From: an uncultured Schlesneria sp.
GTDB lineage: Bacteria > Planctomycetota > Planctomycetia > Planctomycetales > Planctomycetaceae
Assembly: GCA_903904835.1 (NCBI GenBank)
Contig: CAIVEI010000081.1
Span: 1-64,000 of the forward strand
Length of the DNA: 64,000 nt
Direction: 5' to 3'
In this document: one piece after another, positions 1 through 64,000 of the stretch
How positions within the stretch are numbered: position 1 is the stretch's first letter
How the letters are laid out: each line of letters starts with the position of its first letter
Made by a program: the position numbers and the translations under genes
The notes under the pieces: model-generated
What the model was told of the DNA's origin: nothing
Databases searched by the model: none
Seen by the model: the letters and a program-made list of their open reading frames with translations, nothing else

Positions 1-395
1 CTTGTAATATGCTGGCAGTGTCGGGAGCGTTTCTTGTTGGATTGACGAGCTTGCACGTGGTTGTTTTGACAAATCTTGGCGCATTGGCTGCCGGTGCACT
101 CTACAGTCGGCACGTCAATCGTTCGAGCCTGATGTTGTTGCCAAGTTCCCGGCCCGGGTTACGAATCGAATCCGACCCCTTTCAGGTCAATTCCCAGGCA
201 GGGAGTTTGGCGAACGAAAAAACTGTCGAAAATCACGCTGCAGAAAGCAATGTCATTCGAACTGAGCCAAACAGACTGTTTCGAAAGTCGTTAAATGAAA
301 GGGTGGTCGAGCCTGTTTCACCTGAAAGTCGACAAGATCAAACGACCGAAAACAGCGACAGTGACTCTGAGCGGTCCGTTTCGGCAACTTCTTGA
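1..395 (+). CDS. C-terminal end of a probable heavy-metal P-type ATPase (partial)
   Basis: The reading frame is open to the left edge, so the gene almost certainly begins before the window. An ATG at position 9 is probably internal. The visible part starts with a hydrophobic segment (about residues 3-33) containing TSLHVVVLTNLGALAAG. This resembles the last transmembrane helix of heavy-metal P1B-type ATPases, where a 'TNLGTL'-like motif is common. A polar tail of about 95 residues rich in Ser, Glu and Asp follows and is probably cytoplasmic. The next genes on the same strand encode small membrane proteins and an HMA-like/DUF454 fusion, which fits a metal-transport operon. No catalytic motif is visible because the rest of the protein lies outside, so the family assignment rests on the last helix and the neighbours. 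Confidence 0.5.
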   Translation, partial: CNMLAVSGAFLVGLTSLHVVVLTNLGALAAGALYSRHVNRSSLMLLPSSRPGLRIESDPFQVNSQAGSLANEKTVENHAAESNVIRTEPNRLFRKSLNERVVEPVSPESRQDQTTENSDSDSERSVSATS

Positions 396-440
396 AAGTC
401 CTTTTTATCACCATTCGCCTGTTGTGCAGGGAAAGATATC

Positions 441-944
441 GTGGCCGAATTGAATACTCTCGATCCACCACCAACACAATCTTCTCACGAAGACTTTAGC
501 GCAGAAAGTGTTGCTAATGTTCCTTGGGTTGATGGAGCGGTAACTCCTGGGGAAACGCCTGTGGCGGTTCACGAGAAATACATTGACGGTTCGAATTCGC
601 CAGTTGACCGAGATGAACCTTCTCTTGGCAGTGCGGTCGATTCTCCTGACAATCCTGAAGAGGAGTTTGCGAATAGCGGCGACCAGAATTCGAGCGAATT
701 GCTTGGAAAACTGCCCCCGGAAATCGGTATGTTATTGGTCATTTCGGGAGTCGCCGGAGTTTTACTGCCAGGTCTTGTCGGTACGCCGCTTTTGATCGCA
801 GGTGGTGTCTCAATCTGGCCAAAGACATTCGAACCGATCGAACGCTGGTTCAGTCGAAAGTTTCCATCCGTTCATAAAGAAGGCGTGATTCAAATTAAGG
901 AGTTCATTTCGGATCTCCACAAAAGGTTTCCCGACAACTCTTAA
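441..944 (+). CDS. PGPGW-like small membrane protein
   Basis: This is a 167-residue protein that probably starts at GTG 441, with GAAAG a few bases upstream. The first 95 residues are acidic and low in complexity, so likely disordered. Residues about 97-125 form a hydrophobic hairpin around LLVISGVAGVLLPGLVGTPLL, resembling the short membrane proteins of the PGPGW type (two helices joined by a Pro-Gly turn). The C-terminus is amphipathic and charged (EPIERWFSRKFP). It follows the putative metal ATPase by 45 bp and precedes other small membrane proteins, so co-transcription is likely. Its function is unknown; a role in the ATPase complex or its membrane environment is only inferred. Confidence 0.6.
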   Translation: MAELNTLDPPPTQSSHEDFSAESVANVPWVDGAVTPGETPVAVHEKYIDGSNSPVDRDEPSLGSAVDSPDNPEEEFANSGDQNSSELLGKLPPEIGMLLVISGVAGVLLPGLVGTPLLIAGGVSIWPKTFEPIERWFSRKFPSVHKEGVIQIKEFISDLHKRFPDNS

Positions 945-1048
945 TAAAATAATTCAGCGAATTGAGTTGCTGGCAGCTACTTCTTCACTGTTTAATAACG
1001 TAGTGAACTTGTCTTAACCCATCTAAGAGTTTCATGAGGAGATTGATT

Positions 1049-1162
1049 ATGACCCGTGCCATTCGTTCGTTGAGATTGTTTGCAGAGTCTGTATTCGTTG
1101 GTTTTGCGTTTGCGATTGGCTGGATTCTTGCAGTCGTTGCCGTTTCAGGAATGATTGCTTAG
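1049..1162 (+). CDS. 37-residue single-span membrane peptide
   Basis: A short frame from ATG 1049 to TAG 1162 encodes 37 residues. There is a good Shine-Dalgarno (GAGGAG, 1036-1041) eight bases upstream. The peptide has a basic N-terminus (MTRAIRSLRLF) followed by one transmembrane helix (VFVGFAFAIGWILAVVAVSGMIA) that runs to the end. It lies in a 330-base gap between two genes of the metal-ATPase cluster. The strong ribosome binding site and positive-inside topology argue that it is real. Small single-span proteins often regulate membrane transporters, but that role here is only an inference. Confidence 0.55.
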   Translation: MTRAIRSLRLFAESVFVGFAFAIGWILAVVAVSGMIA

Positions 1163-1232
1163 TTTTCAATGTTCAAAACTTCATTGGCGTTCGATGTCGG
1201 TAACGCCTGACCGCTTGTGCTTGTTTTTTTAC

Positions 1233-1253
1233 ACCCCATAACGTGGGGTTTTC
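1233..1253 (+). terminator. short hairpin with T-run inside the metal cluster
   Basis: ACCCCA and TGGGGT pair around a five-base loop and are followed by TTTTCC. The stem is only six pairs, so this may be a weak terminator or attenuator between the 37-residue peptide gene and the 104-residue protein gene. Confidence 0.35.
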
Positions 1254-1274
1254 CTTTGTTTGTGAGAACTTGAA

Positions 1275-1589
1275 ATGTCCGAAGCGATGGCTGCGACGAT
1301 GAACGAAACGATTGCCGAAACGTCGACAAACTTTCTTGCAACGACGAAAAATGCCTTTGAAACAGGAATCGCGGATGCTCGAGCCTCGGTCGAAGAGACA
1401 TGGCCGAAAATTACCGACGCTGTTGGTAAGGGAGTGTATAACTCTGCTTACGGAGTGGCGTTTGGAGTGACGTTTCCAATCCTGTTATTGGCGAAGAGTC
1501 TTCCGCAGAATAATTGTATCATCTGGGGTTTCGTTGATGGTGCGCGGGCCGCTAGTAAGTACTGCGACAAGACGTTAAGCAAGAAATAA
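1275..1589 (+). CDS. 104-residue protein of the metal cluster, function unknown
   Basis: I do not recognise this family. The first 60 residues are Ala/Thr/Glu-rich with a heptad-like helical pattern (MAATMNETIAETSTNF...). A hydrophobic patch follows (VYNSAYGVAFGVTFPILLLAKSL, about residues 53-75), which could be membrane-inserted or an amphipathic surface. The C-terminus is basic with a conserved-looking Cys (SKYCDKTLSKK). The gene sits 15 bp upstream of the HMA-like/DUF454 gene, so the two are probably co-translated. Its position suggests an accessory to metal handling, but no metal-binding motif is evident apart from two separate Cys residues. Confidence 0.6.
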   Translation: MSEAMAATMNETIAETSTNFLATTKNAFETGIADARASVEETWPKITDAVGKGVYNSAYGVAFGVTFPILLLAKSLPQNNCIIWGFVDGARAASKYCDKTLSKK

Positions 1590-1604
1590 TCGTCGAAACC
1601 TGTG

Positions 1605-2465
1605 ATGAACGGAACGGAACGGGACGAAATGGCAATTCGAATTCTGGGTAAGTCGCACGAATTGACTCTGATTTTTGATCGCTCGTCAGTTCGGCTGTCG
1701 ACTGAGCAGATGAAACGATTAAGCCAAACACTCGGTGAAGTCGATGGAGTCGAGTCAGTCCATCCACGTACTGCGTGGTTTTCAAGTCCGCGTATCTCGG
1801 TAGTGTTTGACACGGATACCCAGCCAAACGAAATTCTTCGGCGAATGGCGAGTGCACTTCGTTCGCCTGCCGGGCCTTCTTCGTCCTCGTCTCAATCACC
1901 GTCGTTCTCGACGGAAACTTCAGAATTCACGATGGCGAACGAGTCTCTCAATGACTCGGCAATGACGGTAAGACGGGACACTTCCGTGTCAGTCGAAACG
2001 CGAACGCTCGGTCGTCGACTGTCCGTTCGAAGACGACTGCGGGAATTAGGGTATGGAATTTTGACGCTTGCCTCATTTGGAATGGCTTGGGTCGGGCTGA
2101 TTGTCCCCGGAATCCCGACAGTTCCATTTGTCCTGTTGACCGCCCATTTCGCTCTACAAGCGTCACCGAAACTTCGCGCCCGAGTTATGAAAAGCCGAAT
2201 GTTCGGGCAAATGATACGCGATTGGCAGGAGCACGGAGCCATTCGCCGAAGCGTCCAGATCGAAGCCTATTTATTGACACTTCTGATCATCGTAGTCGGT
2301 TTAATTTTTTCACCACCGATCCCGATCATCTACGCGGGAATGGCGTTTGGAAGTTTCTTGGGCCTTTACGCAGTCTCTCAAATCCCGGTGATCGAATCGG
2401 CCGAGGATGGTGAGGTCGTCGTTAAAAATGTTGGGTTTCTTAGACATTTTCCGACGAATGCCTGA
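1605..2465 (+). CDS. HMA-like / DUF454 (YbaN-type) fusion membrane protein
   Basis: This protein of about 286 residues has two parts. Residues about 10-90 look like a ferredoxin-fold, HMA-like domain (beta strand LTLIFDRSSVRLS, then VDGVESVHPRTAWFSSPRISVVFD), but the CxxC metal site is absent. After a Ser-rich linker, residues about 150-265 match DUF454: VGLIVPGIPTVPFVLL, then SPKLRARVMKSRMFG and IRDWQEHGAI, then two closing helices. DUF454 proteins such as YbaN are inner-membrane proteins of unknown role. The gene is the last of the plus-strand cluster behind the ATPase fragment. Starts at GTG 1602, ATG 1605 or ATG 1629 are all possible. Fusion of a Cys-less HMA-like domain to DUF454 suggests a structural or regulatory partner of a metal pump, which is inference. 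Confidence 0.7.
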   Translation: MNGTERDEMAIRILGKSHELTLIFDRSSVRLSTEQMKRLSQTLGEVDGVESVHPRTAWFSSPRISVVFDTDTQPNEILRRMASALRSPAGPSSSSSQSPSFSTETSEFTMANESLNDSAMTVRRDTSVSVETRTLGRRLSVRRRLRELGYGILTLASFGMAWVGLIVPGIPTVPFVLLTAHFALQASPKLRARVMKSRMFGQMIRDWQEHGAIRRSVQIEAYLLTLLIIVVGLIFSPPIPIIYAGMAFGSFLGLYAVSQIPVIESAEDGEVVVKNVGFLRHFPTNA

Positions 2466-2530
2466 TGCGAGTCGTCTACACTCCGAGCGGCAGCAAAAAC
2501 TTTATCGCGTCATCTTGAGACCAGCACCCG

Positions 2531-3397
2531 ATGAAAACGATCGATTATATCTACCGTTTTGATCCCAAAAACACGTCCGTCAAGGTTCCTCCTTCGGATG
2601 CCGAAAAAGCAAAACACGAGCTTGAAGTCGGCAATCGAATGTTTGCTGACTGGATGAAGAGCTGCCAGCACGGTTCGTTGATGCCGGGCGATCCTCATTA
2701 CGTCATTGAATGTGCTGGCCTCAATTTTGGCCACAACCCAACCGGAAACGATGTCCCGCGACAAGATCCTTTTGCGATCGTGATTGGCTGCTCGGATGCT
2801 CGCGTACCGATCGAAATGGTTTTTGGGCAGGGATTCAACGAATTGTTTGTCGTCCGCGTGGCAGGAAACGTTCTCGCAGACGAATGCTGGGGAAGCATTG
2901 ACTATGCGTTAACGGAGCTTAGCGAAAGTGTCAAACTGGTTGTCGTCATGGGCCATAGTGGTTGTGGAGCGGTCACAGCGGCCGTCGATGCTTATCTCGA
3001 TCCGAAGAAATACTCGCTAAATGTAATGTCCTTGGGGGTTAAATCCATTCTCAGGCATATTTTCGTTTCAGTGCATCGGGCAGCCATGGGATTGCAGGAA
3101 GTCTGGGGGCCTGACGCTCCAAATTCTCCCTCGTACAGATCTGCGCTCATTGAGAGTGCGGTCTGTCTCAATGCTGCTGCGGCAGCACAAAGCGTTCGGG
3201 CTGCTAATGACCGTATCAGACATGCCGACGTTCGAGTGCTTTACGGCGTCTATGATCTGCGATCACATCATGTCTGTATGCCACCGATCTGCACTCACGT
3301 CGCAGATCGTGACACGCTGATCAATCTTGCCGATGCTCCAAATGATGCTGCCGAATTTGAGGCTCTGGCACGAGAAATGGCCGTACGTTTGAAGTAA
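2531..3397 (+). CDS. beta-class carbonic anhydrase
   Basis: This 288-residue enzyme should interconvert CO2 and bicarbonate in the cytoplasm. The zinc and catalytic residues of the beta class are all visible: C87-S-D89-A-R91 (the Asp-Arg dyad) and H142-S-G-C145. The protein is longer than typical beta enzymes (about 200-220 residues). Extra residues lie at the N-terminus (1-35) and in a loop after residue 155 ([10 protein letters not shown]...). The gene lies 65 bp after the DUF454 gene on the same strand, so it could be read through from that operon. A hairpin formed by ATGGCCGT and ACGGCCAT overlaps its stop codon and could end the transcript. Confidence 0.9.
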
Positions 3398-3469
3398 CGC
3401 ACGGCCATTAAATTGATCATTTTCTGTTCGAGGGATCATTCAAACTGTGAATGAAATTCGTAACTCGAT

Positions 3470-5323
3470 TTACTTCAATTTCGCCAAAGCCTGATCAGCC
3501 GCTTTTCGAACCGATTCATCGTCGTCCTTCAGGGCGACTGTCAGGCCTTCCTTTGCCAAGGTAGACCCGCTGCCGATTTCGCCCAGGGTTTTCGCCACTT
3601 CCGCTCGCGCCTTTGGGTTCTCGGCACCATGCAGTGCGGCGACGAGTAACGGGATCGCCGTCTCGATGATTTGAGGATTCGGAGCGATATGAACCAAGGC
3701 CCAGGCAGCTACCGACTTCTCATAAGGATTTCGTCCTTTAAGCATCTTTTGCAGGCTTGGAACAGCCGCAGCAGCGGGTGCTCCGATACGCCCCAATGCA
3801 AATCCTGCGATCGGACGGAGTGATGAATCACCTTCGTTTAGTATTTTAATGATGTCATTAACAGCAGCTTGACTGTCTGGACCAATTTCAGCCAATGCAA
3901 TGAGTGCTTCGCGACGAACGACAGGAACGTTGTCACTCAAATGTTTTTGAAGTCCTGGAACGGCGCCTTTCGCTCGTTCTCCGATTCGTCCGAGTGTTGC
4001 CGCAACTTCGCGACGAACTTCAGGTCGTTCACTGTCGAGCGCTTTGATCAACCTGGGAATTGCGATGGTTTCGTACTCGGTATTCGCAGGATCGAGTTGC
4101 AGTAACGCCCAGACACTGGCGAGTGCAAGTGTCGGATCTTCGCTTTCGAGCAGACTTTTCAAGCTGGGGGTCGCTTCCTTGGCACCAATCTTTCCCAGGG
4201 CGTACGCGGCTGCGGATCGGAAAGGGAACTGCTTATTCTCGACTGTTTTGATTAACTCGGGGACTGTCGATTTCGCGTCGGCACCAATCGAAGCAAGTGC
4301 GATAAGAGTCTCACGCTTTGTTTCAGCATCGTTCGATTGCAGCAGCCCCGATAATGCGGAAACCGAGTCCTTTGCATTTGGTCCAATGCCAGCAATCACT
4401 GGAAGGAGCAGCTTTTGTAGTTTTTCACTTTTCAAACCTTCGATCAGGCCCGGGACGGAAGCCGTTCCGAGCTGTTGAAGTGCCTGACCGGAACTGAACC
4501 GAACTTGTGCGTCTGGATCGGATAGACCAGCGATGAGTGTCGGCACAGCAGATTTCGCAGCAGGCCCGATGTCGCCAATGGCGCTGATGGCGTGCCAACG
4601 CAGTTTCAAATCATTCGATTTCGCCGCCGCGATTAAGCGATCAACAGCCGTTGCGGCTCCGTGGCCGATTCCGGCAATGGCGTCAATCGCATTCACGCTG
4701 GCTGTGGCGCTTGGACCACCAATAAGCTGCTGAAGTGATGGAACTGATGGCGAGCCAATTAAAACCAAGCCTTGAATGGCTTCCGCCGAAACATCTTGTC
4801 GATCACTTTTCAATCCCGCGACAAGGACAGGAACTAACAATCCGGCATTGTCAGCCTTGCCGGATTCGATTTCTGCAATCGCGTGCGCAGCGCTGACGCT
4901 GATTAAAGGTTCTTTATCGAACAGCAATTTTTTCAGTTGCGGAACCGAAGATTGGGCCGCTGCACCAAACTTTTTCAATGCACTAATCGCACTGAGGCGA
5001 ACCAATGGGAACGGGTCCGCAAGGACACTATTCAGTGCAGGTACAGATTCCTTAGGGTTCGAATCAATTCTCCCTAACGCTTCAATGATTTCATGGCGCA
5101 GGGCGGGGTCGTTGATTCCGAGCGTCTTGACCAGGAGCGGAACGAATTCGGCGGCTGCCGGGCCTATTTCACCAAGTTGTTGAGCTGACTCCGTCTTTTC
5201 CTCTAAGCTGCCCGTTTCAAGCTGCTTGCGGAGTGTTGCGAGTTCCGTGTCTTGAGCTGAAGCGGACGATACCGCTAAACACAATACCAACGTTGCCAAC
5301 GTTCCAGTCAGTCCCATTCTCAT
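3470..5323 (-). CDS. secreted HEAT-repeat protein
   Basis: This 617-residue protein begins with a clear Sec signal peptide (MRMGLTGTLATLVLCLAVSSASAQ) and should be exported. The rest is a run of about 15 HEAT or PBS-lyase-like repeats of roughly 38 residues, with recurring units such as 'ALGRIG..AKGAVPGL' and 'DPDAQVRFSSGQAL'. Such repeats build a curved helical solenoid used for protein binding; no catalytic domain is present. Secreted HEAT proteins are very common in planctomycetes but mostly uncharacterised. It is divergent from the Gly/Met-rich secreted protein at 5515, with about 190 bp between the starts. Confidence 0.88.
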   Translation of the reverse strand: MRMGLTGTLATLVLCLAVSSASAQDTELATLRKQLETGSLEEKTESAQQLGEIGPAAAEFVPLLVKTLGINDPALRHEIIEALGRIDSNPKESVPALNSVLADPFPLVRLSAISALKKFGAAAQSSVPQLKKLLFDKEPLISVSAAHAIAEIESGKADNAGLLVPVLVAGLKSDRQDVSAEAIQGLVLIGSPSVPSLQQLIGGPSATASVNAIDAIAGIGHGAATAVDRLIAAAKSNDLKLRWHAISAIGDIGPAAKSAVPTLIAGLSDPDAQVRFSSGQALQQLGTASVPGLIEGLKSEKLQKLLLPVIAGIGPNAKDSVSALSGLLQSNDAETKRETLIALASIGADAKSTVPELIKTVENKQFPFRSAAAYALGKIGAKEATPSLKSLLESEDPTLALASVWALLQLDPANTEYETIAIPRLIKALDSERPEVRREVAATLGRIGERAKGAVPGLQKHLSDNVPVVRREALIALAEIGPDSQAAVNDIIKILNEGDSSLRPIAGFALGRIGAPAAAAVPSLQKMLKGRNPYEKSVAAWALVHIAPNPQIIETAIPLLVAALHGAENPKARAEVAKTLGEIGSGSTLAKEGLTVALKDDDESVRKAADQALAKLK

Positions 5324-5514
5324 GCCCGATGCCCTTTGAACGCGAGTTTATGCTTGATGGAGAGATATCGAAGCGGTACAACATCTTGTTGTTCGCTCTG
5401 AATTCTAACAGGGTGGATAGTGCTGTCGCCACTCCACGAAATCGTTTTCGTGATGTGCTCGACAAAATAATTCATCTGTACCGAAAACGTTGTCATTCCG
5501 CGAAGGGGTTGGAC

Positions 5515-6216
5515 GTGAGAAAGTTGTTCTTACTTGCAAGTCTGATGTTTGTTGCTGCCGTTACTTTGGCACCTCCAGCAACCGCCTATGACAATTTTGG
5601 TATGTACGGCATGGGAATGGGAATGGGAATGGGCGGCGGATGGGGTGGTTATGGTTGGGGCGGTTCCCAGGGTGGCATTGGCGGCATCTACGATGGCCAG
5701 GCAAACGTCATCCGGTCGGAAGGGATGTACAATCAAATGAATTCCCAGGCGGCCATCAATTACCAGAAAGCGAATCAGGAAAACGAGAAGGCCCGGGCGC
5801 TTCATCTGGAAAACCAGCAGAAAATCCACGAAGAAAAGCTGAAACGGACGCGCGAAGCCAAGGTTCGGCAATCGGAAGAACGCGTCGAAAATATGGCGGC
5901 ACGAGAGCGTCAACAGGAATTCATTGATGCCCATAAACCTCAGCCCCTGGCTGGCAGTCAACTTGATCCTTCAACGGGTCAAATCAACTGGCCGTCGCCA
6001 TTGAGAACGTCGGAATTCGATGATTTGCGTAAGGCTGTGGAAGCGTTCTTCGAAACGCAGACGAAATACGGATCGACCTCAGATCTCACAATCCAGATCG
6101 TCAGAAAAGTCGGCGAAATGAAAGATCTGCTGCGAAAACAGATCCTGAGTATGCCAATGCCGGAATATTCCGAGTCGCGTAAGTTTCTTGACAGTCTGGC
6201 CGCGTCGGCACGCTGA
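5515..6216 (+). CDS. secreted Gly/Met-rich coiled-coil protein, unknown function
   Basis: I place the start at GTG 5515, not at the upstream ATG 5233, because 5515 has AAGGGG nine bases before it and gives a clean signal peptide (VRKLFLLASLMFVAAVTLAPPATA). The 233-residue product has a Gly/Met/Trp-rich segment after cleavage (MYGMGMGMGMGGG..). A long charged helix follows (about residues 60-140, KANQENEKARALHLENQQK...), likely a coiled coil, and then a C-terminal domain of about 90 residues. Secreted proteins with this layout recur in planctomycetes, but no function is known to me. Confidence 0.7.
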   Translation: MRKLFLLASLMFVAAVTLAPPATAYDNFGMYGMGMGMGMGGGWGGYGWGGSQGGIGGIYDGQANVIRSEGMYNQMNSQAAINYQKANQENEKARALHLENQQKIHEEKLKRTREAKVRQSEERVENMAARERQQEFIDAHKPQPLAGSQLDPSTGQINWPSPLRTSEFDDLRKAVEAFFETQTKYGSTSDLTIQIVRKVGEMKDLLRKQILSMPMPEYSESRKFLDSLAASAR

Positions 6217-6266
6217 TTTGGCTCGTGCGAACACGCTGATTTGGCTCGTGCGAATCAGAGCTGGGT

Positions 6267-7529
6267 TTAATTAGCCTTTTTTTCGCGCCAGACAGAGACA
6301 GCGTGCTGCATCTGTTCTGCCCAGACGCGATTCAGGTCATCCGGCGATGGAACATGGCCGTCGTTCATCTCGCCGAAATACCAGCAGCAGGCTTTTCCGA
6401 GTGAATACGTATACGCGAATGCCATTGCGGCATTGGCCGTTTGTCCGACGAACGGAATGAATTTGAGCGGAGCTTTGATGGCAAACCTGACCGCCAGTCT
6501 GCCGCCAACGGCACCTGCCATTTTAACCAAAAGGCCTGCGTTCATTTTTTGATCGTAGAGGTCCGCGAGCAGATAAATTAATCGCGTCTGCAGAGCCATG
6601 ACGAGTGGGATATCGACCCATGGCAACGGTGAGGCCGCCGATGTCGCAGCCAAGCTGCTGTAGGTCAAAATCGTGGGCATTGCTTGTTTTGCCGTTAAAT
6701 CTCGCAGGGAATTCCGCACGTCATCCAGATGGATTAAGGCCTGGCGATAGGCTGCCGGCAGCAGCTCGATCAGCGCTTCTTCCAATCGTGCCCCCCCGAA
6801 ATTGGGTTGTTCAAAGCCTTCCTCGGGGGGCGTTAGATCAATCGGAACGATTCGATCAACCAAACCAGAAAACCGCTCTTCCTGCTCCCGTAGACTTCGC
6901 TGAAGCCCGGGATGAACGGCTAATGACGAAGAACGCCTTCCCGATTCGTTTCGGTCTAAATCGACTTTCTCTTCCGTAGGGGTCGTAGGTTCTTCAGTTT
7001 TCGATTCGCGAATGACATCGAACGGATCGGGATTGGAATGCTGCTCGAACGGATAAGCTTCATGCAGACACGTCAGCACCAGCACGATTGGACGGGATGG
7101 ACGTGCTGCTCGAATCTTTCTTAGCGGTTCAATGATTTCTGCAAGTGCATGATCCATAACGCGAACGACGACGATCACCACATGGGTCGAACTATCGAAG
7201 GATTCTATGTCTTCCTTAGGGTCATACCCGGATTCTCCCAGCCCGCGCGTATCCAAAAACCGAACGAGCGGCTGTGAAGAAGACGGAAAATCGTAGCGAA
7301 ACGACGTCTTCGTCTGCGGTTGAAATCCGTTCCCGATTTCTGCCTGAGTCGAACCCGTGATAAAGCGGACAATGGTTGATTTTCCGCTACCGGTCTTCCC
7401 AAACAGCCAAAAGACGGGGACGGGTATCTTTTTTAACAGTTCTTCACGTTTCCGTTCGAACTGCTCGTCCGTGAGCGACCCAAACCCGAGCAGGGACTTG
7501 ATTCGTTCGAACATTTTCTGCAGCCTCAT
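6267..7529 (-). CDS. membrane-associated GTPase of the Era-like/YcjF-DUF697 type
   Basis: This 420-residue protein has a GTPase domain: G1 is GKTGSGKS (residues 44-51) and G3 is DTRGLGE (from about 93). The expected G4 (NKxD or TKxD) is replaced by VLTCLHE, so guanine specificity is uncertain. Residues about 180-215 are polar and variable. The C-terminal region (about 280-400) is hydrophobic, with SLAATSAASPLPWVDIPLVMALQ and APLKFIPFVGQTANAAMAFAY, matching the DUF697-like membrane domain found behind such GTPases. The role is unknown; related proteins are linked to envelope stress or membrane remodelling. It is transcribed alone, convergent with the preceding gene. Confidence 0.75.
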   Translation of the reverse strand: MRLQKMFERIKSLLGFGSLTDEQFERKREELLKKIPVPVFWLFGKTGSGKSTIVRFITGSTQAEIGNGFQPQTKTSFRYDFPSSSQPLVRFLDTRGLGESGYDPKEDIESFDSSTHVVIVVVRVMDHALAEIIEPLRKIRAARPSRPIVLVLTCLHEAYPFEQHSNPDPFDVIRESKTEEPTTPTEEKVDLDRNESGRRSSSLAVHPGLQRSLREQEERFSGLVDRIVPIDLTPPEEGFEQPNFGGARLEEALIELLPAAYRQALIHLDDVRNSLRDLTAKQAMPTILTYSSLAATSAASPLPWVDIPLVMALQTRLIYLLADLYDQKMNAGLLVKMAGAVGGRLAVRFAIKAPLKFIPFVGQTANAAMAFAYTYSLGKACCWYFGEMNDGHVPSPDDLNRVWAEQMQHAVSVWREKKAN

Positions 7530-7615
7530 AGTGGTGAGTTATTTTCCGCATTGATCGCGTCGTGTGTATTGAAGCACTAATCGACGCGACATGCGATCAA
7601 CTCGCCATCCTGCGG

Positions 7616-9592
7616 TCACTTCGCCTTCTTGCCCTGTGCCACGTTTTCCGATGGTTTCAACAAGTTGGGGAGTTCCGCTTTGACTTCCGTGAGGGTTGCA
7701 TTCCGATTCACCACTTTCCCTTCTTTGTCGACCAGGAACATCGTCGGGAGCGAAATAATTCCAAACGATTCGGCAATCGGACTATTAAGTCCCCCGGTCT
7801 GGGTCGTTGGATTTGGTTGATAGATATGCTTCCAGTTCATCTTGTTTTTCTGGACAAATGGCATCGCCGTCGCTTTATCGAAGTCCAGGGCGACTCCGAC
7901 GATTTCAAAGCCTTTAGCCTTATTATCCTGATACAAAGCCCTCAGTTGCGGAATGTCTTCCTCGCAAACCTTGTATTCGCTGGCCCAGAACACGACCAGC
8001 ACAACCTGCCCTTTGAGGCTTTTGACGTCAACGGCCCCACCGTCAAGACCTGGTCCTGACAGCGACAGAACCTGGCCCGTCAATTTGAGTCGACGTAATG
8101 CGCCTTGTGCTCGCGTTGCCATTTCTGATTTCGGCTTGTCTTTGAGCAGTTTTTGATACCACTCTGTCGCTTCTTTGCTGCGGCCCTGCAGTTCTTCGTG
8201 GGTTCCCAGCATGACCATTGCGTCATCTGAATCGTCCGAATTAGGGTATTTTTTGACAAAGTCGTCCAAGCCTTCTAACCAGGCCTTCTGGATCTCGGCT
8301 TGTTTTTCTTTGTCTTCTTCAGCCTGCTGCAAATTGACGTAATATTCGGCCTGCATCAGCCGGTAAGCGACATAAGGCAATAATGGAGACTTAGGCATTC
8401 TTTTGCCGATGTCCGTTTCAATCTCTTTGAGATCCTGAACACCCTCGGGGTACGTTCCCATCTGAGATGCCAGTGCGTAACCGTCGATGGTTTGCTTCAT
8501 CAGCATCGTTCTTTCCTCGTCGGTTTCCGCCAGTTCGATGGCATCCTTCAACAACGTTGCTCGTTTTGCCATCAATGACTTAACGGCCGAAGCTGACTGG
8601 CCGGGCTTCATGAGCCCTTGTTCGATGTCTGTTAAGTCTTTCAAGATCTTTTCAACTTTGGGAGACGGACCTGATGGGCCGGCAGCGGCACTATTGGAGG
8701 CCAGCAATGGTTCCATCAGAATTCCGCCGTTCGTCGTTGTCACTTCACCTTCAATTGGTGTCGGCACCTGGGTAATTTTCCAGACGTCGCCGACCCGAAT
8801 CATTTCTCCAATTTGAACGGCATTAAATTTGGTTTGTGTTTCGACGATGGCCATTGCGCTTTCATAGACCTGAAGATCGGCAGTCGCTTTTTCTTCGTCC
8901 TGTGGAATGGTGCTGGGCATCTGCGCGTCAAAGCGTGTCCAGCGTGACTGCGCCGAAAGCGATTTCGATTTCGCCATGACCCCTTTGGCCTTCTTGACAG
9001 GATCAGCGGCCGATTCGATCAATTTACCGGCCAATTGCGGATTGATTCCGAGTATCTTGAGGTCGTCTTCGTTGATCATGATCGCTTGAAATGCCGCTTC
9101 ATCGCCTGTGATTAACGCGCGAACGGCCTCTTTGGAAGCTTCAGCAGCAGATAGGACTTTCCACTGATCGATACGACCATCTTCGTTCTGATCGATGCCC
9201 CAGCGAGTTCCCCCCAGGTTCAGCCAGCGACACTGGTCAACCTTGTTATTGTTGTTCGTATCGATATCTCGGTAGACCTCGATCCCGTCTTTGAAGTATC
9301 GCCATTGATCGATCCCGCCAACTCCGTCGGTATCGAGAAATTTGCGTAAGATCTGGCCAGCCGGTCCCGTCACGACCCAGCCGTTGACCTTCCCTTTACG
9401 TTCAACTTCCACTTTGCATTTTGCAAAGTCGGCCGGCTTGGGTGTTTCAATTTCGACATCTTTTTGACGAGGTACGAATGCCATCGTGTCCGCGACTTTC
9501 GGTGGATCTGCCGCCCAAACCGAAGTTCCGAATGTCGAACACGCCACGACTAGACCCAGCAGACACGATTTTCGCGAAGTCATCCTCGCCAC
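7616..9592 (-). CDS. secreted thioredoxin-fold (TlpA-like) protein with degenerate active site
   Basis: This 658-residue exported protein has a signal peptide ending near SVWAADPP. Residues about 75-150 hold repeated Asp/Asn-rich segments (DTDGVGGIDQW, DTNNNNKVDQC, DQNEDGRIDQW) that resemble calcium-binding loops. The middle is helical with TPR-like spacing (about 330-510). The C-terminal 150 residues are a TlpA/AhpC-type thioredoxin fold: GQVVLVVFWASEYKVCEEDIPQ. The usual WCxxC is here E-Y-K-V-C, so the nucleophilic first Cys is replaced by Tyr and only the second remains. Normal disulfide reduction is therefore unlikely. A binding or sensing role is inferred. Confidence 0.8.
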   Translation of the reverse strand: MARMTSRKSCLLGLVVACSTFGTSVWAADPPKVADTMAFVPRQKDVEIETPKPADFAKCKVEVERKGKVNGWVVTGPAGQILRKFLDTDGVGGIDQWRYFKDGIEVYRDIDTNNNNKVDQCRWLNLGGTRWGIDQNEDGRIDQWKVLSAAEASKEAVRALITGDEAAFQAIMINEDDLKILGINPQLAGKLIESAADPVKKAKGVMAKSKSLSAQSRWTRFDAQMPSTIPQDEEKATADLQVYESAMAIVETQTKFNAVQIGEMIRVGDVWKITQVPTPIEGEVTTTNGGILMEPLLASNSAAAGPSGPSPKVEKILKDLTDIEQGLMKPGQSASAVKSLMAKRATLLKDAIELAETDEERTMLMKQTIDGYALASQMGTYPEGVQDLKEIETDIGKRMPKSPLLPYVAYRLMQAEYYVNLQQAEEDKEKQAEIQKAWLEGLDDFVKKYPNSDDSDDAMVMLGTHEELQGRSKEATEWYQKLLKDKPKSEMATRAQGALRRLKLTGQVLSLSGPGLDGGAVDVKSLKGQVVLVVFWASEYKVCEEDIPQLRALYQDNKAKGFEIVGVALDFDKATAMPFVQKNKMNWKHIYQPNPTTQTGGLNSPIAESFGIISLPTMFLVDKEGKVVNRNATLTEVKAELPNLLKPSENVAQGKKAK

Positions 9593-9828
9593 TCCATTGA
9601 AGCGATCAAAAACTTTTTTCCGCTGCCAAAAGCGATTTTGGACACGGAATCCATTCCCGTGTGCATTCTAGGAAATGTCCCAAACCACGTCACCAGCAGT
9701 TTTTCGGCGAATAACCGCGTCCGCGCCCCGTGGAACCGTTGCCGGCAAATTTCCTCGGGTTAACCACGTCACTCGTAAGTCCTGATAAACAGCGCAGTGG
9801 AATGTCGATTGTCGCGATCAAAAACACT

Positions 9829-10347
9829 TCAAGGTGTTGTCTTGAGAGACGCCGGCTCGTGAATCGGCGGTGTTCCTTCAATCAGTCGTTGCAACAGCGT
9901 TTCGTCAATTCGGCCTCGAAATCGAATTTTTCCATCGAACATGACGACCGGGATGCACGTGCAAAAACGTTTGTCTAAATCGGGATTGGAATGAATATCA
10001 ATCTCGTCAGGCGTGGGAATCCACCGATGGTATTCTGCCAAGACCTTGGCAGCCTCGTCGCATAAATGACAACCTTCTCCGACATACAGTGTGGCCGTGC
10101 GAAACCGTTGACCTGGAACAGAAGGTCGCCATCCAACGGTTTGCGCTCCTGCGTGTCCCCATAAAATCTGCCAGCCTGCCGCGGCCAGTCCCAATCCGAT
10201 GGCAATCCACATCGATTGGTTGGCATACCAGAACGCGGGAAGTCCGGGCATGCGTGTGAACAATTCGATCCCGCGTAATATGACCAGAACGATCCCTGAC
10301 CCGAACAGAACTCGCCCCACAGGTGTCAACCGGTTTTCTGCGTTCAC
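9829..10347 (-). CDS. two-helix membrane protein with glutaredoxin-like domain
   Basis: This protein of about 171 residues starts with two transmembrane helices (VLFGSGIVLVILRGIELF and SMWIAIGLGLAAAGWQILWG). A glutaredoxin-like domain of the DUF836 type follows: TLYVGEGCHLCDEAAKVL carries a CxxC redox pair, and CIPVVMFDGKIRFRGRIDE is the cis-Pro region. It probably acts as a membrane-tethered thiol oxidoreductase or electron carrier. GTG 10347 is preferred because GGAG lies about nine bases upstream; GTG 10383 gives a 184-residue version. It follows imuB on the minus strand by about 110 bp but has no known link to it. Confidence 0.72.
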   Translation of the reverse strand: MNAENRLTPVGRVLFGSGIVLVILRGIELFTRMPGLPAFWYANQSMWIAIGLGLAAAGWQILWGHAGAQTVGWRPSVPGQRFRTATLYVGEGCHLCDEAAKVLAEYHRWIPTPDEIDIHSNPDLDKRFCTCIPVVMFDGKIRFRGRIDETLLQRLIEGTPPIHEPASLKTTP

Positions 10348-10456
10348 TTCTGAAACTCCATGCGTTCCGGCACTGTCAATCACGTAATAGAATTCGTCGG
10401 TATAAGCGTATTAATGATATTGCCTGACGATTGTGATGATAGGCATTCCGGTGCTT

Positions 10457-12091
10457 TTACACGAACAAGCCGTGTAGAAACCAATCTCCGGTATCTCGAT
10501 CAACGAAGGCCCATAAGATCGCTCCGTTCGCCAGACTCAGGCGATAATAGTCTCGTTTCACATCCAGCCCGCGCCACCAGCCGACTTCAATTCGCTCGGG
10601 ACCACAGACACGAATGACGGTCGATCGCTGGACGCGGGTTGGCAGCCCTTCCGTCGAAAACTGCTGGACGACCAGTGGTTGCGGAGATCGCAATAATCGC
10701 AATGGTCGACAACGAAGATGCGAGGCAATGCCGATGGTTTCCTTCTCCGTCGATGCTGGTGCGTCGAGCCAGGGGACAGACTCGAAGGCAAACTCTGGTT
10801 GTGGGTCGGGAATCAGCCGTGGACGCAGCACCGCCTGACGACCGAGCCGCATGCTCAGCCGGTCGACCAGTTCGGCCAGTACCTGCGGATGCTCATCACC
10901 GGCATCGTCTCCAAATAAGGTCGCTTGTCGAAGAGGGGGCAAACCGACTTCGACAACTTCCATTCGTACGCCTTGGACGCCTGACATGAATACTCGCCGC
11001 TCGTTTTGCAGACGCAGCAATTCAGTCAGATGCCGCTTTTCGGTTGTCGGCCGTAAAAGGCGTAACACTGTCGGTTCCGTAACCGTGCCAAGCCAGTGAC
11101 AGGCGAGTTCACGTAATCCGGCCCGATTTGCCACAAGCCGGGTCAATAGCCGCTCTAACAAGACCTCGCAGACATGATCCAGCGTTTGACGATCAGAGAC
11201 CGGCTCTTCAAACAGCCATTCCTCAAACACCGGTTCGGCCAGCCGTTCGGCGTGCAGCAGTTCAGCAGCCAGCCCCAATGCCTGATCAATCCGCTGAACC
11301 AGTTCTTTCCCAAATCGAGACGGCAGACTGGACCGAGGGATAAGCAGCAATTGGCCAATCGTCATGACATCCAAGGATTGCAGTTTTTGCTTCACCGATG
11401 GAGTAATCCGCAGTGCCGCGACAGGCAGAGGTGAAAGCCAGTTGGTTTGTTGACCGGGTGGAACCAGTGAGATGTCCGCCTCACCATAATGACTGATTCC
11501 CCACGCCGCACCCCATGAGTCGGCAATAGCCACGCGCACCTGGATTCCTTGCTGAGCCAGATCGTTCCGCAGTTTCTCGGCCAATCCCCGTTCCCCGCCA
11601 AACAGAACTTCACTGCCCGAGATATCGAGCCACAGTGATTCAGGCGACGAAGTCTCTTCCATCCCGACAAGCGGGCTGTAAATCTGGCAATGAAGGGCCA
11701 GTTCCTGTAATCGATTCCGATCGGCAACCGGATCAGCTCGTTTCACGACCGGCAATACGGGAGGTTTTCCTCGCTGAACTCCGTTTCGACGTGTTGGCTG
11801 TGGCGTCTTGCCTGAGGGTACAGGCAAAAGCGACTGAGCTTCGCCGAGCGGCATTCCGGCACGAATTCCCCATTCGGCCGCTTCAGGAGAACAGACAGTA
11901 ACCTGAAACCCTCGTCGACCTTCAGCAAAGATGACCATCGGTCCAGGGTCTCCTGACCCCACACTGTTCTTCAACCCGGTACCGTTCTTCAACCCGGTAC
12001 CGTTCTTCAACCCCGTACCGTTCTTCAACCCCGTACTACGCAGACGCTGTATCGGCCACAGCGGAGACCAGACGCACATCACCCGTCGCAT
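10457..12091 (-). CDS. imuB: ImuB, inactive Y-family polymerase of the SOS mutasome
   Basis: The product is a Y-family DNA polymerase-like protein of 544 residues. In other bacteria ImuB lacks polymerase activity and bridges the beta clamp, ImuA and the error-prone polymerase DnaE2 after DNA damage. Family features seen are the start MRRVMCVWSPLWPIQR, the EAQSLLP stretch, VAIADSWGAAWGIS, and the little-finger region. A clamp-binding motif QATLF is present at residues 389-393. The start is placed at ATG 12091, which aligns with the family N-terminus; the frame stays open to 12289 but that part overlaps imuA. The 5' end overlaps imuA by 56 bp, so translation is probably coupled. An insert of tandem GTGLKN hexapeptides occupies residues about 19-42. 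No dnaE2 is adjacent. Confidence 0.9.
   Translation of the reverse strand: MRRVMCVWSPLWPIQRLRSTGLKNGTGLKNGTGLKNGTGLKNSVGSGDPGPMVIFAEGRRGFQVTVCSPEAAEWGIRAGMPLGEAQSLLPVPSGKTPQPTRRNGVQRGKPPVLPVVKRADPVADRNRLQELALHCQIYSPLVGMEETSSPESLWLDISGSEVLFGGERGLAEKLRNDLAQQGIQVRVAIADSWGAAWGISHYGEADISLVPPGQQTNWLSPLPVAALRITPSVKQKLQSLDVMTIGQLLLIPRSSLPSRFGKELVQRIDQALGLAAELLHAERLAEPVFEEWLFEEPVSDRQTLDHVCEVLLERLLTRLVANRAGLRELACHWLGTVTEPTVLRLLRPTTEKRHLTELLRLQNERRVFMSGVQGVRMEVVEVGLPPLRQATLFGDDAGDEHPQVLAELVDRLSMRLGRQAVLRPRLIPDPQPEFAFESVPWLDAPASTEKETIGIASHLRCRPLRLLRSPQPLVVQQFSTEGLPTRVQRSTVIRVCGPERIEVGWWRGLDVKRDYYRLSLANGAILWAFVDRDTGDWFLHGLFV
11966..12037. repeat. 18-bp in-frame tandem repeat, four copies, at the imuA/imuB overlap
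   Basis: Four copies of an 18-bp unit (GTTCTTCAACCCGGTACC and close variants) run head to tail. Because 18 is a multiple of three, they add a hexapeptide repeated four times near the ImuB N-terminus. The last copy coincides with the imuA stop codon (12036-12038). Confidence 0.9.
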
Positions 12092-12743
12092 CGCAGATTT
12101 CCAGTTCGACCGAGTCTCCTGTGCGGTATCCACCGCGACAGGAGAGAAGTTCCACTCGCATCCGCCGCCCTGCGGTTGTGATTGCCGGCCTCGGCTGGAC
12201 CAGCCAGCGCACATCAGCCCACGAGGCATACTGCGCCGCTTTCGCAGGCCGAAACAGCACCCCCACACCACCCCCCGTTTCCGCAGCAATCTTCCAGCGC
12301 TGGATCACCCGGTCAGGAAGCCGTTCGGCTTGAAACCAGGTCACTCCGATCGCCGGACAACGAAGACATTGCTCAACGGCCCACGCCGCTTCTGCAACCG
12401 ACGAAGGCCGAAGCCAAAGCAACGTCTCCAGTGAGATTCCCCAACCCCGCACGGCAGGTGGATGGAACTCACCCGTTTCATCCACCACAGCCCACACCGG
12501 CTGACGTTGCAACGCCGCTCGCACCCCCTGCAGTGCCAGTACGCTGGCTCCGCAACCCTCCACTGGAGCCAACCATTCAATGATCCAGCCTGGCTCCATG
12601 CCTCGGTCGGGTAGCAGTGCATCCAGTGCCGACAGTCCCGTCGACAACCGTGGCCGTTCGTCAAACTGCGGAGTGGCATGCCTGGTGGTTCCCTGACAAA
12701 TCCGCCGCAAAGCTCGAAGAGTCTCAGCACGCTGCGTCTCCAT
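12036..12743 (-). CDS. imuA: ImuA, RecA-like partner of ImuB
   Basis: This protein of about 235 residues is related to the RecA fold and is encoded directly upstream of imuB. ImuA proteins work with ImuB and DnaE2 in damage-induced mutagenesis. Recognisable stretches are RLSTGLSALDALLPDRGMEPGWIIEW, then LALQGVRAALQRQPVWAVVDETGEFHPPA, then TWFQAERLPDRVIQRWKIAAETGGGVGVLFR. The Walker A loop is degenerate (APVEGCGASVLAL), as in many ImuA proteins. The start is either ATG 12743, one base after the upstream transposase stop (TGAAATG), or ATG 12758, which overlaps it. An open frame to 12935 lies inside the transposase gene and is not used. The tight spacing implies co-transcription with the RAYT gene. 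Confidence 0.85.
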   Translation of the reverse strand: METQRAETLRALRRICQGTTRHATPQFDERPRLSTGLSALDALLPDRGMEPGWIIEWLAPVEGCGASVLALQGVRAALQRQPVWAVVDETGEFHPPAVRGWGISLETLLWLRPSSVAEAAWAVEQCLRCPAIGVTWFQAERLPDRVIQRWKIAAETGGGVGVLFRPAKAAQYASWADVRWLVQPRPAITTAGRRMRVELLSCRGGYRTGDSVELEICDATGDVRLVSAVADTASA

Positions 12744-12744
12744 T

Positions 12745-13203
12745 TCAATCCCAGACATAACGTTCGTCGATTTCGAGTTCGTGTTTCTGGCAGAGCTCCC
12801 GGAATTCCTCTTGATACGAATGCCGCTTGTGGTGTTCTTCCTGTCGTTCCACGTAATTGACGACTCGGTCGAGGTTAGACCGGCTGACGGAGAAGGCTCC
12901 GTAACCCGCTTGCCACGTGAATGTCGGGCTACCACTCGACGTTTTTTTGGCCCATTTCGATGTCTCAGTCTTCACATGTTCGACAAGCTTGGCGATTGCT
13001 ACCGTAGGTGACAACCCGCAGACGATATGAACATGATCAATCCAGCCACCAGTACATTGGGGGAGACAACCAAGCTCCTGCAGAGGCTGGTTTAACATCA
13101 GAAACATCTCGTCCCGAAAGCCAGGATTCTGCAGAAACACCTGGCGGTTCTTGGTACTGAAGACGAGATGCAGCCAGATTTGGGACAATGACGGAGACAT
13201 CAC
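12745..13203 (-). CDS. RAYT / IS200-like Y1 transposase (TnpA_REP type)
   Basis: This 152-residue single-domain HUH enzyme belongs to the Y1 transposase family that cuts and joins single-stranded DNA at hairpins. The HUH motif is DHVHIV (in GGWIDHVHIVCG) and the catalytic Tyr is in VVNYVERQEEHHKRH; both are intact. The opening SLSQIWLHLVFSTKNRQ is typical of REP-associated transposases. There is no partner tnpB and no obvious IS200 ends. A REP-like hairpin with a GTAG foot lies 27 bp upstream of the start (13230-13286), and a second copy is at 27369. The gene is immediately upstream of imuA and probably co-transcribed, which suggests a resident single-copy RAYT rather than a recent insertion. 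Confidence 0.88.
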   Translation of the reverse strand: MMSPSLSQIWLHLVFSTKNRQVFLQNPGFRDEMFLMLNQPLQELGCLPQCTGGWIDHVHIVCGLSPTVAIAKLVEHVKTETSKWAKKTSSGSPTFTWQAGYGAFSVSRSNLDRVVNYVERQEEHHKRHSYQEEFRELCQKHELEIDERYVWD

Positions 13204-13229
13204 AACTCACTTTCCAGAATGATCAGCCC

Positions 13230-13286
13230 GTCGTAGCATGGGCTTTAGCCCTTGCGCCACAACATCTTGGCTAAAGCCCACACGAC
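13230..13286. repeat. REP-like hairpin, copy 1
   Basis: Arms TGGGCTTTAGCC and GGCTAAAGCCCA form an imperfect hairpin with flanking GTCGT/ACGAC. GTAG lies immediately 5' of the hairpin, the foot recognised by RAYT enzymes on E. coli REP sequences. It lies 27 bp from the start of the RAYT gene. A near-identical element is at 27369-27425. Confidence 0.75.
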
Positions 13287-13502
13287 AAAAACTCAACCTC
13301 GTTGAGGCCACCTTCGTGTCGTTACCTGTCGATCCAGACCGCCCCTCATCGCGCCGTAATCACGGCATGCCTGTCGAGCTGAAAACCCCAACGATGAAGA
13401 TCGGCTTTCGCTGTTGATCCACGCCACTTAAATATGGATAACAAAAATAATATTACAGGAAACAATTGAGAATGCAATACAAGGCGAGGGGCTTAGGCGA
13501 AT

Positions 13503-13606
13503 GTAGGGTGGGTCGAGTCTTCGAGGCCCACAGTTCCGCCTATGGAAATCCCGGCGAATGAGCATACTGGTGAATTGGTGGGCCTCGAAGACTCGACCCA
13601 CCCTAC
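13503..13606. repeat. 104-bp palindromic element with perfect 29-bp arms
   Basis: Positions 13503-13531 and 13578-13606 are exact reverse complements (GTAGGGTGGGTCGAGTC... and its complement), separated by 46 bases. The arms begin with GTAG and end with CTAC, like paired REP units. It lies between the RAYT region and the 3' end of tsaE, on non-coding DNA. Confidence 0.85.
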
Positions 13607-13631
13607 ACACGAAACACTGCGGGTGACGGAA

Positions 13632-14120
13632 TCAACGCGCCAGTTGCGAAAGAATTCTTCGAGACCGTTTTCCGGTCGCCAACACTTCAATTGTTCGTGC
13701 CGTCGGGCTGTCGATTGTGATCCGTATTTCCAGCCGGTCGCGCGGCAGATATTCCACAACTCGATCGGCCCATTCGACCAGAGCGATCCCGTCCGAGGCA
13801 AATAGCTCATCCAGACCAAGATCTGCAAACTCTTCCGGCGAACGGAGGCGATAAGTATCGCAATGCCGAATCGGCACGCGACCGAGATATTCTTGAATCA
13901 GCGTAAACGTCGGGCTGTTCACTTCATCTTCCGGCACATCCCACGCCTGTGCTACCGCTTTGACGAACCGGGTTTTCCCCGCACCCAGATCACCAATCAA
14001 GCCAACCACGTCACCGGCATTCAGCACGAGAGCAATCTGGCGCCCCACGGAGTTTGTCTCGGCTTCTTCGGCAACGTGGCAAACAAGGGAGTTATCGTTT
14101 TGTCGAATCCAGGTTAGCAT
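13632..14120 (-). CDS. tsaE: TsaE, tRNA threonylcarbamoyladenosine ATPase
   Basis: This 162-residue P-loop ATPase assists TsaD and TsaB in making the t6A modification at position 37 of tRNAs that read ANN codons. Visible motifs are Walker A GDLGAGKT (residues 43-50), the switch-like SPTFTLIQEY, the CDTYRL segment, and the closing LVEWADRVVEYLP. The length matches the family. It lies 12 bp downstream of the rRNA methyltransferase gene on the same strand, so the two RNA-modification genes probably form an operon. Confidence 0.95.
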   Translation of the reverse strand: MLTWIRQNDNSLVCHVAEEAETNSVGRQIALVLNAGDVVGLIGDLGAGKTRFVKAVAQAWDVPEDEVNSPTFTLIQEYLGRVPIRHCDTYRLRSPEEFADLGLDELFASDGIALVEWADRVVEYLPRDRLEIRITIDSPTARTIEVLATGKRSRRILSQLAR

Positions 14121-14132
14121 GAAGTTTTCCCT

Positions 14133-15332
14133 TCAATCCAGACGCAGCAGAACGAACTTCAAGTACCGAAATTCTGGCAGCGCCAGCGGGGTCGGATGGT
14201 CGGTCGGCTGACCGGCAATCGTAACCACTGTCCCGCGACGTCTCGCTCGTGAAATCCCTTCTTCACAGCATTCCTGGAACATCGGTAAATCAATATGGCT
14301 GGAACAGGAGGCAACCGCCAGCATCCCATGCGGCGCCGTGACGCGCGACCCGGCCTCAATCACGTTTTGATAGGCAGCCATCGCTTTTGGTACCGATTCG
14401 CGATTAGGCGCGAACGAAGGAGGATCAAGAATCACGATATCCCAGCGACGCCGCTCGCTGGCCGATTGACCCAGAAAATCAAAAGCGTCCGCCGGAATAC
14501 CAGTATGCTGCGATTCCGGCAAGCCGTTTAGCCGCCAATGGTGGTTAGCCGCTTCGATGGCTGCCGGAGCGATATCCACCGAGGTGACCTGTGATGCCCC
14601 GCCAGCCCCGGCCGCGACGGAAAACCCTCCCGTATACGAAAAGACGTTGAGTACGCTTGCGTCGCGCGCCCATGCACGGATCAATTGACGGTTATCTCGC
14701 TGATCCAGAAAAAAGCCGGTTTTCTGACCACGCACGATATCCGCCGTGAAGGGTAAACCATGTTCGGTAAACGTCACCGGCCGAACAGGTTCCGAGCCGA
14801 ACAATGCCCGGCCGGTCACTCCTCGTTCTTTCTGTCGTTCATAAACACAATTCAATTTCAGTTCGCGTGCGATCAACTCAGCAATCTCATCCACCTGCCA
14901 GAAACCAATCGGCCCCTCGCCATCCAGTTTGACAACGGCCGTGTCAGCGTAAACGTCGCCAACCAGCCCGGGCAATCCATCCCCTTCACCGTTAAACAAT
15001 CGAAATCCGGTGGTGTGACCGCTGGCGGAAATCAATCGCCGCAGTGTAACAGCGGCTCGCAATCGACGCTCAGCCCAGCGATCATCCAGCTTTAAATCAG
15101 GATCAGTCTCACAAATCCGCAGAGCGACAGGGCAGCCAGGATCATAGAACCCCCGTGCCACCGGCTGACCCTTGCGGTTGTCCAGCAATACCGCCGGCGT
15201 CCCCGCCGGAGCGTTAGGAAGTTCCCGCAAGGCATCCCCATAAACCCAGGGATGTCCACGCTTGATCATCCGCACCAGATCGCGATTGAGCCGCAAAACA
15301 ACGGGTGACGATGAAGTTTCAATCAGCGGCAT
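14133..15332 (-). CDS. class I rRNA cytosine-C5 methyltransferase, RlmI type
   Basis: This 399-residue SAM-dependent methyltransferase has an N-terminal PUA domain (LNRDLVRMIKRGHPWVYGDAL, KGQPVARGFYDP). A central domain follows (YERQKERGVTGRALFGSEP). The Rossmann methyltransferase domain shows motif I VLNVFSYTGGFSVAAGAGGA, motif IV DIVILDPPSFAPNRESV, and the catalytic-type Cys in LAVASCSSHID. The family methylates 23S rRNA cytosine (E. coli RlmI, m5C1962). The exact target here cannot be read from sequence. It heads a probable operon with tsaE. Confidence 0.88.
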   Translation of the reverse strand: MPLIETSSSPVVLRLNRDLVRMIKRGHPWVYGDALRELPNAPAGTPAVLLDNRKGQPVARGFYDPGCPVALRICETDPDLKLDDRWAERRLRAAVTLRRLISASGHTTGFRLFNGEGDGLPGLVGDVYADTAVVKLDGEGPIGFWQVDEIAELIARELKLNCVYERQKERGVTGRALFGSEPVRPVTFTEHGLPFTADIVRGQKTGFFLDQRDNRQLIRAWARDASVLNVFSYTGGFSVAAGAGGASQVTSVDIAPAAIEAANHHWRLNGLPESQHTGIPADAFDFLGQSASERRRWDIVILDPPSFAPNRESVPKAMAAYQNVIEAGSRVTAPHGMLAVASCSSHIDLPMFQECCEEGISRARRRGTVVTIAGQPTDHPTPLALPEFRYLKFVLLRLD

Positions 15333-15517
15333 GGGAGAAAATCAAGGCGGAAGGATGAAGGAAGAAGGCGGAATCAGGCGAGACGCAGATTAGACGATGG
15401 CTGGGAGGCCGTCGACGCCCCGGTTCCGAATCCTGGACATTTTTCGATGTTCCTGCGTGATCGTTTCTTCCAAGCTTGATCCGACTTGCCCCTGACAGTA
15501 GAATTCCCCGCCCGTCA

Positions 15518-15590
15518 GCCCCTATAGCTCAATTGGTAGAGCAAATGACTCTTAATCATTAGGTTCTAGGTTCGAGCCCTAGTGGGGGCA
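15518..15590 (+). tRNA. tRNA-Lys (anticodon CTT)
   Basis: This is a full 73-nt cloverleaf. The acceptor stem is GCCCCTA/TGGGGGC, the D arm is GCTC..GAGC, the anticodon stem is AATGA/TCATT with loop CTCTTAA (anticodon CTT), and the T arm is CTAGG-TTCGAGC-CCTAG. The discriminator base is A. CCA is not encoded. A terminator hairpin follows directly. Confidence 0.97.
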
Positions 15591-15598
15591 ATGAAGTT

Positions 15599-15630
15599 AA
15601 AGCCGCAGCCAGTAATGGCTTGCGGCTTTT
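15599..15630 (+). terminator. terminator of tRNA-Lys
   Basis: AAAGCCGCAGCC pairs with GGCTTGCGGCTTT (one bulge) around a short loop and is followed by T residues, about ten bases after the tRNA end. Confidence 0.75.
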
Positions 15631-15850
15631 GTTTTTCTTTGGGTTTGATGCTCGTCGCTTGAGTAACCGGTAAAGTTCGGTTCGAGTGCCACTGACGTCC
15701 GACTTGGCTCGCCGGTGTTCCCGGATCGGGTTGCCAGCAAGCGTTTTTGACCATCTCGGATGATCGTTGAACGATACGCATGAAGTTTGGTGTTTTTCAA
15801 TTTCACAGAAAATCGTTGGGAATTTCGTCGATTCGAGGTATTCTTCAAAC

Positions 15851-16120
15851 ATGAGTACTTCTATAGAACTTGTTGCGTTGGACCGCATGCTTGATCCGCT
15901 CGCCGAAATACTTTCGCCCGAAGTGGCGCGGGGGATCGTCGGCATGCGGGCCGATCCCTATCTACAAGCTCGCGTCGACGAACTTGCGTCGAAAGCAAAC
16001 GAAGGTCAACTGACTGAAGAGGAACGGCACGAGTACGAGGACTATGTCGATGCGATTGATTTCATCGGCATTTTTCAGGCGAAAGCACGTACGGTTCTCG
16101 AACGTACGATGAATGACTGA
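15851..16120 (+). CDS. 89-residue helical protein, unknown function
   Basis: This small acidic protein starts at ATG 15851, with GAGGT about ten bases upstream; an in-frame ATG at 15767 is less likely. The sequence (DPYLQARVDELASKANEGQLTEEERHEYEDYVDAIDFIGIFQAKAR) is predicted all-helical. It resembles short planctomycete proteins often encoded just before an HNH endonuclease. No such partner is intact here: the frame that opens at 16120 stops after 16 codons. It may be an orphan or the remnant of a two-gene unit. There are no catalytic motifs. Confidence 0.65.
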   Translation: MSTSIELVALDRMLDPLAEILSPEVARGIVGMRADPYLQARVDELASKANEGQLTEEERHEYEDYVDAIDFIGIFQAKARTVLERTMND

Positions 16121-16411
16121 TGGACGAGCAACTGCGAGTACAGGTTCACGTCGAAGGCGAGTTCGCGTGACGTCGGCCCTTGTATTCAAGCAGCAGAGCG
16201 GCTTACAGAGATTCGTGTAAACGGCGTTCGACGAATGAGACGGGGACAGGCCCGGGCACAACTGGGACTATTTTCCAGGTAACGTCCCCCGCTTCTCTCT
16301 GAGGCGCCGTTAAACGATGAAAACGGAATTCAACTCACAGTCGATTGAACATTGCGTCGAACGCGTGCCCAGGCATTACGAATATTCCCGCGTCGCCGAC
16401 GATTGACCGAG
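16121..16411. other. non-coding stretch after the 89-residue protein gene
   Basis: No convincing gene is visible. A 16-codon frame begins at ATG 16120 and stops. The expected HNH partner is not recognisable. Confidence 0.4.
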
Positions 16412-16455
16412 CAACAAAAGCAGCCGGATGGTGTAAGTCACACCTCCGGCTGCTT
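16412..16455 (-). terminator. terminator of the first PEP-CTERM gene
   Basis: On the minus strand AAGCAGCCGGA pairs with TCCGGCTGCTT around a 16-base loop and is followed by TTGTTGC, about 30 bases after the stop codon at 16487. Confidence 0.8.
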
Positions 16456-16486
16456 ATAAAACACCTCACCGTTTTCGGCGATTGGA

Positions 16487-17299
16487 TCACTCAACGTTCG
16501 ACTTCGCTCGTCGTCGCGCACGGACGACAAACATGCCTACGATTCCCAGCCCCGCAAGAGCCAGGGAGCTTGGCTCGGGAACAGCCTGCAACGAAACATC
16601 GGCGAGCAGACTAATTGGAGGCTCACCGCTTGGTGTACCATTTGACAGGAACGACAACGTCTCGGTTGCGCTCGTTGCGGTGAAGACCATGGTCTCATAC
16701 ATCCAGCCCGTGAACGCATTGGGTGCGAGCTTCTCCGCATTCGTGCCGTTCGGATTGCCGTAAGAGACAGTTTGCACAGGCGAACTACCCAGACTCACAT
16801 CGATACTTTCAGTTGTATAACCAGTCCGGTTCGAAAGTTCAGTTGCAGCCCACCAGAAGCTTACTTCGTACTGTTGTCCAACCGTCAAGAACCCAGTCGT
16901 CGAATTGCCGATCGACTGGGTGATAGCACCATGAACACTCGGATCACCGTCCAGAGCAAGAAACCCATTCACAGAAGTGGGTAAGTTCGTCGTGTTATAC
17001 GAGGCTGAAAGCTTCTGTACCTCACTGTACTCGGAGACAGCAGGGGTCGTCGACGCATTATCTTTATTAAACCAGATATTAAACGCGCTATTTGTTGAGT
17101 TGGTCCAAAAAGCAACGCCAGACCCGGTAATACCATTGGGATGGTAGCTACCGCTCGCCAGTTCGTGGCTCGCGTTGTTGAATTGGTTATCGCTAAAATC
17201 ACCATTTTGTACGAGGTTGCCAGCTTGGGTTACGTTTACGAGCCCGCACCCGATTACGAGTGCAAGACACACTCGCAACCTCACTAGTCGACTTGTCAT
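16487..17299 (-). CDS. PEP-CTERM exported protein, DUF642-like
   Basis: This 270-residue protein has a Sec signal peptide (LVRLRVCLALVIGCGLVNVTQAG). The body begins NLVQNGDFSDNQF, resembling DUF642 and other carbohydrate-binding-like beta domains (NGDFE start). The C-terminal sorting signal is VPEPSSLALAGLGIVGMFVVRARRRAK: a PEP motif, a helix and an Arg cluster. It should be processed by an exosortase and anchored at the surface; no exosortase gene is in this window. It is transcribed alone between a long upstream region and a strong terminator. A near-palindrome, CGTAAAGTTTACG, lies 21 bp upstream of the start. Confidence 0.88.
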   Translation of the reverse strand: MTSRLVRLRVCLALVIGCGLVNVTQAGNLVQNGDFSDNQFNNASHELASGSYHPNGITGSGVAFWTNSTNSAFNIWFNKDNASTTPAVSEYSEVQKLSASYNTTNLPTSVNGFLALDGDPSVHGAITQSIGNSTTGFLTVGQQYEVSFWWAATELSNRTGYTTESIDVSLGSSPVQTVSYGNPNGTNAEKLAPNAFTGWMYETMVFTATSATETLSFLSNGTPSGEPPISLLADVSLQAVPEPSSLALAGLGIVGMFVVRARRRAKSNVE

Positions 17300-18310
17300 T
17301 CAAACACTTTCCGAAAAAACGTAAAGTTTACGCGCAATTACTCGCGCAACGGCTATGGTCAACGTAGACCACGCTAATTATTCACGAAGAAGTGGAGTTA
17401 CCGGTCGTGGTGAAGAAAGTTGATCCCAGCGAAATCAACTTTCACACTGTCTTCCCGAAAGGGAATGATGAATACACGACAACCATTTCCGCATAAGCAG
17501 CTAAAAGTGACTCACGATGTGGACACGTTAAATCCGGCATCGAGCCGCAAGCACTCAATTGGCGCCGACTCGGAGATGATTCTCCAACCACGATAAATTC
17601 AAAACGCAATAATCCGAAAGCGATCACTCCTCAAGTCAAAACCTGACGTCATCTGTCATCACAAATGATTCCAACCACTCGCGTCCGACCGGTTGAATCG
17701 TGCAGCGCAAATCTGGCGCCATCCAAGCCTGATTTGTTTGGCAGAAGGTGATAGACACCATCGCAACAAATTCAATGGCGAAAAAACGGGCGATTCAAGA
17801 ATTTTGTCAAAACTTCACCTTTCCGCAGACAGTCTGCGGGCAATCGACGTTGAACGAGTTTGTCTGACAACGGCTGGGTCAACCGAACAACGAAAATCAG
17901 CATGAACGGAATCGCGCCGCAAGAATGAGAACGGAGGGAAAAACGTGGAGCACCTCTGCGCTTCGTCGCGATGTTTCGCGGGACTCCTCAGCAACGCGCA
18001 CTCAAAAATCGGCGAAACGGGCGCCCTCGGAGACGCACAAATGCCCGAAGCCGTGTAACAATCGACGAGGTAGTCGCAGAATCGCGACGTGACCGATTGA
18101 GAGTGCTGTCGTTTAAGTGGGGATCAAAGATGAGGCCGCGTCATCAGCGGCCGAGCGAGCGCGGCCCTGGCGGCAGTGAACATCCGTGGAGCCCAATCCG
18201 CAACGTCGAGCGAAAGGGAATCACGTGCAGGTTAATCGGGTTTTCTTTCGGGTGAAGTGAGTGAACTGTCATTGGCCGTTCGATACTTGATATGTCAAAA
18301 TATGTTGAAC
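17300..18310. other. 1-kb intergenic region between the two PEP-CTERM genes
   Basis: I see no gene I can support; open frames here lack ribosome binding sites and family resemblance. Palindromes CGTAAAGTTTACG (17320-17332) and TGGTC/GACCA (around 17355-17370) lie upstream of the 17299 start and could be regulatory. Confidence 0.4.
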
Positions 18311-18344
18311 AAAAAAAAGAGGCCGCTCGGTATCGAACGACCTC
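18311..18344 (-). terminator. terminator of the second PEP-CTERM gene
   Basis: On the minus strand GAGGTCGTTCG pairs with CGAGCGGCCTC (two G-T pairs) and is followed by eight T residues. It ends the transcript of the gene at 18374-19105. Confidence 0.88.
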
Positions 18345-18373
18345 CGCAGTTGGACGCAGACCAATCATCGCAT

Positions 18374-19105
18374 TCAAACGATCGTCGCAGCAGATACTCG
18401 CCTTCGCTGACAGGTATGAATCGCAACGCCGATAACGCCGAGCCCAGCCAACATCGCAGTGGACGGCTCCGGGACTGACGAAGTAGCGACAAGGTCAGTG
18501 CTGATTCCGTAAATGTTAAAGGTTTGGCTTGGATAGGGCGTGAGATTCTCTGCAACCCATCCGCTTGGAGTGGCGACTGGGTAGTCGGTCAACCCCGTGA
18601 CAGGTTGAGAGCTGCCCAAAAAGTGGTATCCGTAATAATACTCAGGTAAACCGGCAGCAAACGTTCCAGTCCAAACGGCAACATTTTGCGGTGTCGAGCT
18701 TATATCCAAATTGATTCCGTGTAGAAGAGAGCCGGACCATAAACCTGATGTTGAATCGGTATTTGTCACTTCCGTACCATCAACGAGGAAGACAGGATCG
18801 TTCGTGACACCGATGTGGGCAATGGCGCTAACAGAGCCCGTCGATCCAATCGCCAGCCAGGTGATAATATCGCCATTATAAGTCGCGCCGTCTGCCTGCA
18901 TTGTCACAAAGTTGTCGTACGTCGAGATATCGGATGAGGTGGCAGTCGACGTGTCGGTCGTAACGAACGCAATTCGGAAATGGTCACCTGGATTGAGGCC
19001 GCGTGGCGTGGAAATAATTGGACCTGCGGTTGCTGTGCCAACGGCACTTGTCACTGTGGCAACCAAAACCAATAAGCAGATTCGGAATGATGCAGTAAAT
19101 CTCAT
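18374..19105 (-). CDS. PEP-CTERM exported protein
   Basis: This 243-residue protein has a signal peptide (MRFTASFRICLLVLVATVTSAVGTATAG). The body starts PIISTPRGLNPGDHFRIAFVTTDTSTATSSDISTYDNFV, typical of a planctomycete and proteobacterial PEP-CTERM family that binds no known ligand. The sorting tail is SSVPEPSTAMLAGLGVIGVAIHTCQRRRVS. It should be exported, cut by an exosortase and retained at the surface. It is the second of two such genes in tandem, each with its own terminator, so they are separate transcripts. Confidence 0.87.
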   Translation of the reverse strand: MRFTASFRICLLVLVATVTSAVGTATAGPIISTPRGLNPGDHFRIAFVTTDTSTATSSDISTYDNFVTMQADGATYNGDIITWLAIGSTGSVSAIAHIGVTNDPVFLVDGTEVTNTDSTSGLWSGSLLHGINLDISSTPQNVAVWTGTFAAGLPEYYYGYHFLGSSQPVTGLTDYPVATPSGWVAENLTPYPSQTFNIYGISTDLVATSSVPEPSTAMLAGLGVIGVAIHTCQRRRVSAATIV

Positions 19106-19881
19106 GGTTCAATGCTCCTGATAAAACCGTGGAACAAAACGACCGTGACTGCCGTCAGGTGATATACCTGTGACGAAACAAAGCAGCCAATTCGTTTTTC
19201 GAATATACACATTAGTTATCAAACTCTTTAAAAGATTTTCGTGAAGACGCATAGCATTAAAGACAAAATTTTCTTCATCGCTGCCGAATCGTCAGAGGCG
19301 TTATATTTTAAATACAGACAGAATTAGTACGCAGTACCGAACTTAATTGATCACGTCGCCTGAGACGGACATTACTAGCCTCGAAATGAAAAAGAAGAAG
19401 GTTAATTGATAGCTTTTATTATGCGAGTATGAAGCGAGCGAGTTAATCCAACATTACGTCAATGTACAGCGCATCTTTCGACCCAGAGGGACCATGCGTC
19501 GTGATAGTCAGAGCCATCGGGCCGTTGTTCACGTTCGATACAATATTTCGCGACCCGAAGGGTCGAACGCGCGTTTGAATGATGGCCTCATACGGGGGGA
19601 CTGCGAATGATCGACCTTTCAAAACGAAGATTCTCTCGCTATTGAATCACCCGGACTTTTGGCAGTGGCTACTTGAAAGGACGACCTGTTCAGGCTGGTT
19701 GCAGTCATCGCCTCTTTGCTTGCCGGGTTCGGATCTTCAAATCACGACGATATCGCAACTTACGCTCGACGGATTGAGCAGGATGGCGACGATGTCTGAC
19801 TGGGGCGTTTCCCTTGCAAAACAGACTTGTTTTCTGACGAACCCTATCGTCAGCCGCATTAAAGGCGTAGAGTGCGTATTC
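19106..19881. other. 776-bp intergenic region before RNase P RNA
   Basis: This is AT-richer than its surroundings. I find no supported gene. A frame at 19579-19890 runs into the RNase P RNA and looks random. The region probably holds the promoter of the PEP-CTERM gene (minus strand) and of rnpB (plus strand), but I cannot fix the boxes. Confidence 0.4.
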
Positions 19882-20304
<423 letters not shown>

Positions 20305-20373
20305 GAATTTCTTTTTGTCACAATCACGAGCGTGATCGAATTCCCAGCGAATGAATCCGTCCAGGAGCAGACA

Positions 20374-21114
20374 ATGCGTTTCCCATCTCGCATACGACGA
20401 ACCCTTTGGTTGGCGGTTATTTCGTTGGGTATGGTGTTCAGTATCCTGGCGGACGATCCAAACATTGAATCAGCAAAGCTTGCGTCAATTCAAGCTTTAC
20501 AGGAATTCAACGTCCTGATCGGAGGCTGGCGTGGAGTCGGTCAGCCCAAACGCGGATCACAGACAGGTGCCTGGCAGGAACGAGCAGAATCGCTTTGGGA
20601 ATTGAAACCCAAGAGTCAGGGAATCCGATGGAACGTCGATGCTGGCAAGCATTGGAAGTCGTCACTGTTGAGCTATGACGAATCGAAAAAGTCGTATGTT
20701 CTGGTCGTCAAATTACTGGACGACACATTGCGGACCTATCGAGGCAAGCTGGATGAGAAACGGCTGATACTGGAAACGGAAGTGGATGAACAAAAGGAAA
20801 TTCATCGAGCCACGCTGTCGGTGCTCAACGACAACCGGGTGACTCTGTTGCTGGAGAAGCGGCCCGAACAGCAATCTTTTTTCACTCGCGTAGCGGAAAT
20901 CGGTTACCAGCGTGACGGCACGCGACTGGCCGTGGCAGGATCAGCGGGACCGGAATGCGTGGTGACAGGTGGCCTGGGCACAATCACGGTCGCCCATAAA
21001 GGCAAAACGTATTACGTCTGTTGCACCGGTTGTAGAGAAGCATTCAACGACGATCCAGAAGGGGTCCTGGCGGATTATCAGAAACGGAAAGAGGCCGAAA
21101 AAGCGAAGAAGTAA
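20374..21114 (+). CDS. exported protein with C-terminal TRASH/YHS-like metal-binding motif
   Basis: The start is ATG 20374, with AGGAG seven bases upstream; the frame extends back to 20173 but that part lies inside the RNase P RNA. The 246-residue product has an N-terminal signal (RRTLWLAVISLGMVFSILA). A beta-rich domain follows (FNVLIGGWRGVGQPKRG..., about residues 40-165), resembling DUF1579-type small barrels. Last comes a Cys motif: ECVVTGGLGTITVAHKG, then YYVCCTGCREAFNDDP. That layout (C-x20-22-C-x2-3-C) matches TRASH or YHS metal-binding modules. A periplasmic heavy-metal-binding role is inferred. Confidence 0.78.
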   Translation: MRFPSRIRRTLWLAVISLGMVFSILADDPNIESAKLASIQALQEFNVLIGGWRGVGQPKRGSQTGAWQERAESLWELKPKSQGIRWNVDAGKHWKSSLLSYDESKKSYVLVVKLLDDTLRTYRGKLDEKRLILETEVDEQKEIHRATLSVLNDNRVTLLLEKRPEQQSFFTRVAEIGYQRDGTRLAVAGSAGPECVVTGGLGTITVAHKGKTYYVCCTGCREAFNDDPEGVLADYQKRKEAEKAKK

Positions 21115-21391
21115 CGGGGGCTGATTGTCGTTCGCAACGGCAATTCGGTCGTATTTCGAAGCCCAGTAGCCAACGGTGCCTCGCATCAGCATGAGTCACC
21201 TTCACTCACCACAATGAAGTGCCAATTCCCCTAATGATTGCCGGTTAAGGACCTCCTCAGGGGAGGTCGGGAATTTTGTTACCCCATTCAAAATTGTAGC
21301 CAGCAATCCTCAATCTGTGCGGTTGCGGGTATGATTGTTTGAATCGATAAGGCAATGTCACTTAATCGTCGATTTCATAAGACCAAACATC

Positions 21392-22867
21392 ATGACAACT
21401 CCGTTTTTTGCCCCGCCTGCACCAGCGTTTTCGTCTCGGCGTGAATTCTTGCACCGGGCGGGAAATGGGTTTGGTTCGCTGGCGCTGGCAGGTCTATTGG
21501 CTCAGGAAGGGCGGCTGGCGAATGCGGCGACGGGTAACGGGCTGAATCCACTTGCTCCCAGACCTGGGCATTTTAAGGGGAAGGCTAAGTCGGTCATCTG
21601 GTTGTTCATGAACGGTGGTCCGTCGCAGGTGGATACCTGGGACTATAAGCCGGAGCTTGAAAAGCGGGATGGAAAGGAACTGGCCGGGTTCGACCAGACG
21701 ACTGGCTTCTTTGCCGGACAGGGCGGTCCACTGATGAAGTCTCCATTCAAGTTCGCTCAGCATGGCGATTGCGGAGCCTGGGTCAGTGAAATCTTTCCGC
21801 AGATGTCTCGTCATGTCGATAAAATGGCGTTTGTCTATTCGTGCTGGACTGACTCGAACAATCACTCGCCTGCGTTATTCAAGATCAACACCGGAATGGC
21901 TCGGCAGGGGTTTCCGTGTGTCGGATCGTGGGTGACGTATGGACTAGGGAGCGAGAGTCAAAATCTCCCTGCGTTCGTCGTGATGTATGACACTTTGGGA
22001 CGCGGCATTCCCAAGGGGCACGCTCAGAACTGGGGTGCAGGCTTCTTGCCCAGCGTCTTCCAGGGGACCGCCCTGAAGCCGCAGGGTGATCCGATCGAGA
22101 ACTTGAAACGAGCAAACGAGATGACCGATGCTCAGCAGCGGTCGCAGTTGGATCTTTTGGGAAGCCTCAATCGACAGCACCTTGACCGACACTCGGCTGA
22201 AACCGAGCTTGCCGCACGGATTGAATCGTTCGAACTCGCGTATCGGATGCAGATGGCGGCTCCGGAAGCATTGGATCTGGCGAGCGAATCGGAGTCGACT
22301 CAAAAGCTTTACGGTCTGGACAATCCGAAATGTGCTCACTTTTCCAAGCAGTGTCTGACGGCACGGCGGCTTGTCGAACGCGGCGTCCGATTCGTCCAGA
22401 TCTATTCGGGCGGCATGGAAAACGAACGAAGCTGGGACGGGCACGCGAACATCGCGGGCAACCATACGGGCTTCGCTGCCGAAACTGATCAGCCAATTGC
22501 GGCATTACTGACCGACCTCGCCGAGCGAGGAATGCTTGACGAAACTCTGGTGATCTGGGGTGGTGAATTTGGTCGACTTCCGCTCGTACAAAAGGGTGGG
22601 ACAGGTCGTGATCATAACCCGCATGCCTTTACGACCTGGTTCGCCGGTGGCGGCGTGAAAGGGGGCACTCTCTTCGGCGAAACCGACGAAATCGGCCACA
22701 AGGCATTAATTGACCGAGTCAGCGTTAACGACCTGCACGCGACGATCCTTAACCAGATGGGACTCAGGCACGAAGAACTAACCTACCGCTACAACGGCCG
22801 AGATTTTCGCCTTACCGACGTCAGCGGCCGCGTCGTAACCGAAATCCTGACCGGCACAGTTTTTTAG
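21392..22867 (+). CDS. DUF1501 protein with Tat signal
   Basis: This 491-residue protein starts at ATG 21392 and has a twin-arginine signal (SRREFLHRAGNGFGSLALAGLLAQ, R16-R17). DUF1501 proteins have an alkaline phosphatase/sulfatase-like fold. Visible family stretches are SVIWLFMNGGPSQVDTWDYKPEL, RFVQIYSGG, SWDGHANI, VIWGGEFGR, and GTGRDHNPHAFTTWFAGGGVKGG. They are highly expanded in planctomycetes and usually sit beside a DUF1549/DUF1553 cytochrome-type gene. No such partner lies next to this one. The function is unknown; periplasmic hydrolysis of a sulfate or phosphate ester is inferred from the fold. The stop codon overlaps the start of a 65-bp tandem repeat. Confidence 0.93.
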   Translation: MTTPFFAPPAPAFSSRREFLHRAGNGFGSLALAGLLAQEGRLANAATGNGLNPLAPRPGHFKGKAKSVIWLFMNGGPSQVDTWDYKPELEKRDGKELAGFDQTTGFFAGQGGPLMKSPFKFAQHGDCGAWVSEIFPQMSRHVDKMAFVYSCWTDSNNHSPALFKINTGMARQGFPCVGSWVTYGLGSESQNLPAFVVMYDTLGRGIPKGHAQNWGAGFLPSVFQGTALKPQGDPIENLKRANEMTDAQQRSQLDLLGSLNRQHLDRHSAETELAARIESFELAYRMQMAAPEALDLASESESTQKLYGLDNPKCAHFSKQCLTARRLVERGVRFVQIYSGGMENERSWDGHANIAGNHTGFAAETDQPIAALLTDLAERGMLDETLVIWGGEFGRLPLVQKGGTGRDHNPHAFTTWFAGGGVKGGTLFGETDEIGHKALIDRVSVNDLHATILNQMGLRHEELTYRYNGRDFRLTDVSGRVVTEILTGTVF

Positions 22868-23050
22868 TGCGCGTCGGATGATGGGTTTAGAATAGGATGG
22901 CCGCTCGCGCGTTGACTGGCACAACCGGTTAGTGCGCGTCTGATGATGGGTTTAGAATGGGATGGCCGCTCGCGCGTTGACTGGCGCAACCGGTTAGTGT
23001 GCGTCTGATGATGGGTTTAGAATACGATAGCCGTTCGCGCGTTGACCGGG
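22865..23050. repeat. 65-bp tandem repeat, nearly three copies
   Basis: Units begin at 22865, 22930 and 22995 with TAGTGCGCGTCTGATGATGG or close variants and end in CGCGCGTTGAC. The period is exactly 65 bp, and the third unit is shortened. The first unit starts on the stop codon of the DUF1501 gene. A diverged single copy follows typA (33247-33311). Confidence 0.92.
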
Positions 23051-23059
23051 ATCGAAGAG

Positions 23060-23156
23060 GGGGTCGGGTGTTCAAATTTCAAAATTGGCCGGTCAGGCGG
23101 TTTTCATTGATAAACTGACCAGTGCGGCCAATTTTGAAATTTGAACGCCCGACCCC
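23060..23156. repeat. 97-bp palindromic element, copy 1
   Basis: Arms of 31 bp (23060-23090 and 23126-23156) read GGGGTCGGGTGTTCAAATTT... and its complement, with one G-T mismatch. The centre contains a second inverted pair, GGTCAG/CTGACC. The element is non-coding and begins ten bases after the tandem repeat. Confidence 0.88.
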
Positions 23157-23240
23157 AGAACAGAACGCCGCCCACGCTAAAGCCGCACACAATCCCGCGA
23201 ACCACAAGATCTGTCGCGAGAAGCCGCAGCAACGACGTTA

Positions 23241-24035
23241 CTAATTCGTTGAAACAGGTTCTGGATAAGTCAGTTCGTTTCTGACCGAGCGGACGCCTGG
23301 TTCCATTCTGGCGATGTTTTCCGCCAGTTTTGCGGCAGACAGTGAAGCAACTTCACCCTTCAGCACCAAAACACCAGCAGGCTCAGCACTCAATTTTATG
23401 CTGGGTGATTTCAGTGCCTTCATCTTGTTAAGACGAATTTCCAGACCGGTCGAGACTGTTGGCAAATGTGGTGCGGTGTGCTCAAACGCAATTCTCTGCC
23501 GAGGTCGAATCTGCGGGCCCTGTCTCGCGGCCCCACCACCGACTCCCAGACCTTGCTGCTGTTGCTGATTATTAAAGTTGTTCTGGCCGTTGCCACCTCG
23601 GTTACCACCGGCACGTCGGTTTCCAGCTCCGGTCTGATTCGTCATCATCCCATTCTGGCCCTGAGCCTGGGTGTTGCGTCCGAGGAACTGTTGCTGACCG
23701 TTGGTATTTCGGCCGAGAAATCCCTGGCCATTCTGATTGTTCATACCGTTAGCACCGGCCTGTCCGCCCATCGCTCCGGCTAAACCAGTACCCAAGCTAC
23801 TGCCGAACCCACCTGCACCTCCGGTGCCGCCACCTAAGCCGCCGCCGAGGCCTCCTCCACCTCCGCCCATTCCGCCGCCGCCACCAAACCCACCACCGCC
23901 CCCGCCACCTCCGCCAAAACCACCGCCGCCGCCAGCGTTACCGCCACCGCCACCACCGCCGAACTGGGCGTGACTCATGAGCGGGCTTGCGAAACAAGCG
24001 ATTAGTACGATCAGGGCAAGGGTGATTCGACGCAT
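23241..24035 (-). CDS. exported Gly-rich BON-domain protein
   Basis: The start is ATG 24035 (the frame continues to 24119), giving 264 residues with a signal peptide MRRITLALIVLIACFASPLMSHAQ. Residues about 25-80 are almost pure Gly with Phe and Met. A Gln/Asn/Gly-rich region (about 85-165) containing FLGRNTNGQQQ repeats follows. The last 70 residues form a BON-like domain: RLNKMKALKSPSIKLSAEPAGVLVLKGEVASLSAAKLAENIARMEPGVRSVRNELT. BON domains bind membranes or surface structures. The low-complexity part suggests a flexible or self-associating surface protein. It is bracketed by two copies of the same palindrome (23060 and 24289). Confidence 0.8.
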   Translation of the reverse strand: MRRITLALIVLIACFASPLMSHAQFGGGGGGGNAGGGGGFGGGGGGGGGFGGGGGMGGGGGGLGGGLGGGTGGAGGFGSSLGTGLAGAMGGQAGANGMNNQNGQGFLGRNTNGQQQFLGRNTQAQGQNGMMTNQTGAGNRRAGGNRGGNGQNNFNNQQQQQGLGVGGGAARQGPQIRPRQRIAFEHTAPHLPTVSTGLEIRLNKMKALKSPSIKLSAEPAGVLVLKGEVASLSAAKLAENIARMEPGVRSVRNELTYPEPVSTN

Positions 24036-24288
24036 GTGGAAATCCCTTTCGGCAACAACTGCCGACGATGCCACTGGACGGGTGGCGTAAAAATCAGAAC
24101 CACATGATCTTCTCGACAAAAACCGAGCCAGTCAACAATTAGTTTTCCGGTCATCACGAATTCAGGTAGAAATTCGTTGCAGGTCGATGTTATTGCTTCG
24201 AATTCTTGCGTAGTTTCGTGGGCCGGCGGCTTGACGATGGCTGCGCGTTACTTCTCTGAAGTCGGAGAATTAGTGAGCGGGCTGTTCT

Positions 24289-24384
24289 GGGTTCGGGTGT
24301 TCAAATTTCAAAATTGGCACGTCGACGATTAGCCAACACAAAGCGGATTTCCAGCCAATTTTTGAAATTTGAACGCCCGACCCC
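24289..24384. repeat. 96-bp palindromic element, copy 2
   Basis: It has the same terminal arms as the element at 23060 (TTCAAATTTCAAAATTGGC and complement, closing CGCCCGACCCC) but a different centre. It ends 25 bp from the 3' end of the MtdB-like gene. Confidence 0.88.
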
Positions 24385-24408
24385 CTCCTTGAATGCCTTC
24401 TCCTTTTT

Positions 24409-25269
24409 CTAAGGCAGCGAACGCCCCAGTTCAAAAATCGCAACCGTGTCCAATACTCGGTCATTGGCTTGAAACAGGCTTTGCACAGCAGCAAGATGAA
24501 TTTTCATCTTTGTCCCGCCGACTCCGACCGCACCGTACGTCAAAAAACCAGACCGCTCTTTCGCCTTGTCCATCACCTCAACCCCTTCGATTCCCGCAGG
24601 AGCCACGGCATTCAGGTCGATCGCGAGTTTCAACGTCGGGATCGCTTTCAGCTGGCTGGCGGTAATGAGCTGCGTCTTGGCTGCACCTGCGGCCACAACA
24701 AGATCGACACCCTGACATGCCGCTGCAAGTCCGCTTTCAGACTGCGATTCGTGGGATGTCAACTTTGCTCCGTTGACGACTTTGGAGAGCATTTCGCAGG
24801 TGGCTGTGGAGCGATCGATGGATCGAGAAGCCAGTCGCACGGTGGCACCTTGACTGAGCAACAGTTGGGCGACGCGGCAACCGACCGGGCCGGTTCCGGC
24901 GAGCACAAGCGCGGTTGTGTTCGGAAGGTCAAGGTGTCTGGCGGCGGCCATCACCGTGGCTGCTGCGGTCGTATTTGATCCGTTCGAGTCCATCATCAAC
25001 GAGACTTTGAATGGGCCGAACAGTGATTTCTTGACGGCTTTCAGCAGAGCCTCACCAGCAGCAACATTACTTCCACCAACGAAAATCGCGGTGTTCATCA
25101 GATCGGACGGTTTTCGGGTGAAGATGGCTCCGTGAACGAGCGTCTCGACGTTGTCCAGAGTCACTCCACCGTAACTGAAGAGTTCGTCGACCCCCGCATC
25201 GACCGCGACGACTCGGTCAAACGTGCTGGGAAGAGCGTCGGTATCGAGTTGAATGAGGATCTTTTTCAT
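24409..25269 (-). CDS. methylene-tetrahydromethanopterin dehydrogenase (MtdB/MtdC type)
   Basis: This 286-residue NAD(P)-dependent dehydrogenase of archaeal-type C1 metabolism should oxidise methylene-H4MPT to methenyl-H4MPT. Family stretches are FGPFKVSLMMDSNGSNTTAAATV, the Rossmann motif VLAGTGPVGCRVAQLL, VRLASRSIDR, and IDLNAVAPAGIEGVEVMDK near the end. The start is ATG 25269 (MKKILIQLDTD), although the frame is open to 25407 within fae. It follows fae by about 135 bp with a strong hairpin between, and the two enzymes act in sequence on formaldehyde. Planctomycete versions are often called MtdC; cofactor preference cannot be read here. Confidence 0.9.
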   Translation of the reverse strand: MKKILIQLDTDALPSTFDRVVAVDAGVDELFSYGGVTLDNVETLVHGAIFTRKPSDLMNTAIFVGGSNVAAGEALLKAVKKSLFGPFKVSLMMDSNGSNTTAAATVMAAARHLDLPNTTALVLAGTGPVGCRVAQLLLSQGATVRLASRSIDRSTATCEMLSKVVNGAKLTSHESQSESGLAAACQGVDLVVAAGAAKTQLITASQLKAIPTLKLAIDLNAVAPAGIEGVEVMDKAKERSGFLTYGAVGVGGTKMKIHLAAVQSLFQANDRVLDTVAIFELGRSLP

Positions 25270-25325
25270 GGTTAAGACGCCGAGTAAGGCTTTCGTTAGT
25301 AACGGTTTTCGCAGCAATAAAATAC

Positions 25326-25363
25326 CATCAAGCCCACGGAATTTTGATCCCGTGGGCTTGATG
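25326..25363 (-). terminator. hairpin between fae and the MtdB-like gene
   Basis: CATCAAGCCCACGG and CCGTGGGCTTGATG form a perfect 14-bp stem with a ten-base loop, followed on the minus strand by GTATTTTATTG. It probably terminates most fae transcripts and would lower expression of the downstream gene. Confidence 0.72.
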
Positions 25364-25403
25364 TATGTCAGCAACCAAACTGATCCTGTCAGGAATTCAG
25401 TGA

Positions 25404-25901
25404 TCAAACCCCGGAGAACGGGTGCTTGGCGGTATCTTTCTTGGCGATCATTTCGTCAGCGCTTGGCTCGTTCTTCATCGCGCGAGCGATCGAGAGCATG
25501 GTGGCGTCGTAGTTGTACTGGAAAATCTTCTTGTCATCGGCTGCTTCCCAGTGAATGAAGACGCCACAAACGATACAAAGCTTTTCAGCCTGATCTTTGG
25601 GGATCACGCCAGCAGCAACCGAATCGGCAACGGCTTTGGCGACGGCATACTGGGCTGGGCCGAACATCTGGACCGCTTGCTTGGCTCCCTTGATCGTGAC
25701 CTTGGTGATCATGACCGTGGCTGGCTTAACGGCGAGGTTAGGTGTGAGAACGGCGAGCAGGTTGCTGTGACCGTGACTCTGATTGGCCAGGGCGTTGGCG
25801 AAAGCGACGCCGACGGGGCCAGACTTGTCACCGATCAACAGATCGATGTGGGCAATTTCATTACCTTCACCGGATAGAGCTTCACCAACGTAAAACGACA
25901 T
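25404..25901 (-). CDS. fae: formaldehyde-activating enzyme
   Basis: This 165-residue enzyme condenses formaldehyde with tetrahydromethanopterin to give methylene-H4MPT. The start is ATG 25901, with AAGAGGA upstream. The conserved opening YVGEALSGEGNEIAHIDLLIGDK includes the catalytic-type His at residue 18 (His17 in characterised Fae). NQSHGHSNLLAVLTPNLAVKPATVM and KLCIVCGVFIHWEAADDKKIFQYNYDA are also family hallmarks. The length matches. It is divergent from the ATP-grasp gene (170 bp between starts) and upstream of the MtdB-like gene, so this locus encodes the first two steps of H4MPT-dependent formaldehyde oxidation. Confidence 0.95.
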   Translation of the reverse strand: MSFYVGEALSGEGNEIAHIDLLIGDKSGPVGVAFANALANQSHGHSNLLAVLTPNLAVKPATVMITKVTIKGAKQAVQMFGPAQYAVAKAVADSVAAGVIPKDQAEKLCIVCGVFIHWEAADDKKIFQYNYDATMLSIARAMKNEPSADEMIAKKDTAKHPFSGV

Positions 25902-26071
25902 GCTGTAATCCTCTTCAAAGTAACATCTGGCCGACGGCTCTGTATCCTCCTTGAATGGAGGCGAACCCGATCCGAAGAATGGATTCTTGCGACACGGTGC
26001 CACAGAATCGGTCGATGTGATACCACATTCACTCCCCCCTTTTCCAGTAACTCGACAACACGGGAATTCTC

Positions 26072-27280
26072 TTGTCAAACCGCCGTATCCTGATAATCGG
26101 AGGAAGTACGCGTGCGGCGGCAGATTCCGTGCGTCGAGCGGGCTGGGAACCGGTCTGTGCCGATCTCTTCGCCGATCAAGACTTGCGGATGACGGCTGAG
26201 GTGATCACTGTACAAAATTATCCAAATAGTCTTCCGGATGATGTGGCACACGTTCGTGCCGACGGCTGGTTTTATTGTGGAGCACTCGAAAACTCGCCAA
26301 AACTTCTCGAACGAATCTTGAAAAAAGCGAATTTCATCGGGCCGCTGCTGGGGACGTCACCCGATGGTTTAGGGATGTTACGCAATCCGGTGTGGTTGGC
26401 AAAAACGTTGGCGGGGGTTGGATTAAAGTCACTTTCCGTTGCCAGCCAATCATTTCCACCTGAACCGAACGGGACGTGGCTGCAAAAACCGCTGGCGAGT
26501 GCTGGTGGCCGAATGATTCGAGTCTGGGATGAATCGGCCGCTAAAATTCCTTTTCCGGAACCTCACTATTTTCAACAAATTGGAGCAGGGATTGGAGCAT
26601 CCGTGATTTTTCGGGTCGACTCAGGGAACATCAAGTGGCTCGGTTCCGCTCGTGAACTTGAGGCCCCGACCGAATCAGCCCCACCGACTGCGTTCTCGTA
26701 TTGCGGATCATTCGGGCCAATCGATGAACTTCTGGTCCCGGTCGAGGCAAAACTGAGGAAAATCATTCAGACTCTTGTTGAGCAAGTTCCATCGCTCGAG
26801 GGGATGGTCGGCCTGGATTTTCGATTTCACGGCGACGAGGTCTGGTTAGTCGAAGTGAATCCGCGTTACACCGCTTCGATTGAAGTGCTTGAGCTCTCAC
26901 TGGGTCGATCCTTGTTGAATCCTCAGGTGGGCGCAGGTCAAATTGACAGTATTCCGTTTACCTTGGCTGAAAAGTCGTCCTCAACTTCTCATTTTTCACT
27001 GGGTGCGAATCATCAGAATCTTAACCAGGCGCGGATCGTTGCAAAGCAGATTCTTTACGCGTCGGAATCGTTTGTCGCGCCGGATCTGCGGCAATTCGTG
27101 AACGCGAGCGATCCGTGGACAATACCGCTGATGGCGGATGTTCCCGTTCCGGGGACTTTCGTTGAACGAGGCTGGCCGATCTGCACAGTTCTGGCGTCTG
27201 GAGAAAACCGCCATAAGCTGGAAACGATAATGAAGGAACGATTGCTTGTTGTTCGGGAGGCGCTGAGGAAATCGGGATGA
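26072..27280 (+). CDS. ATP-grasp protein linked to the C1 locus
   Basis: This protein of about 402 residues starts at TTG 26072 (MSNRRILIIGGSTRAAADSV). It has a Rossmann-like N-terminus, then an ATP-grasp fold: TWLQKPLASAGGRMIRVW, then EGMVGLDFRFHGDEVWLVEVNPRYTASIEVLE, the last holding the Mg-ATP Asp/Glu/Asn residues. ATP-grasp enzymes ligate a carboxylate to an amine or thiol. Members of this group are encoded near H4MPT-dependent C1 genes in methylotrophs and planctomycetes, so a step in methanopterin or methanofuran-like cofactor synthesis is inferred. It is divergent from fae and may share its promoter region. Confidence 0.8.
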   Translation: MSNRRILIIGGSTRAAADSVRRAGWEPVCADLFADQDLRMTAEVITVQNYPNSLPDDVAHVRADGWFYCGALENSPKLLERILKKANFIGPLLGTSPDGLGMLRNPVWLAKTLAGVGLKSLSVASQSFPPEPNGTWLQKPLASAGGRMIRVWDESAAKIPFPEPHYFQQIGAGIGASVIFRVDSGNIKWLGSARELEAPTESAPPTAFSYCGSFGPIDELLVPVEAKLRKIIQTLVEQVPSLEGMVGLDFRFHGDEVWLVEVNPRYTASIEVLELSLGRSLLNPQVGAGQIDSIPFTLAEKSSSTSHFSLGANHQNLNQARIVAKQILYASESFVAPDLRQFVNASDPWTIPLMADVPVPGTFVERGWPICTVLASGENRHKLETIMKERLLVVREALRKSG

Positions 27281-27368
27281 GTGATCGAAGTCCAACCCCT
27301 TTACTGGACCCATCGACGATGGCTATTCTGTACTGTTGATGTCCACCCCATGGTCCTCCCTTGCGCCT

Positions 27369-27425
27369 TAGCGTGGGCTTTAGCCCGTGAGACACAACTT
27401 TTTGCACGGGCTAAAGCCCATGCTA
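27369..27425. repeat. REP-like hairpin, copy 2
   Basis: Arms TAGCGTGGGCTTTAGCCCGTG and CACGGGCTAAAGCCCATGCTA pair with one mismatch around a 15-base loop. On the minus strand the hairpin is preceded by GTAG. The core is identical to that of the element beside the RAYT gene at 13230. It lies about 40 bp upstream of the WD40 gene start. Confidence 0.8.
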
Positions 27426-27467
27426 CAAAAACCAACAGCCGCGCTGCCTGAATCTGGATTTGAACTT

Positions 27468-28865
27468 ATGAAATATCTGAGCCTTGCCCTGCTGGTCGTC
27501 AGCGGATTTTTCGCCGATGTCGTCTCGGCTGAAGAAAATCCCGATTCTGTCAAGCCGATCAGCTTCTATCGACAGGTGCGACCAATTCTTCAGCGGCATT
27601 GCTCGGGATGTCACCAGCCCTCGAAGCAAGGAGGGAATCTTCAACTGATTTCGTATGATCAAGTGAAAAAGGGGGGAGACACCGGGCCGTCGTTTGTTGC
27701 CGGAAATCCCGACGAAAGTAACATCGTTAAGCAAATCTCGGGTGAAAAACCTGAGATGCCATTGAACAGCGATCCGCTAACGGCCAAACAAATAGCGACG
27801 ATTCGAGACTGGATTGCTCAGGGTTCCAAGGATGACACTCCGGCTGTGGCGAAGGATGATATTTCTGCTGAGAAGCCGCCGGTCTACTCATCGTCACCGG
27901 TGATCACCGCGCTGGCTTATTCGCCCGACAGTTCGCTATTGGCTGTTTCCGGCCATCATGAGGTACTTTTGCATCAGGCAGATGGAAACGGACTCGTTGC
28001 CCGATTGATCGGTCGATCGCCGAAGATCACGTCGATCCGGTTTTCGCCCGACGGCACAAAGCTGGCAGCGGCGGGAGGTGCTCCGTCATTGTTTGGTGAG
28101 ATCCAGTTCTGGGACGTGGCAAAACGGGAATTAATTCGTTCTGAGACGATCGGTTTCGACACCCTTTATGGGATCAGCTTCAACGACGACGGGACGTTAC
28201 TGTCGTACGGAACGTTTGATAATCGGGTTCGTGCGCTGCAGGTTGCGGACGGAAAGCAGGTGATGTCGATGGATGCTCATGCGGACCTGGTGTTCGGGAC
28301 AACGTTCTCATTGAAAAATGATCATGTCATCAGCGTCAGCCGAGACATGTCGATGAAATTGACCGAGCTGAAGACATCTCAATTTATCGACAACATTACG
28401 AGCATAACACCGGGAGCGTTGAAAGGTGGTTTGATGGCCGTTCAGCGTCATCCCAAGGAAGAACAAGTCTTGATCGGCGGGGCCGACGGTGAACCAAAGC
28501 TTTATAAGATTTTCCGAACTCAGGCCCGTCAGATTGGCGACGACTTTAATCGTCTACGCGGATATGCAAAGTTGACAGGTCGGATTTGCAGCCTGCAATT
28601 TAATGCGGATGGGTCGAAATTTGTCGTTGGCAGCAGCAATGCGACAACGGGAGCGGCTCGGATTTACAAGACGGACACCGAGCAACCGATTGCAGAGTTG
28701 AAAGGGAGTTCCGCCGGAGTGTTTGCCGTTGCTTTTCGTCCTGACGGTCAACAGGTGGCGACGGGTGGTCTCGACGGGATCGTACGGATTTACAATGCAG
28801 AAACCGGAGAACTGGTTAAAGAATTTGTTCCGGTCGCAATTTCGCCGACGATTGCAGCTCAGTAA
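27468..28865 (+). CDS. exported WD40 protein with planctomycete cytochrome c domain
   Basis: This 465-residue protein starts at ATG 27468 (the frame opens at 27387 inside the REP element) and has a signal peptide MKYLSLALLVVSGFFADVVSA. Residues about 25-120 form a planctomycete-type cytochrome c domain (PSC1): VRPILQRHCSGCHQPSKQGGNLQL has the CxxCH heme site, followed by SGEKPEMPL. The rest is a WD40 beta-propeller with repeats such as ALAYSPDSSLLAVSG, SIRFSPDGTKLAAAGG and AVAFRPDGQQVATGGLDGIVRIYNAETGE. A periplasmic electron-transfer or scaffold role is inferred. This fusion is typical of planctomycetes. Confidence 0.9.
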   Translation: MKYLSLALLVVSGFFADVVSAEENPDSVKPISFYRQVRPILQRHCSGCHQPSKQGGNLQLISYDQVKKGGDTGPSFVAGNPDESNIVKQISGEKPEMPLNSDPLTAKQIATIRDWIAQGSKDDTPAVAKDDISAEKPPVYSSSPVITALAYSPDSSLLAVSGHHEVLLHQADGNGLVARLIGRSPKITSIRFSPDGTKLAAAGGAPSLFGEIQFWDVAKRELIRSETIGFDTLYGISFNDDGTLLSYGTFDNRVRALQVADGKQVMSMDAHADLVFGTTFSLKNDHVISVSRDMSMKLTELKTSQFIDNITSITPGALKGGLMAVQRHPKEEQVLIGGADGEPKLYKIFRTQARQIGDDFNRLRGYAKLTGRICSLQFNADGSKFVVGSSNATTGAARIYKTDTEQPIAELKGSSAGVFAVAFRPDGQQVATGGLDGIVRIYNAETGELVKEFVPVAISPTIAAQ

Positions 28866-28990
28866 AAAAGTCATTTGATCCGCCGCTAGCAATCTTAAGC
28901 AAGCCGTCGGATTATGACATCGGTCCTATTTTGCGAGGCGATTCACAGGGATGTTTTGGATCGAACGGGTGTCTCTCGAAAACGGATGAA

Positions 28991-29980
28991 ATGATGAGAT
29001 TCCGATCACTCGCGACGATTGGGACGCTGTTGCTGATCTTGGCGGGTCAGTCAGCGTTCGGTGGCCAGATTGGAATTGGTATCGACTTCAATGTTGTTGA
29101 CGTCCTGGAGGACAATCCAGACATCACCGACATCTTAATCCAGGTGCTTTCTGGCGATTCAAACGAGTTTCCATCGATTTTCTCCATCAATTTATTGCAG
29201 TCCGTATTGGGAACTCCATTCGCGATCGCGCCTCCGATTGTCGAACTCGTTGTTGCAGCGATGGTGATCATCGAGGAAGAGGAAGAGAACCTGCTGGTCA
29301 TTGGAGACGTCGATGAAGTACTTCTACAATTACGGCCGATTTTGTATTCGGAGTTAGGTTTTATTCGACTGGTCTGTGACGATTTAACCGTCGAACAGAG
29401 GGCACAAATTCGCAGCGCTGCGGAAGCGAGCCTGAAACTTTCTGCCACAACAAGGGCGGCAATTCAAGAACCTGAGAATGCCGTCGGGATGGGCGTTTTG
29501 CTTGAAACGCGAACAGACCCTCTTTCGACACTGCGTCAAGACCTCGACACGGCAATGAAGGAGGTTTTAACACCAGAAAAGTATGCGACATATGCAGAAT
29601 TTGCGGCCAACCGAATCGCTCATCGTAAACGGGCGGCACTTCTTGCCATGGTGGCTCAATTGGACGGAAACCTTTGTTTGAGCTTTCAGCAGCGTGAAAA
29701 AATCATCAATGAGATTTCTTCACACTGGCAGGACGAATGGGAACAGTGGCTGGAATGGGATTCGGACTTTACTGAGCTACCAAAGAATCTGGACCCGATT
29801 ATCAGACCATTACTCGACGAGCTTCAGGTTGCCGTCTGGAAACAGACGCCAAAAAGCCAATTTGAAGAGGTTCTTATCTTAAAGCAAGAAGCGGAAACCC
29901 AGTTCAACGATGGCTGGTGGGGTGAAGTCAATCAAATGGCTCCCGATAATGACGGTGAGAAGGAAGAATTTCCATTTTGA
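28991..29980 (+). CDS. exported helical protein with LTxxQ-like segments, unknown
   Basis: This protein of about 329 residues starts at ATG 28991 or 28994 and has a signal peptide (RFRSLATIGTLLLILAGQSAFGG). The N-terminal third is hydrophobic and acidic (IGIDFNVVDVLEDNPDITDILIQVL, then VVAAMVIIEEEEENLL). The remainder is helical and carries LT-x-E-Q-R-like motifs (LTVEQRAQIRSAAEASLKLS, LSFQQREKIINEISSHW), reminiscent of the Spy/CpxP type. I do not recognise the family. It follows the WD40/cytochrome gene on the same strand by about 125 bp. Confidence 0.6.
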   Translation: MMRFRSLATIGTLLLILAGQSAFGGQIGIGIDFNVVDVLEDNPDITDILIQVLSGDSNEFPSIFSINLLQSVLGTPFAIAPPIVELVVAAMVIIEEEEENLLVIGDVDEVLLQLRPILYSELGFIRLVCDDLTVEQRAQIRSAAEASLKLSATTRAAIQEPENAVGMGVLLETRTDPLSTLRQDLDTAMKEVLTPEKYATYAEFAANRIAHRKRAALLAMVAQLDGNLCLSFQQREKIINEISSHWQDEWEQWLEWDSDFTELPKNLDPIIRPLLDELQVAVWKQTPKSQFEEVLILKQEAETQFNDGWWGEVNQMAPDNDGEKEEFPF

Positions 29981-30145
29981 GCGACGCGCATCGGAAGAGA
30001 TCTGCCGAACGCCAATCTGCTGCTTGCGCCGATGGCTTCTGGTTAAACTAAGAATTCTCGATTCATTTCGACTTTTAACCAAATTTTCATCCGAAATTCA
30101 CCGCTCGGCGGCGAGGGTTTGCTAGCTTCCGCCTGTGGAAAAGTT

Positions 30146-31093
30146 TCATTTGGATTCATCGAATAGTGCGTCAACGAATTGTTCAGGGTTGAAAAGTTCC
30201 AGGTCGTCGATTTGTTCTCCGACACCGACGTATTTGACGGGAATTCCCATTTGCTGACGAATCGCGACCGTGACGCCACCTTTTGCCGTGCCATCGAGTT
30301 TTGCCAGGACGATCCCCGTGCAATGTGCTGCTTCCCCAAAGTGTTGAGCTTGATTTAAGCCGTTTTGACCGGTGGTTGCATCAATGACTAACAAACACTC
30401 GTGCGGAGCACCTGGAATCTTCTTGTCGATCACTCGACGGATTTTTTCCAGCTCTTTCATCAGGTTCGCCTGGTTATGGAGGCGACCGGCAGTATCAATG
30501 ATCAGGACATCAACACCCGATTTGAGGGCCTCTTCGCAACCGGAAAACGCCACGCTGGCTGGATCGGTACCGCTTGGTTTCGTGACGATTTCACAGCCGA
30601 GTCGTGAGCTCCACATCGTGAGTTGTTCGACGGCGGCGGCACGAAACGTATCTCCTGCTGCCAGCATCACCTTAAGTCCAGATGTGGTTAGCAGTTTCGC
30701 CAGTTTAGCGATCGAAGTGGTCTTCCCTGTCCCGTTAACACCCGTAACGAGAATCACCGTTGGCTTGTTTGCAGCAAACTTAAGTGGCGAAAGAGGTTGC
30801 TCTGGATTCCATTCAGTACCGTCAGTCCCTTTGAGCAATCCTCGCACAGTTTCCTTGACCGTTCCCCAAAGTTCGTCGAGAACGAGGGTTCGTCCGAGAT
30901 ATTTGGTTCGAAGTTCGCCCACGATCAGTGCAGACGCAGCGACCCCCATATCGGTGCGGATCAGGCGACCTTCAAATTGCTCAAGTTTCGCCTCGTCAAG
31001 GATTTCGCCCGAACGAAAGATGTCGCGAACGTCGGTGAGCAGTAGCTGTTTGGTGCGTTGCAGCCCCTGCTTCAGTTTGTCGAAAAAGCCCAT
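30146..31093 (-). CDS. ftsY: FtsY, signal recognition particle receptor
   Basis: This 315-residue SRP GTPase docks ribosome-SRP complexes to the membrane so that SecY can receive nascent proteins. It has the N domain (residues about 1-95, MGFFDKLKQGLQRTKQLL). The G domain has P-loop GVNGTGKTTSIAKLA, DTFRAAAVEQL, G3 DTAGRLHNQ, and the closing LAKLDGTAKGGVTVAIRQQMGIPVKYVGVGEQIDDLELFNPEQFVDAL. The acidic N-terminal A domain of some FtsY proteins is absent, giving a short form. It is divergent from typA, with 317 bp between starts. Confidence 0.97.
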   Translation of the reverse strand: MGFFDKLKQGLQRTKQLLLTDVRDIFRSGEILDEAKLEQFEGRLIRTDMGVAASALIVGELRTKYLGRTLVLDELWGTVKETVRGLLKGTDGTEWNPEQPLSPLKFAANKPTVILVTGVNGTGKTTSIAKLAKLLTTSGLKVMLAAGDTFRAAAVEQLTMWSSRLGCEIVTKPSGTDPASVAFSGCEEALKSGVDVLIIDTAGRLHNQANLMKELEKIRRVIDKKIPGAPHECLLVIDATTGQNGLNQAQHFGEAAHCTGIVLAKLDGTAKGGVTVAIRQQMGIPVKYVGVGEQIDDLELFNPEQFVDALFDESK

Positions 31094-31205
31094 AATACGA
31101 AAATCTCAAAAAATCTGGCGATGCGTTGGTACGGCACTGATCATAGGAAGCAGGAGGGTTGACAGCAAATCTGGACAATCCTGCTTCAAACGGAGTAAAT
31201 CGGGC

Positions 31206-31234
31206 TTCACGAATGCATTCTGGATTGATACAAT
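31206..31234 (+). promoter_or_regulatory. possible sigma70-type promoter of typA
   Basis: TTCACG and TACAAT are separated by exactly 17 bases, about 175 bp before typA. The -10 box matches five of six consensus positions and the -35 box four of six. Confidence 0.4.
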
Positions 31235-31410
31235 CGCGATACTTCACTGCCAACTGAGCGCGCCAGCCCCGTGTGTGAAGAGCTGTGCCAGCCAGTCCGC
31301 CCGCCGCGAGTCTTCCGACGCCGAAGTTTCTTCCCACCCTGCTGTGAATTCAGCATTTTCCGAGTTCCCTAGTCTGCTTCCCTCGTGGAAGCCCGGTCAA
31401 TTGAGTCGCC

Positions 31411-33246
31411 ATGAATACCCGACGGACAGACATTCGAAACATCGCTATTATTGCTCACGTCGACCACGGCAAGACGACCCTTGTCGATTGCCTGATCAAG
31501 GCGAGCGGTCAATTTCGTGAATCACAGGTGCAGCAAGACTGTATTCTGGATTCAAACGATCTGGAACGCGAACGCGGGATTACGATCCTTGCCAAGAACA
31601 TCGCGCTCAATTACATGGGCACGAAAATCAATATTATCGATACACCAGGCCACGCCGACTTCGGTGGTGAAGTCGAGCGAGTGCTGCAGATGGCCGACGG
31701 CTGTCTGGTGCTGGTCGACGCCTTCGAAGGCCCCAGGCCACAGACTCGTTTCGTTCTGCAAAAGGCCCTGGAAGTCGGCCTGCAGCCAATCGTGGTCGTG
31801 AACAAGATCGACCGCTCGGACGCTCGCCCCCAAGACGTCCTCTCGGAAACATTTGACCTTTTCGTGGAATTGGGTGCAGACGATGCCACACTCGATTTCC
31901 CTTATATTTTCGCCAGCGGTCGAGCCGGGTTTGCCACGCACGATCCTGAAGTCTTTGGCGATTCGATCAAGCCACTGCTCGATATGATCATCGAAAAAGT
32001 TCCCGGCCCGGCCACAAATGTCGATGGCCCGCTCCAGATGATGGTCACGTCGCTCGCCTATTCGGAATTCGTAGGCCGAATCGCCACGGGGCGAATCGTG
32101 GGTGGCTCGGTCAAACCTGGCCAGAAAGTCGTGATGATGAAGGCTGATGGTTCGAAAGTGCCCGATCAGATCGTCACCGTCGAAGTCTTCGAAAAGCTGG
32201 GTCGAGTCGCCGTCGAAGAAGCAACGGCTGGTGACATCGTGGCTCTGACCGGTTTGGAAAAGCCCGAAATCGGTGACACAGTCGCCGATCCGCTTAACCC
32301 AATCGCATTGCCGCGAATCAGCGTCGACGAGCCGACACTTTCGATGTTGTTTACGATTAATTCGTCGCCACTCGCGGGTCAGTCGGGGGGCGGAAAGTTC
32401 CTCACCAGCCGCCATATTCGTGCTCGCTTGATGCGAGAACTCGAATCGAACGTCGCCTTGCGAGTCAATGAATTCGGTGACAAGGATGCATTCAAAGTCT
32501 CAGGTCGTGGCGTTCTGCACTTGTCGATTCTGATCGAAACGATGCGTCGCGAAGGTTACGAACTCTCGGTCGGTAAGCCGACCGTCATTCGTAAGCAGAT
32601 CGACGGCAAGATTTGTGAACCGTTTGAAATCCTGGTGGTCGACGTCCCGACCGAATATGTCGGTCCTGTGATGGAAATCGTCGGAAACCGTCGTGGCGAA
32701 CTGGTCGAAATGACAGCGAACGATCTCGGTTCCACACACCTGGAATTCTCAATTCCTTCTCGCGGTCTGATCGGGATTCGAACGCGAATGCTGAACTCAA
32801 CCAAGGGTGAGGCCGTAATTCATCACCGGTTCGAACAATATAAAGAAGTCGAGGGTTCGGTTCCTCACCGCCAGAACGGCGTGCTGGTCTCGCAGGAACG
32901 AGGCAAGGCCGTTGGCTTCGCTCTGTTCAAGTTGCAGGATAGGGCAGAAATGTTTGTCGGCCCCGGCGATGAAGTTTACGAGGGGATGATCGTCGGTGAG
33001 AATTCTCGCGACAACGACATGGTTGTAAATCCAATCAAGGAAAAACAACTGACGAACATGCGAGCATCTGGTTCGGACGAAAACATTTCGCTCAAGCCAC
33101 CTCGCAAGCTGTCACTCGAAGCGGCCTTGGAATACATCGAAGACGACGAGTACGTCGAAGTTACGCCCGCCGTCATTCGGCTGCGAAAGATTCGTTTGAC
33201 CGAACAAGAACGAAAACGCGAAGTCCGAAGTTCGTCCAACGTCTGA
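31411..33246 (+). CDS. typA: TypA/BipA ribosome-associated GTPase
   Basis: This 611-residue translational GTPase binds the 70S ribosome and helps stress and cold adaptation and 50S assembly. The G motifs are AHVDHGKTTLVDCL (G1), ERERGITILAKN (G2), DTPGHADFGGEVERVL (G3) and VVNKIDRSDARP (G4). The domain order is that of BipA, with the typical GQSGGGKFLTSRHIRARLMRELESN stretch and the C-terminal block RGLIGIRTRMLNSTKGEAV. The length is normal. A diverged 65-bp repeat and a 19-bp-stem hairpin follow the stop codon. Confidence 0.97.
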   Translation: MNTRRTDIRNIAIIAHVDHGKTTLVDCLIKASGQFRESQVQQDCILDSNDLERERGITILAKNIALNYMGTKINIIDTPGHADFGGEVERVLQMADGCLVLVDAFEGPRPQTRFVLQKALEVGLQPIVVVNKIDRSDARPQDVLSETFDLFVELGADDATLDFPYIFASGRAGFATHDPEVFGDSIKPLLDMIIEKVPGPATNVDGPLQMMVTSLAYSEFVGRIATGRIVGGSVKPGQKVVMMKADGSKVPDQIVTVEVFEKLGRVAVEEATAGDIVALTGLEKPEIGDTVADPLNPIALPRISVDEPTLSMLFTINSSPLAGQSGGGKFLTSRHIRARLMRELESNVALRVNEFGDKDAFKVSGRGVLHLSILIETMRREGYELSVGKPTVIRKQIDGKICEPFEILVVDVPTEYVGPVMEIVGNRRGELVEMTANDLGSTHLEFSIPSRGLIGIRTRMLNSTKGEAVIHHRFEQYKEVEGSVPHRQNGVLVSQERGKAVGFALFKLQDRAEMFVGPGDEVYEGMIVGENSRDNDMVVNPIKEKQLTNMRASGSDENISLKPPRKLSLEAALEYIEDDEYVEVTPAVIRLRKIRLTEQERKREVRSSSNV

Positions 33247-33311
33247 CCGGCGTAGCCGGTTGATGCGCGTCAGACGACGGGTTCAGAATAGGTTGATCGT
33301 TCGCGCGTTGA
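33247..33311. repeat. diverged copy of the 65-bp repeat after typA
   Basis: CCGGTTGATGCGCGTC...CGCGCGTTGA aligns along its length with the tandem units at 22865-23050, with about ten differences. It begins just after the typA stop codon. Confidence 0.75.
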
Positions 33312-33326
33312 TTCGAGCGGACGAAA

Positions 33327-33369
33327 AAACGGAAGCAGGTCCAAATAGCATTTGGACCTGCTTCCGTTT
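33327..33369 (+). terminator. strong hairpin after typA
   Basis: AAACGGAAGCAGGTCCAAA and its exact complement form a 19-bp stem around TAGCA. The T-tail is short (GTTTA), but the stem is long enough to stop transcription. It separates typA from the sigma factor gene. Confidence 0.8.
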
Positions 33370-33617
33370 ACGGATGCAGAGCGTCCTTCAACCGATTGAC
33401 ATGTTGCTCGCATTTCCCGGTCCCATTGGGTCAAGTCCAACGGAAACTAAAAAGCCGGTCGAGATTGGACGTAGACGTGCTCGTCTTTTTGTTGATTGGT
33501 TCCGTTTCTGGCGAACCGTCCCATCGTAATCTGGGGAAAATCCAAAATCCTGCGGCGGTTTGTTGCCTGGCGTCGTTACTATAAAGGACGGGTAACTCGG
33601 CCAGAGTGGTGAAAACG

Positions 33618-34226
33618 ATGGTTGCGGATTTTGGTCGCATGATTGACGAAGCGCGCGCGGGTAATCGTGCGACATTAGGGCAATTGCTTGAGTCCTATCA
33701 AAACTATCTGCGACTCTTGGCTCAAATAGAAATTGGACGTCGCCTTCAGGGGAAGGTTGATGCATCCGACATTGTCCAGGAAACGTTTCTGGAAGCACAT
33801 CGTCAATTCCCGTCGTTTCAGGGACATGCGGAAGGACAATTGACGAAGTGGCTGCGGACGATTCTGGCGGGGACGATGGCCAACGTCGTTCGTCGTTATG
33901 CCGGAACTCAGGCGCGGAATCTTCGGTTGGAGCTGGACCTTGCCGCAGATCTGGATCAGTCGACATGTGCCCTGGGACGAATTCTGGTTGATCAACATAG
34001 CTCGCCCAGTCAGCAAGCCATGCGGGGCGAACAGAGCCTGCTGGTGGCTGCCGCGATGAGTCGTCTGCCTGAAGACTACCAGGCGGTTCTGGTGCTTCGA
34101 CATCTGGAAGGTCTATCATTTCCGAAGGTTGCAGAACGAATGGGACGGAGTGTTGACAGCGTCGAAAAGCTGTGGCTTCGGGGTCTGACGCGGTTGAAGA
34201 AAGAATTTGGTGAGGTCGCAACATGA
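33618..34226 (+). CDS. ECF-type RNA polymerase sigma factor
   Basis: This protein of about 202 residues has an ECF-like sigma-2 region ([29 protein letters not shown]) and a sigma-4 region with helix-turn-helix ([46 protein letters not shown]). The start is ATG 33618; GTG 33606 is also possible. It overlaps the Ser/Thr kinase gene by four bases (ATGA), so the two are co-translated. Planctomycetes encode many ECF factors linked to Ser/Thr kinases (ECF STK groups). Control of this sigma factor by the kinase is inferred from that pairing. Confidence 0.92.
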
Positions 34227-36424
34227 CCGAAGATCTCGACGACGACCCTCGCGTTCTTGAGCTGTCTCGGGCGTATCTTGAGGAATTGGAATCGGGACGC
34301 ACGCCAGACCGCCAAGCCTACTTGAATCAGTTGCCCGAATTGGCCGAGGTCTTGTCGGAGTGTCTGGACGGCATCGAGTTGGCTCATTCATTTCGGCCAC
34401 CTTTCCCACTCTCAAGTCCGCCTCCCGAATTTTCCGCGAGCCCGATCGGCGACTTTCAAATTCTGCATGAGATTGGTCGAGGGGGAATGGGAATCGTCTA
34501 TGAAGCGATTCAACTTTCGCTCGGCCGCCGGATTGCCCTCAAGGTCCTGCCATTTGCTTCATCGCTGGACGCAAAGCATTTACAGCGATTTAAGAACGAA
34601 GCTCATGCGGCGGCTCAGTTGCATCATACGAACATCGTTCCCGTTTATGCCGTCGGTTGCGAGCGTGGTGTCCATTTCTATGCGATGCAGTTGATCAACG
34701 GTCGATCGCTTGCCGCAGTCATTGACGAGCTACGTGGCGACGACCAAGAAAATGAAAGCCCCAAATCTCAGACAACAACTGCGGCCCGCCGCACGTCGGT
34801 GACCGTTGCGATTTCCGATTTGCGAATGTCAACGCGGACGAATAACAAATACGAGACGTTTCGAACTGCGGCTCGTATCGCGGCTCAGGTCGCCGACGCA
34901 CTGGAATACGCTCACGAGGCCGGGGTCGTTCACCGCGACATCAAACCGGCAAACTTGCTAATTGATTCCAGGGGATCAGTCTGGATCACCGATTTTGGAC
35001 TCGCCCAGGTTTTAGCCGATGTCGGTGTGACTCAGACCGGCGATCTGGTTGGTACGTTGAGATACATGAGTCCAGAACAGGCGGAAGGACGACGTGTTCC
35101 AGTCGACCATCGAACCGACGTCTATTCGCTCGGAGCGACGTTGTATGAGCTACTGACACTACAACCGATCTTTCCTGGCCAGGACCGAGCAACGCTCCTG
35201 TATCAGATCTTCAATGAGGAACCGCGTCCGCCAAAGCAAATTGATCGAACTATCCCGATCGAACTTGAAACGATCGTACTGAAGGCAATCGCCAAAAGCC
35301 CTGCTGATCGTTATACAACGGCGGGAGAGATGGGTGCCGATCTCAAACGATTTTTGGAAGAACGCCCGATTCTCGCGAGGCGCCCCACGTTATTGGATCA
35401 GACAAGAAAATGGATGCGACGACATCCCGCCTTCGTTCGTACCACTTTCGTGCTGCTCGCGTGCGGTACGCTCGGCCTTGGTGTCGGGCTGGCGGCAGTT
35501 GCTCGCGAGCAAGCGGCAACGAAAGCGGCTTATCAGCGAGAAAAACAGCGAGTGATTGAAGCCGAAGCACGTTTCCAACTGGCGCGAAGTGCTGCCGACG
35601 AAATGATCCGAATTGCTGAAGATGAACTTACAGAAAATCCTTTTCAGGACGGACTTCGCAAACAGTTACTCGAAACATCCCTGACGTACTATCAGCAATT
35701 TATTGCCATGCGCAGTGAAAGCCCTGATTCTCAGGCTGAGCTGGAAATCACGCGTGACCGAGTGAAAGGGGTCTTGGCCGATCTGGCGGTACTGCAAGCG
35801 GATCGGCATACGTTTCTGCTGCGTGAATCCGAGGTTCTGGACGACCTGGAAGCAACCGCGGAACAGCGAGTGAAAATTGCAGAGATGATCTCTCGGTCGG
35901 AACGACCTCGACGAGGACGCCCCCGCGAAGATCGCGAATTGAACCCCGAAGAACATCGCCAACGTTCGCTGGAAGTCGCTCGTAAAAACGAATTAGAACT
36001 CGCAGGAATTCTGAATCCAGATCAGTTGCGTCGGCTTGCTCAAATTGCTCTCCAGTGCCAGGGACCACGCGCGATTCGTGAGCCAGACGTCATGAACGTT
36101 TTGAAGTTGACCGCCGAGCAAAAGAAACAGTTACGGGACATAGAAAATGAGACTCTTTTTCACGGAGGAGAAGATTTTCACCAAGGCCCGCCCTCAATGG
36201 ATGACTTCAGCCAGAGGATTAAGAAAGCCATGAGTGAAATGCTTGAAGTACTCACCCCAGATCAACTGCAAAAATGGAGAAAACTGACAGGCAAGCCGTA
36301 TCTTGGCCCTATCTTTTTCCCATTAGGACAACCTGGTCCTCCGCCGGGTCATCGACCAGGTGGTGGCCCCAATAGGGATGACCGACCGCCACGGCGTCCG
36401 CCGCCAAACTTTCCTCGCGACTGA
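34223..36424 (+). CDS. membrane Ser/Thr protein kinase (PknB-like)
   Basis: This 733-residue kinase has the Gly loop GRGGMG (residues 85-90), Lys107 (ALKVL), catalytic HRD (237-239), DFG (257-259) and [10 protein letters not shown]. About 55 residues of Ser/Thr-rich sequence are inserted in the kinase N-lobe region (about 170-210). One transmembrane helix (about 404-426) puts the C-terminus outside. That part is helical and carries LTxxQ-like motifs ([36 protein letters not shown]), the motif of Spy/CpxP stress proteins. It ends in a Pro/Arg-rich tail. It likely senses an envelope signal and acts on the overlapping sigma factor. Confidence 0.93.
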
Positions 36425-36440
36425 CAGCGTTTCATTCAAT

Positions 36441-38153
36441 TCAGGAAACGGGGAGTTCCGCCGTTCGAGGTGGATTCGACCTGGATGACGAACCAGGACC
36501 GAATAATTGGTTAAGCGGTGTTGGTCGAACGAATGATTCGTAAAGTAAAAGTGACGTAGCGATTGTCATCAAACTGGCAAGTCCACCGTTGATCCACCAC
36601 GTCAGTTTGAAGGGAGTCAGCCAGGCGAGGAATGGAAACAACAGCGCCTGATGAAGCAGATAAACCCAGAATGCCGTGTCGGCAAAGTAACGACCAACAA
36701 CTGACGAACGATCTGCGAACCGTTGGAACGCGCCCAGAAATGCCCAGGCTGTATAGGCTGACCCAACTGCATACAGAGAATATCCCAAAAGTCGAATCAA
36801 CGAATAGTTCGGCGACTGTGTCTGCATTCCGTATGTGCGAGACAAGGAGGTCGCAGCCCAATGTGCGGCGAAACCAATCGCAAAATTTATCCACCATCCC
36901 GATGCGACTGTTGGTAGTAATTCTCTCATTCGGTGTAGCCACCACCCTGACAGAAAGAAGATAAAGTAGAACGGCATATCGAGCTCAAGATGCCATAGAA
37001 AATCCGGAAAACCACGACCAATTCCCGCAGCCAGACCAAGCGACCAACCAAACGGAGAGTGCGTTGCCAATAAGGCCGGCAGACTGACCAGCCCGATAAT
37101 CAATGGCAACAACTGCCAACGGGCAAACCACACAGAGACACGATCGACATTGGTTGGCGAAACGCTAAACGAAACATCGACGGGTGCGGATCTTGCCTCT
37201 TCGGAATCAAATGCGGCCAAATCGACATCACCGGATGGTTTGGCTTCGCCAGTGGCATACCTCGTTTGACTGCTGATCAACCCCAATAACATCGCCACAA
37301 AGGGGGCTGCTGTCGCGAAGATGAAAAGATACCACAAGAACCAGAGATGACTGAGTGTAAAAAACTTCACGAACGGGCCGAACAGTCGCGTACTGATTTC
37401 TCCTGGTGGACTAAACATTCCACGTGGGCCGTTTGGACCACCGGGCCTGGCTCCCGGGAAGAAGGGACCGGGCGGTTCGGTTGCGGCAGGCGGATTATCA
37501 GGTCGCTCTCGCTCTTGTGGACCGAAACCGGGCGGGCCAAAACCGGGCGGCGGCGGTAATTCCTTGCGAGCAACTTTCCACTCGGCGTCGTCGATTGTAC
37601 CGTCGTTATTGATGTCGAAGCGTTGCAACGGTGGTGGGACAAAACCAGGAGGCGGAGGAGGCAAGTCATCGAGATTGAAGCCTCGTGGGCCGAATGTGCC
37701 AGGTCCGACCGGTGGTCCTCCCATCGGGCCGCCCATGCGGCCTCCCATGGCCCCCCCGGTGGGCCCCCCCATTCCCGGCCCGCCGCGAAAACTTTCGGAG
37801 GCGAACTGATACAGTGGAACGAACGTAAAAATCCCGATTAACAAGGGCAACCCGATCCGCGACCAGCGCCGATAGAGGTAAGCACGCATTCCATACTTTT
37901 GAAACATCATTCGGCAAAAGAAGCCTGAAATTAGAAAGAATAATGGCATCCGAAAACTGTGTAACCAGTCTTGCAGCATCATTGCGCCGTTAAATCCACC
38001 GCCAGGCCCGCCCGGAGGAACAAAGCCCATCGGCGGAGCTCCACCTACCATCCCGCCGAATAGAAGAGCGTGATAAAACACGCCAAGTAACATGGCGGTT
38101 GCTCGAGCCCCATCAAGTGCATTGAATCGCTCAGAAGTCGACGGTTCAGTCAT
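36441..38153 (-). CDS. acyltransferase-3 membrane protein with EF-hand-containing insert
   Basis: This 570-residue integral membrane acyltransferase is of the OpgC/MdoC-like acyltransferase-3 family. It starts ERFNALDGARATAMLLGVFYHALLF, with the conserved His at about residue 28. About ten transmembrane helices are visible. Between helices, residues about 122-255 form a Gly/Pro/Met-rich loop. That loop carries a textbook EF-hand, DINNDGTIDDAE (180-191), so it should bind Ca2+. The gene overlaps the preceding glycosyltransferase by four bases (ATGA), so translation is coupled. Its acceptor is unknown; decoration of a surface sugar is inferred from the operon. Confidence 0.88.
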   Translation of the reverse strand: MTEPSTSERFNALDGARATAMLLGVFYHALLFGGMVGGAPPMGFVPPGGPGGGFNGAMMLQDWLHSFRMPLFFLISGFFCRMMFQKYGMRAYLYRRWSRIGLPLLIGIFTFVPLYQFASESFRGGPGMGGPTGGAMGGRMGGPMGGPPVGPGTFGPRGFNLDDLPPPPPGFVPPPLQRFDINNDGTIDDAEWKVARKELPPPPGFGPPGFGPQERERPDNPPAATEPPGPFFPGARPGGPNGPRGMFSPPGEISTRLFGPFVKFFTLSHLWFLWYLFIFATAAPFVAMLLGLISSQTRYATGEAKPSGDVDLAAFDSEEARSAPVDVSFSVSPTNVDRVSVWFARWQLLPLIIGLVSLPALLATHSPFGWSLGLAAGIGRGFPDFLWHLELDMPFYFIFFLSGWWLHRMRELLPTVASGWWINFAIGFAAHWAATSLSRTYGMQTQSPNYSLIRLLGYSLYAVGSAYTAWAFLGAFQRFADRSSVVGRYFADTAFWVYLLHQALLFPFLAWLTPFKLTWWINGGLASLMTIATSLLLYESFVRPTPLNQLFGPGSSSRSNPPRTAELPVS

Positions 38154-39205
38154 GTGTTTTGCCTTGTCACCGCTTCAGCGGGAATGCCATTTTGCCGGGA
38201 AAAGGTTTTCGTTTGGTTTGTGTTACATGTTGCCGTGTCAGCACGTAACCAGCCGATCCGATCGGGAAGCGAGTTGCACGGCCCTAAGTTCATCGCATCG
38301 GCGATAACGTAGAGAGGCCGACCTTTTGATTCTTCATAGATCTTCGCCACATAATCGCCTACGAGACCGATCGCCACGAGAATGAGACCGTTGAAACACA
38401 ACTGCAGACAGACGAGTAAATTCCAGCTCTGGTCGACGGATCGCTGAAACGAAGCTTCATAAATCACATTAAACGAATAGAGAAATCCGATAACTAAAGT
38501 GATCAATCCGCCATAAAGACTGAGTTTCAGCGGCAACGCTGAGAAGGACGAAATCGCGGTCCAAGCGAAAGAAGCCATTTTCCAAAAGGGATATTTTGAC
38601 GTTCCTGCCGCACGCGGAGCTCGATGAAAGGGGATAATCGCTTCTTTCAAACCCACCCACGCAACGATCCCGCGCATGAAGCGGTGCTGCTCACGAAAAC
38701 GGCGCAACGTCTGGACAGCGGCTCGGCTGAACAAACGAAAATCACCGACCTGGGGCTTCAAACGTTCATCAACGGCTTTCTGCATCAACGCATAAAACAT
38801 TGCCGCTGTCGACCTTTTAAATAGTCCTTCGCCTTCGCGGTCGATTCGTTGAGCCGATACCACTTCAAACCCTTGCTCGAAGGCGTGCAGCATCTCGGGC
38901 AGCAGTTCTGGGGGATCTTGCAGATCAGCGTCCATCACGACGACGGCATCGCCGGAGGCAAAATCAAGTCCGGCCGTGATCGCGGCTTGATGGCCAAAGT
39001 TGCGGCTGAATTCCAGAACTTTGATCTTTGAATTTGCCTGAGCCATTGCGGTCAACTGCTGTCGCGTTCCGTCATGACTGCCGTCGTCAACAAACACGAG
39101 TTCGTAGTCGTAGTTGATCGAAGTGAGCACGGGAAGGAGTGCGTCCAACAACGAAGGAAGCACTTCTTCTTCGTTGAAAACCGGTATCACGATTGACAGC
39201 AACAT
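38150..39205 (-). CDS. family 2 glycosyltransferase, YkcC/GtrB-like
   Basis: This 351-residue protein transfers a sugar from a nucleotide to a lipid carrier (undecaprenyl phosphate in GtrB relatives). It has the GT2 fold: SIVIPVFNEEEVLPSLL, VDDGSHDGT, the metal-binding MDADLQDPPELLPEML (D92-A-D94), and SRNFGHQAAITAGL. Two C-terminal helices follow (LPLKLSLYGGLITLVIGFLYSF and LLVCLQLCFNGLILVAIGLVGDYVAKIY). It is followed, with an ATGA overlap, by the acyltransferase, and preceded by the integral membrane glycosyltransferase at 39346, so the three genes form an operon. The paired arrangement matches ykcC-ykcB of Bacillus. Confidence 0.92.
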   Translation of the reverse strand: MLLSIVIPVFNEEEVLPSLLDALLPVLTSINYDYELVFVDDGSHDGTRQQLTAMAQANSKIKVLEFSRNFGHQAAITAGLDFASGDAVVVMDADLQDPPELLPEMLHAFEQGFEVVSAQRIDREGEGLFKRSTAAMFYALMQKAVDERLKPQVGDFRLFSRAAVQTLRRFREQHRFMRGIVAWVGLKEAIIPFHRAPRAAGTSKYPFWKMASFAWTAISSFSALPLKLSLYGGLITLVIGFLYSFNVIYEASFQRSVDQSWNLLVCLQLCFNGLILVAIGLVGDYVAKIYEESKGRPLYVIADAMNLGPCNSLPDRIGWLRADTATCNTNQTKTFSRQNGIPAEAVTRQNT

Positions 39206-39345
39206 GACGCCTCCTGAGATGGTTTCAACGTGACGCGAAGTTTGGTACTTGGCAGTTGGAAGTCAATTCGTGAAGAACGGCGAGCAAAGCTCACGGATAA
39301 TTCCATCTGACATCGCCACGACGAATTGAACGAAGAAAGGTTCAA

Positions 39346-41739
39346 TTACGGTTGTTCGGAATTCTTGATGGAGTTGTTGAGGTTCACTAACCCGGCTGCG
39401 GGTCGCAAATCGTAAAGTCGTCGTGCTCCCCTCATCGGACCAAGACCGCGAGGTGGACCATCCGCGTCCGGAGAATTGTCATCAGGTTGCCAGAGCTTGG
39501 CATCAACAACTTCGCCATGTTCGCGAACCCAGGTCATGATTTCGGAATTTCCCATTCCGATTGGCCCCGGAGGACCGCCTCCCGCAGGCCCTGGTGGACC
39601 TCCCCCCATCGGACCGCCGGGACCGAAAGGCATCCCTCCTCTCCCGAGCATGGCTCCGGGAGGAGGCCCCCCACCGCCGGGGCCGCCGCCGATCAGCACA
39701 AACCTCAGTCGTTGATCTTTAACAAGTTCCTCGAACTGATCTTTCGTGAGTACCGGATCAGCACCCATGAACCCACCCAGTGAGATCGCTGACTCCCCGG
39801 ATTCAATGATCAATGAAGAGACTTCCATACTGGAGTTTGCGGCCATCAGGTATTTTTCACCCTGCTGATTGGCTCGAAGAAACTCGAGCAGCTTTGCAGT
39901 TGATTGCATGGACATGCCCATTGGTGGCATCGGTGGTCGAGCGGGGCTCGTTCCGGTGAACGAGCTGACGTCCGCGACAGGCATGACCGATATCCCTGGA
40001 ACCCGAGCGGTCCCGATGGACCAGACTGCAGGGCCGACAAGAATTGCCGCCAAGCCCAATCCGCTGCCAAGATTCCCCCATCTAACACGAGGCCAACACA
40101 TATTCAATCCACGCCGCGCAACAATCAGCGTCACCGCCAGGCAAACGCTACCGAGGAGAACTGGCATTAAAGCATATCGAAATTCCGGGTATTGACCGAC
40201 CAGATAAGTCTGCCAGCATCCAGTTGCAATCAATGCCGTCGGAAATAATGCCCGTCGCCAATCGGGTAATTCCAGTGACTTCCAAAGGGCGACGGCACCA
40301 ATTGCTGCCAGTACTGCGACAGCAGGCCCTATGATTATCGTGTAGTACTCGTGAAAAATTCCTTGGGCAAAACTGAAAACGATCCAATGGGTTCCCAACC
40401 AGCCCGTCCAAATCAATAAAGCGGTTTTCGGCGGAGTGAATGGACGATAGATCCCTGACTGCAACAGGGCGGCCAATGTCCCAAAGAAAACAAACGGAAA
40501 TAGCCATGTAATTTGTTCTGCCAGTATTGGCCCTGTGAATCGAAGTAGTCCGGGTGGGCCACCGAACGTGGGAAATCCCCTGCCGCCAAATCCACGCCTG
40601 CCAGGACCCCCGGCAAAAGGGGGGCCGAAGCCGCCGCCCGTCGGACCATCAGGAAACGGCGGGTTCGGAAATGAGGGGGTAGCAGCTTCATTGGGACCTG
40701 CCGCACTGCGAGGTTGCGTGGACGGACTCGTTTCAACCGTCTCTGCACGGGCTTGTTCATCGCTTGGCAGCACGGATTGGCGAGAGTTACTAGTTTGGTC
40801 CTTCTGTGGGCCAACAGCCGGTCGGATCGGCATTCCTCGTGGAGGACCACCACGACCGCCAGGAGGCCCCATATTCCCAGATCCGCCGAATACCCGGCCC
40901 AATCCGTTGTAACCTAGTGCGAGATCCAGCGCCGAGTTATTTCTTGATCCTCCAATATACGGTCGATGTGTTTTCGGTACGATTTCGACTGCCAGGCACC
41001 AGGAAAGAGACACGAACACAAGTACGACAGTCGCCACGGAAAGCTGCCCAATGCGTCGCATCCAACTGACGGGTGCTCCAAGAAAATAGATCAGGTAAAA
41101 CGTCGGCAAAACGACAAACGCGGCCAGCATTTTCACATTGAAGCCGATGCCAACCAGTGTGACACACGCCAAAAGCCAGCGCCAGCGACCTGTTTCGATC
41201 GCTCGACTCAACGCGGCGGCAGACAAGATCAAGACCAGAGTCAGCATCGAGTCTGGCAAATTGTCACGATCGACGGCGACACCAATCGGCGTAATCGCCA
41301 GTATCAACCCTGCCAAAAGAGCGGTGAACGGGCCAGATGATCGACGAATCACACCGTAAAGAATGGCGACAGAGGCAATGCCCATCAATGCTTGCGGCGC
41401 TAAAAGGCTCAACCCGCTAAAACCGAATATTTTGGCGCTGATTGCCTGCACCCATAAGGCGGCGGGGGGCTTGTCGACGGTGATAAAGCCTGCCGGGTCG
41501 AATGCACCAAAGAAGAAATTGGTACCGTTGACGAGCATACTTCGGACTGCGGCGGCATAATAAGGGTTGCCCGTTCCGTTTTGGTCGAGGTTCCACAGGC
41601 GCAACCATGCTGCAAACCCGAGGATGGCAAAAAGTGCGATCATTTCGAGGAGCGTTATCCTGCTTTCGGATCGTTTTTCGAGAACGACCGAAGCGGGAAT
41701 CACTTCTTTTTCATTCGTTTCAATTTCGATGCTGGACAT
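39346..41739 (-). CDS. integral membrane glycosyltransferase, YkcB/PMT-like
   Basis: This 797-residue multi-span protein uses lipid-linked sugars to glycosylate a surface target. The N-terminal loop WNLDQNGTGNPYYAAAVRSMLVNGTNFFFGAFDPAGFITVDKPP and WVQAISAKIFGFSG closely match YkcB-like mannosyltransferases. Two large Gly/Pro/Met-rich extracytoplasmic segments (about residues 270-395 and 690-735) are unusual and resemble the loop in the acyltransferase downstream. A final extracytoplasmic domain (about 605-780) follows the last helices. It is the first gene of the minus-strand operon with the GT2 and acyltransferase genes. The acceptor is unknown. Confidence 0.88.
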   Translation of the reverse strand: MSSIEIETNEKEVIPASVVLEKRSESRITLLEMIALFAILGFAAWLRLWNLDQNGTGNPYYAAAVRSMLVNGTNFFFGAFDPAGFITVDKPPAALWVQAISAKIFGFSGLSLLAPQALMGIASVAILYGVIRRSSGPFTALLAGLILAITPIGVAVDRDNLPDSMLTLVLILSAAALSRAIETGRWRWLLACVTLVGIGFNVKMLAAFVVLPTFYLIYFLGAPVSWMRRIGQLSVATVVLVFVSLSWCLAVEIVPKTHRPYIGGSRNNSALDLALGYNGLGRVFGGSGNMGPPGGRGGPPRGMPIRPAVGPQKDQTSNSRQSVLPSDEQARAETVETSPSTQPRSAAGPNEAATPSFPNPPFPDGPTGGGFGPPFAGGPGRRGFGGRGFPTFGGPPGLLRFTGPILAEQITWLFPFVFFGTLAALLQSGIYRPFTPPKTALLIWTGWLGTHWIVFSFAQGIFHEYYTIIIGPAVAVLAAIGAVALWKSLELPDWRRALFPTALIATGCWQTYLVGQYPEFRYALMPVLLGSVCLAVTLIVARRGLNMCWPRVRWGNLGSGLGLAAILVGPAVWSIGTARVPGISVMPVADVSSFTGTSPARPPMPPMGMSMQSTAKLLEFLRANQQGEKYLMAANSSMEVSSLIIESGESAISLGGFMGADPVLTKDQFEELVKDQRLRFVLIGGGPGGGGPPPGAMLGRGGMPFGPGGPMGGGPPGPAGGGPPGPIGMGNSEIMTWVREHGEVVDAKLWQPDDNSPDADGPPRGLGPMRGARRLYDLRPAAGLVNLNNSIKNSEQP

Positions 41740-41951
41740 TGGTTGTTTGATCCACTTGCTGCGGTTGCCGCTCAGATGACGGCGATTTGGAATTGCCGCG
41801 TAAGAGACAAGTCACGAATCGGAGCCGGATACCGCCGCGCAAAAATGAATGTGATCGACAACCGAGCAAAGTTCGCGTTGTGGAATGTAAAGAGGACTCC
41901 ATTCGGATCAGTTGTTTTGAGGGTCAATTCTTCAGCGGGATCGAGGAAGAA

Positions 41952-43997
41952 ATGGGGATTAAAACGATGATATCCACCACTTTAAACGCTCGTTTTTTGT
42001 CGATGTGGGCCAAAACGATTTGTCTGGTCAGGATTCGCTGCGCAGCACGCGTTGCGACTATGACCTTCGTGTTTTCCCTGTCTCTGAATTCCGAGGCAAA
42101 CGCTCAGCGGCAAATGGAATCTCTTGGCCGAGGCGTGGTCGCCATCAATCAGGGAGGTGGTCACGTTTTTCTCAGCTGGCGGCTGCTGGGAAACGAGCCA
42201 TCAGGGCTGGCGTTTAACGTCTATCGAACTGTTGGTGACGGCCACCCGAAGAAGTTAAATGCACTGCCACTGACCAATGAGACACACTATACCGACAACG
42301 ACGCCGAGCTAAGTCAGGCGACAGAATACACGGTGCGCCCGGTACTCGACGGGAAAGAGCTTGAGCCGAGCGTTCCGTTCAGGTTTTTGGCGAATGCTCC
42401 GGCTCGTCCGTATCTCACAATTCCGTTGCGGACACCGGCAGGTTATTCGCCAAACGATTGTGCCGTCGGGGATCTTGATGGCGACGGTGAATACGAACTG
42501 GTGGTTCATATGGCCGGACGCGGCCGTGACAATTCGCAGGCAGGGATCACTGACGAGCCGATATTCCATGCCTATAGGCTCGATGGGAAGATGCTTTGGC
42601 AGATCAACTTGGGAAAAAACATCCGCGAAGGGGCTCATTACACTCAGTTTATGGTCTATGATCTTGATGGTGACGGTCGCGCGGAGTTCGTCTGCAAGAC
42701 TGCGGATGGAACGATTGACGGTACTGGCAAAGTGATTGGTGATTCCGAGGCTGACTGGCGTGGTGGGAAACCAGAGACTCGTGGCCGTGCGAATGATCAG
42801 AATGGGCGGCCGGGCGATTCCGATCTACGACAACCGACCCTGAGAAGTGGCTATATTCTCGAGGGACCAGAGTACCTGACAGTATTTGATGGCCTCACTG
42901 GTGAGGCGCTTGCAACAACGGATTATCTTCCGGCTCGCGGGAAGGTTAGCGATTGGGGCGACGCATACGGCAATCGTGTCGATCGGTTTCTTGCCTGTGT
43001 CGCTTATCTCGACGGACAGCGTCCGAGTGTCGTCATGTGTCGAGGTTACTACACTCGCACAACACTTGTGGCCTGGGATTGGCGCGACGGGAAATTCACG
43101 CAGCGTTGGTTCTTCGATAGCGATAAGTTTGGGCCGCCTGATCGTTCCAACCCTTATCGTGGTCAGGGTAACCACAATCTCAGTGTTGCCGATATTGATG
43201 CGGACGGAAAAGATGAGATCATTTACGGTGCCATGTGCATTGATGACGACGGTAAGCCCGTTTACTCAACAAAACTTGGGCACGGAGATGCGCTGCATGT
43301 TTCTGATATGGATCCATGCCGCCCGGGTCTGGAAGTTTTCGACATTCACGAAAAACCGCAGCACCCGTATGGAATGGAATTTCGGGATGCAAGAACGGGT
43401 GAGATGATTTGGGGAAAACCAGGGGGAAACGCAAATTCGCCAGATGTTGGCCGAGGATGTGCGATGGACATCGATCCGCGTCATCACGGATACGAAATGT
43501 GGGGATCGGGAGGGCCGTCCACTCGCGGTTTGTGGAATGTCAAGGGTGAGCGAGTTTCTGAGGGAAACCCCCGCTCGTGCAATTTTGGAGTCTGGTGGGA
43601 CGGCGATCTGCTTCGTGAATTGCTCAATGGAAACGAGATTTCCAAGTGGAATTGGGAGACCAGCACCGATTCGGTATTAATGACGGCACGCGATTGTCAG
43701 GCCAATAATGGGTCCAAATCAACACCATGTCTGAGTGCTGATCTTTTCGGTGATTGGCGCGAAGAAGTCATGTGGCGGACTCGCGACAACCTGGAATTGC
43801 GAATCTATACGACGACAGTTTCAACGGAGCACCGCCTTCATACATTGATGCACGATCCGCAGTATCGCCTTGCAACTGCCTGGCAAAACGTGGCTTACAA
43901 TCAGCCGCCTCACCCTGGTTTCTTTCTTGGTCATGGTATGCAGGCTCCTCCGCAACAACAAATTTCGACTCCAAAATCTCAGCTCGCAAGGCCCTAA
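41952..43997 (+). CDS. rhamnogalacturonan lyase, family PL11
   Basis: This secreted pectin-degrading lyase of about 681 residues starts at ATG 41952, with GAGGA close upstream; ATG 41967 is possible. The signal peptide ends near SLNSEANA. Family stretches are MESLGRGVVAINQGGGHVFLSWRLLG, GLAFNVYR, the calcium-binding GDLDGDGEYELV, YDLDGDGRAEFVCKTADGT, and ADIDADGKDEIIYGAM. It should cleave rhamnogalacturonan I by beta-elimination outside the cytoplasm, supplying sugars from plant or algal polymers. It is divergent from the YkcB-like gene. No other pectin genes are beside it, so regulation may be on its own. Confidence 0.93.
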   Translation: MGIKTMISTTLNARFLSMWAKTICLVRIRCAARVATMTFVFSLSLNSEANAQRQMESLGRGVVAINQGGGHVFLSWRLLGNEPSGLAFNVYRTVGDGHPKKLNALPLTNETHYTDNDAELSQATEYTVRPVLDGKELEPSVPFRFLANAPARPYLTIPLRTPAGYSPNDCAVGDLDGDGEYELVVHMAGRGRDNSQAGITDEPIFHAYRLDGKMLWQINLGKNIREGAHYTQFMVYDLDGDGRAEFVCKTADGTIDGTGKVIGDSEADWRGGKPETRGRANDQNGRPGDSDLRQPTLRSGYILEGPEYLTVFDGLTGEALATTDYLPARGKVSDWGDAYGNRVDRFLACVAYLDGQRPSVVMCRGYYTRTTLVAWDWRDGKFTQRWFFDSDKFGPPDRSNPYRGQGNHNLSVADIDADGKDEIIYGAMCIDDDGKPVYSTKLGHGDALHVSDMDPCRPGLEVFDIHEKPQHPYGMEFRDARTGEMIWGKPGGNANSPDVGRGCAMDIDPRHHGYEMWGSGGPSTRGLWNVKGERVSEGNPRSCNFGVWWDGDLLRELLNGNEISKWNWETSTDSVLMTARDCQANNGSKSTPCLSADLFGDWREEVMWRTRDNLELRIYTTTVSTEHRLHTLMHDPQYRLATAWQNVAYNQPPHPGFFLGHGMQAPPQQQISTPKSQLARP

Positions 43998-44421
43998 CGA
44001 TTGTCGCAGAATGCTATCAAGTCACAATTTGATGCGGTTAGATGGTGGCAATCGTGGCAATTGAAAAAGCAGCTATAAAATAAACGAAAATCTTTGCGTT
44101 GCAGTTTCCCGCGCGGGATCATAGAATTTCCGACCCAATCAAGCTTTCCTGATTTTGACTTGAAAATCCGTCGATTGATGGCTGTCACGTTCGAAGTCGC
44201 GTCTGTTTGGACGAATATCTCGTTGTTTGCTGCGGGACGAGGTTTCGGTTGAGGGTTTAAGGACTCTCACACTTGGGATCAAAGAAATTCTGAGCCGAAA
44301 CAAGGACTCTTCAGCGCAGAGCTTGAAGTTCCTTGGGTTCGCATTTACACTGAAGAGTTCCGGACCCGAGCCGATGGAGCCGTCCGGAAATTGCGAAAAT
44401 TGAGAAGACACAGGTAAAAGT
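43998..44421. other. leader region of the ribosomal operon
   Basis: There is no gene. TTGACT at about 44155 could be a -35 box but lacks a good -10. The promoter of rpsL must lie here. Confidence 0.4.
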
Positions 44422-44793
44422 ATGCCGACGATCAATCAACTGATTCGGAAACCGCGGAAGCATCAGCCAGTTCGCACCAAAACTCCGGTGCTGGAAGGTT
44501 GTCCGCAAAAACGCGGCGTCTGTCTGTTGGTCAAGACGGTAACGCCTAAGAAGCCAAACTCGGCTTTGCGAAAGGTGGCTCGTGTTCGCTTGTCAAACGG
44601 CAAGGAAATCACGGCTTACATTCCCGGTGAAGGCCATAACCTGCAGGAACACTCGATTGTTCTGGTTCGTGGTGGTCGTGTACGCGACTTGCCAGGGGTT
44701 CGCTACAAGATTATTCGCGGTGTACTGGATACCCTCGGCGTGGCCAAGCGTATGCAGGCTCGCAGTCGATATGGTGCAAAGCGCCCGAAATAA
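44422..44793 (+). CDS. rpsL: 30S ribosomal protein S12
   Basis: This 123-residue decoding-centre protein has PTINQLIRK at the start and [18 protein letters not shown]43 (streptomycin site one) is normal. At the second streptomycin site, E. coli K88 (K87 without Met), the sequence reads GGRVRDLPG, so residue 88 is Arg. In E. coli and Mycobacterium tuberculosis that change causes streptomycin resistance. Asp89 is kept. It is the first gene of the str-S10-spc-alpha super-operon. Confidence 0.98.
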
Positions 44794-44950
44794 GAAGATG
44801 GTGCAAGGATGTCTGTTCCCCCCCTCGCGGCGAAGCAGATTTTCCCGAGTGTTTTTTGATGAATGTGTTGTTCTAGAGTGGGTTGAGTCTGAGTCGGGCG
44901 TTGGGGCTCCTCGGTTTACTCACTGAATTTCTGCTGAAGAAGACTTTACG

Positions 44951-45424
44951 ATGGCCGATAAATTTACTTGCAGTCGAACGCACCTCAAGCCAGATCCTCG
45001 ATATGGATCGAAGCTCGCGTCAAAGTTCATCAATTGCTTGATGCACGATGGAAAGAAGAGCGTTGCACAGCGCTCGTTCTATAATGCGATGGACCTGATT
45101 TCAGAAAAGATTCCGGATAAAGAGCCGATCGAAATCTTCACAGTCGCTGTCGAAAACTGTCGCCCATCGCTGGAAGTCAAGTCAAAGCGAGTCGGTGGTG
45201 CAAACTATCAGGTGCCAACCCCAGTCAACTCCAAGCGTCAGCAGACTCTGGCCATTCGCTGGATCCTGGAAGTCTGCCGCGACAAGAAGGGGCGTCCAAT
45301 GGATCGTCGCCTGGCCGAGGAATTGATGGCCGCCTACCGCCGGGAAGGTGCTGCCATCACCAAGCGTGAAAACGTTCATCGTATGGCCGATGCAAACAAG
45401 GCGTTCGCTCACTTTGCATGGTAA
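44951..45424 (+). CDS. rpsG: 30S ribosomal protein S7
   Basis: This 157-residue protein nucleates assembly of the 30S head by binding the 3' domain of 16S rRNA. Family stretches are [49 protein letters not shown] and [39 protein letters not shown]. It lies about 157 bp after rpsL. A terminator hairpin follows before fusA. Confidence 0.98.
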
Positions 45425-45492
45425 TCACTTGGATTTGACTCATGTTTGTGGCCAGGCCACATTGAGGTCCAATTCGATATCATTGAACTAGC

Positions 45493-45525
45493 AAGACCCG
45501 GTATCTCGCGATGCCGGGTCTTTTG
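45493..45525 (+). terminator. terminator between rpsG and fusA
   Basis: AAGACCCGGTATC and GATGCCGGGTCTT form a 13-bp stem (one G-T pair) around TCGC, followed by TTTTGTG. It likely separates the rpsL-rpsG transcript from fusA. Confidence 0.85.
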
Positions 45526-45626
45526 TGTTGAAATCGGGTGCCGCTCCAGATTTTGTGGCAAGGTATTAGCAACGACCCCAGCATTTGCGACTCTTTGAAA
45601 ACGCGTTACCTTTCTGGCTAAAAATC

Positions 45627-47705
45627 ATGACCAGCGCGATTGATAAAATTCGAAACATTGGAATTATCGCTCATATCGATGCGGGTAAAACCACGACGAC
45701 CGAGCGAATTCTCTTTTATGCCGGGGCAACTCACCGGATGGGTGACGTCGATGACGGCACGACAGTGACGGACTTCGACCCCGAAGAGGCTGCTCGAGGC
45801 ATCACAATCTATTCCGCTGCCATCTCGTGCACCTGGCTGGGTCATGTGGTGAATATCATCGACACGCCAGGTCATGTCGACTTCACTGCGGAAGTTGAGC
45901 GCAGCCTTCGCGTTCTTGACGGTGGCGTGGTTGTGTTTAGCGCTGTCGAAGGGGTCGAAGCGCAAAGCGAGACCGTTTGGCGACAAGCCGACCGTTATCA
46001 CGTCCCGAGAGTCTGCTTCATAAACAAGATGGATCGGATCGGAGCTGGATTCGAGCGTGTCTTCGATCAGATTAAAAATCGTTTACATGCGAACCCGGTC
46101 GCCTTGCAAATCCCGATCGGTGAAGGACCGATCGAGCGACCTGGGGGGTTTTGCGGCATCATCGACCTGATCGAAATGAAAGCCCTGTATTTCAGCGGGG
46201 ATCGACAGGGGCGTGACATTCGTGTTGAGCCCATTCCTGAAGCGGAAGTTGACCGGGCCAAAGAGTGGCGGTCACGCTTGATCGATTCGATTGCGTTGCT
46301 GGACGACGAGGCTTTTGCAATTTTCGACGAAACAGGCGATCTACCATCTGATCAGATCATTCGAATTGTTCGCCAGGCCGTTATTTCATGCCATCTGCAA
46401 CCCGTCCTTTGCGGTGCATCTAAAGATTACGTCGGCGTTCAGCCGATCTTGGACGCTGTCGTTCGATACCTTCCCAGTCCCGCAGATGTACCCCCGGTCA
46501 AGGGACGAAATCCGAGCCCAAAAAAGGTTCAGGAAGAAGTTCGGAAGCCGTCGGACAAAGAGCCGTTTTGTGGACTCGTCTTCAAAATTCATATCGATGA
46601 GCATACTGAGCTCTATTTCATTCGAATTTATTCAGGAATATTGAAAAGCCGCTCCCGCTTGCTGAACCCAAGAACCGGCGCGAAAGAATTGGTCAGCCAA
46701 CTCTGGAGAATTCAGGCGGACTCACGAGAGAAGCTCGATGAAGCATCGGCTGGCGACATCGTCGGGCTGGTAGGGCCGAAAGATTCCGTAACAGGGGACA
46801 CGTTATGTGATCAAAACCACGGAATCCTGTTGGAATCGATTACATTTCCAGAATCAGTGATTTCGATGGCAATTGAGCCTGAAAGCAGCGCTGACCGAAA
46901 AAAGCTGGAAGAAGTTTTGACTTTAATGGCGAAGCAGGATCCCACTTTTACCAGAAACCCAAGTGAAGAGACCGGCCAGACGATTATTAGCGGAATGGGC
47001 GAGCTTCACCTTGAGATCATCAGCAAGAGAATCGAGCGAGATTTCAAGCTCAAAATCAGGACTCATCGACCTCGCGTCACCTATCGCGAAAGTGTTTGCA
47101 AGGCGGCCGACGCAGAAGGGCGACTCGAGCGACAGATTGCTGGGGGTAATCAGTTCGCGGCAGTACGGATTCGTATCGAACCAACATCCAAATCGTTACC
47201 GGTCACTGTGATTAATTCATTGAAGCCTGGAGATTTACCAGAAGAGCTCCAGGCAACACTCGTTCGGGCACTCAAGGAGCAACTTGGCGGCAGCGGTGCG
47301 GTCGGGTATCCGCTTCACGACCTGCAGGTGACTGTCTTGAGTGCGGAATATCGGGACGGCGAAACGACCGAGGGGGCAATCCAATACGCAGCCGCCATGG
47401 CGTTTCGCCAGGCTCTGGAAAAGGCGGGGACATTGTTGCTTGAGCCGATCATGAAGCTCGAAGTTGTTACTCCGGAAGGGTTTGTTGGAAATGTTTCGGC
47501 CGACTTGAATTCGCGCCGAGCCATCATCGTGAATACGGAAGTACGCGGAAATCTTGTTGTGATTGACGCCGAAGCGCCCCTGGCAACGATGTTTGGCTAC
47601 TCCAACGATGTGCGAAGCCTGTCTCAAGGCCGGGCCTCCTACTCGATGGAACCGCTAAGGTTTAGCGAAGCTCCCGCTCGAGTATTGAAGGAAATGTTGG
47701 GTTGA
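45627..47705 (+). CDS. fusA: elongation factor G
   Basis: This 692-residue translocation GTPase has G1 AHIDAGKTTTTERILFYAG, G3 DTPGHVDFTAEVERSLRVLDGGV and G4 FINKMDR. The region before G2 reads DDGTTVTDFDPEEAARGITIYSAA, unlike the common form (DWMEQEQERGITITSAA). This suggests one of the paralogous EF-G types found in planctomycetes and spirochaetes (spdEFG groups). The start is ATG 45627 (MTSAIDK), although the frame opens at 45585. No tuf gene follows, unlike the classical str operon. A terminator before it and a promoter after it make it a nearly independent unit. Confidence 0.93.
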   Translation: MTSAIDKIRNIGIIAHIDAGKTTTTERILFYAGATHRMGDVDDGTTVTDFDPEEAARGITIYSAAISCTWLGHVVNIIDTPGHVDFTAEVERSLRVLDGGVVVFSAVEGVEAQSETVWRQADRYHVPRVCFINKMDRIGAGFERVFDQIKNRLHANPVALQIPIGEGPIERPGGFCGIIDLIEMKALYFSGDRQGRDIRVEPIPEAEVDRAKEWRSRLIDSIALLDDEAFAIFDETGDLPSDQIIRIVRQAVISCHLQPVLCGASKDYVGVQPILDAVVRYLPSPADVPPVKGRNPSPKKVQEEVRKPSDKEPFCGLVFKIHIDEHTELYFIRIYSGILKSRSRLLNPRTGAKELVSQLWRIQADSREKLDEASAGDIVGLVGPKDSVTGDTLCDQNHGILLESITFPESVISMAIEPESSADRKKLEEVLTLMAKQDPTFTRNPSEETGQTIISGMGELHLEIISKRIERDFKLKIRTHRPRVTYRESVCKAADAEGRLERQIAGGNQFAAVRIRIEPTSKSLPVTVINSLKPGDLPEELQATLVRALKEQLGGSGAVGYPLHDLQVTVLSAEYRDGETTEGAIQYAAAMAFRQALEKAGTLLLEPIMKLEVVTPEGFVGNVSADLNSRRAIIVNTEVRGNLVVIDAEAPLATMFGYSNDVRSLSQGRASYSMEPLRFSEAPARVLKEMLG

Positions 47706-47783
47706 AAAATGAAACGAATTGCCGATTGACGGCCAACTTTTGGTTCGTCCCAACAAAATCCTTGAGAAACGTCAATCCCTTCG

Positions 47784-47812
47784 TTGACAATGTTCACTCA
47801 CAACAATAGTAT
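47784..47812 (+). promoter_or_regulatory. sigma70-type promoter before the S10 operon
   Basis: A perfect TTGACA -35 box (47784-47789) is followed after exactly 17 bases by TAGTAT (47807-47812). It lies 170 bp upstream of rpsJ and probably drives rpsJ onward, leaving a leader of about 160 nt. Confidence 0.65.
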
Positions 47813-47981
47813 CTCCGATCCCCCGCCGCATGGTCGCCACGCAGACGCTGTTTTCAGTGTCGAAAGTCAAGGGTGGCTGAACAATGCCTTTTGTTGTGGG
47901 GCGTCCAGTCGCAGGCGTCGATCTGCGGCAGGGTAAGATGAACCCCAATTTGCACCGACGTGTGTGTACAGGAAGTTTCGA

Positions 47982-48308
47982 GTGAGCGCCAATAAACAAG
48001 ATCGAATTCGGATACGGATGGAAGCCTATGATCATTCCGTGCTGGATCAATCGGCCGCCGAAATTGTGGACACCGCGAAGAGGACGGGTGCGGTTGTGCA
48101 TGGGCCGGTTCCGTTGCCGACTCGGATCGAGCGGTATACGGTTTTGAGAAGTCCGCATATTGATAAGAAGTCTCGTGAGCAATTCGAGATTCGTACGCAT
48201 AAGCGATTGATCGACATCATTCAGCCTACGGGCAAGACGGTCGACGCGCTGAATAAGTTGTCATTGCCCGCCGGGGTGGACGTCAAGATTAAGGCGTCCG
48301 CTGGTTAG
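47982..48308 (+). CDS. rpsJ: 30S ribosomal protein S10
   Basis: The start is GTG 47982, with AGGAAG seven bases upstream, giving 108 residues ([37 protein letters not shown]). An upstream GTG at 47964 is less likely. [32 protein letters not shown] is the conserved core. The protein sits in the 30S head; in E. coli it is also NusE. It is the first gene of the S10 block. Confidence 0.96.
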
Positions 48309-48418
48309 GTTGGCCGAGGTTGCTGGTGTTCATGTTGATTGTTGACCGCTGAATTTGTTTGGCGGCTCTTGCGAAGATCGGCTCGGCTGATTTTCGATTA
48401 CAGAGAGGGTTTTTTGTC

Positions 48419-49090
48419 ATGGCTGTTGGCTTGCTTGGTTGCAAGGTAGGGATGACTCAGGTTTATGACGCCGCAGGGGCTGAAATTCCTGTGACTGTCG
48501 TCAAGGCTGGTCCCTGCGCTCTGCTGCAGGTGAGGACACAAGATGTGGATGGCTACGAGGCCATTCAGTTGGGGTTTGGTGCCAAGCCGCGGCGATTGTG
48601 TTCTCGATCTGAGTCTGGTCACGTTGCTGGGTTGTTGCCGGGCTTTGTTGAGAAGTCGGTTCTTGCGGACAGCGACGGTACCTTCCGGTTTATCCGTGAG
48701 TTTCGGTTGGGTGCTGGTGAGGCGAAGCCGACGGTTGGTGACGTGCTGACGGTCACGGCCTTTGAAGGTGTGGCTCACATTGACATCACGGGTGTCTCCA
48801 AGGGTCGGGGGTTTGCTGGTGTTATGAAACGCCACAACTTCGGTGGTGTTTGTGCCAGTCACGGTGTGAAGAAGGTTCATCGGTCTGGTGGTTCAACCGG
48901 CCAGAGCACTGATCCTGGCAAGGTCTTCAAGGGAACCAAGATGCCAGGTCGAATGGGTGGGAAGCAGTCCACTGTTCGTCGGCAGAAGCTTGTTTCGATT
49001 GACGCCGAGAAAAACCTGATGTTGGTTCGGGGTGCTGTTCCAGGATTCTCGGGTGGGTATATCACGATCCGCCCGACAAATTGCCACTGA
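48419..49090 (+). CDS. rplC: 50S ribosomal protein L3
   Basis: This protein of about 223 residues starts at ATG 48419 (MAVGLLGCKVGMTQVYD), with GAGAGGG upstream. The extension reaching the peptidyl transferase centre is GGSTGQSTDPGKVFKGTKMPGRMGG, with the methylatable Gln context. It is an early assembly protein of the large subunit. Confidence 0.97.
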   Translation: MAVGLLGCKVGMTQVYDAAGAEIPVTVVKAGPCALLQVRTQDVDGYEAIQLGFGAKPRRLCSRSESGHVAGLLPGFVEKSVLADSDGTFRFIREFRLGAGEAKPTVGDVLTVTAFEGVAHIDITGVSKGRGFAGVMKRHNFGGVCASHGVKKVHRSGGSTGQSTDPGKVFKGTKMPGRMGGKQSTVRRQKLVSIDAEKNLMLVRGAVPGFSGGYITIRPTNCH

Positions 49091-49123
49091 TCGCTATTGA
49101 CGGAATAAGACAGGGTTATCGAT

Positions 49124-49744
49124 ATGCATACATTGCCAGTGTATTCACAAGCCGGCGAGCCTACGGGTGAGTCGTTTTCGTTAGATTTGGCTAAGATTGC
49201 CGATGGGGTCAACAAGGTTCTGCTGCACGACGCTGTTGTTATGTATCAGGCTAATCTTCGTGTTGGCACCGCAAAAACGAAGACTCGTGCTGAGGTTTCG
49301 GGCAGCGGAAAGAAGATGTACAAGCAGAAGGGTACGGGCAACGCGCGAATGGGGAATAAGCGAACCCCTGTTCGGCGCGGTGGCGGGCACTGCTTTGCAA
49401 AGCGACCGAAAGACTGGGGATACCGGATGCCTGCCAAGGCGTTGAAGCTGGCGACTCGGATGGCGATTCTGTCGAAGTTTGTTGATGATCAAGTGACAGT
49501 AGTGGATTCAATCCAGCTGGAAGCTCCGAAGACTAGCGCGATTTCCAAAATGGTGACGACGCTTGCTCCAAATCAGTCGTGTTTAATTGCGATTGATCAT
49601 CACGATCCAGTTGTTTGGAAGTCGTGTCGAAATATTCAGCGTTTGTCGGTGTTTCCTTGCGATGATCTGAATGCGTTGAGTGTACTGAGTCGAAAGCGGT
49701 TTGTGATCACAAAGGCGGCTCTCAATCGATTGCTGGCTCGTTAA
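49124..49744 (+). CDS. rplD: 50S ribosomal protein L4
   Basis: This 206-residue protein has the exit-tunnel loop GSGKKMYKQKGTGNARMGNKRTPVRRGGGHCFAKRPKDWGYRMP. It may also repress its own operon, as in E. coli, but no leader structure is proven here. It starts at ATG 49124, 33 bp after rplC. Confidence 0.97.
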   Translation: MHTLPVYSQAGEPTGESFSLDLAKIADGVNKVLLHDAVVMYQANLRVGTAKTKTRAEVSGSGKKMYKQKGTGNARMGNKRTPVRRGGGHCFAKRPKDWGYRMPAKALKLATRMAILSKFVDDQVTVVDSIQLEAPKTSAISKMVTTLAPNQSCLIAIDHHDPVVWKSCRNIQRLSVFPCDDLNALSVLSRKRFVITKAALNRLLAR

Positions 49745-49815
49745 GAATCGGGTTGAGGTCTGGTTCACATAGCGGTTCGGATCAGGGTGGTGTTAAAGAG
49801 TTGGGAAGGCGTATC

Positions 49816-50118
49816 GTGTCTGCTGAGCATACAAACGCATTGAGCATGTATAACGTGATTCTGAGGGCGCACGTCACTGAAAAGGCGACGCACCTCGTTG
49901 AGCGTGGGAATATGTATACGTTTTTAGTAAATAAAGATTCAACAAAGACGGAAATCCGATCTGCCGTCGAAGAGTTGTGGAATGTTCGGGTTGTCAGCGT
50001 GAAGACGATTAATCGCGTTGGCAAACCTCGTCGCCACAAGATGCGAGAAATTACGGGTGCTGACACCAAGAAGGCAATTGTCGTTCTGCATTCGGAAGAT
50101 CGAATTGCGTTCTTTTGA
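49816..50118 (+). CDS. rplW: 50S ribosomal protein L23
   Basis: The start is GTG 49816, with GGGAAGG about seven bases upstream, giving 100 residues; the upstream TTG 49753 would add a non-conserved tail. The core MYNVILRAHVTEKATHLVERGNMYTFLVNKDSTKTEIRSAVEEL is normal. L23 is the docking site for SRP and trigger factor at the tunnel exit. Confidence 0.94.
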   Translation: MSAEHTNALSMYNVILRAHVTEKATHLVERGNMYTFLVNKDSTKTEIRSAVEELWNVRVVSVKTINRVGKPRRHKMREITGADTKKAIVVLHSEDRIAFF

Positions 50119-50143
50119 GATTTGATGGGTAGGGGTTTTTGCA

Positions 50144-51001
50144 ATGGGCATGAGATTTTATAAGCCGACCAGTGCCGGTCGCCGAGGCGGAATGGTTAGC
50201 GATTTCTCTGAAATCACTGACCGTAAGAAGAAGCCCGAGAAGTCGCTGATTGAGCCTTACAAAAAAAAGGGCGGTCGCAACTTTCAAGGGAAGATCACTT
50301 GCCGTCATAAGGGTGGCGGGCATAAGCGCATGTATCGGTTGATTGACTTTCGTCGCGATAAGGACGGCGTCAGCGCTTTGGTGACTCACATTGAGTACGA
50401 TCCTAATCGAACTTCACGTATTGCTCTGCTGCAGTATGCTGACGGCGAAAAGCGATATATTATCGCTCCAGAAGGCTTGACGGCAGGTATGACGGTTACC
50501 AACGGGCCGGACAGTGAGCCTAAGGTTGGTAATTCGTTGCCGTTGTCGAAGATTCCGACAGGAACAACGATTCATAACATCGAGATGCAGCCAGGCAAAG
50601 GCGCTCAGCTTTGCCGAAGTGCTGGAACGTCTGCTGTGATGAATGCAACCGAACAAGGTTGGGCACAGATTACTTTGCCTTCGGGTGAAGTGCGACGTGT
50701 TCCGGCGAGTTGCCGTGCGACAATCGGTCGAGTTGGTTACTCAGAACATTCCAGTCGTGTTTTGGCAAAGGCTGGTCGGGTTCGATGGATGGGCGTCAGG
50801 CCTTATGTTCGCGGTTCGGCAATGAACCCTGTCGCTCACCCGATGGGTGGTGGTGAAGGTCGCCGTTCTGGTGGACGTCATCCGGTCAGTCCGACCGGAA
50901 AGTTGGCGAAGGGCGGACGGACACGTAATCCGCGTAATCCAACTCGAAATGCAATTGTTCGACGACGAAAGTCGGTTCGATATGGGCAATTGAAGCTCTA
51001 G
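50144..51001 (+). CDS. rplB: 50S ribosomal protein L2
   Basis: This 285-residue protein has [18 protein letters not shown] and the conserved block [25 protein letters not shown]. The usual D-H-P-H is A-H-P-M here; the key His of E. coli numbering 229 is kept. It is needed for subunit association and peptide bond formation. Confidence 0.98.
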
Positions 51002-51055
51002 TGTTCAACGTTTTGTTTCTCGACTGGTCACTCACGAATTTGTTGGAATAGCAGG

Positions 51056-51325
51056 ATGTCTCGTTCACTCAAAAAGGGTCCGTATATCGATGCTGGCTTA
51101 GTAGCCAAAATCGAGAAGCTCGACTCAAATCGTAAGAAAGAGCCAATTAAGACTTGGGCTCGACGATCTACGATCTCTCCTGAGTTCGTTGGGCACACGT
51201 TTCTTGTGCATAACGGCAGGACACATGTTAATGTTTACGTCACTGAAGAAATGGTGGGACATAAATTGGGAGAATTCTCTCAAACCCGCCTCTTCCGAGG
51301 CCACGGAAACAAGGGTAATAAGTAA
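51056..51325 (+). CDS. rpsS: 30S ribosomal protein S19
   Basis: This 89-residue head protein has [55 protein letters not shown] and the tail [10 protein letters not shown], normal for the family. It forms a complex with S13 in the head. Confidence 0.98.
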
Positions 51326-51413
51326 TAGTCGGACGGATTGATAACGCAGACAGGGTCTCCCTTGGTTGTGTTCGTGTTGGGGTTAAGCAAGAAACTTTCG
51401 GTGCGGTGATAAA

Positions 51414-51752
51414 ATGGCCTACCTGGCAAAACTTCAATATGCCCGTATTGCTCCTACAAAAGTCCATCATTTGTTGGACTTGGTTCGGGGCAAAACGGTC
51501 GATGCTGGCTTGGATGCACTTCGATTCATGCCTCATCGCAGTGCACGAATGATTGAAAAGTTGATCAAGAGTGCTCGTGCGAACGCTGAAGATCGCGGTG
51601 AACGAAATGTCGGTTCGCTTTACGTCTCAACGGCGACGGCAGGTTCAGGACCGACCTTGAAGCGAATTCAGCCTCATGCACGTGGCATTGGTTTTATGAT
51701 CAAGAAACGATTTACGCATATTACGATTGGTTTGGAAGCCCGAGTTGCCTGA
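51414..51752 (+). CDS. rplV: 50S ribosomal protein L22
   Basis: This 112-residue protein has the tunnel beta hairpin (GPTLKRIQPHARGIGFMIKKRFTHITI) and MAYLAKLQYARIAPTKVHHLLDLVRGK. It lines the exit tunnel where macrolide-resistance changes occur; none is evident. Confidence 0.97.
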   Translation: MAYLAKLQYARIAPTKVHHLLDLVRGKTVDAGLDALRFMPHRSARMIEKLIKSARANAEDRGERNVGSLYVSTATAGSGPTLKRIQPHARGIGFMIKKRFTHITIGLEARVA

Positions 51753-51844
51753 TTCAGGCTGATTGGGATTGATTGATTTAAGTATTCGGGTTTTGAACGT
51801 CCTAATTACGTGCCGGAAAATGGCGCGAGGGGAGAACGAGGCAA

Positions 51845-52537
51845 ATGGGCCAAAAGGTTCGACCGACCGGATTCCGGTTGGGTATTTGCGAAGAATGGAG
51901 AAGTCGCTGGTACGCGACGAAGGCCGAGTTCGGCGACCTTCTGATTGAAGACTTCAAAATTCGATCGTTCGTCAAGAAAAGATATGAATTTGCAGCCATT
52001 CACAAGGTCGAGATCGAGCGAACTCGCGACCAGGTGATTTGCCACGTGCATACTGCTCGCCCAGGGATTATCATTGGCCGTAAGGGCCAGGAAGTTGATC
52101 GATTGAAGGGCGAGCTTGAAGATCTGACGGGCCGACACATGGACCTGAAGATCGTTGAAATCGGGCAGCCAGCTCGAAGTGCGATCCTCGTTGCTGAAGA
52201 TATCGCTCAGCAATTAGTGAAGCGTGGTAGTTTCCGGAAGGTGATCAAGCGATCGCTTGATCAATCGATGGAAGCAGGTGTCGATGGAGTGAAGATCGAA
52301 CTGTCTGGTCGACTGGGTGGGGCGGAAATGTCCCGTACGGAAAAGGCTGCACGAGGTTCGATTCCGCTATCGACATTGAGGAAGCGAATTGATTACGGGC
52401 TGGCTGTGGCTCGAACGACGATGGGTACGATTGGCGTCAAGGTTTGGATCGATTTAGGTGAAGAAGAGGTGAACGATGGCACTCATGCCCAAGCGGGTCA
52501 AGCATCGCAAAGAGCAAAGAGGACGCGTAAAAGGTAA
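51845..52537 (+). CDS. rpsC: 30S ribosomal protein S3
   Basis: This 230-residue protein has the KH domain signature GIIIGRKGQEVDRLKGELEDL and the mRNA-helicase surface of the 30S entry tunnel. Its last 20 codons ([21 protein letters not shown] region) overlap the first codons of rplP in another frame by 62 bp. Confidence 0.97.
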   Translation: MGQKVRPTGFRLGICEEWRSRWYATKAEFGDLLIEDFKIRSFVKKRYEFAAIHKVEIERTRDQVICHVHTARPGIIIGRKGQEVDRLKGELEDLTGRHMDLKIVEIGQPARSAILVAEDIAQQLVKRGSFRKVIKRSLDQSMEAGVDGVKIELSGRLGGAEMSRTEKAARGSIPLSTLRKRIDYGLAVARTTMGTIGVKVWIDLGEEEVNDGTHAQAGQASQRAKRTRKR

Positions 52538-52889
52538 CGCGACCCGTGGTGCAACGGTTGCTTTCGGCGAATGGGGTCTGCAGACGATTGACGCAGGTCA
52601 CATCCGTGGCAATACGATTGAGGCCTGTCGCGTTGCCGCCACGCAATACGTGCGCGGTGAAGGTAAGTTGTACATTCGGATTTTCCCAAACAAGCCGATG
52701 ACGGCCCGTCCGTTGGAAACTCGTATGGGTAAGGGTAAGGGTGAACCAGATCACTGGGTGGCCGTTATCCGTCCTGGTAAGGTGTTGTTCGAACTGTCAG
52801 GGGTATCCCAGGCAGCGGCGCGGGAGTGTTTCGCTCGTGTGGCTTACAAGTTGCCGGTGCGAGTACGCATGGTTGGTCGACACGTTTGA
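52476..52889 (+). CDS. rplP: 50S ribosomal protein L16
   Basis: This 137-residue protein starts at ATG 52476, where GAGGTG lies four to five bases upstream inside rpsC; ATG 52485 is an alternative. The core is [32 protein letters not shown] and [30 protein letters not shown]. It organises the A-site region of the 50S. Confidence 0.97.
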
Positions 52890-52903
52890 TTGTGAGGTGA
52901 CTT

Positions 52904-53110
52904 GTGCATCGGTGTGATGATTTGCGTCAGATGGCGATTGATCAACTCGAAAACCTCGCAATTGATTGTGCGAAAGAAGAGTTTGGATATCGATTTGGTT
53001 CGCACGATGACGCGAAGAAAAAGGTCGGTCTGCGATCATCCTTGCGTCGACAGATTGCCAGAATTACGACGGTAATTGCGGAAAAAAAGAAAGTTGCAGC
53101 TGCTAAGTAG
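52904..53110 (+). CDS. rpmC: 50S ribosomal protein L29
   Basis: This 68-residue, two-helix protein starts at GTG 52904 with GAGGTGA upstream. Recognisable are LRQMAIDQLENLAIDCAKEEF and LRRQIARITTVIAEKKK. It lies near the tunnel exit and next to L23. Confidence 0.93.
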   Translation: MHRCDDLRQMAIDQLENLAIDCAKEEFGYRFGSHDDAKKKVGLRSSLRRQIARITTVIAEKKKVAAAK

Positions 53111-53166
53111 GCAGTCTGATTTAAAAGTATTGAGAAGAGTTGATTGCGGCTGGCAGGAATCGATTT

Positions 53167-53436
53167 ATGAGAAGGCGACTTGTTGGTGTTGTGGCTTCGG
53201 ACGGTTGTGATAAGACCCGTAGAGTCGAAGTGCGACGCGTGTACCGGCATGCGAAGTATCAAAAGACTGTTTCGGGTACGACCGTGTGCCATACCCACGA
53301 CGAAGACAATGTCTCAAAAATTGGCGATGTGGTTGAGATCGAAGAGAGTCGTCCAATGTCCCGGTTGAAACGGTGGCGGTTGGTGAGCGTTGTGACTCCT
53401 GCGGTGAAGCCAGTCGTGACTGAGCCGGCTCAGTGA
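53167..53436 (+). CDS. rpsQ: 30S ribosomal protein S17
   Basis: The start is ATG 53167 (AGGA eight bases upstream), giving 89 residues. The OB-fold signature is LVGVVASDGCDKTRRVEVRRVYRHAKYQKTV, then CHTHDEDNVSKIGDVVEIEESRPMSRLKRW. It is an early 16S rRNA-binding protein. Confidence 0.97.
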   Translation: MRRRLVGVVASDGCDKTRRVEVRRVYRHAKYQKTVSGTTVCHTHDEDNVSKIGDVVEIEESRPMSRLKRWRLVSVVTPAVKPVVTEPAQ

Positions 53437-53487
53437 GCCGATTCAGTGATCTGCCAAAGTAATTTGATTTTGGATTTGGTGCCTTAA

Positions 53488-53853
53488 ATGATTCAAATGC
53501 AGACAATGGTTAACGTGGCCGACAATACCGGGGCGAAGACGGCCAGATGTATTAAGGTTCTCGGTTCGAACCGACGCTATGCAGGATTGGGTGATATTGT
53601 CGTCGTCGCCGTCCAACGTGCATTGCCGAATGGTGGTGTCGGGAAGAAGGCCGTTGTGAAAGGTGTTGTCGTTCGAACACGCAAGCCGTATCGCCGCGTT
53701 GATGGCAGTTATGTGCGGTTTGATGCGAATGCAATTGTGCTGGTCGACAACGACAATAATCCGCGAGGAACGCGAATTTTTGGTGCTGTGGCGCGTGAGC
53801 TCCGCGATCAGCGATTCATGAAAATTATCAGTTTGGCATCAGAAGTTGTCTGA
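53488..53853 (+). CDS. rplN: 50S ribosomal protein L14
   Basis: This 121-residue protein has [36 protein letters not shown] and [32 protein letters not shown]. It forms part of the bridge to the 30S and is the docking site of silencing factor RsfS. Confidence 0.98.
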
Positions 53854-53879
53854 GCGGAATCAGCGAAGGTTGAAAAATC

Positions 53880-54221
53880 ATGCGGATGCGGAAGGGTGAT
53901 ATGGTCGTGGTGATTACCGGCGATGATGCTGGCAAGACGCCGCGTAAGGTTGTTCGGGTTCTGGATGGAGGTGAACGCATTCTTGTTGAGGGCGTGAACC
54001 GAGTCTACAAGCATGTTAAAAAAGGTCATCCAAGTAGCCCTCAAGGGGGACGAATCTCCCGAGAGCTTCCGATCTCCAGTTCGAATGCGATGGTCTATTG
54101 TGCTCACTGCACCAAAGGTGTTCGCGTCGGAACTCGCGTGAGTGAACAATCACGCGAGCGATACTGTAAGGTTTGCAAAGGGTCGCTTGGGGTTATTGGT
54201 CGCCAAAAGGCTGACGCATAG
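53880..54221 (+). CDS. rplX: 50S ribosomal protein L24
   Basis: This 113-residue protein has the KOW motif RMRKGDMVVVITGDDAGKTPRKVVRVL and VNRVYKHVKKGHPSSPQGG. A C-terminal CxxC pair (VYCAHCTKG and YCKVCKG) forms a possible zinc site present in some L24 forms. It starts 50S assembly. Confidence 0.96.
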   Translation: MRMRKGDMVVVITGDDAGKTPRKVVRVLDGGERILVEGVNRVYKHVKKGHPSSPQGGRISRELPISSSNAMVYCAHCTKGVRVGTRVSEQSRERYCKVCKGSLGVIGRQKADA

Positions 54222-54235
54222 TTACGGATAAGAAA

Positions 54236-54787
54236 ATGTCACGGCTGTTAGAGAAGTACAAAACGAACATTCTGCCTAAGTTGAAAACGACTTTGGGGCG
54301 AGAGAACGTTCATTCCATCCCACGAATTGTCAAAGTGGTCGTGAGTATGGGGCTCGGTAAGGCGCTCGCAGATCGTAAGCGGGTCGACGAAGCTGTGGAC
54401 CATTTGCGGACGATCGTCGGACAAAAGCCTCAGGTCACGAAATCGAGAATCGCGGTTGCTGGTTTTCGCCTGCGTGAAGGTGTGGACGTCGGCTGTAAGG
54501 TGACCTTACGCGGCGCTCGCATGTACGACTTCATCGACCGACTCATCACGCTGGCTCTTCCTCGCGTGCGTGACTTTCGAGGAGTCCGTGCTACGGGATT
54601 TGATGGCAATGGAAATTTCAGCATGGGTTTGAACGAGCAGACCGTGTTTCCTGAAATCGATCCAGACCGAGTGACTTACGTTCAAGGCATGAATATCGCC
54701 ATCGTGACCACTGCGAATACTGACGCTGAGGCATTGATGCTGCTAAGAGAAATCGGAATTCCGTTTGCGAAGGAACAGGTAGCTTAA
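54236..54787 (+). CDS. rplE: 50S ribosomal protein L5
   Basis: This 183-residue protein of the central protuberance binds 5S rRNA and contacts the P-site tRNA. Conserved parts are [34 protein letters not shown] and [39 protein letters not shown]. It is followed by rpsN with a two-base gap. Confidence 0.98.
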
Positions 54788-54789
54788 AC

Positions 54790-54975
54790 ATGGCAACGAC
54801 AGCACATATCGTTAAGGCGAATAAGAAACCAAAGTTCACCTCTCGGCAGGAACACCGGTGTCAACTGTGCGGGCGTGCTCGCGCTGTCTATCGTAAATTT
54901 AAATTGTGCCGCATTTGTTTTCGGAATCTGGCGTTGGACGGGATGATTCCTGGGGTTAAGAAGGCGAGTTGGTGA
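54790..54975 (+). CDS. rpsN: 30S ribosomal protein S14, zinc-binding type
   Basis: This 61-residue short form has C24-x2-C27 and C40-x2-C43, so it binds zinc. It lies two bases after rplE and four bases before rpsH, so the genes are translationally coupled. Confidence 0.97.
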
Positions 54976-54979
54976 CGCT

Positions 54980-55369
54980 ATGGCAGATGGTGTTTCGGAT
55001 ATGATTACTCGGATTCGCAACGCGGTGCGAAACGAGAGTCCGTTTGTGAATGTCCTGGATTCAAAATTGAATCGCTCCATCTTGGACGCGATGGCCCGTG
55101 AAGGGTATATCTGGAGACACGAGGCTCTGGAAGAAAACAAGGGGCTGCTTCGTGTTGCATTGAAATATGCGGCTGATGGTGGTGCTGTTGTCCGTCATCT
55201 TCAACGAGTCAGTCGACCAGGCTGTCGGATTTATTCAACTGTGGATAATTTGCCACAGGTGTTGCAGGGATTAGGGATCTGCATCGTCTCGACAAATCGT
55301 GGAGTGCTGAGTAGCCGTGAGGCGCGTCAGCAACGAGTCGGCGGTGAAGTGTTGTTCGTGCTGTGGTAA
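54980..55369 (+). CDS. rpsH: 30S ribosomal protein S8
   Basis: This 129-residue protein has DGVSDMITRIRNAVRNESPFVNVLDSKLNRSILDAMAREGYI and the C-terminal GLGICIVSTNRGVLSSREARQQRVGGEVLFVLW. It binds the central domain of 16S rRNA and, in E. coli, represses the spc operon. Confidence 0.98.
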   Translation: MADGVSDMITRIRNAVRNESPFVNVLDSKLNRSILDAMAREGYIWRHEALEENKGLLRVALKYAADGGAVVRHLQRVSRPGCRIYSTVDNLPQVLQGLGICIVSTNRGVLSSREARQQRVGGEVLFVLW

Positions 55370-55397
55370 ACGTCTGCGTTTTAGTTGAGATTTCAGA

Positions 55398-55940
55398 ATG
55401 TCGCGTATAGGAAAAAAACCGAGTCCGATCCCGCAAGGGGTCAATTTCGGATTCAAAGATGGGGTTGCCACGGCCTCGAAAGGGACCCGAACGTTGACTG
55501 TTCCAGTCGACAATCGGATTCAAGTGAAAGTGGACGAAAAGAACCACGTCGTGGTGAGTCGGATCAACGACGGAGCTGACTGCCGCGCCCTGCATGGGCT
55601 GACTCGAAGCTTGCTTTCCAATATGGTTGTCGGACTTGTCCAACCATGGGAAGTGAAGCTTGAGATCGTTGGCGTCGGGTATCAGGCTGCTTTAAAGAGC
55701 GGTGTACTGTCGCTGCAAGTTGGCTTTGCCAACAATATTGAATTGAAAGTTCCAGAAGGCGTTTCTTGCGAACTGCCCGATAATACGCACATTGTTATTA
55801 AAAGTGCTGATAAACACGCTGCAGGTCAATACGCTGCCAATATTCGAGCGGTTCGGCCTCCTGAGCCTTATAAAGGCAAAGGAATTCGATATGCTGGTGA
55901 GCACGTAAGACGTAAGGCCGGTAAGGCGTTCGGTAGCTAA
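55398..55940 (+). CDS. rplF: 50S ribosomal protein L6
   Basis: This 180-residue protein has two similar domains and the start [18 protein letters not shown]. Also conserved are [32 protein letters not shown] and [27 protein letters not shown]. It contacts the sarcin-ricin loop region. Confidence 0.98.
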
Positions 55941-55965
55941 ACATTCGGTGGCTGGTGAGGTTTTC

Positions 55966-56328
55966 ATGAACGGTCAAGAAATTATTGCGACGCAACGTCG
56001 TCGTCGTCAGTTCCGGGTACGAAACCGGTTGAAGAGTGGTCGTCCGCGGTTGTCGGTCTTCCGGAGCGGCCGTCACATTTACGCACAAGTCATCGATGAT
56101 ACCACCGGCAAAACACTTGCCTCGGCTTCATCATTAGAGACGGCATTGCGTGAAAAGGTCGGCAACGGCGGCAACTGTGCTGGAGCCGAATTTATCGGTC
56201 GTGAGATTGCAGAGCGTGCATTGTCACGTGGTATCAAGTCGGTGACCTACGATCGCGGTGCTTATCGCTTTCACGGTAGACTTGCCAAGCTGGCGGAAGC
56301 AGCACGTGCTGCAGGACTGGATTTCTAA
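55966..56328 (+). CDS. rplR: 50S ribosomal protein L18
   Basis: The start is ATG 55966, with GGTGAGG upstream, giving 120 residues. Conserved are [35 protein letters not shown] and [29 protein letters not shown]. It binds 5S rRNA with L5. Confidence 0.97.
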
Positions 56329-56370
56329 GGGGCGGCTTCCGTTTAGCCTCACGGCTGGAGAAGAATTAAA

Positions 56371-56853
56371 GTGGCAGGCGATAAATCAAATTCAGAATCC
56401 CCGGAACGCGTCGTACAAATTCGTCGATGTGCGTGCGTTGTCAAGGGTGGACGACGTTTCAGCTTCACGGCACTGGTCGTGGTCGGCGATGGTCAGGGTC
56501 GCGTCGGTTATGGCTATGGCAAGGCCGTTGAGGTCCCCTTGGCAGTGGAAAAGGCTGTTAAGGCGGCGAATCGCACGATGCTGCGATGTCCGCTTACCAA
56601 GAATTCAATTCCGCATCAAGTTGTCGGTCGCTACGGTTCATCGCAGGTGATGCTGATGCCGGCCAATCCCGGTACCGGAATCATCGCTGGAGCATGCGTC
56701 CGTGCTGTGGCTGAATCACTTGGACTGACAGACGTGTTGACGAAAGTTCGTGGTTCAAGCAACCCCATTAACGTGGTTAAGGCTGCTTTTGATGCGTTGA
56801 GCCAGCTGCGAAGTCGCGAAGAGATCGCTCGATTGAGAGAGGTTGGTGTTTAA
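56371..56853 (+). CDS. rpsE: 30S ribosomal protein S5
   Basis: This 160-residue protein starts at GTG 56371. Conserved are RVVQIRRCACVVKGGRRFSFTALVVVGDGQGRVGYGYGKAVEVP and the dsRBD-like start. It is involved in decoding accuracy. The stop is directly followed by rplO with no gap, and no rpmD (L30) lies between. Confidence 0.97.
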   Translation: MAGDKSNSESPERVVQIRRCACVVKGGRRFSFTALVVVGDGQGRVGYGYGKAVEVPLAVEKAVKAANRTMLRCPLTKNSIPHQVVGRYGSSQVMLMPANPGTGIIAGACVRAVAESLGLTDVLTKVRGSSNPINVVKAAFDALSQLRSREEIARLREVGV

Positions 56854-57321
56854 ATGATGATACACGATTTGGGGCTTGAAACCCCACGGAAGCAGCGAAA
56901 ACGAGTCGGTCGCGGTATTGGCTCTGGCCACGGTAAAACATCGGGTCGCGGTCATAAGGGTGCTGGAAGTCGTTCCGGTCACAAAGACCGCGTCGGTTTC
57001 GAAGGTGGTCAGATGCCACTCGCACGACGCGTGGCCAAGCGTGGCTTTTCGAATCGCCAATTTGCGCTGAATGTGGCTGAAGTTAATTTGAAAGATCTTG
57101 AACGCGTCTTCGAACAAGATGCTGTTGTCGATATTGCCGCCTTGCGTCAACACGGCCTGGCTTCTAATGGCAAGGTCTCCGTACGAGTGCTTGGTGACGG
57201 TGAATTGACGAAGAGGTTGGTCGTTCACGCGAGTCATTTTTCTCGGTCAGCTGAAGAAGCGATCGTAGCGCGTGGCGGGCGTGCAGAACGTACTGGTCGA
57301 AGTGAAAGCTATGCTGGATAA
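56854..57321 (+). CDS. rplO: 50S ribosomal protein L15
   Basis: This 155-residue protein has the basic N-terminal tail GLETPRKQRKRVGRGIGSGHGKTSGRGHKGAGSRSG and GFEGGQMPLARRVAKRGFSN. The start is at one of two adjacent ATG codons, directly after rpsE. It is a late 50S assembly protein. Confidence 0.97.
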   Translation: MMIHDLGLETPRKQRKRVGRGIGSGHGKTSGRGHKGAGSRSGHKDRVGFEGGQMPLARRVAKRGFSNRQFALNVAEVNLKDLERVFEQDAVVDIAALRQHGLASNGKVSVRVLGDGELTKRLVVHASHFSRSAEEAIVARGGRAERTGRSESYAG

Positions 57322-57329
57322 GCAAGTTC

Positions 57330-58697
57330 ATGTTTAAACACATCCGCAACGTATTGTCGATTCCCGAGTTGAGAAACCGATTGGTACTGACGCTAGTGCT
57401 CTTAGCGGTCTACCGACTCGGTTTCTCGATGCCTTTGCCTTTTGTGAACCAAGAGGCTCTGGCGGAAAGTTTGAAACGGCAAGGTGGGACCGGCGTCGCG
57501 CATGTGATGAGCATGCTGTCGCTGTTCTCGGCGTCGAATATCGGAATGATGACGATCTTCGGATTGGGAATCATGCCGTATATTTCGGCATCGATCATTT
57601 TTCAATTATTGGGAACTGTATATCCCCCACTTGAAAAACTGCAAAAAGAAGGTGAAGCGGGGCGTAAGAAAATCAATGAATGGACGCGTTACGCAACCGT
57701 CGTGATTTGCTTTGTCCAAAGCTATTTTTGGATTGTGGTTCTATCCGGTGGGCAGAGTGGTGAAGACCGAATTATTCTCCCTGACTTCGACAATTGGTAT
57801 ATGAAACTGGTCTGCACGGTCACGATGACGGCAGGCAGTGTTCTGCTGATGTGGATTGGCGAACAGATTGATGAGTATGGACTGGGCAATGGAGTGAGCT
57901 TGTTGATTATGGCGGGAATCTTGTCCCGTCTTCCAACAGCTCTTGGTGGTCTGATTGGTCCCGCATTGAAGAACGGTATCGCCTTGGGAGGGCAGTCAGG
58001 AATCGATCGATTGATCGTGCTGGTTGCCGTGTTTTTCGGCGTGGTATGGTGGGTCGTTTTGATCACCCAGGCGACTCGGAAGATCCCGGTGCAGAGCGCA
58101 AAACATGTGCGGGGAAATAAGGTTTATGGCGGCAGGGTCGAGAATTTGCCTCTTCGTCTTAACCAGTCGGGCGTGATGCCAATTATTTTCGCATCCAGCC
58201 TTTTGATGTTCCCGTGGCTGGCGTTTAAACAACTAGCAGCATTAAATATCAGTTGGTGGGGTTTGGGGACTCTTTTCACAAATCTTGAGACCGCTTTCGC
58301 AAATCACGGTGGTTTCATTTACAATGCGTGTTACATCGGCTTGATTTTCTTCTTTTGTTACTTTTGGACGGCGATCACCTTTAACCCAACAGAGATGGCA
58401 TCAAATCTGAAGGACTACGGAAGTTTTATTCCGGGATACCGACCAGGTGATCGAACAGCAGGATATTTAGAACGAGTGATGACACGAGTCACATATGTCG
58501 GGGCAGCGTTCCTGTCTCTTGTGGCTGTGATCCCGACAGTCGTGTCTGGGTTGCTCAACCTGGACAGCTCGGTGTCGAGTTTTTACGGTGGAACTGGCCT
58601 GTTGATTTGTGTCTCCGTGGCCATCGATTTGATTAAGAAGATTGACAGTTATCTGGCGGCTCGGCAACAACCTGGGTTGTTGGACGTGCAGGAGTAG
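57330..58697 (+). CDS. secY: SecY, protein translocase channel
   Basis: This 455-residue protein has ten transmembrane helices. Conserved are [45 protein letters not shown] (cytosolic loop), [19 protein letters not shown], and [20 protein letters not shown]. It forms the channel through which Sec substrates leave the cytoplasm. It follows rplO by eight bases. Confidence 0.98.
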
Positions 58698-58701
58698 TGC
58701 G

Positions 58702-58818
58702 ATGAAGGTTCGATCAAGCGTGAAGCTCATTTGCGAAGGCTGCAAAGTCGTTCGTCGAAAAGGGCGTGTGTATATTATTTGTTCGACGAATCCTCGCCAT
58801 AAGCAGCGGCAAGGATAA
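58702..58818 (+). CDS. rpmJ: 50S ribosomal protein L36
   Basis: This 38-residue zinc-containing form has C11, C14, C27 and H33 ([38 protein letters not shown]). It starts four bases after the secY stop. It is the only gene between secY and rpsM; map, adk and infA are absent here. Confidence 0.97.
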
Positions 58819-58867
58819 GTTTTCGGGTTGTTACGGTTAACCGTTTTTTGTAAGCGAATGGGTTGTT

Positions 58868-59254
58868 ATGCCGCGTATTCAAGGTGTGGATTTGCCAAAC
58901 GACAAGCATGTCGTCGTTGCGCTGCAGTACATCTATGGTATTGGTGACTGGGTCGCCGCCGAGATCTGCTTCCGATTGGGCATTGATCCGTTTCTGAAGG
59001 CGTCCTCTTTGACTGATGAAACGGTGTCAAAAATCACCGGTTTGTTGGACAAAGATTATCTCGTCGAAGGACAGTTGCGCCGGTCAATTCAGCAGAACAT
59101 CGCTCGTTTGCGAGATATCCAGTGCTACCGCGGGATGCGACATCGCCGGAATCTTCCCGTTCGAGGTCAGCGTACCAGGACGAATGCCCGTACGAGAAAG
59201 GGTGTTAAGAAGACTGTTGCCGGTAAAAAGGGTGTGAAGGATATGAAGCACTAA
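58868..59254 (+). CDS. rpsM: 30S ribosomal protein S13
   Basis: This 128-residue protein has PRIQGVDLPNDKHVVVALQYIYGIG and CYRGMRHRRNLPVRGQRTRTNARTRKG with the basic C-terminal tail. It contacts the P-site tRNA and S19. Confidence 0.98.
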   Translation: MPRIQGVDLPNDKHVVVALQYIYGIGDWVAAEICFRLGIDPFLKASSLTDETVSKITGLLDKDYLVEGQLRRSIQQNIARLRDIQCYRGMRHRRNLPVRGQRTRTNARTRKGVKKTVAGKKGVKDMKH

Positions 59255-59400
59255 GCCAATACGCTAAAGTAGCTTCCCGCCTTTTCGCTGTTTGATCGCG
59301 ACTCAGTTCAATCCGAAGAGTTTCGTGGTCAATGAAACGAGTGCTGGCTGGGTTTTGTGTGTTACGTTTGCATTGTTGAATTTAGTCTACAGGTTTCGTT

Positions 59401-59781
59401 ATGGCAAAAGTTAAAAAACGCAAGGTGCGACGCAACATCACTCGGGGCATCGCGCACATTCAAGCCACGTTTAACAACACGATCGTGACCATTACAGATG
59501 TGAATGGTGACGTCCTTTGCTGGGCTTCGGCGGGTACAGTTGGTTTCAAAGGAAGCCGTAAGAGTACTCCATTCGCAGCTCAGCGTGCAGCGGAAACATG
59601 TTCCGAGCGAGCAGCGAAGTTTGGGATGAAGGAAATGGAAGTACAGGTCAAGGGTCCTGGTTCCGGTCGTGAAAGCGCCATTACTGGACTTCAGTCGTCC
59701 GGTGTGGTCGTTCGATCGATTGAGGACATCACCCCAATCCCTCATAATGGATGTCGTCCACGGAAGAAGCGACGAGTCTGA
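59401..59781 (+). CDS. rpsK: 30S ribosomal protein S11
   Basis: This 126-residue platform protein has [50 protein letters not shown] and the C-terminal [13 protein letters not shown]. The gene follows rpsM by about 146 bp and is followed directly by rpoA, without rpsD. Confidence 0.98.
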
Positions 59782-59835
59782 CATCTGATAATTGTGTTCG
59801 AGCGGTCAAATTTCGACGTTTGTAGGTGATGTTCA

Positions 59836-60855
59836 ATGAGAATTCGATGGCGCGGCCTTGAATTGCCGAATCGGGTCGTTACTGAGAAAGAGACCCTGAC
59901 CAGCACATACGGCAAGTTTGTAATTGAGCCGTTTGAGCGAGGCTTCGGGGCGACAATTGGTAACAGCCTGCGAAGGATCCTCTTATCGAGTCTTGAAGGG
60001 AGTGCGGTGACACGCATTAAGATTCAAGGCGTTCAACATGAATTTACGACGATTCCGGGAATCGTCGAAGACGTTACGGACATTTGCTTGAATCTGAAAT
60101 CAGTCGTTGTGAAGAACCACGCACTGATACCTAAGACGCTTCGAATTGAACGTCATGAGCGTGGTGTTGTCACGGCTGGCGACATCATTGTTGACGATCA
60201 GGTTGAAGTGTTTAACAAGGAACTGGTTATTGCTACGATGACCGACGATGTCTCGCTCAACATCGAGATTTTGATCGAGAACGGTCGTGGGTATTCTCCG
60301 GTGTCGGAGCAACCAGATCACCAGAATGAAGTTGGTGTCATCCCGATCGATTCAATTTTCTCGCCGATCACTCGTGTGCGATACAAGATTGAAGAGACAC
60401 GCGTTGGACAACGGACCAACTACGACCGGTTGATCCTTGAGATTTGGACGAATGGAACAGTCGTTCCGGAGATTGCTCTTGTTGAATCGGCGAAGATTCT
60501 TCGAAAGCACCTCAATCCAATTATTACCTATCGTGAACCAGGTCCAGAGACATTCCCGGACAGCGGTCTGCGAAACATGCTCGAATCGACAGGCTATGCT
60601 CCTGTTGATCTGGAGCTGGAAGAAAGACTTTCTCGAAGCTTAGCAGAATTGAATTTGTCCGTTCGGGCAACAAACTGTCTTGAGTCAGAGGGAATCAACA
60701 CTGTTCGAGATTTGGTTATTCGAACGGAAGATCAATTGCTACAGGTCAGAAATTTCGGCGATACAACTCTCCAGGAAGTTCGCGAACGCCTGACGTCGAT
60801 TAACTTGCGACTTGGAATGAGACTGCCGCAATCGATGCAGCAGCGTGATCGTTAA
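59836..60855 (+). CDS. rpoA: RNA polymerase alpha subunit
   Basis: This 339-residue protein has the alpha N-terminal domain ([36 protein letters not shown]) and the alpha C-terminal domain ([55 protein letters not shown]). It is the assembly platform of RNA polymerase. It is encoded between rpsK and rplQ. Confidence 0.98.
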
Positions 60856-60889
60856 GAAATTGCGGATACACTGAGGATTTGGATAGATC

Positions 60890-61465
60890 ATGCGTCATCG
60901 CAAAAGTGGACGAAAACTAAATCGGAATCAAAGTCACAGGACTTCGATGTTCCGTAATATGGCGACAAGCCTGATTTGTGTCAGCAAGCCAAACGCGGCA
61001 GACCCAAACACTCCTAAAGTCGCTGGCCGTATCATCACGACTGTCCCAAAGGCAAAAGAGCTTCGACCTGTGATCGAAAAATTGATCACCTTGGGTAAGA
61101 AGGCTCTTGCTCATCAGGAAGCGGCGGTACAGTTCGCGACCTCGGCAGAGCGTGGTAGTCCTGAGTGGGACCAATGGCGGAACTCTGATCGATGGCAACA
61201 GTGGAACGCAGCGATTGCTCCTGCCGTATCACTTCGTCGTCGGGCATTTGCCGCGTTGCGAAGCAAAGAAGCTGTCAACATTCTGTTTAACGAGCTTGCT
61301 CCCCGCTTTCGCGAGCGGCAGGGTGGTTACACACGAATTGTGCGATTGGCTGAGTTCCGTTTGGGTGATGCCGGACGTAAAGCATTGATCGAATTCGTAG
61401 GCGAACATGACCGCAAGAAGCAACGCCGCACGGCGCCAGCGGTGAAATCGATTGCGACGACATGA
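60890..61465 (+). CDS. rplQ: 50S ribosomal protein L17, extended form
   Basis: The core is normal ([71 protein letters not shown]). At 191 residues it is longer than the E. coli protein (127). Extra residues lie at about 32-46 and about 75-113 (with [18 protein letters not shown]), plus a C-terminal tail of about 20 residues. L17 lies near the tunnel exit, so the inserts may reach the ribosome surface. It is the last gene of the super-operon. Confidence 0.96.
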
Positions 61466-61497
61466 AACGTTGAAGATGCCAATTGTGATGTGACATG

Positions 61498-61538
61498 AAA
61501 AGCCTTCTTCAACACTTAGTTGAAGAAGGCTTTTTCTT
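61498..61538 (+). terminator. terminator of the ribosomal super-operon
   Basis: AAAAGCCTTCTTCAAC pairs perfectly with GTTGAAGAAGGCTTTT around ACTTA, followed by TCTTT. This is a classic rho-independent terminator 32 bp after rplQ. Confidence 0.92.
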
Positions 61539-61576
61539 TCGATCACTGCTGACTGTTTTTCGTCAGAAAGATTCAT

Positions 61577-62500
61577 ATGTCGCTAATGGGTTTTGGGGCG
61601 CTCTTTCAACTTGCCGATAAGCTCTCTTCTCCGCTGCCAGTCGTTGCAGCAGGTGGCGCTGACCGAACTGTTCTAGAAGCATTAGCAATCGCTCAGCGAC
61701 GAGGATGGGTTAAACCGATCCTGACTGGATCACTTCCCGCCATCCGAGATTTGGCCCATGACCTTGATATTGATCTGGATGAATTCCGACTCATCGAGGC
61801 CGCTGATCCCGCTGCGGCTGCAGTAGCCGAGATAAAAGCTGGCCGCGCCAGTCTGTTAATGAAGGGCCAAATCGCCACTCCAGAACTGATGAAAGCGGTA
61901 CTCGCTCGCGATATCGGATTGCGGACAAATCACTGTATCTGTCAGGTTGTGCTGATGGAGATTAAGCGAGATTCGCGGCGATTTCTGCTGTCGGATACGG
62001 GGATCACGATCCAGCCCACGCTGGATCAAAAGGCGGATATCTTGCGCAGCATGGTTAATGTTGCCGTCGCATTAAAAGAGGGGTCCGACCACGAATTGCC
62101 TCGGATTGGAGTTATGTCAGCGACTGAAAAGCCAACTGATTCGATGCCCGACACCCTTGATGCCGTTGAGTTAGCACGGCGCAATCATGAAGGTGAATTA
62201 GGTGGCTGCATTGTTCAGGGACCGCTCTCGTTTGATCTCGCGTATGCAACGGATGCAGGTGAGAAAAAGCGGATGGAAGGAGCCGTCATCGGAGCCGCCG
62301 ATGGGATGTTATTCCCGAATTTGTTGGCGGCAAACCTGACAGTCAAAGCGATCATGTACACATCGGATTGCAGCTTTGGCGGAGTGCTCTGCGGAGCGGC
62401 GTGTCCTGTGGTCTTTATGTCGCGAGCGGATTCTACGGAAACCCGTCTCAATTCACTGGCACTGACATTGCGGATGCTGACGGCTTCATCGCAGGGCTAA
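61577..62500 (+). CDS. phosphate acetyl/butyryltransferase
   Basis: This 307-residue enzyme of the PTA_PTB family converts an acyl-CoA and phosphate to an acyl phosphate and CoA. Recognisable parts are VVAAGGADRTVLEALAIAQRRGW, then AGRASLLMKGQIATPELMKAVL, then GVMSATEKPTDSMPDTLDAVEL and PNLLAANLTVKAIMYT. It is the short form with no N-terminal regulatory domain. Acetyl versus butyryl substrate cannot be told; no acetate or butyrate kinase gene is adjacent. Its stop overlaps by four bases the stop of the convergent gene. Confidence 0.9.
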   Translation: MSLMGFGALFQLADKLSSPLPVVAAGGADRTVLEALAIAQRRGWVKPILTGSLPAIRDLAHDLDIDLDEFRLIEAADPAAAAVAEIKAGRASLLMKGQIATPELMKAVLARDIGLRTNHCICQVVLMEIKRDSRRFLLSDTGITIQPTLDQKADILRSMVNVAVALKEGSDHELPRIGVMSATEKPTDSMPDTLDAVELARRNHEGELGGCIVQGPLSFDLAYATDAGEKKRMEGAVIGAADGMLFPNLLAANLTVKAIMYTSDCSFGGVLCGAACPVVFMSRADSTETRLNSLALTLRMLTASSQG

Positions 62501-64000
62501 CTTCCGACGATCAGTTTCCACTTGATGTTAATCACGCTCGCCCAGAAGTAAGCCGAGAACGATATCGCCGAGACGACGAGATCAGATGTCAGCCAGTATC
62601 GTGATTTTGCCGTTAAGCACCGAGCTGCAATGGCAGCGACTGCAAATGCCGGAAGGAAGCCGGTAAGAAACGACCACTCAATGGCGTAGCCAAAGCTGCG
62701 GCAAAGATGGAAGTACAACGCACACGTGCCAATGAAAAGCAGTCCCATGGTCCGAGAGAGCCATCGATAAGACTTTCGGTCATGACTTTGTTCCGTCAGT
62801 GTGATCACGTTAATTGTAAGTTGGAAAGCCGCCCAAAGAACAAGCGGCCATAACAAGACATATTCACTTTGTCGGCTGTTAATGATTGGGCTGCCGATCA
62901 CTCCGGCGATAATCGTCGTCAGCCAGAAGTTGATACGTCCAGTTCTGGCTGAACCTCGCGTCAGCAGGTTCGTAACGGCCGCAGCCAGGCTTGCGAAAAC
63001 AATTACCGCCAGGCTCCACTTGTACCAGGCCAGGAACTCGACCCAGTCAGGAACGGTCGCGGGAAATTCTCGTTCGCCGCCGATCAACCACTTTGCATCG
63101 AGCACATGAACACGAGGAATTGATTGCACGGAACGGGCGGGGAGTTTTGCGTCGTATTGAACTTGTCCGAGGTAAAGACATGCGGCACGAGTTTGTGTTC
63201 GTAAATAGACACAACCGTGATGCAGAGCCGGATAGGTCCAGCAAATCTCGTCCTGGAAGACTTGAGTTCGAGCAAGTTCGGTATATTCGTCCGTCCCCGA
63301 TCTCGCCAGAATCAATTCTCCGCTGTCTGTAAACAGGATCAGTTTATTGTCGGCTGCGATGATATTGGCTTGGCCGACTTTGTTCGTTGACCAGATGATG
63401 CGACCGGTCTCGAAGTCCAGGCAACGGAATTCCCCTCGGGACGGGCGATTTAAGCGAGACTGTGGGTCTTTCAGATCGAAGCCATAGACGCGGCCGTCAA
63501 CGAGCACACTGGAGGCCACATCGTTCGAGAATTTCATTGCTTCCCAGGCAACGACGGGAGTACCCTGCTGATCATGGTCCGAATCGGCTGGGTAGTCCGT
63601 CAAGAGTTCTGTTGCAGTTTTCTGATCGGCAGACGCTCGATCCGCTTCAACAAGCCGATAGCATTTAGCTCCTGCTTTGAAGGGTGATGCGACAAACAGG
63701 AACGGTTCCTTGTAGATCGGGGCTGCGGAGTGTTCGTCGTATCCTTGTGAGAATTCGATTTCCCATTGCTGTTTTCCCGTAAGCACATCGAAGAGAGCAA
63801 TCGAATTCTCAAGGGGTGTCACAACGAGTGAATGACCGTTCCAACGGATTGGCAGTGGGGTTGCGTAACTCGCTGATGATTCCCCTGAGGCCCAAATCGT
63901 GGAACCGTCGCGGAGGTCGAGTGCAACGACACTGGCATCCTGTCCGCCAACTGGGACGATGAGCCGGTCATCAACGATCACGGGAGACGACGCATAACCG
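62497..64000 (-). CDS. PQQ-type beta-propeller membrane protein (partial, 5' end off the right edge)
   Basis: The visible part is about 500 codons. The frame is open to the right edge (GYASSPVIVDDRLIVPVGGQDASVVALDLRDGSTIWASG), so the start lies outside. Beta-propeller repeats of the PQQ/BamB type follow (ALFDVLTGKQQWEIEF, FRCLDFETGRIIWSTNKVGQANIIAADNKLILFTDSGELIL). The C-terminal 165 residues hold about six transmembrane helices (LAVIVFASLAAAVTNLL and others). No dehydrogenase active site is seen. Planctomycetes encode many membrane-anchored PQQ-like propellers with no known substrate. Confidence 0.85.
   Translation of the reverse strand, partial: GYASSPVIVDDRLIVPVGGQDASVVALDLRDGSTIWASGESSASYATPLPIRWNGHSLVVTPLENSIALFDVLTGKQQWEIEFSQGYDEHSAAPIYKEPFLFVASPFKAGAKCYRLVEADRASADQKTATELLTDYPADSDHDQQGTPVVAWEAMKFSNDVASSVLVDGRVYGFDLKDPQSRLNRPSRGEFRCLDFETGRIIWSTNKVGQANIIAADNKLILFTDSGELILARSGTDEYTELARTQVFQDEICWTYPALHHGCVYLRTQTRAACLYLGQVQYDAKLPARSVQSIPRVHVLDAKWLIGGEREFPATVPDWVEFLAWYKWSLAVIVFASLAAAVTNLLTRGSARTGRINFWLTTIIAGVIGSPIINSRQSEYVLLWPLVLWAAFQLTINVITLTEQSHDRKSYRWLSRTMGLLFIGTCALYFHLCRSFGYAIEWSFLTGFLPAFAVAAIAARCLTAKSRYWLTSDLVVSAISFSAYFWASVINIKWKLIVGS

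Follow-up and report, generated by a model that had tools for sequence, protein, structure and literature searches.

A Y1 transposase gene probably domesticated in the imuA-imuB operon of part of Schlesneria, and a family of GTAG-footed REPs in the same genome

In the published classification of TnpAY1 proteins (Quentin et al. 2018, PMC6006769), subclass 1.2 carries the signature DH[IV]H, WQ and Y---Q--HH, whereas class 2 (TnpAREP, or RAYT) has a Y motif ending in NP. Subclass 1.2 is described there as mostly cyanobacterial and bacteroidetal and as lacking REPs or IS ends, with proteins of ~150 residues, a Y1_Tnp domain and low copy number. In the REPtrons of class 2 an HUH-Y1 enzyme is kept like a host gene, flanked by its own REPs (PMC6006769, PMC8266576). 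TIRtrons have a Y1 gene (TIRYT) between inverted repeats that are also dispersed as families, and R. baltica is named among the genomes with many TIRYT-type genes and repeats (Di Nocera et al. 2013, PMC3733652). PMC8266576 raises the question of why domesticated Y1 transposases are retained in bacteria.

The window analysed here is a 64,000-nucleotide stretch from an uncultured Schlesneria sp. whose source genome (G000) comprises 8.18 Mb in 211 contigs. Four genes on the minus strand run in one direction, in the order tsaE, transposase, imuA and imuB. The features are as follows.

13632-14120, minus strand: tsaE, the farthest upstream of the four co-directional genes.
13503-13606, no strand assigned: doublet of a different GTAG repeat (GTAGGGTGGGTCGAG...); 2 matches versus 0 in 100 shuffles.
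13436-13462, minus strand: conserved element TTTCCTGTAA-N8-TTGTTATCC, upstream of transposase-imuA; both halves exact in 7 of 30 imuA loci.
13265-13286, minus strand: right REP of the first doublet, degenerate; foot GTCG, 3 mismatches in the hairpin.
13233-13254, plus strand: left REP of the first doublet; foot GTAG, then CATGGGC-TTTA-GCCCTTG; 1 mismatch to the REP.
12745-13200, minus strand: Y1 (HUH) transposase gene, 151 residues, TnpAY1 subclass 1.2-like; Pfam PF01797 (Y1_Tnp), E 4.9e-19.
12036-12758, minus strand: imuA, start at the conserved ATG 12758, alternative start 12743; NCBIfam ImuA, E 2.3e-27.
10457-12091, minus strand: imuB; IMS domain, E 7e-9; approximate start, placed by eye at an in-frame ATG.
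27368-27389, plus strand: left REP of the second doublet; foot TTAG, 2 mismatches.
27405-27426, minus strand: right REP of the second doublet; foot GTAG, exact (0 mismatches).

The original prediction described a single-domain Y1 transposase with an intact HVH motif and catalytic tyrosine, lying beside imuA and imuB, and both parts are borne out. The reading frame spans 12745-13203, with the ATG at 13200 as the likely start; the preceding codon is GTG in G000 and G002 and not in G001. The Y1_Tnp match, together with D55-H56-V57-H58, W96-Q97, Y116, Q120 and H123-H124, all invariant in 12 aligned sequences, places the protein in the TnpAY1 group of the Y1 HUH superfamily. Directly downstream are the ImuA profile match (96 bits, under that NCBIfam model's 150-bit cut-off) and the IMS domain of ImuB, whose reading frame is open from 12289. 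Within imuB, at 11966-12036, an 18-bp unit present 3.9 times gives (GTGLKN) repeats near the start of the protein. The nearest named matches come from two uncultured Schlesneria assemblies, with transposases 96–97% identical, and a PDB sequence search with the transposase returned 0 matches at E 0.01.

Compared by motif with the published table (PMC6006769), the protein agrees with subclass 1.2 in its DH[IV]H, WQ and Y---Q--HH motifs and in its length (151 residues, for a subclass of ~148), as well as in its Y1_Tnp domain and low copy number. With class 2 it has in common that an HUH-Y1 enzyme is retained in the manner of a host gene, in a genome that also contains GTAG REPs and inverted doublets. 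Its Y motif, NYVERQEEHH, departs from the YI..NP of class 2, and the gene is not flanked by REPs of its own: a doublet stands upstream in G000 only, and the G001 and G002 records have no REP in the 3 kb around the gene. Because the motifs match subclass 1.2 and not class 2, the name RAYT is too specific, and by motif the imuA-linked enzyme is subclass 1.2-like rather than the E. coli-type RAYT first proposed. It differs from the published description of subclass 1.2 in belonging to the Planctomycetota and in lying within an imuA operon. The protein also scores 55.9 bits against the NCBIfam IS200/IS605 profile (cut-off 55); it shares the transposase family with these elements, unlike which it is a vertically inherited single gene with no terminal hairpins. 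The source genome has 15 Y1 matches, several with the Y---Q--HH signature and one, L189 (G000:C19, ~9994-10362), class-2-like (DHIH, YIHWNP). With GTAGGGTGGGTCGAG... doublets on both flanks L189 looks like a textbook REPtron, and a doublet of this repeat also precedes the transposase gene of the window (13503-13606).

The order transposase-imuA-imuB recurs in relatives. At the best imuA loci of 15 Schlesneria genomes the gene is intact in four (G000, G001, G002 and G003) and a remnant in a fifth (G005); it was not found in ten, these being called gene-free from ~1.5 kb on each side, with a best imuA match only ~35% identical in G011 and G012. None of the remaining loci among the 30 imuA loci read has the gene. 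The G005 remnant consists of 39 nt of the transposase 3′ end before imuA and contains the conserved imuA start codon. Scanning for remnants at 12 imuA loci that lack the intact gene gave this one and a match of 4 of 7 residues in G007, which was taken as chance.

The gene had been placed one base upstream of imuA, which is true if imuA starts at the ATG at 12743. That codon reads ATT in G001, whereas G000, G001, G002 and G005 share an in-frame ATG at 12758, within the 3′ end of the transposase gene, so that the two genes probably overlap by 14 nt. G003 lacks the overlapping ATG, and its imuA starts ~9 nt after the transposase stop. Farther upstream, the halves of a two-part element, TTTCCTGTAA-N7/8-TTGTTATCC, are exact in seven of the 30 imuA loci; an eighth locus has 1 mismatch and a ninth has 3, and the scores of the remaining loci (4 to 8) are close to those of the reversed control (5 to 8). 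The element, possibly a promoter or operator, precedes the transposase at loci with that gene and imuA at loci lacking it, and its core occurs once per genome, at imuA, in the four genomes searched. Between G000, G001 and G002 (Nei-Gojobori script) dN/dS is 0.051–0.056 for the transposase (dS 0.26–0.36) and 0.117–0.119 for imuA (dS 0.28–0.33). As judged from these comparisons the transposase is inherited together with imuA and is under constraint at the protein level.

We consider it probable that a mobile Y1 transposase has been domesticated in the mutasome operon (imuA-imuB) of part of Schlesneria. A single-gene mobile Y1 element (IS200-like, subclass 1.2) would have inserted ahead of imuA, downstream of the control region of the imuA-imuB operon, in an ancestor shared by part of the genus, after which its terminal hairpins would have been lost and the transposase gene fixed. 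This is supported by the four intact copies at imuA and the remnant in G005, by the position of the gene behind an element that elsewhere precedes imuA, and by a dN/dS below that of imuA at similar dS with invariant catalytic motifs. In the group formed by G000, G001, G002 and G005 the 3′ end of the transposase carries the imuA start codon, an arrangement in which transposase, ImuA and ImuB would probably be made from one message and be translationally coupled. The gene is dispensable, being absent at imuA in ten of the 15 genomes and deleted in G005. Such absences also suit a passenger, that is, an inserted gene without a host role that persists by carrying the imuA translation start in a needed operon; G005 in particular dropped the gene and kept the 39 nt with the conserved start codon. 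However, a dN/dS of ~0.05 over the whole gene at dS 0.26–0.36, together with the invariant catalytic motifs, indicates selection on the protein, which is not expected of a passenger, and we regard this explanation as unlikely.

Relatives of the enzyme bear on how it came to imuA. Matching inverted hairpins flank the gene at 18 of 49 subclass-1.2-like loci versus 0 of 294 random intervals, in a test that excluded L234 as well as Y1 loci that had partial genes or were represented twice. Commonly 47–75 bp separate the upstream hairpin from the gene, and the foot is NYAG at 15 of the 18 loci (CCAG, CTAG, TTAG, ATAG, TCAG or GTAG), with L082, L083 and L196 differing. One of these hairpins is dispersed, with 60 copies in G012, 37 in G013, 26 in G011, 4 in G010 and none in six other searched genomes or the control, and forms doublets of 156–229 bp with feet outward at three of the eight loci read. 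From their sequences these relatives look like a mobile element with miniature derivatives. The hairpin arrangement of IS200/IS605 differs from these inverted, feet-outward hairpins. The relatives resemble TIRtrons (PMC3733652) in having a Y1 gene between inverted repeats that are also dispersed as families, but their hairpins are short, with mostly NYAG feet, and the imuA-linked copies lack matching flanking repeats. The statement that subclass 1.2 is generally without terminal secondary structures (PMC6006769) holds for the four imuA-linked copies and fails for the 18 loci of the same group. Neither terminal footed hairpins nor miniature elements are listed for subclass 1.2 in the published subclass table (PMC6006769), and these Planctomycetota relatives have both.

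None of the four imuA-linked copies has a hairpin pair, which fits immobilisation and, with the hairpins and dispersed miniature elements of the relatives, favours domestication. Against this, the absence is not special to the imuA-linked copies, since 31 of the 49 loci in all, and 27 of the 45 unlinked ones, lack a pair by the same test. In a tree of 44 proteins the imuA-linked copies group together with one unlinked copy (L226), and a single origin (one change) appears in 44% of 200 bootstrap trees. Both observations count against domestication as set out above, although the tree neither establishes nor excludes one origin. L226, the closest unlinked relative (70%), is on a contig labelled Candidatus Kuenenia, a label that may be a binning error. 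Ten named relatives at 34–70% identity (L226–L235) have no imuA, imuB or tsaE in their flanks, some of which are cut by contig ends. The placement of L226 and the 44% of trees would be accounted for if at least two separate Y1 insertions had occurred before imuA, G003 apart from G000, G001, G002 and G005, as would the missing overlapping ATG and the imuA start ~9 nt past the stop in G003. G000, G001 and G003 nonetheless agree in gene order and orientation and in having tsaE and the conserved element upstream, and such a gene is missing from the other loci among the 30 read for imuA, which makes separate insertions a doubtful alternative to one capture.

The hairpins near the gene form a family of their own. 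The arms lie at 13240-13279, with a similar pair at 27375-27419, and 13233-13286 is made up of two inverted REPs rather than one long hairpin unit. The REP unit consists of a GTAG-type foot followed by CATGGGC-TTYA-GCCCGTG, with a 7-bp stem and a TTYA loop. The hairpin predicted beside the gene is a doublet of this REP, in which the left foot is the GTAG noted and the right one is GTCG (13265-13286); the predicted recurrence at ~27369-27425 with GTAG is correct for the right REP, an exact copy on the minus strand, and the left foot there is TTAG (27368-27389). A 22-mer REP has 3 matches in the window (≤3 mismatches) versus 0 in 100 shuffles, and a 23-mer has 150 copies in G000 (≤3 mismatches) versus 0 for the reversed control. 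Stem variants alter both sides, from CA/TG to TG/CA, TA/TA, AA/TT or CT/AG, changes that suggest selection for a single-strand hairpin whose foot is not part of the stem.

Positions were obtained for ~100 of the 150 REP places, and statistics on feet, doublets and ORFs come from 60 loci (L012–L071). Sites with ≤2 mismatches in these loci form 47 clusters (30 single, 16 doublets and 1 triple), with feet outward in all 16 doublets, and seven of the 47 clusters lie within ORFs of at least 200 codons, as compared with 65% of 2063 random positions. Thirty of the loci were chosen with a pattern including the foot; at the other 30, chosen by core alone, the foot is GTAG in 41 of 45 sites. From 131 raw matches 72 were kept at ≤3 mismatches (62 with GTAG) and 65 at ≤2 (59 with GTAG), the rest including back-matches of the near-palindrome. 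A genome-wide, mostly intergenic distribution, which had been raised as an expectation along with a constant GTAG, therefore holds as far as copy number and position outside long ORFs are concerned, and GTAG is usual but not constant. At G000:C143:35868-36392 (L055–L058) four exact REPs in the same orientation, spaced by 167–168 bp, make a tandem array, and contig C177 has REP pairs at a spacing of ~166–167 bp.

A count in 59 genomes gave 150 REPs in G000, 60 in G001, 31 in G002, 188 in G005 and none in the other 55; the reversed control had 1 or 2 stray matches in G020, G047, G053 and G055 and none in the four REP-bearing genomes. With their high copy number, mostly extragenic location, GTAG foot with a stem-loop, and inverted doublets, these repeats have the attributes of REPs and REPINs. 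On this sequence evidence we take them to be a genuine REP family separate from the imuA-linked enzyme, which is one candidate among the possible enzymes acting on it.

The original prediction went further and paired the two, with the imuA-linked enzyme as a RAYT that recognises and spreads GTAG-CATGGGC REPs. A REP doublet does lie ~30 bp upstream of the gene in G000, the REPs are confined among the 59 genomes to four with the gene or its remnant, and GTAG fits the mostly NYAG feet of the relatives' hairpins. These four genomes are, however, closely related, so their co-occurrence says little; G005 has the most REPs with the gene reduced to a remnant, G003 has the gene and no REP, and in the records of G001 (L225) and G002 (L224) the 3 kb around the gene contain no REP at ≤4 mismatches. 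The doublet adjoining the transposase is specific to G000, and the same interval also holds the doublet of the different GTAG repeat (13503-13606) that flanks L189 on both sides, on which grounds adjacency is weak evidence. In G001 the 70 bp holding the doublet (13232-13301) are replaced by 193 bp with other hairpins, and the site is not cleanly empty. At the position of the doublet both G002 (L072 1341-1434) and G001 (L073 1324-1369) have long hairpins of other kinds, such as the CACTGCTTGACGG type. For the second doublet (27368-27426) no alignment of at least 150 bp reached the site in stretches from G001, G002, G003 and G005.

Other Y1 genes and fragments were considered as partners. Forty neighbourhoods in G000, G001, G002 and G005 have no such REP within the readable 1 kb, some being cut by contig ends and four G002 matches (C18, C161, C170 and C78) being left out, and this too speaks for the pairing; two of the neighbourhoods (L200 and L210) have a REP at ~1.1 kb. 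L189, of the NP type, was set aside as a partner, flanked as it is by the GTAGGGTGGGTCGAG repeat instead, as was a second Y1 family found by way of L190 and counting 9 matches in 5 genomes, several members of which have GTAG or GTGG hairpins that differ from this REP. L190/L236 itself (G000:C127, ~26359-26970) is Y1-like, has NHVH and a stop within the gene, and is surrounded by four GTAG-footed hairpins of the CGGCGGC-TTCCA-GCCGCCG type; the GTAG or GTGG hairpins of its relatives in G003 and G005 differ in sequence. Subclass 1.2 is also described without REPs in the published classification (PMC6006769). The pairing is not supported by these genomes, and we judge it improbable.

What is new at this locus is not a GTAG pairing but a Y1 transposase captured by an imuA operon and retained in it, and our literature searches gave no paper that connects imuA with a domesticated transposase. 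Purifying selection on the protein suggests that the domesticated gene probably has a host role, in which its HUH and tyrosine residues would cut and join hairpin-forming single-stranded DNA when the mutasome is made. More tentatively, the transposase may have been recruited as a working part of the mutasome operon, one coupled message giving ImuA and ImuB together with an HUH nuclease-ligase that would cut or rejoin hairpin-forming single strands exposed at damage-stalled replication. Position, gene overlap and selection tie the Y1 transposase here to a named repair operon, and this tie, with the natural loss in a sister species, makes the question of why such genes are retained testable. If the recruitment is true, it would be the first concrete host pathway for domesticated Y1 proteins.
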